Shown: positions 1-10,528 of the stretch, piece after piece
Layout of the letters: every line of letters starts with the position of its first letter
Numbering within the stretch: position 1 is the first letter of the stretch
NCBI GenBank assembly: GCA_030642185.1
Contig: DAOWOG010000015.1
Location: 1 to 10,528 of the forward strand
Length of the DNA stretch: 10,528 bases
Source: Helicobacteraceae bacterium
GTDB taxonomy: Bacteria; Campylobacterota; Campylobacteria; Campylobacterales; Sulfurimonadaceae
Direction of reading: 5' to 3'
The notes under the pieces: model-generated
What the model was told of the DNA's origin: nothing
What the model saw: the letters and a program-made list of their open reading frames with translations, nothing else
Databases searched by the model: none
Program-made: the position numbers and the translations under genes

Positions 1-411
1 CTTCGGCATCAGCCTCAATTTAAAAAATTGACACATTTTGAATGTATCAAGCGTATTCAGACACTTTTCCCGCCGCATCTTCAACGCCTTATCCTTTATG
101 GCTACATCCGTAATCAGATACTTTTTTTCGTACTGAACCATCCCGGTGCCAAACAAGAATTCGATATTATAATAGGTTCAATTAAAGCACCTTTAAAACA
201 CTATACTCCGCCTGAGTGTTCAGAAACCTCATTCAGTGATATACGGGCCTATGTTTCGCATAAACGGCCCTTGTCAGAAACTAAAAAACGCCCGACAGTC
301 TATCAATTCCATGAACGTTCCGTCGGAAACTTCTCTAATGTCACCAGCCATAAAACCTTGCACAATATCATTGAAAACATCCGTCAAATCATCCATGAAA
401 ACAAGCATTAA
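1..411 (+). CDS. Hypothetical protein, possibly DUF721/DciA-like, 5' truncated by window edge
   Basis: The reading frame is open from base 1 and ends at TAA 409-411, leaving about 136 residues. A TTG at 28 could start it, but no ribosome binding site precedes that codon and the frame stays open upstream, so I treat the gene as cut by the window edge. The segment around LILYGYIRNQILFFVLNHPG, followed by AKQEF, has the alternating hydrophobic strand pattern and 'hP.a..E' ending of the KH-like core of DUF721 proteins. That family includes DciA, which works with the replicative helicase DnaB. The C-terminal half is polar, with no motif I recognise. Its 3' end overlaps uvrC by 17 bases, so the two are probably co-transcribed and possibly translationally coupled. 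The family call is pattern recognition only; a lineage-specific protein of unknown function is the alternative. Confidence 0.6.
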   Translation, partial: LRHQPQFKKLTHFECIKRIQTLFPPHLQRLILYGYIRNQILFFVLNHPGAKQEFDIIIGSIKAPLKHYTPPECSETSFSDIRAYVSHKRPLSETKKRPTVYQFHERSVGNFSNVTSHKTLHNIIENIRQIIHENKH

Positions 412-2191
412 ATCCCTGCCCGCCAAGCCGGGTGTTTATCAGTATTTCGATACTAAAGGCCGTCTGCTCTATATCGGAAAAGCCAAAAACCTCTCAAATC
501 GGGTCAAAAGCTATTTTCGTTTTATCCCCGAACTTGAAGCAAATCCTAACTTAAGTCCGCGGATTAAAATAATGATCAACGAGACGGTTTCCATGCACTA
601 CATCGTTGTTGAGAGTGAACATGATGCACTGATCCTGGAGAACTCGCTGATCAAGCAGCTCAAACCAAAATACAACATTCTCCTGCGCGATGATAAAACC
701 TACCCCTATCTGTACATTGATTTAAACGAAAAATATGCCCGCTTCGAAATCACCCGTAAAGTGGTAGAAGGAAAAAACATCCGTTATTTCGGACCTTTTT
801 CCATCGCTGCACGTGATATTCTCGATTCACTTTATGAACTCTGCAAACTTGTTCAAAAAAAAAGTTGCCTGCAGGGAGGCAAGGCCTGTCTGTATTACCA
901 ACTCGATAAATGCCTTGCACCCTGTGAAAAAAGCGTCTCTTCTGATATCTATGGCTCTATTATAGAAAGGGCGATTTACTATATAGAGCACAAGAGCGCA
1001 CTCATCAAAAAACTGCATGACAGGATGACCTTTTATGCCGAGGAGATGCGTTTTGAAGAGGCGGCAAATCTGCGTGACCGCATCGAACGGATTAAAAAAA
1101 GTGAGCTCAGTTCCCAAATCGATTTGGCAAACAGAGCAGACTTTGATATTTTTGCTGTCGCCGAGAAGGGGGGAAAGTTCGCCATTGTCCGCCTTTTCAT
1201 GCGACACGGAAAAGTCGTCTCCAGTACCCATGATATCATCACAGCCAATGACTATGTCCAAAAAGATGAAATTTATGAACGTATACTGCTTGAATTTTAC
1301 GGCAGTGAAAAACCGCCGGTAACGGCTCCGATCCTCATTGCAGACAATTTTCATTCACGCATACTTGTCCAGGAACATTTAAGTCGGCTTTTCGGCAAAA
1401 AAGCGACCATTGATGTACCGCAGCGCGGAAATAAGAAGAAGCTGATTGAACTGGCCAGGACCAATGCTAGAGAACTATTGAAAAACAGCACATTGACACC
1501 ACAGGACGCATTAAGTGAAAAAGTCAAAGAACTCTGCCGGCTCAGGCGCCTTCCCGAGCGCATCGAAGTTTTTGACAATTCCCATATGGCCGGCGAAGCT
1601 GCAGTAGGCGGAATGATCGTTTTTGACAAGGGAAAATTCGATAAAAAAAGCTATCGGCAGTTTCATCTTGACGCACGTGACGAGTATGCACAGATGCGTG
1701 AAACACTTTCGCGGCGTATCAACAGTTTTGAAACAAATCCCCCACCGGACCTGTGGATTATTGACGGAGGGAAGACACTCCTCTCACTGGCGACAGACCT
1801 GCTTGAATCCAATGGTGTCAACCTCGACGTCATCGCCATCTCCAAAGAGAAAATTGATGCCAAATCACATCGTGCGAAAGGCAAAGCACATGATCAGATC
1901 CACACCGTTGATGAGACCTTCAGACTTTCGCCTTCGGATAAGCGTCTGCAACGGATTCAGCGGCTTCGCGATGAGGCACATCGCTTTGCAATCAGCTTTC
2001 ATAAAAAAACGAAACAGAAGCGTGATCAGCAATCCAAACTGCTTGCACTTCATGGTATTTCAACTGCAAAAGTCAAAAAACTTTTAAACCATTTCGGTAC
2101 ATTTGAAATGATTTCGCTCGCAGCAGAAGAGACTATTGCATCAATATTGAACAGTGCCGATGCAAAGACAATCAAGAAATTATACGAATAA
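395..2191 (+). CDS. uvrC: UvrABC excinuclease subunit C
   Basis: UvrC makes both incisions flanking bulky DNA lesions during nucleotide excision repair, after UvrA/UvrB damage recognition. The 598-residue product matches the usual family length. The N-terminal GIY-YIG nuclease domain (about 8-95) shows PGVYQYF, YIGKAKNL with Y26 and R36 in catalytic spacing, and E82 in LILENSLIKQ. Four cysteines (C158, C165, C173, C177) match those reported to bind an iron-sulfur cluster in E. coli UvrC. A UVR domain that contacts UvrB lies at about 202-232 (RFEEAANLRDRI). The C-terminal RNase H-like nuclease has D394 (VFDNSH), D457 (IIDGGK) and H529 (DEAHRFA). A helix-hairpin-helix DNA-binding tail lies at about 548-590. 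I chose ATG 395 because MKTSIKSLPAKPGVY is where family members begin. A longer frame from 236 would add residues that merely shadow the upstream gene. No strong Shine-Dalgarno precedes ATG 395, in keeping with coupling to the overlapping upstream gene. Confidence 0.97.
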   Translation: MKTSIKSLPAKPGVYQYFDTKGRLLYIGKAKNLSNRVKSYFRFIPELEANPNLSPRIKIMINETVSMHYIVVESEHDALILENSLIKQLKPKYNILLRDDKTYPYLYIDLNEKYARFEITRKVVEGKNIRYFGPFSIAARDILDSLYELCKLVQKKSCLQGGKACLYYQLDKCLAPCEKSVSSDIYGSIIERAIYYIEHKSALIKKLHDRMTFYAEEMRFEEAANLRDRIERIKKSELSSQIDLANRADFDIFAVAEKGGKFAIVRLFMRHGKVVSSTHDIITANDYVQKDEIYERILLEFYGSEKPPVTAPILIADNFHSRILVQEHLSRLFGKKATIDVPQRGNKKKLIELARTNARELLKNSTLTPQDALSEKVKELCRLRRLPERIEVFDNSHMAGEAAVGGMIVFDKGKFDKKSYRQFHLDARDEYAQMRETLSRRINSFETNPPPDLWIIDGGKTLLSLATDLLESNGVNLDVIAISKEKIDAKSHRAKGKAHDQIHTVDETFRLSPSDKRLQRIQRLRDEAHRFAISFHKKTKQKRDQQSKLLALHGISTAKVKKLLNHFGTFEMISLAAEETIASILNSADAKTIKKLYE

Positions 2192-2211
2192 GTTATATTT
2201 ACTTTAGAATA

Positions 2212-2220
2212 TGCTATATT
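2212..2220 (+). promoter_or_regulatory. Candidate extended -10 promoter for the signalling operon
   Basis: The 62-base gap between uvrC and the PAS gene contains TGCTATATT. This is a TGn extension followed by TATATT, one mismatch from the sigma-70 -10 consensus, in an AT-rich context. No good -35 hexamer lies 16-18 bases upstream, which is tolerable for extended -10 promoters and common in Campylobacterota. Transcription would begin near 2226-2228, giving a short leader before ATG 2254. No terminator hairpin was seen after uvrC, so read-through is also possible. Confidence 0.4.
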
Positions 2221-2253
2221 ATTAAAAAATCACAGTTTTGAAAGGTTTCTTAT

Positions 2254-2667
2254 ATGGGTATAATTGAACCTATGGAAGAAGAATTTATATTTGAGGGACG
2301 TGTCATTGTCAGTGAAACAGACACAAAAGGGATCATAACATATGCCAACCGGAAATTTTGCGAAATCTCCGGATACAGCGTAGATGAACTGATCGGAAAA
2401 CCCCATAACATTATTCGCCATCCGGATATGCCGAAAAAAGCTTTTAAAACAATGTGGGAGACGATCCAAAAAGGTCAAAACTGGCATGGCGTCGTCAAAA
2501 ATCTGCGAAAAGACGGAAAATACTACTGGGTTGAGACAGAAATCGCCGCATCCCGTGATGATGCAGGCAACATAAAAAGTTATATTGCCGCACGTAAACC
2601 TGCTACCCGCAAAACCATCGAAGAGACGGCAGCCATATACAAAACCATGCTAGAAAATGAAAGTTAA
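2254..2667 (+). CDS. Stand-alone Aer/CetB-like PAS domain protein (putative FAD redox sensor)
   Basis: This 137-residue soluble protein is essentially one PAS domain. Residues 24-50 carry the PAS core (GIITYANRKFCEISGYS). Residues 52-60 read NIIRHPDMP, followed by AFKTMW, W77, VKN and KDGKYYWV. This is the signature of the Aer PAS family, whose members bind FAD and sense redox or energy state. No output domain follows: the last 20 or so residues are a short polar, helix-forming tail. The closest functional parallel I know is CetB of Campylobacter jejuni, a cytoplasmic PAS protein that acts through a separate membrane partner. By inference it may feed the hybrid kinase encoded two genes downstream. 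Start ATG 2254 follows AAAGG at 2241-2245 with an 8-base spacer; ATG 2272 is a weaker alternative. It opens the four-gene cluster, with 9 bases to the next gene. FAD binding is inferred from motif similarity; another cofactor, or none, is possible. Confidence 0.88.
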   Translation: MGIIEPMEEEFIFEGRVIVSETDTKGIITYANRKFCEISGYSVDELIGKPHNIIRHPDMPKKAFKTMWETIQKGQNWHGVVKNLRKDGKYYWVETEIAASRDDAGNIKSYIAARKPATRKTIEETAAIYKTMLENES

Positions 2668-2671
2668 GGAG
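2665..2671 (+). promoter_or_regulatory. Ribosome binding site supporting a GTG start
   Basis: TAAGGAG overlaps the TAA stop of the PAS gene and lies 5 bases before GTG 2677. This strong Shine-Dalgarno supports the GTG start of the Hpt protein and implies close translational linkage between the two genes. Confidence 0.75.
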
Positions 2672-2676
2672 TTTTA

Positions 2677-4269
2677 GTGCTGATATATAACCATAATAAG
2701 GAATTTGTCGGTATCGATGATGAAGACCTGCAGCATCTCGGATACAGGTCTTTAGCCGCTTTTCTTCAGGATCACAATGACATTGCCGATCTTTTTGTCA
2801 AGCAACCGGGCTATATCCATAATTTTAAGAACTTTCCATGGATCGATTTTGTTATGCATGCCGATGCAGAAGAATCAAAAGCCATTATCAAGACAAAATC
2901 AAAAAGCTTTTCATGCGAGATCATTGTTAAGGCATTTTTTCTGGTTGACTCTCCGACTGAAGAGAGCTATGCTGTTTCACTCAAACACCTAAAGAATGCT
3001 GACGGCAGCGTTATGGGAGAGCCGGAACTGGAAGAAAATGAGAAAATAGTCATGGATGTCGACGATGATCTCGGTATGATGCCCTTTGATAATTTAGATT
3101 CAACGGTTTTAAGCGAACCCGACCTGCTTGATATTCCGGATATCGAAGTTCCAAGCTCATTTCAGACGCCGCAGTATCAAGCCGAAGAGACTTTGGACCT
3201 TGAAAAGCCCTTTGATCTAGGCGATTTTGACTTAGAGACTGAAACAGAACCTGCAATGCCTGAGGATACCGTCAGTCATGATGATGCACACTATCTGGAA
3301 AACCTTAAAATACCTGAAGACTATATTTTCGATCCTCACGTTGCCTCCGATGAACTCGGTCTTCCGGTAGAGCTTATAAATGACTTTATCGGCGACTTCA
3401 TTCAACAGGCTTATGAGTTTAAAAGAGAACTTTATGAAGCTACCATCAGAGAGGATTACAATGAGGTGCATCTTCTCTCTCACAAACTTAAAGGCGTTGC
3501 TGCCAATCTACGTATCGAAAATGCTTTTGAAGCACTGAGTATTATCAATAACTCGACGGAGCAGGCAGAGATCGAGGCTCACCTCAAACAGCTCTACCGT
3601 TTTGTTGCCAAACTTGAAGGAAAGGAGCTTCCTGAATTTAATCCGGAAACTCCGAAAGCCGTATCAGCACCAACGGCAGAAGCCGAACCGGAACAGGTGA
3701 CGGAAAAAGAGACCTTCACTTTGGACGATGACATCTATGACTTTGACCTTGTGTTGGATACTGAACCTGAACCCAAGGAAGAAGAGCTTATGGCGGACAT
3801 GCCGATATCGATAGAAGATGATCTTTTTATCGATAGTCCGGTTTCACCTGAAATCGACATACCTCCTCTGGAAGATGAACCTGTAGCCCCACCGGTTGAA
3901 GACGAACTCCCGGTTCCATCCAGTGTAGAGGGCATAGAAGCAAACGAGCCCGATCAGCGTGATGCTGTTCAACTCCGGTATGATCTTGTTTCAGCTTCTG
4001 CAGAATTGGGACTGCAAGCTGATTTCGTACGCGAACTCATCAGTGACTTTGTCTCAGATGCCGACAGTTCGCGTTTTGATATCAACGAGGCACTCGAAAA
4101 TGACAATCTCGCCAGCGTACAGGAGTTGGCCGTCGAACTTAAAGGCATCACTGACAATCTCCGGATAACAGAACTGTCTTCAGTTTTACAGACACTGATA
4201 CATAACAATGACATCTCTGTGGCGAAAAATGCCGTAGCAGATTTTTACAACCTGATTGATCAGTTGTAA
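2677..4269 (+). CDS. Tandem Hpt-domain protein with unassigned N-terminal domain; second Hpt lacks the histidine
   Basis: This 530-residue soluble protein starts at GTG. Residues 1 to about 108 form a compact domain (MLIYNHNKEFVGIDDEDL; PGYIHNF; PWIDFV) that may be PAS-like or lineage-specific. An acidic, Pro-rich linker follows. Hpt 1 spans about 225-312 and contains LLSHKLKGVAANLRI, with H269 as predicted phosphoacceptor. A second acidic linker (about 320-430) has DDDIYDFDL and repeated Pro/Glu/Asp stretches. Hpt 2 (about 440-530) begins ELGLQADFVRELISDFV and carries ELAVELKGITDNLRI. The two Hpt segments align across the core helix, but V486 occupies the His position, so the second cannot act as a normal phosphotransfer domain. 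Hpt proteins shuttle phosphoryl groups between receiver domains, and the hybrid kinase and lone receiver next door are the obvious partners. The gap to the kinase gene is 32 bases. Family assignment of Hpt 1 is firm; the role of the rest is inference. Confidence 0.88.
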   Translation: MLIYNHNKEFVGIDDEDLQHLGYRSLAAFLQDHNDIADLFVKQPGYIHNFKNFPWIDFVMHADAEESKAIIKTKSKSFSCEIIVKAFFLVDSPTEESYAVSLKHLKNADGSVMGEPELEENEKIVMDVDDDLGMMPFDNLDSTVLSEPDLLDIPDIEVPSSFQTPQYQAEETLDLEKPFDLGDFDLETETEPAMPEDTVSHDDAHYLENLKIPEDYIFDPHVASDELGLPVELINDFIGDFIQQAYEFKRELYEATIREDYNEVHLLSHKLKGVAANLRIENAFEALSIINNSTEQAEIEAHLKQLYRFVAKLEGKELPEFNPETPKAVSAPTAEAEPEQVTEKETFTLDDDIYDFDLVLDTEPEPKEEELMADMPISIEDDLFIDSPVSPEIDIPPLEDEPVAPPVEDELPVPSSVEGIEANEPDQRDAVQLRYDLVSASAELGLQADFVRELISDFVSDADSSRFDINEALENDNLASVQELAVELKGITDNLRITELSSVLQTLIHNNDISVAKNAVADFYNLIDQL

Positions 4270-4301
4270 TGCAAACCATAGTTTAGAAAAGGCCAGGAAC
4301 C

Positions 4302-7300
4302 ATGCAATTAGGACTTAAGAACCGTCTACGACTTATCAGTCTTCTTCCGATTTTGATTCTCTTCTCGTTGTCAAGTTATTACGTATACTCTTCTTATATG
4401 AGTTACCAGTCAGCACAACAGCTGCAAATAAAACTTGCCGAGAACAGAGTCACCAATCAACTTGTCAACAATCTCTCCCGAGAGCGGGGAATGACAGTTA
4501 TGTATATGGGAAACTCTTCGGAATCTACCCATAAATCGCTTGTGACACAGCGTGCTATTGTCGACGAAAAATTGCAGCAATATCTCCAGTCTGTCTCAAG
4601 TGACACCCAAAACCTTCATACCTATCTTAAAAGAATCCAGCAAAGCCGTGAAGCTGTTGATGAGCAGGCGATAGAGTTTGATGAAATATTTAACGACATC
4701 TACGGTGCTGCGCAGGAGGAGTCGCTTAATTACCTTCAGCAACTGGCTGCTTTTCGTATTGATGATCAAATCTCGGCACTGACAACGGCCTATCTGAATC
4801 TTGCAAGTGCAAAAAGCTTTACGGCTGCTGAACGTGATTTTATCACTTATACCCTGGCCCGTTCTACAAAATTTGATTCAGAAGAGCTCAATAGCTGGCT
4901 TTCACTTATCGGCAAAGCCGATACAACAAATGTCAGAGTTTCCATTTCACCGGAAACGTCAAAAGATCTGGCTGAACTTTTTGAAGATGAAGACAACATA
5001 GAACTCTTTGAGGATATCACCACTGAACGTGCCGAAATCATGCAGGCGGTCAATGACGGTCTCTACTCAACACAGTCAGGGATCTGGTTTACCATGCTCT
5101 CTGAAAAGATCAACCTTATTGATGAAGCCGAACATATTTTGCTCACTGCCATGGACCTCCGTGCGGATTCGGTTCAAAATGAAGCGTTGCAGGTCCTGAG
5201 TGCTGCCGTCATCATCTGGGTTGTCGCTATTTTGATCGGATTGCTGGGGTATCTTCTTTCGGCTGAAATTTCTAAAAACATCAAGAATCTTGAGTTGGTA
5301 CTTAACCGTGCAGCCGAAGGCGCATCTGAGGAGACGGGCGAAGAGTCCCTGCATGGCAATATTAATCTCGACACCTCTGAAGGTACGGCACAGGCCTATG
5401 CACTGCTTGAAAACATTATCGATCAGACACGCCGTGATAAAGAGTTTGCGATGGAGGCAAGTGAGGCAAAATCAATGTTCCTTGCCAATATGTCGCATGA
5501 AATCCGTACGCCGCTTAACGGTATCGTCGGTTTTACCGAACTGCTCAAGGATACGTCACTTCAGGAAGAACAGCGTGAATTTATTGACATTATTGAAAAG
5601 AGTTCTGAGAACCTGCTTGAAATTATCAATAATATCCTCGATCTCTCAAAAATTGAAAGCAATAAACTTGAAATTGAAGATATCGTCTTTAATCCGCTTG
5701 AAGAGTTTGAAAGTGCTGTTGAAGTCTATGCTGTCCGCGCTTCCGAAAAACATATCGATCTCGGCTGCTTCATCGATCCGTCGCTTGAACGTCCGATCAA
5801 GGGAGATCCGACCAAGATCAAAGAGGTGGTTATCAATCTTCTCTCCAATGCCATTAAGTTCACCAATAACGGCGGCGCGATTAATGTCAAAATTCACCGC
5901 GAAGAGGGCAGTGAAGAGAATCAGATACGCATACGTTTTGAGGTAGAAGACAGCGGTATCGGTGTCACCGCTGAGCAAAAAGCAAAAATTTTCGAGGCAT
6001 TCAGTCAGGCAGACACTTCGATTACCCGTAAATACGGCGGTACCGGTCTTGGTCTCACCATCTCCAGTCGATTTGTTGAATTGATGGGCGGACAGCTTGA
6101 TCTTGAAAGCGAAAGCGGCAAAGGAACCACCTTCTTCTTTACACTTGACTTTGAAGAGATCGAGACCCTTAATGAACCGGTAAAAGGATCATTTGGCAAT
6201 CTTAATGTCATTGTTCTGGAACATGAAGCCAAAAACAAAAAGCAGACAGACTACCTGCACGAATACCTTGAGTATTTCGGTACAAATTACACCTCCGTCA
6301 AAGATCTCAGAGAGCTGCAGCAGCTTGAAAAGAAAAGTGATTATGACCTGATATTTATCGATTTTGATTATGTTGATGCGGAGGACCTCTCAAAATACAG
6401 TGCTTCACAGGCTGAAATGATTTTAATCACAAAATCATACTACATGAAAAAAATCGAATCATTAAAACTCAATATTTTCAAAGTACTTTACGAACCGATC
6501 AACGGTACCAAGATCATGACCATTCTCGAGTCGCATGATGCTGATACATTTGCAAACAAGCGCGCTCAAAAAAGTCGTAAGAAAGTCAGTGCCGACACTA
6601 AATTTGCCGCAAATGCCTTGGTCGCCGAAGACAACGTCATCAACCAGAAACTGATCAAACGTACACTTGAAGATCTTGGCCTGGGTATCACACTTGCCAA
6701 TAACGGTCTGGAAGCCTTTGAAAAACGTAAAAATGGTGATTTTGACATTATCTTTATGGATATCCAGATGCCGGTGCTCGACGGTATTGAAGCAACCCTT
6801 GAAATTCTCGATTTTGAAGAAGACTTCAATAAACCGCATATACCGATTATCGCCCTGACCGCCAATGCACTCAAAGGTGACCGCGAACGCTTCTTAGATG
6901 CCGGTATGGATGAGTACACGACCAAACCGTTAGTCCGTACGCAAATAATGAGTATCCTCAATCAGTTTGTCGGACATAAAATCATTGATAAACATGCCCT
7001 TAAAAAGAAGGAAGCTGAAGTTGCACCTGTTCATAAAGAGGAGGTGCCACAACTGGTCATTGATGAGAGTACGCCGGAGATCACTCCGCCAAAGACAAAT
7101 GAGGAGGCACCTGCTCCTGTTATCGAAGAGGTTAAACCTGAAGTCATAGCACCGGCCTATGCAGCCGATATTCTTCTCGCTAAAAAAGGCATGTTGGAAA
7201 ATAAACTTTTCGGGCAGCTTCTCAAAGAGTTAGACTACAGTTATGAGACAGTGAAAAAATATGATGCACTTACCTCAACACTGAATGAGAAAGCATTTAA

Positions 7301-7508
7301 ACTGGTCCTTTTTGACAAAGAGATGCCAAAGATGAATCTTAAGGAACTCCACGGCATTATTTCATCTAACGACCATGATACTGCTGCAGTAATGATGGTT
7401 GATCCCGCCAGCGAAATAAATCCGGACGACAAAAACTATACCGATGATATTATTAAAAATGTCATCAACAAAGACCTTTTGCGTCTTATTTTTGAAAAAT
7501 ATGTATAA
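4302..7508 (+). CDS. Membrane hybrid histidine kinase: NIT-like sensor, HisKA-HATPase, three receiver-like domains
   Basis: The 1068-residue inner-membrane sensor kinase has a first membrane segment at about 9-29 and a second at about 298-320. These enclose a helical periplasmic domain with the NIT (nitrate/nitrite-sensing) pattern: LSRERGMTVMYM (R60, E61, R62, G63), a QRAIVDEKL segment, and a second AAERDFITYTL element near 174-184. A HAMP-like or coiled linker follows. HisKA has H399 in MSHEIRTPLNG. The ATPase has N512/N516, DSGIG at 550-554, KIFEAFSQAD and GGTGLGLTI at 579. REC1 (about 630-745) keeps D687 and T710 but has H641 in the acidic pair and E731 for the conserved Lys. REC2 (about 770-888) is complete: E776/D777, D820, T853, K875. 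After a Pro/Glu-rich linker (about 905-952), REC3 has D1005 in LFDKEMPKM but K961/K962 instead of acidic residues. ATG 4302 follows AAAAGG at 4287-4292. Ligand identity is inferred from the NIT resemblance. Confidence 0.93.
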   Translation: MQLGLKNRLRLISLLPILILFSLSSYYVYSSYMSYQSAQQLQIKLAENRVTNQLVNNLSRERGMTVMYMGNSSESTHKSLVTQRAIVDEKLQQYLQSVSSDTQNLHTYLKRIQQSREAVDEQAIEFDEIFNDIYGAAQEESLNYLQQLAAFRIDDQISALTTAYLNLASAKSFTAAERDFITYTLARSTKFDSEELNSWLSLIGKADTTNVRVSISPETSKDLAELFEDEDNIELFEDITTERAEIMQAVNDGLYSTQSGIWFTMLSEKINLIDEAEHILLTAMDLRADSVQNEALQVLSAAVIIWVVAILIGLLGYLLSAEISKNIKNLELVLNRAAEGASEETGEESLHGNINLDTSEGTAQAYALLENIIDQTRRDKEFAMEASEAKSMFLANMSHEIRTPLNGIVGFTELLKDTSLQEEQREFIDIIEKSSENLLEIINNILDLSKIESNKLEIEDIVFNPLEEFESAVEVYAVRASEKHIDLGCFIDPSLERPIKGDPTKIKEVVINLLSNAIKFTNNGGAINVKIHREEGSEENQIRIRFEVEDSGIGVTAEQKAKIFEAFSQADTSITRKYGGTGLGLTISSRFVELMGGQLDLESESGKGTTFFFTLDFEEIETLNEPVKGSFGNLNVIVLEHEAKNKKQTDYLHEYLEYFGTNYTSVKDLRELQQLEKKSDYDLIFIDFDYVDAEDLSKYSASQAEMILITKSYYMKKIESLKLNIFKVLYEPINGTKIMTILESHDADTFANKRAQKSRKKVSADTKFAANALVAEDNVINQKLIKRTLEDLGLGITLANNGLEAFEKRKNGDFDIIFMDIQMPVLDGIEATLEILDFEEDFNKPHIPIIALTANALKGDRERFLDAGMDEYTTKPLVRTQIMSILNQFVGHKIIDKHALKKKEAEVAPVHKEEVPQLVIDESTPEITPPKTNEEAPAPVIEEVKPEVIAPAYAADILLAKKGMLENKLFGQLLKELDYSYETVKKYDALTSTLNEKAFKLVLFDKEMPKMNLKELHGIISSNDHDTAAVMMVDPASEINPDDKNYTDDIIKNVINKDLLRLIFEKYV

Positions 7509-7522
7509 ACCAAGGATAATTT

Positions 7523-7900
7523 ATGCCAGATAAAAAACTTAAAGTACTTGCCGTTGACGATGATATGATCAATCTGAAGCTCTTAAAATCTATGCTGATG
7601 AAAACCAGCTATGTTGCTGAAGTCGTTGAAGCCAGAAATGGTGCTGACGCCCTTTCAGAACTTAAAATGAATGACGATATTGATATTATACTTTTAGATA
7701 TTATTATGCCGGTGATGGGCGGTATTGAAATGCTCAAGATTTTGCGTGCCGATGATAGTTTAACGCAGCTGCCGGTCATTGTATTGACAACAGATGAGAC
7801 GAAACGGGTTGAAGCCCTCGACAATGGAGCAAACGGCTTTTTAATGAAGCCGATCAGAGAACGTGATCTCAGTGCAAAAATTGCTCAATTGATTGTATAA
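7523..7900 (+). CDS. Stand-alone CheY-like response regulator receiver
   Basis: This 125-residue single receiver domain has no output module. All canonical positions are present: the acidic cluster D12/D13/D14 in LAVDDD, phosphoacceptor D59 in IILLDIIMPVMGG, T89 in VIVLTTDE, and K109 in FLMKPI. The length is that of a CheY-type protein. It starts 14 bases after the kinase stop and has AAGGA at 7512-7516, 6 bases before ATG 7523, so it is very likely the last gene of the signalling operon. It is the predicted terminal or intermediate acceptor of phosphoryl groups from the Hpt protein (H269). Lacking a DNA-binding or catalytic domain, it must act by binding another protein, or serve as a phosphate sink. 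A direct role at the flagellar motor cannot be judged from sequence alone. Confidence 0.95.
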   Translation: MPDKKLKVLAVDDDMINLKLLKSMLMKTSYVAEVVEARNGADALSELKMNDDIDIILLDIIMPVMGGIEMLKILRADDSLTQLPVIVLTTDETKRVEALDNGANGFLMKPIRERDLSAKIAQLIV

Positions 7901-7909
7901 ACCTTACAA

Positions 7910-7931
7910 GGTACACTCAGGAGAGTGTACC
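7910..7931. terminator. Perfect stem-loop between convergent genes, candidate bidirectional terminator
   Basis: GGTACACTC (7910-7918) and GAGTGTACC (7923-7931) form a perfect 9-bp stem closed by an AGGA loop. It fills nearly the whole 31-base gap between the receiver stop (7900) and the exonuclease stop (TAG on the minus strand at 7932-7934). Position and symmetry fit a shared terminator or 3'-end-stabilising hairpin for both transcripts. No T-tract follows on either strand, so it is not a textbook intrinsic terminator. Confidence 0.5.
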
Positions 7932-8678
7932 CTACTCCTGGTCTAAAACTTTTTTGATCGAATAGCGCATATCCTCATCCAGACTCTCCATCTTATCCAG
8001 CATCCATCGCAGATAACCGGGATCTTCTACAGTGAGCTCTTGCAAGGTTTTACCCTTGTATTTTCCAAAACGCATCGGTTGTTTAAAAAACACAGGTTCT
8101 TTGGTTAAAGCAACCATTTTTTCAACAGGATTGACACCCGGAAATTTCTCCTGTACTGCTTTGCGAAGCTCTGTCAAAAAAAGCTTCAGTGTCAAAACAT
8201 CTCCGATAGCATCATGCGCTTTAATTTCAATACCCAGTTTTTCAGCTTCTTGATCTTCCGCTTTATACAAACCCATTTTATAACGAAAATATTGCAGTCT
8301 GTGAACCGGTTCATCATCAAAAATGTGACGGGCACATCGCAGGGTATCGATCAGTTTCATGTTCAGTGAAAAACCCTCTTTCTCCAGCATGCCTATGTCA
8401 AAAGGCGCATTATGCATGATCATATAGTTCTCTTCTTCGTTAAGCATTAAAAGTTTTTTATAGGCTTCAGTCTCTATACATGCCGCTCTGTTCTCGATCA
8501 TCTGCGGAGTGATATGGTGAACTTCCATCGCTTCATAGGCAATAGGCACTTCAGTTGAGCAAAACTCATTGTAGACTTCTGTCTCTTTTGAAGAGAGAAC
8601 GATATAACCCAGCTGAATAATACGGTCCGTCTCCGATATACCGGTTGTTTCGGTATCAAGCAATATGTATTTTGACAA
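7932..8678 (-). CDS. DEDDh-family 3'-5' exonuclease (DnaQ-like) with C-terminal DUF3820-like module
   Basis: The 248-residue protein carries all DnaQ-superfamily exonuclease motifs: ExoI LLDTETTG (D8, E10), ExoII HNAPFDIGML (D94) and ExoIII HDAIGD (H155, D160). The five-residue H-to-D spacing makes it DEDDh type. Such enzymes remove 3' nucleotides using two metal ions, as in the polymerase III epsilon subunit, ExoX or RNase T. The C-terminal part (about 203-230) reads MRFGKYKGKTL then YLRWMLDK, the pattern of DUF3820-like modules often attached to nucleases. No polymerase-binding tail like that of epsilon is evident, so a repair or RNA/DNA-trimming exonuclease is more likely than the replicative proofreader, though substrate cannot be told from sequence. 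The start is TTG (8676-8678), supported by an AAAGGA ribosome site 5 bases upstream. It lies downstream of the small membrane-protein gene on the same strand, 53 AT-rich bases away. Confidence 0.92.
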   Translation of the reverse strand: MSKYILLDTETTGISETDRIIQLGYIVLSSKETEVYNEFCSTEVPIAYEAMEVHHITPQMIENRAACIETEAYKKLLMLNEEENYMIMHNAPFDIGMLEKEGFSLNMKLIDTLRCARHIFDDEPVHRLQYFRYKMGLYKAEDQEAEKLGIEIKAHDAIGDVLTLKLFLTELRKAVQEKFPGVNPVEKMVALTKEPVFFKQPMRFGKYKGKTLQELTVEDPGYLRWMLDKMESLDEDMRYSIKKVLDQE

Positions 8679-8683
8679 ATTTT

Positions 8684-8689
8684 TCCTTT
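8684..8689 (-). promoter_or_regulatory. Ribosome binding site supporting a TTG start
   Basis: On the minus strand AAAGGA lies 5 bases before TTG 8676-8678. MSKYILLDTETTG begins there exactly as DnaQ-like proteins usually do, so the rare TTG start is well supported. Confidence 0.7.
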
Positions 8690-8731
8690 GTGTAAAAAAA
8701 GATTTTTAAATTGATTTTAATTCAGAACCTT

Positions 8732-9022
8732 CTACTCTTCAAACAGACGTTTAAACAACGTATCCATATCAAAAGAGGTCAGCCGTTTTACACCAAAAAT
8801 ATAATGGGGAAGCAGCTCTAAAAAAAGGTATCCCAGGAGGATCATAGGGTAGAACACCAGCACTTCTATATACAAGGTTTTATAACGGTATCGTGATTTG
8901 ATCCATCTTAATGCCCACTTGGCACCGCTCATCGCCAGCACAATCTGAAAACTGACAACAAATCCCCATACCAGATAAGTCATTCCGACAGCATAACCGA
9001 TAATCCAAAGCCAAAATTCCAT
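8732..9022 (-). CDS. Small membrane protein of unknown function
   Basis: I do not recognise this 96-residue protein. It has an N-terminal hydrophobic stretch at about 3-32 (including IIGYAVGMTYLVWGFVVSF), a basic middle segment at about 39-48 (RWIKSRYRYKTLY, Arg/Lys/Tyr-rich), a second hydrophobic segment at about 52-74 (EVLVFYPMILLGYLFLELL), and a mixed-charge tail ending FKRLFEE. This predicts a two-helix inner-membrane protein with a positively charged loop that should face the cytoplasm, placing both ends outside. Tryptophan and tyrosine are abundant. The ATG start is preceded only by a weak AAAAG, immediately upstream. The gene diverges from the DUF819 gene across a 41-base region with a perfect palindrome, and precedes the exonuclease gene on the same strand. 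Codon use looks like its neighbours and the hydrophobic pattern is coherent, so I take it as a real gene. Confidence 0.7.
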   Translation of the reverse strand: MEFWLWIIGYAVGMTYLVWGFVVSFQIVLAMSGAKWALRWIKSRYRYKTLYIEVLVFYPMILLGYLFLELLPHYIFGVKRLTSFDMDTLFKRLFEE

Positions 9023-9040
9023 CTTTTGATTTTGCCATGA

Positions 9041-9056
9041 TGTAACTTAAGTTACA
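9041..9056. promoter_or_regulatory. Perfect 16-bp palindrome, candidate operator in divergent intergenic region
   Basis: TGTAACTTAAGTTACA is its own reverse complement over all 16 bases. It sits in the 41 bases separating the divergent small-membrane-protein and DUF819 genes, 18 bases from one start codon and 7 from the other. The GTAAC-N4-GTTAC core has the 5-4-5 layout of Crp/Fnr-family sites and differs by one base per half from the TTAAC-N4-GTTAA type associated with Campylobacter NssR. A poor promoter-like pair, TTGCCA (9032-9037) and TACAAT (9053-9058) with a 15-base spacer, overlaps it, so a bound protein would be expected to repress. The regulator is unknown and none is encoded nearby. 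Confidence 0.5.
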
Positions 9057-9063
9057 ATGCCGC

Positions 9064-10188
9064 ATGATTGAAAACGCCCCTGTCTATCTTCTCAGTATTA
9101 CACTCCTTGCACTGCTGCTTGGTACTGCAGAAACATTCAGCCGTCACAAACTCTTTACCTATTTGCCGGCAGTGGTACTTATATATGCATCCGCGATGCT
9201 GCTTGCGCAATTTGGCCTCTGGGAAAAAACAGAGCAGATCGACACAGCTTACACACTGACTAAACGCTATCTTCTTCCCGCTATGCTTTTTTTGATGCTG
9301 CTGCGTATTGATCTGAAACACTTTGCGACACTCGGAAGAACGCTGCTGATCGCTTACTTCAGCGCGGTACTCTCAATCGCTTCTGCCTTTATACTTATAT
9401 TTTGGCTTCTTGGTTTTGATCAGGACGCTGCCGGTGTCTTTGGGGCACTGGCAGGCAGTTGGACCGGAGGAACGGCCAATATGCTGGCTGTTGCATCTGC
9501 ATTAAACGTTGATGAGAACCTGATGGGCTATGCTCTGATCGTTGACTCCATCGACTATACGCTATGGGTGATGCTTCTGCTTGCCTTGGTCGGACTGGCC
9601 CCGGTATTTAACCGATGGAGCAGAGCCGATTCTGTTACAACTTCAACGCTGCACGTGAGCACACCCTTAAGCAGGCGAAGCTTTTTCACACTTCTGTTTC
9701 TTACTTTCATAGCAGCACTGATTGCCGTAAAACTCGCTGCTGAACTTGGAGGCCTCTCAGGCACCACCTGGGCTGTTTTGATCAGCACACTGCTCGGCCT
9801 GCTGGCTTCACGAACCAGACTGCGTAATCTTGGAGGCAGTGCAACGCTCTCTACTGCCATGCTCTATCTTTTAGTCGGACTCATCGGTTCGCGTGCCAGT
9901 TTCAACGGTTTTGATGCGGTCCCGCTCTATCTGCTTGCCGGTATCCTGATCCTCTCTGTCCATGCCGTTATCATGATCATCGTTGCAAAAATATTCAGAC
10001 TCGACCTGTTTAGTATCGGGGTGGCCTCACTGGCCAATATCGGCGGTGTCGCTTCAGCACCTATTCTCGCCGCTGCCTACAACCGTTCGCTGATCGGTGT
10101 TGCCGTTTTGATGGCGATTATGGGTTATCTGATCGGCACGGTTGCCGGATTGGCGATCGGTACCATTTTACAAAAAATTGCTGCATGA
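9064..10188 (+). CDS. DUF819 family polytopic membrane protein (putative transporter)
   Basis: The 374-residue, very hydrophobic protein has about ten predicted membrane segments. Residues 129-145 carry the DUF819 (YjcL-like) signature LAGSWTGGTANMLAVAS. A related Gly/Ala-rich motif, ASLANIGGVASAPILAAAY, occurs at 321-339, suggesting two pseudo-symmetric halves as in many secondary transporters. A hydrophilic loop lies at about 183-206. The biochemical function of DUF819 is not established as far as I know. Its stop codon overlaps the start of a dipeptide-epimerase-like gene (ATGA at 10185-10188), so a role in dipeptide or related substrate uptake is a reasonable inference. The start at ATG 9064 is tightly constrained: an in-frame TAA lies at 9043-9045, no other usual start codon falls between, and the first membrane segment begins within about five residues. 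No Shine-Dalgarno precedes it. Confidence 0.85.
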   Translation: MIENAPVYLLSITLLALLLGTAETFSRHKLFTYLPAVVLIYASAMLLAQFGLWEKTEQIDTAYTLTKRYLLPAMLFLMLLRIDLKHFATLGRTLLIAYFSAVLSIASAFILIFWLLGFDQDAAGVFGALAGSWTGGTANMLAVASALNVDENLMGYALIVDSIDYTLWVMLLLALVGLAPVFNRWSRADSVTTSTLHVSTPLSRRSFFTLLFLTFIAALIAVKLAAELGGLSGTTWAVLISTLLGLLASRTRLRNLGGSATLSTAMLYLLVGLIGSRASFNGFDAVPLYLLAGILILSVHAVIMIIVAKIFRLDLFSIGVASLANIGGVASAPILAAAYNRSLIGVAVLMAIMGYLIGTVAGLAIGTILQKIAA

Positions 10189-10528
10189 AGATCACGCACC
10201 TTTCGCTTAAAATTGAAAAAATTGCACTGCAGACCCCCTTTGTCACCGCGCTGCGCAGAGTCGAGAGTGTAGACAACGTTATTATCACGCTTCATACCGA
10301 CACGCCGCTGATCGGAGAGGGTGCCGCACCCGCTACCAAAGCCATTACCGGTGAGGATCTGAAAAGTATCTCCCAAACTATTGAAAAAACGATATTTCCC
10401 CTGCTGCGCAATCAGACTTTTGAGCTTAAGACACTTCTCGAAGTGACGCATCAAGCCTGTAAGGGCAACAGCAGTGCCAAGGCCGCTGTCGAAATCGCCC
10501 TCTACGATCTGGCATCAAAAAACAGAGA
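10185..10528 (+). CDS. Dipeptide epimerase-like enolase-superfamily protein, 3' truncated by window edge
   Basis: The first 114 residues are present and the frame stays open to the window end. The start ATG overlaps the stop of the DUF819 gene as ATGA. The visible part is the capping domain of the mandelate racemase/muconate lactonizing family: PFVTALRRVESVDNVIITL, then IGEGAAPATKAITGED, and near the end GNSSAKAAVEIALYDLASK. The order TA.R, GEG.A.P...ITGE and SAKAA.E.AL.DL is that of L-Ala-D/L-Glu epimerases (YcjG/YkfB type), which interconvert L-Ala-D-Glu and L-Ala-L-Glu during murein peptide recycling. The catalytic barrel with its two lysines and metal ligands lies beyond the window, so substrate specificity cannot be read; related dipeptide epimerases use other dipeptides. 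Family confidence is high, exact substrate low. Confidence 0.87.
   Translation, partial: MKITHLSLKIEKIALQTPFVTALRRVESVDNVIITLHTDTPLIGEGAAPATKAITGEDLKSISQTIEKTIFPLLRNQTFELKTLLEVTHQACKGNSSAKAAVEIALYDLASKNR

What the first reader, a model, noticed from the sequence alone, without database searches (positions are those of the whole stretch)
2254..7900. Compact four-gene phosphorelay with redundant modules and no output domain
Four adjacent + strand genes, separated by 9, 32 and 14 bases, encode a PAS protein, a tandem Hpt protein, a three-receiver hybrid kinase and a lone receiver. The set contains every relay step (H399, D820, H269, D59) but no DNA-binding, cyclic-di-GMP or other output domain. 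I know of no characterised system with this exact layout. Inference: the lone receiver acts on a protein target, or the module modulates another pathway such as taxis.
Basis: partly seen in the sequence, partly recalled or inferred. Interest (0 to 1): 0.72.

Follow-up and report, generated by a model that had tools for sequence, protein, structure and literature searches.

The report
Conserved phosphorelay operon without output domain
Four neighbouring genes encode a bacterial signalling chain that passes a phosphate from a membrane sensor to a small free-floating switch protein; the same gene set sits beside the same DNA-repair gene in many relatives, including ones that cannot swim, so its unknown target is probably not swimming.

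Summary
In detail: four + strand genes (gaps 9, 32, 14 bp) encode an Aer-type PAS protein, an Hpt protein, a NIT-domain hybrid kinase and a lone receiver, with H399, D820, H269 and D59 in place. Corrections: only one Hpt copy keeps its His (copy 2 has Val486); only the middle kinase receiver is intact; the Hpt protein starts with an unnoticed divergent PAS fold. The set is not local: of 103 distinct kinase loci (a biased sample) 101 hold the Hpt gene and 96 uvrC. H399, D820 and both NIT arginines are invariant in 67 of 67 aligned kinases. The taxis idea is not supported here: the own MAG, one near-complete relative and nine Sulfurovum-type genomes lack chemoreceptors, FlhA and FliM yet keep kinase and Hpt protein (seven of the nine also receiver and Hpt His). 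Best reading: an inherited relay sensing respiratory or redox state (nitrate/nitrite, flavin) that ends in a single-domain regulator acting on an unknown protein. The Hpt His changes copy between families and is lost in Sulfurospirillum; in two genomes the same Hpt sits inside a ChePep-like protein. A new variant of a known kind; no study of it was found in the open-access library.

The parts
395..2191 (+). uvrC, conserved upstream neighbour, not itself part of the relay
   Evidence: TIGR00194 E 7e-157 for 407-2188; start at ATG 395 read; uvrC in 96 of 103 distinct kinase loci
2254..2667 (+). stand-alone Aer-type PAS protein, 137 aa, predicted flavin sensor
   Evidence: PAS_3 2e-20; PDB 8dik aerotaxis receptor 3.7e-32, 3ewk 2.1e-33
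2677..4269 (+). PAS-Hpt-pseudoHpt protein, 530 aa, GTG start
2677..3012 (+). N-terminal divergent PAS fold (aa 1-112)
3322..3618 (+). Hpt copy 1 with phospho-acceptor His269 (codon 3481-3483)
   Evidence: 55% identical over 98 aa to the Hpt of a ChePep-like protein of genome G016
3970..4266 (+). Hpt copy 2, degenerate: Val486 in place of His
4302..7508 (+). hybrid kinase, 1068 aa: TM-NIT-TM-HisKA-HATPase-REC1-REC2-REC3
4458..5150 (+). NIT domain (aa 53-283) between two hydrophobic segments, with Arg62 and Arg178
   Evidence: PF08376 3.9e-28; both Arg in 67 of 67 kinases; hydrophobic windows near aa 9-30 and 305-325
5466..5660 (+). HisKA with His399
   Evidence: H in 67 of 67
6204..6533 (+). 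REC1, degenerate receiver fold (aa 635-744)
   Evidence: fold; D687 in 57 of 67
6618..6959 (+). REC2, intact receiver with Asp820
   Evidence: Response_reg 773-886; D777, D820, T853, K875 in 67 of 67
7164..7502 (+). REC3, degenerate receiver (acidic pair is KK) that keeps Asp1005
   Evidence: fold; D in 66 of 66 with the column
7523..7900 (+). single-domain response regulator with Asp59
7910..7931 (.). perfect 9-bp inverted repeat between convergent genes, possible end of the transcript
   Evidence: no T run follows on the + strand and the terminator scan did not list it

Best explanation
A vertically inherited multistep phosphorelay operon of free-living Campylobacterales. The membrane kinase reads a ligand outside the cytoplasm through its NIT domain (nitrate or nitrite most likely), phosphorylates itself on His399 and passes the phosphate to Asp820 of REC2, then to His269 of the PAS-Hpt protein, then to Asp59 of the lone receiver. 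The Aer-type PAS protein (FAD, redox) and the PAS at the head of the Hpt protein add cytoplasmic redox information; REC1, REC3 and Hpt copy 2 are docking or regulatory. The phosphorylated receiver acts by binding an unlinked protein. In this organism that protein is not the flagellar motor or a chemoreceptor array. Shown: gene order, residues, folds, conservation, absence of flagellar and chemotaxis markers. Inferred: the direction of phosphate flow, both ligands, the roles of the degenerate domains, and the target class.
For: Every relay residue is present. H399, the REC2 pocket and both NIT arginines are invariant in 67 of 67 kinases (the window and 66 named loci). Of 69 distinct loci that have a detected Hpt His and room for the next gene, 68 carry the receiver with its Asp. 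In the four f7 loci read no Hpt His was detected, and no ortholog-grade receiver was found in 16 of 16 f7 genomes: the two ends of the last step are lost together. PAS-HPT, HPT-SEL1, SEL1-HK and HK-RR gaps are operon-like. L134 carries PAS-HPT-small TPR-like gene-HK-RR with no uvrC in the 15-kb stretch. UvrC and kinase identities correlate, rho 0.61, against a maximum of 0.18 in 500 permutations of 65 loci. The PAS protein matches the Aer PAS structure.
Against: In 19 of 26 distinct loci without a detected Hpt His (20-bit limit) the receiver keeps its Asp, so there the kinase may feed the receiver directly, another Hpt may serve, or the flow differs; two of the 26 (L128, L170) may be gene-model or contig problems. 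In the f1 genome G049 a His-bearing Hpt protein lies beside uvrC with no kinase or receiver after it (L052) and no kinase match at E 1e-150 in the genome. One kinase (L085, by length N. salsuginis) lacks NIT and one genome (G106) lacks the receiver. No solved NIT homolog was found by sequence. No binding, phosphotransfer or target data exist.
Confidence: 0.68

Rival explanations
1. The module is an accessory chemotaxis or flagellar pathway: the lone receiver is a second CheY and the PAS protein a CetB/Aer-like energy-taxis input.
For: The PAS protein is Aer-type; C. jejuni has PAS-only proteins Aer1 and Aer2 working with Tlp9 (PMC9665402 passages); the receiver is CheY-sized; in two f1 genomes the same Hpt subfamily lies inside a ChePep-like protein.
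Against: Own MAG, G191 and nine f6 genomes have 0 of 11 hits to MCPsignal and to FlhA while both controls hit, and none of the 11 is among the 171 FliM-positive genomes; the kinase and Hpt genes are present in the loci read from all 11. [quoted passage not shown]
Confidence: 0.12
2. The receiver is mainly a phosphate sink or feedback element for the kinase, and the real output is a response regulator encoded elsewhere that is fed by the Hpt protein.
For: 26 receiver hits in the own genome, the lone receiver and REC2 included, offer candidates; a single-domain receiver acting as a hub is known (MrrA, PMC5964349, search listing).
Against: The receiver lies within 900 bp after the kinase in 88 of 95 distinct loci with room, with its Asp in 87 of those 88.
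Confidence: 0.15
3. The gene set is a decaying or non-functional remnant hitchhiking next to uvrC.
For: Degenerate REC1, REC3 and Hpt copy 2; no Hpt His detected in the f20 and f7 loci read; Asp to Asn in the receiver of S. cavolei; kinase missing in G049.
Against: Kinase and REC2 residues invariant in 67 of 67; the unit is also kept away from uvrC (L134).
Confidence: 0.03

Closest known systems
BarA/GacS-type hybrid kinases (NCBIfam PRK11107 BarA, best kinase-core match)
   Same: Membrane hybrid kinase with HisKA, HATPase and a receiver; matched over aa 380-907 at E 8e-128
   Different: Score 428 bits against a cut-off of 890; here the Hpt is a separate PAS protein, the sensor is NIT, there are three receivers, and no DNA-binding regulator follows
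Alphaproteobacterial CckA-ChpT-CtrA and MrrA-type relays (abstract starts in the listing, and recall)
   Same: Hybrid kinase, separate phosphotransfer protein, single-domain receiver as a hub
   Different: ChpT is not an Hpt-family protein (recalled); no NIT or Aer-type PAS; other phylum
C. jejuni Tlp9 (CetA) with Aer1 and Aer2 (PMC9665402 passages)
   Same: Stand-alone PAS protein of Aer type
   Different: Partner there is a chemoreceptor; the own genome has none, and here the PAS gene is 9 bp from an Hpt gene
ChePep (Campylobacterota chemotaxis protein, polar partner of CheZ; PMC11237671 passages)
   Same: In 2 of 21 genomes with a ChePep-like protein scanned (G016, G063) the same Hpt subfamily is present in it; Hpt 55% identical over 98 aa
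   Different: ChePep-like proteins have a receiver-like N-terminus and acidic repeats; those read in context lie beside gmk
NarX/NarQ, McpN and NasR nitrate sensors (PMC8199190 passages)
   Same: Conserved arginines in the sensor domain; the NIT domain is that of NasR
   Different: No sequence match to a solved structure; no NarL or ANTAR output

Membership tests
His-Asp-His-Asp multistep phosphorelay | HisKA with His and an ATPase; hybrid receiver with Asp, acidic pair, Thr and Lys | tested here: met
His-Asp-His-Asp multistep phosphorelay | Hpt domain with phospho-acceptor His | tested here: met
   Met in the window (His269); not detected in the f20 (Sulfurospirillum) and f7 loci read
His-Asp-His-Asp multistep phosphorelay | Phosphate actually flows along the chain | not testable with these tools
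   needs purified proteins
Single-domain response regulator | Receiver only, with D, T and K of the active site | tested here: met
Aer-type PAS | Sequence match to the Aer PAS domain | tested here: met
   8dik E 3.7e-32, with the RHPDMPK segment aligned
Aer-type PAS | Binds FAD | not testable with these tools
   flavin spectrum needed
NIT nitrate/nitrite sensor | NIT profile and two conserved arginines | tested here: met
   PF08376 3.9e-28; R62 and R178 in 67 of 67; that these are NasR's two arginines is inferred
NIT nitrate/nitrite sensor | Ligand is nitrate or nitrite | not testable with these tools
   binding assay needed
Chemotaxis pathway component | Genome holds chemoreceptors and a flagellar motor for it to act on | tested here: not met
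   own MAG and 10 more genomes:
BarA/GacS equivalog | Score over the curated cut-off | tested here: not met
   428 of 890 bits

The most novel reading that the evidence does not exclude
The relay is an old respiration-sensing pathway of Campylobacterota that signals through ChePep: ChePep-like proteins also persist beside gmk in genomes without flagella or chemoreceptors (G000, G140, G151), and in two genomes the relay's Hpt is fused into the ChePep-like protein. ChePep would then have begun as a partner of this relay and been recruited to chemotaxis later.
Probability: 0.08. Interest if true: 0.75.

Novelty: new variant of a known kind. Interest (0 to 1): 0.5.

Why it matters
It is a strongly kept signalling locus of free-living Campylobacterales, important sulfur and nitrate users, yet the source names seen for the Hpt protein are 'Hpt domain-containing protein' and the like or 'hypothetical protein'. 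It offers a ready natural experiment: families that move or lose the phospho-His, lose the receiver, or lose all motility while keeping the kinase. Finding the receiver's partner would reveal an output that is none of the usual fused ones.

Tried and rejected
Flagellar/chemotaxis output: rejected for this organism. Output domain fused to the kinase in long relatives (L130, L131): only receiver and receiver-like matches were found beside the kinase and NIT domains. A second Hpt hidden in the kinase: none in the loci scanned. A solved NIT homolog by sequence: none at E 1. Promoter and terminator scans: 14 against 12.2 expected and 6 against 5.1, so uninformative. The missing receiver of family f7 elsewhere in the genome: only generic receivers, 32-44% identical, in 16 of 16. 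A note I wrote said that family f6 lacks the PAS gene; one search corrected this (L124, L125, L127, L128, L133 have it, five of nine f6 loci). The Hpt HMM was seeded with both window copies, so their scores are not independent; the other f1 copy-2 domains, not in the seed, score 34-75 bits. Papers: nine full-text searches, six aimed at the relay and three at ChePep; none listed a paper that I recognised as describing the locus. Of seven papers only passages were read. The survey of Campylobacterota signalling PMC9239204 has outside tables that I did not see and that may list these genes.
Full report

CONSERVATION. The Hpt protein hits 134 of 199 genomes of the order, partial matches such as ChePep-like proteins included, and the kinase 94 of 199 at E 1e-150. 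I read 40 stretches around Hpt hits (one of them, L061, is the ChePep locus), 18 more (11 around kinase or Hpt hits, 7 around ChePep-like or other Hpt hits) and 80 named loci. They were chosen because they match these proteins, so they measure linkage, not frequency. Of 137 stretches without L061, 34 were dropped (12 with a kinase already counted, 22 without a kinase ORF over 600 aa, many cut by a contig end), leaving 103 distinct loci: 96 hold uvrC, 101 the Hpt gene, 72 a detected Hpt His, 60 PAS, 24 a small Sel1/TPR protein between Hpt and kinase. This small gene is absent from the window's family in the loci read and occurs in Hydrogenimonas- and Sulfurospirillum-type loci. G048 carries PAS-HPT-small gene-HK-RR with no uvrC in the stretch (L134). 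UvrC and kinase identities correlate (rho 0.61; 0 of 500 permutations reach it; 65 loci), as expected of vertical descent.

HOW IT WORKS. In 67 of 67 aligned kinases (window plus 66 named loci) H399, D777, D820, T853, K875, R62 and R178 are kept. A second alignment of 37 (window plus 36 G-genome loci) agrees where the region is present; L064 is cut by its contig end and L085 lacks NIT. Nitrate sensors bind with arginines, and NIT is the domain of NasR (PMC8199190 passages); that R62 and R178 do the same is inference. The PAS protein matches the aerotaxis-receptor PAS at 3.7e-32; FAD is inferred. Phosphate order is inferred from domain logic.

MOVING HISTIDINE. In 14 of 14 two-copy proteins of family f1 the His is in copy 1 only; in 8 of 8 of family f4 it is in copy 2 only; four of six f18 proteins have two His copies; in the four f20 (Sulfurospirillum-type) and four f7 proteins no His was detected. 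Among 95 distinct loci with an Hpt gene and at least 450 bp after the kinase: His with receiver Asp 68, His without receiver 1, no His with receiver Asp 19, no His with receiver Asn 1, neither His nor receiver 6. The Asn case is S. cavolei (L079, same kinase as L191). PAS follows the His: 56 with both, 12 His only, 1 PAS only, 26 neither (95 loci with uvrC and Hpt gene). These are related lineages, so the counts are not independent events. The 19 speak against a strictly Hpt-dependent last step. So does G049, where a His-bearing Hpt protein stands beside uvrC without kinase and receiver (L052; no kinase match); G063 also has no kinase match, and its Hpt gene is cut by a contig end (L063).

NOT TAXIS HERE. 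FliM is found in 171 of 199 genomes but in no f6 genome, nor in G000 or G191. MCPsignal and FlhA are absent from G000, G191 and nine f6 genomes (0 of 11) and present in both controls (2 of 2). G000 is only 80% complete, but the ten others are 99-100% complete. G140 (2,217,891 bp) and G025 (2,101,285 bp) have the exact lengths of S. lithotrophicum and N. salsuginis, both described as non-motile (passages). [quoted passage not shown] All nine f6 genomes keep kinase and Hpt protein, eight with uvrC in the stretch and one (L127) at a contig end (L085, L086, L124-L128, L132, L133). Seven of the nine have Hpt His, kinase and receiver; G106 lacks the receiver and in G162 no Hpt His was detected.

CHEPEP LINK. 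A protein between fliR and gmk in G016 has a receiver-like N-terminus, acidic repeats and an Hpt 55% identical to the window's. Calling it ChePep rests on this arrangement and on recalled synteny; Howitt 2011 was not held. Hpt is present in 2 of 21 genomes scanned (25 rows, 4 duplicates, several cut short). ChePep-like genes persist beside gmk in G000, G151 and G140 with no fliR match in the stretch. This is suggestive of shared partners, no more; in G063 the fused Hpt exists although no kinase of this family was matched.

VERDICT. A real, conserved phosphorelay with a single-domain receiver, for which I found no study; a new variant of a known kind. Sensing of respiratory conditions is likely, flagellar output in this organism is not, and the target is unknown.

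Noticed in passing
L117:1456-2394; L118:5624-6466; L119:5142-6020: ChePep-like genes beside gmk persist in genomes without chemoreceptors, FlhA or FliM; in the window's own genome the receiver Asp position reads Glu.
   Followed up: partly
L061:6863-8857; L089: In two f1 genomes (G016, G063) an Hpt domain of the relay's subfamily lies in the ChePep-like protein.
   Followed up: partly
L052:7178-8137: In G049 a shorter, one-copy, His-bearing Hpt protein stands beside uvrC with no kinase or receiver after it.
   Followed up: partly
window 8735-9022 (-): 96-aa protein with no Pfam or NCBIfam match; a 59% identical relative lies at the same place in L136.
   Followed up: no
window 1-411: End of a reading frame overlapping the uvrC start; a similar-sized gene before uvrC in relatives gives a weak DciA match, under the cut-off in the one tested.
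   Followed up: no
window 9064-10188 and 10185-10526: DUF819 membrane protein overlapping an enolase-superfamily (MR_MLE) gene, kept together in L047, L136 and L140.
   Followed up: no
L085:5113-7515: The kinase beside uvrC in the genome of N. salsuginis length is 800 aa and lacks NIT, while longer kinase relatives lie elsewhere in that genome.
   Followed up: no
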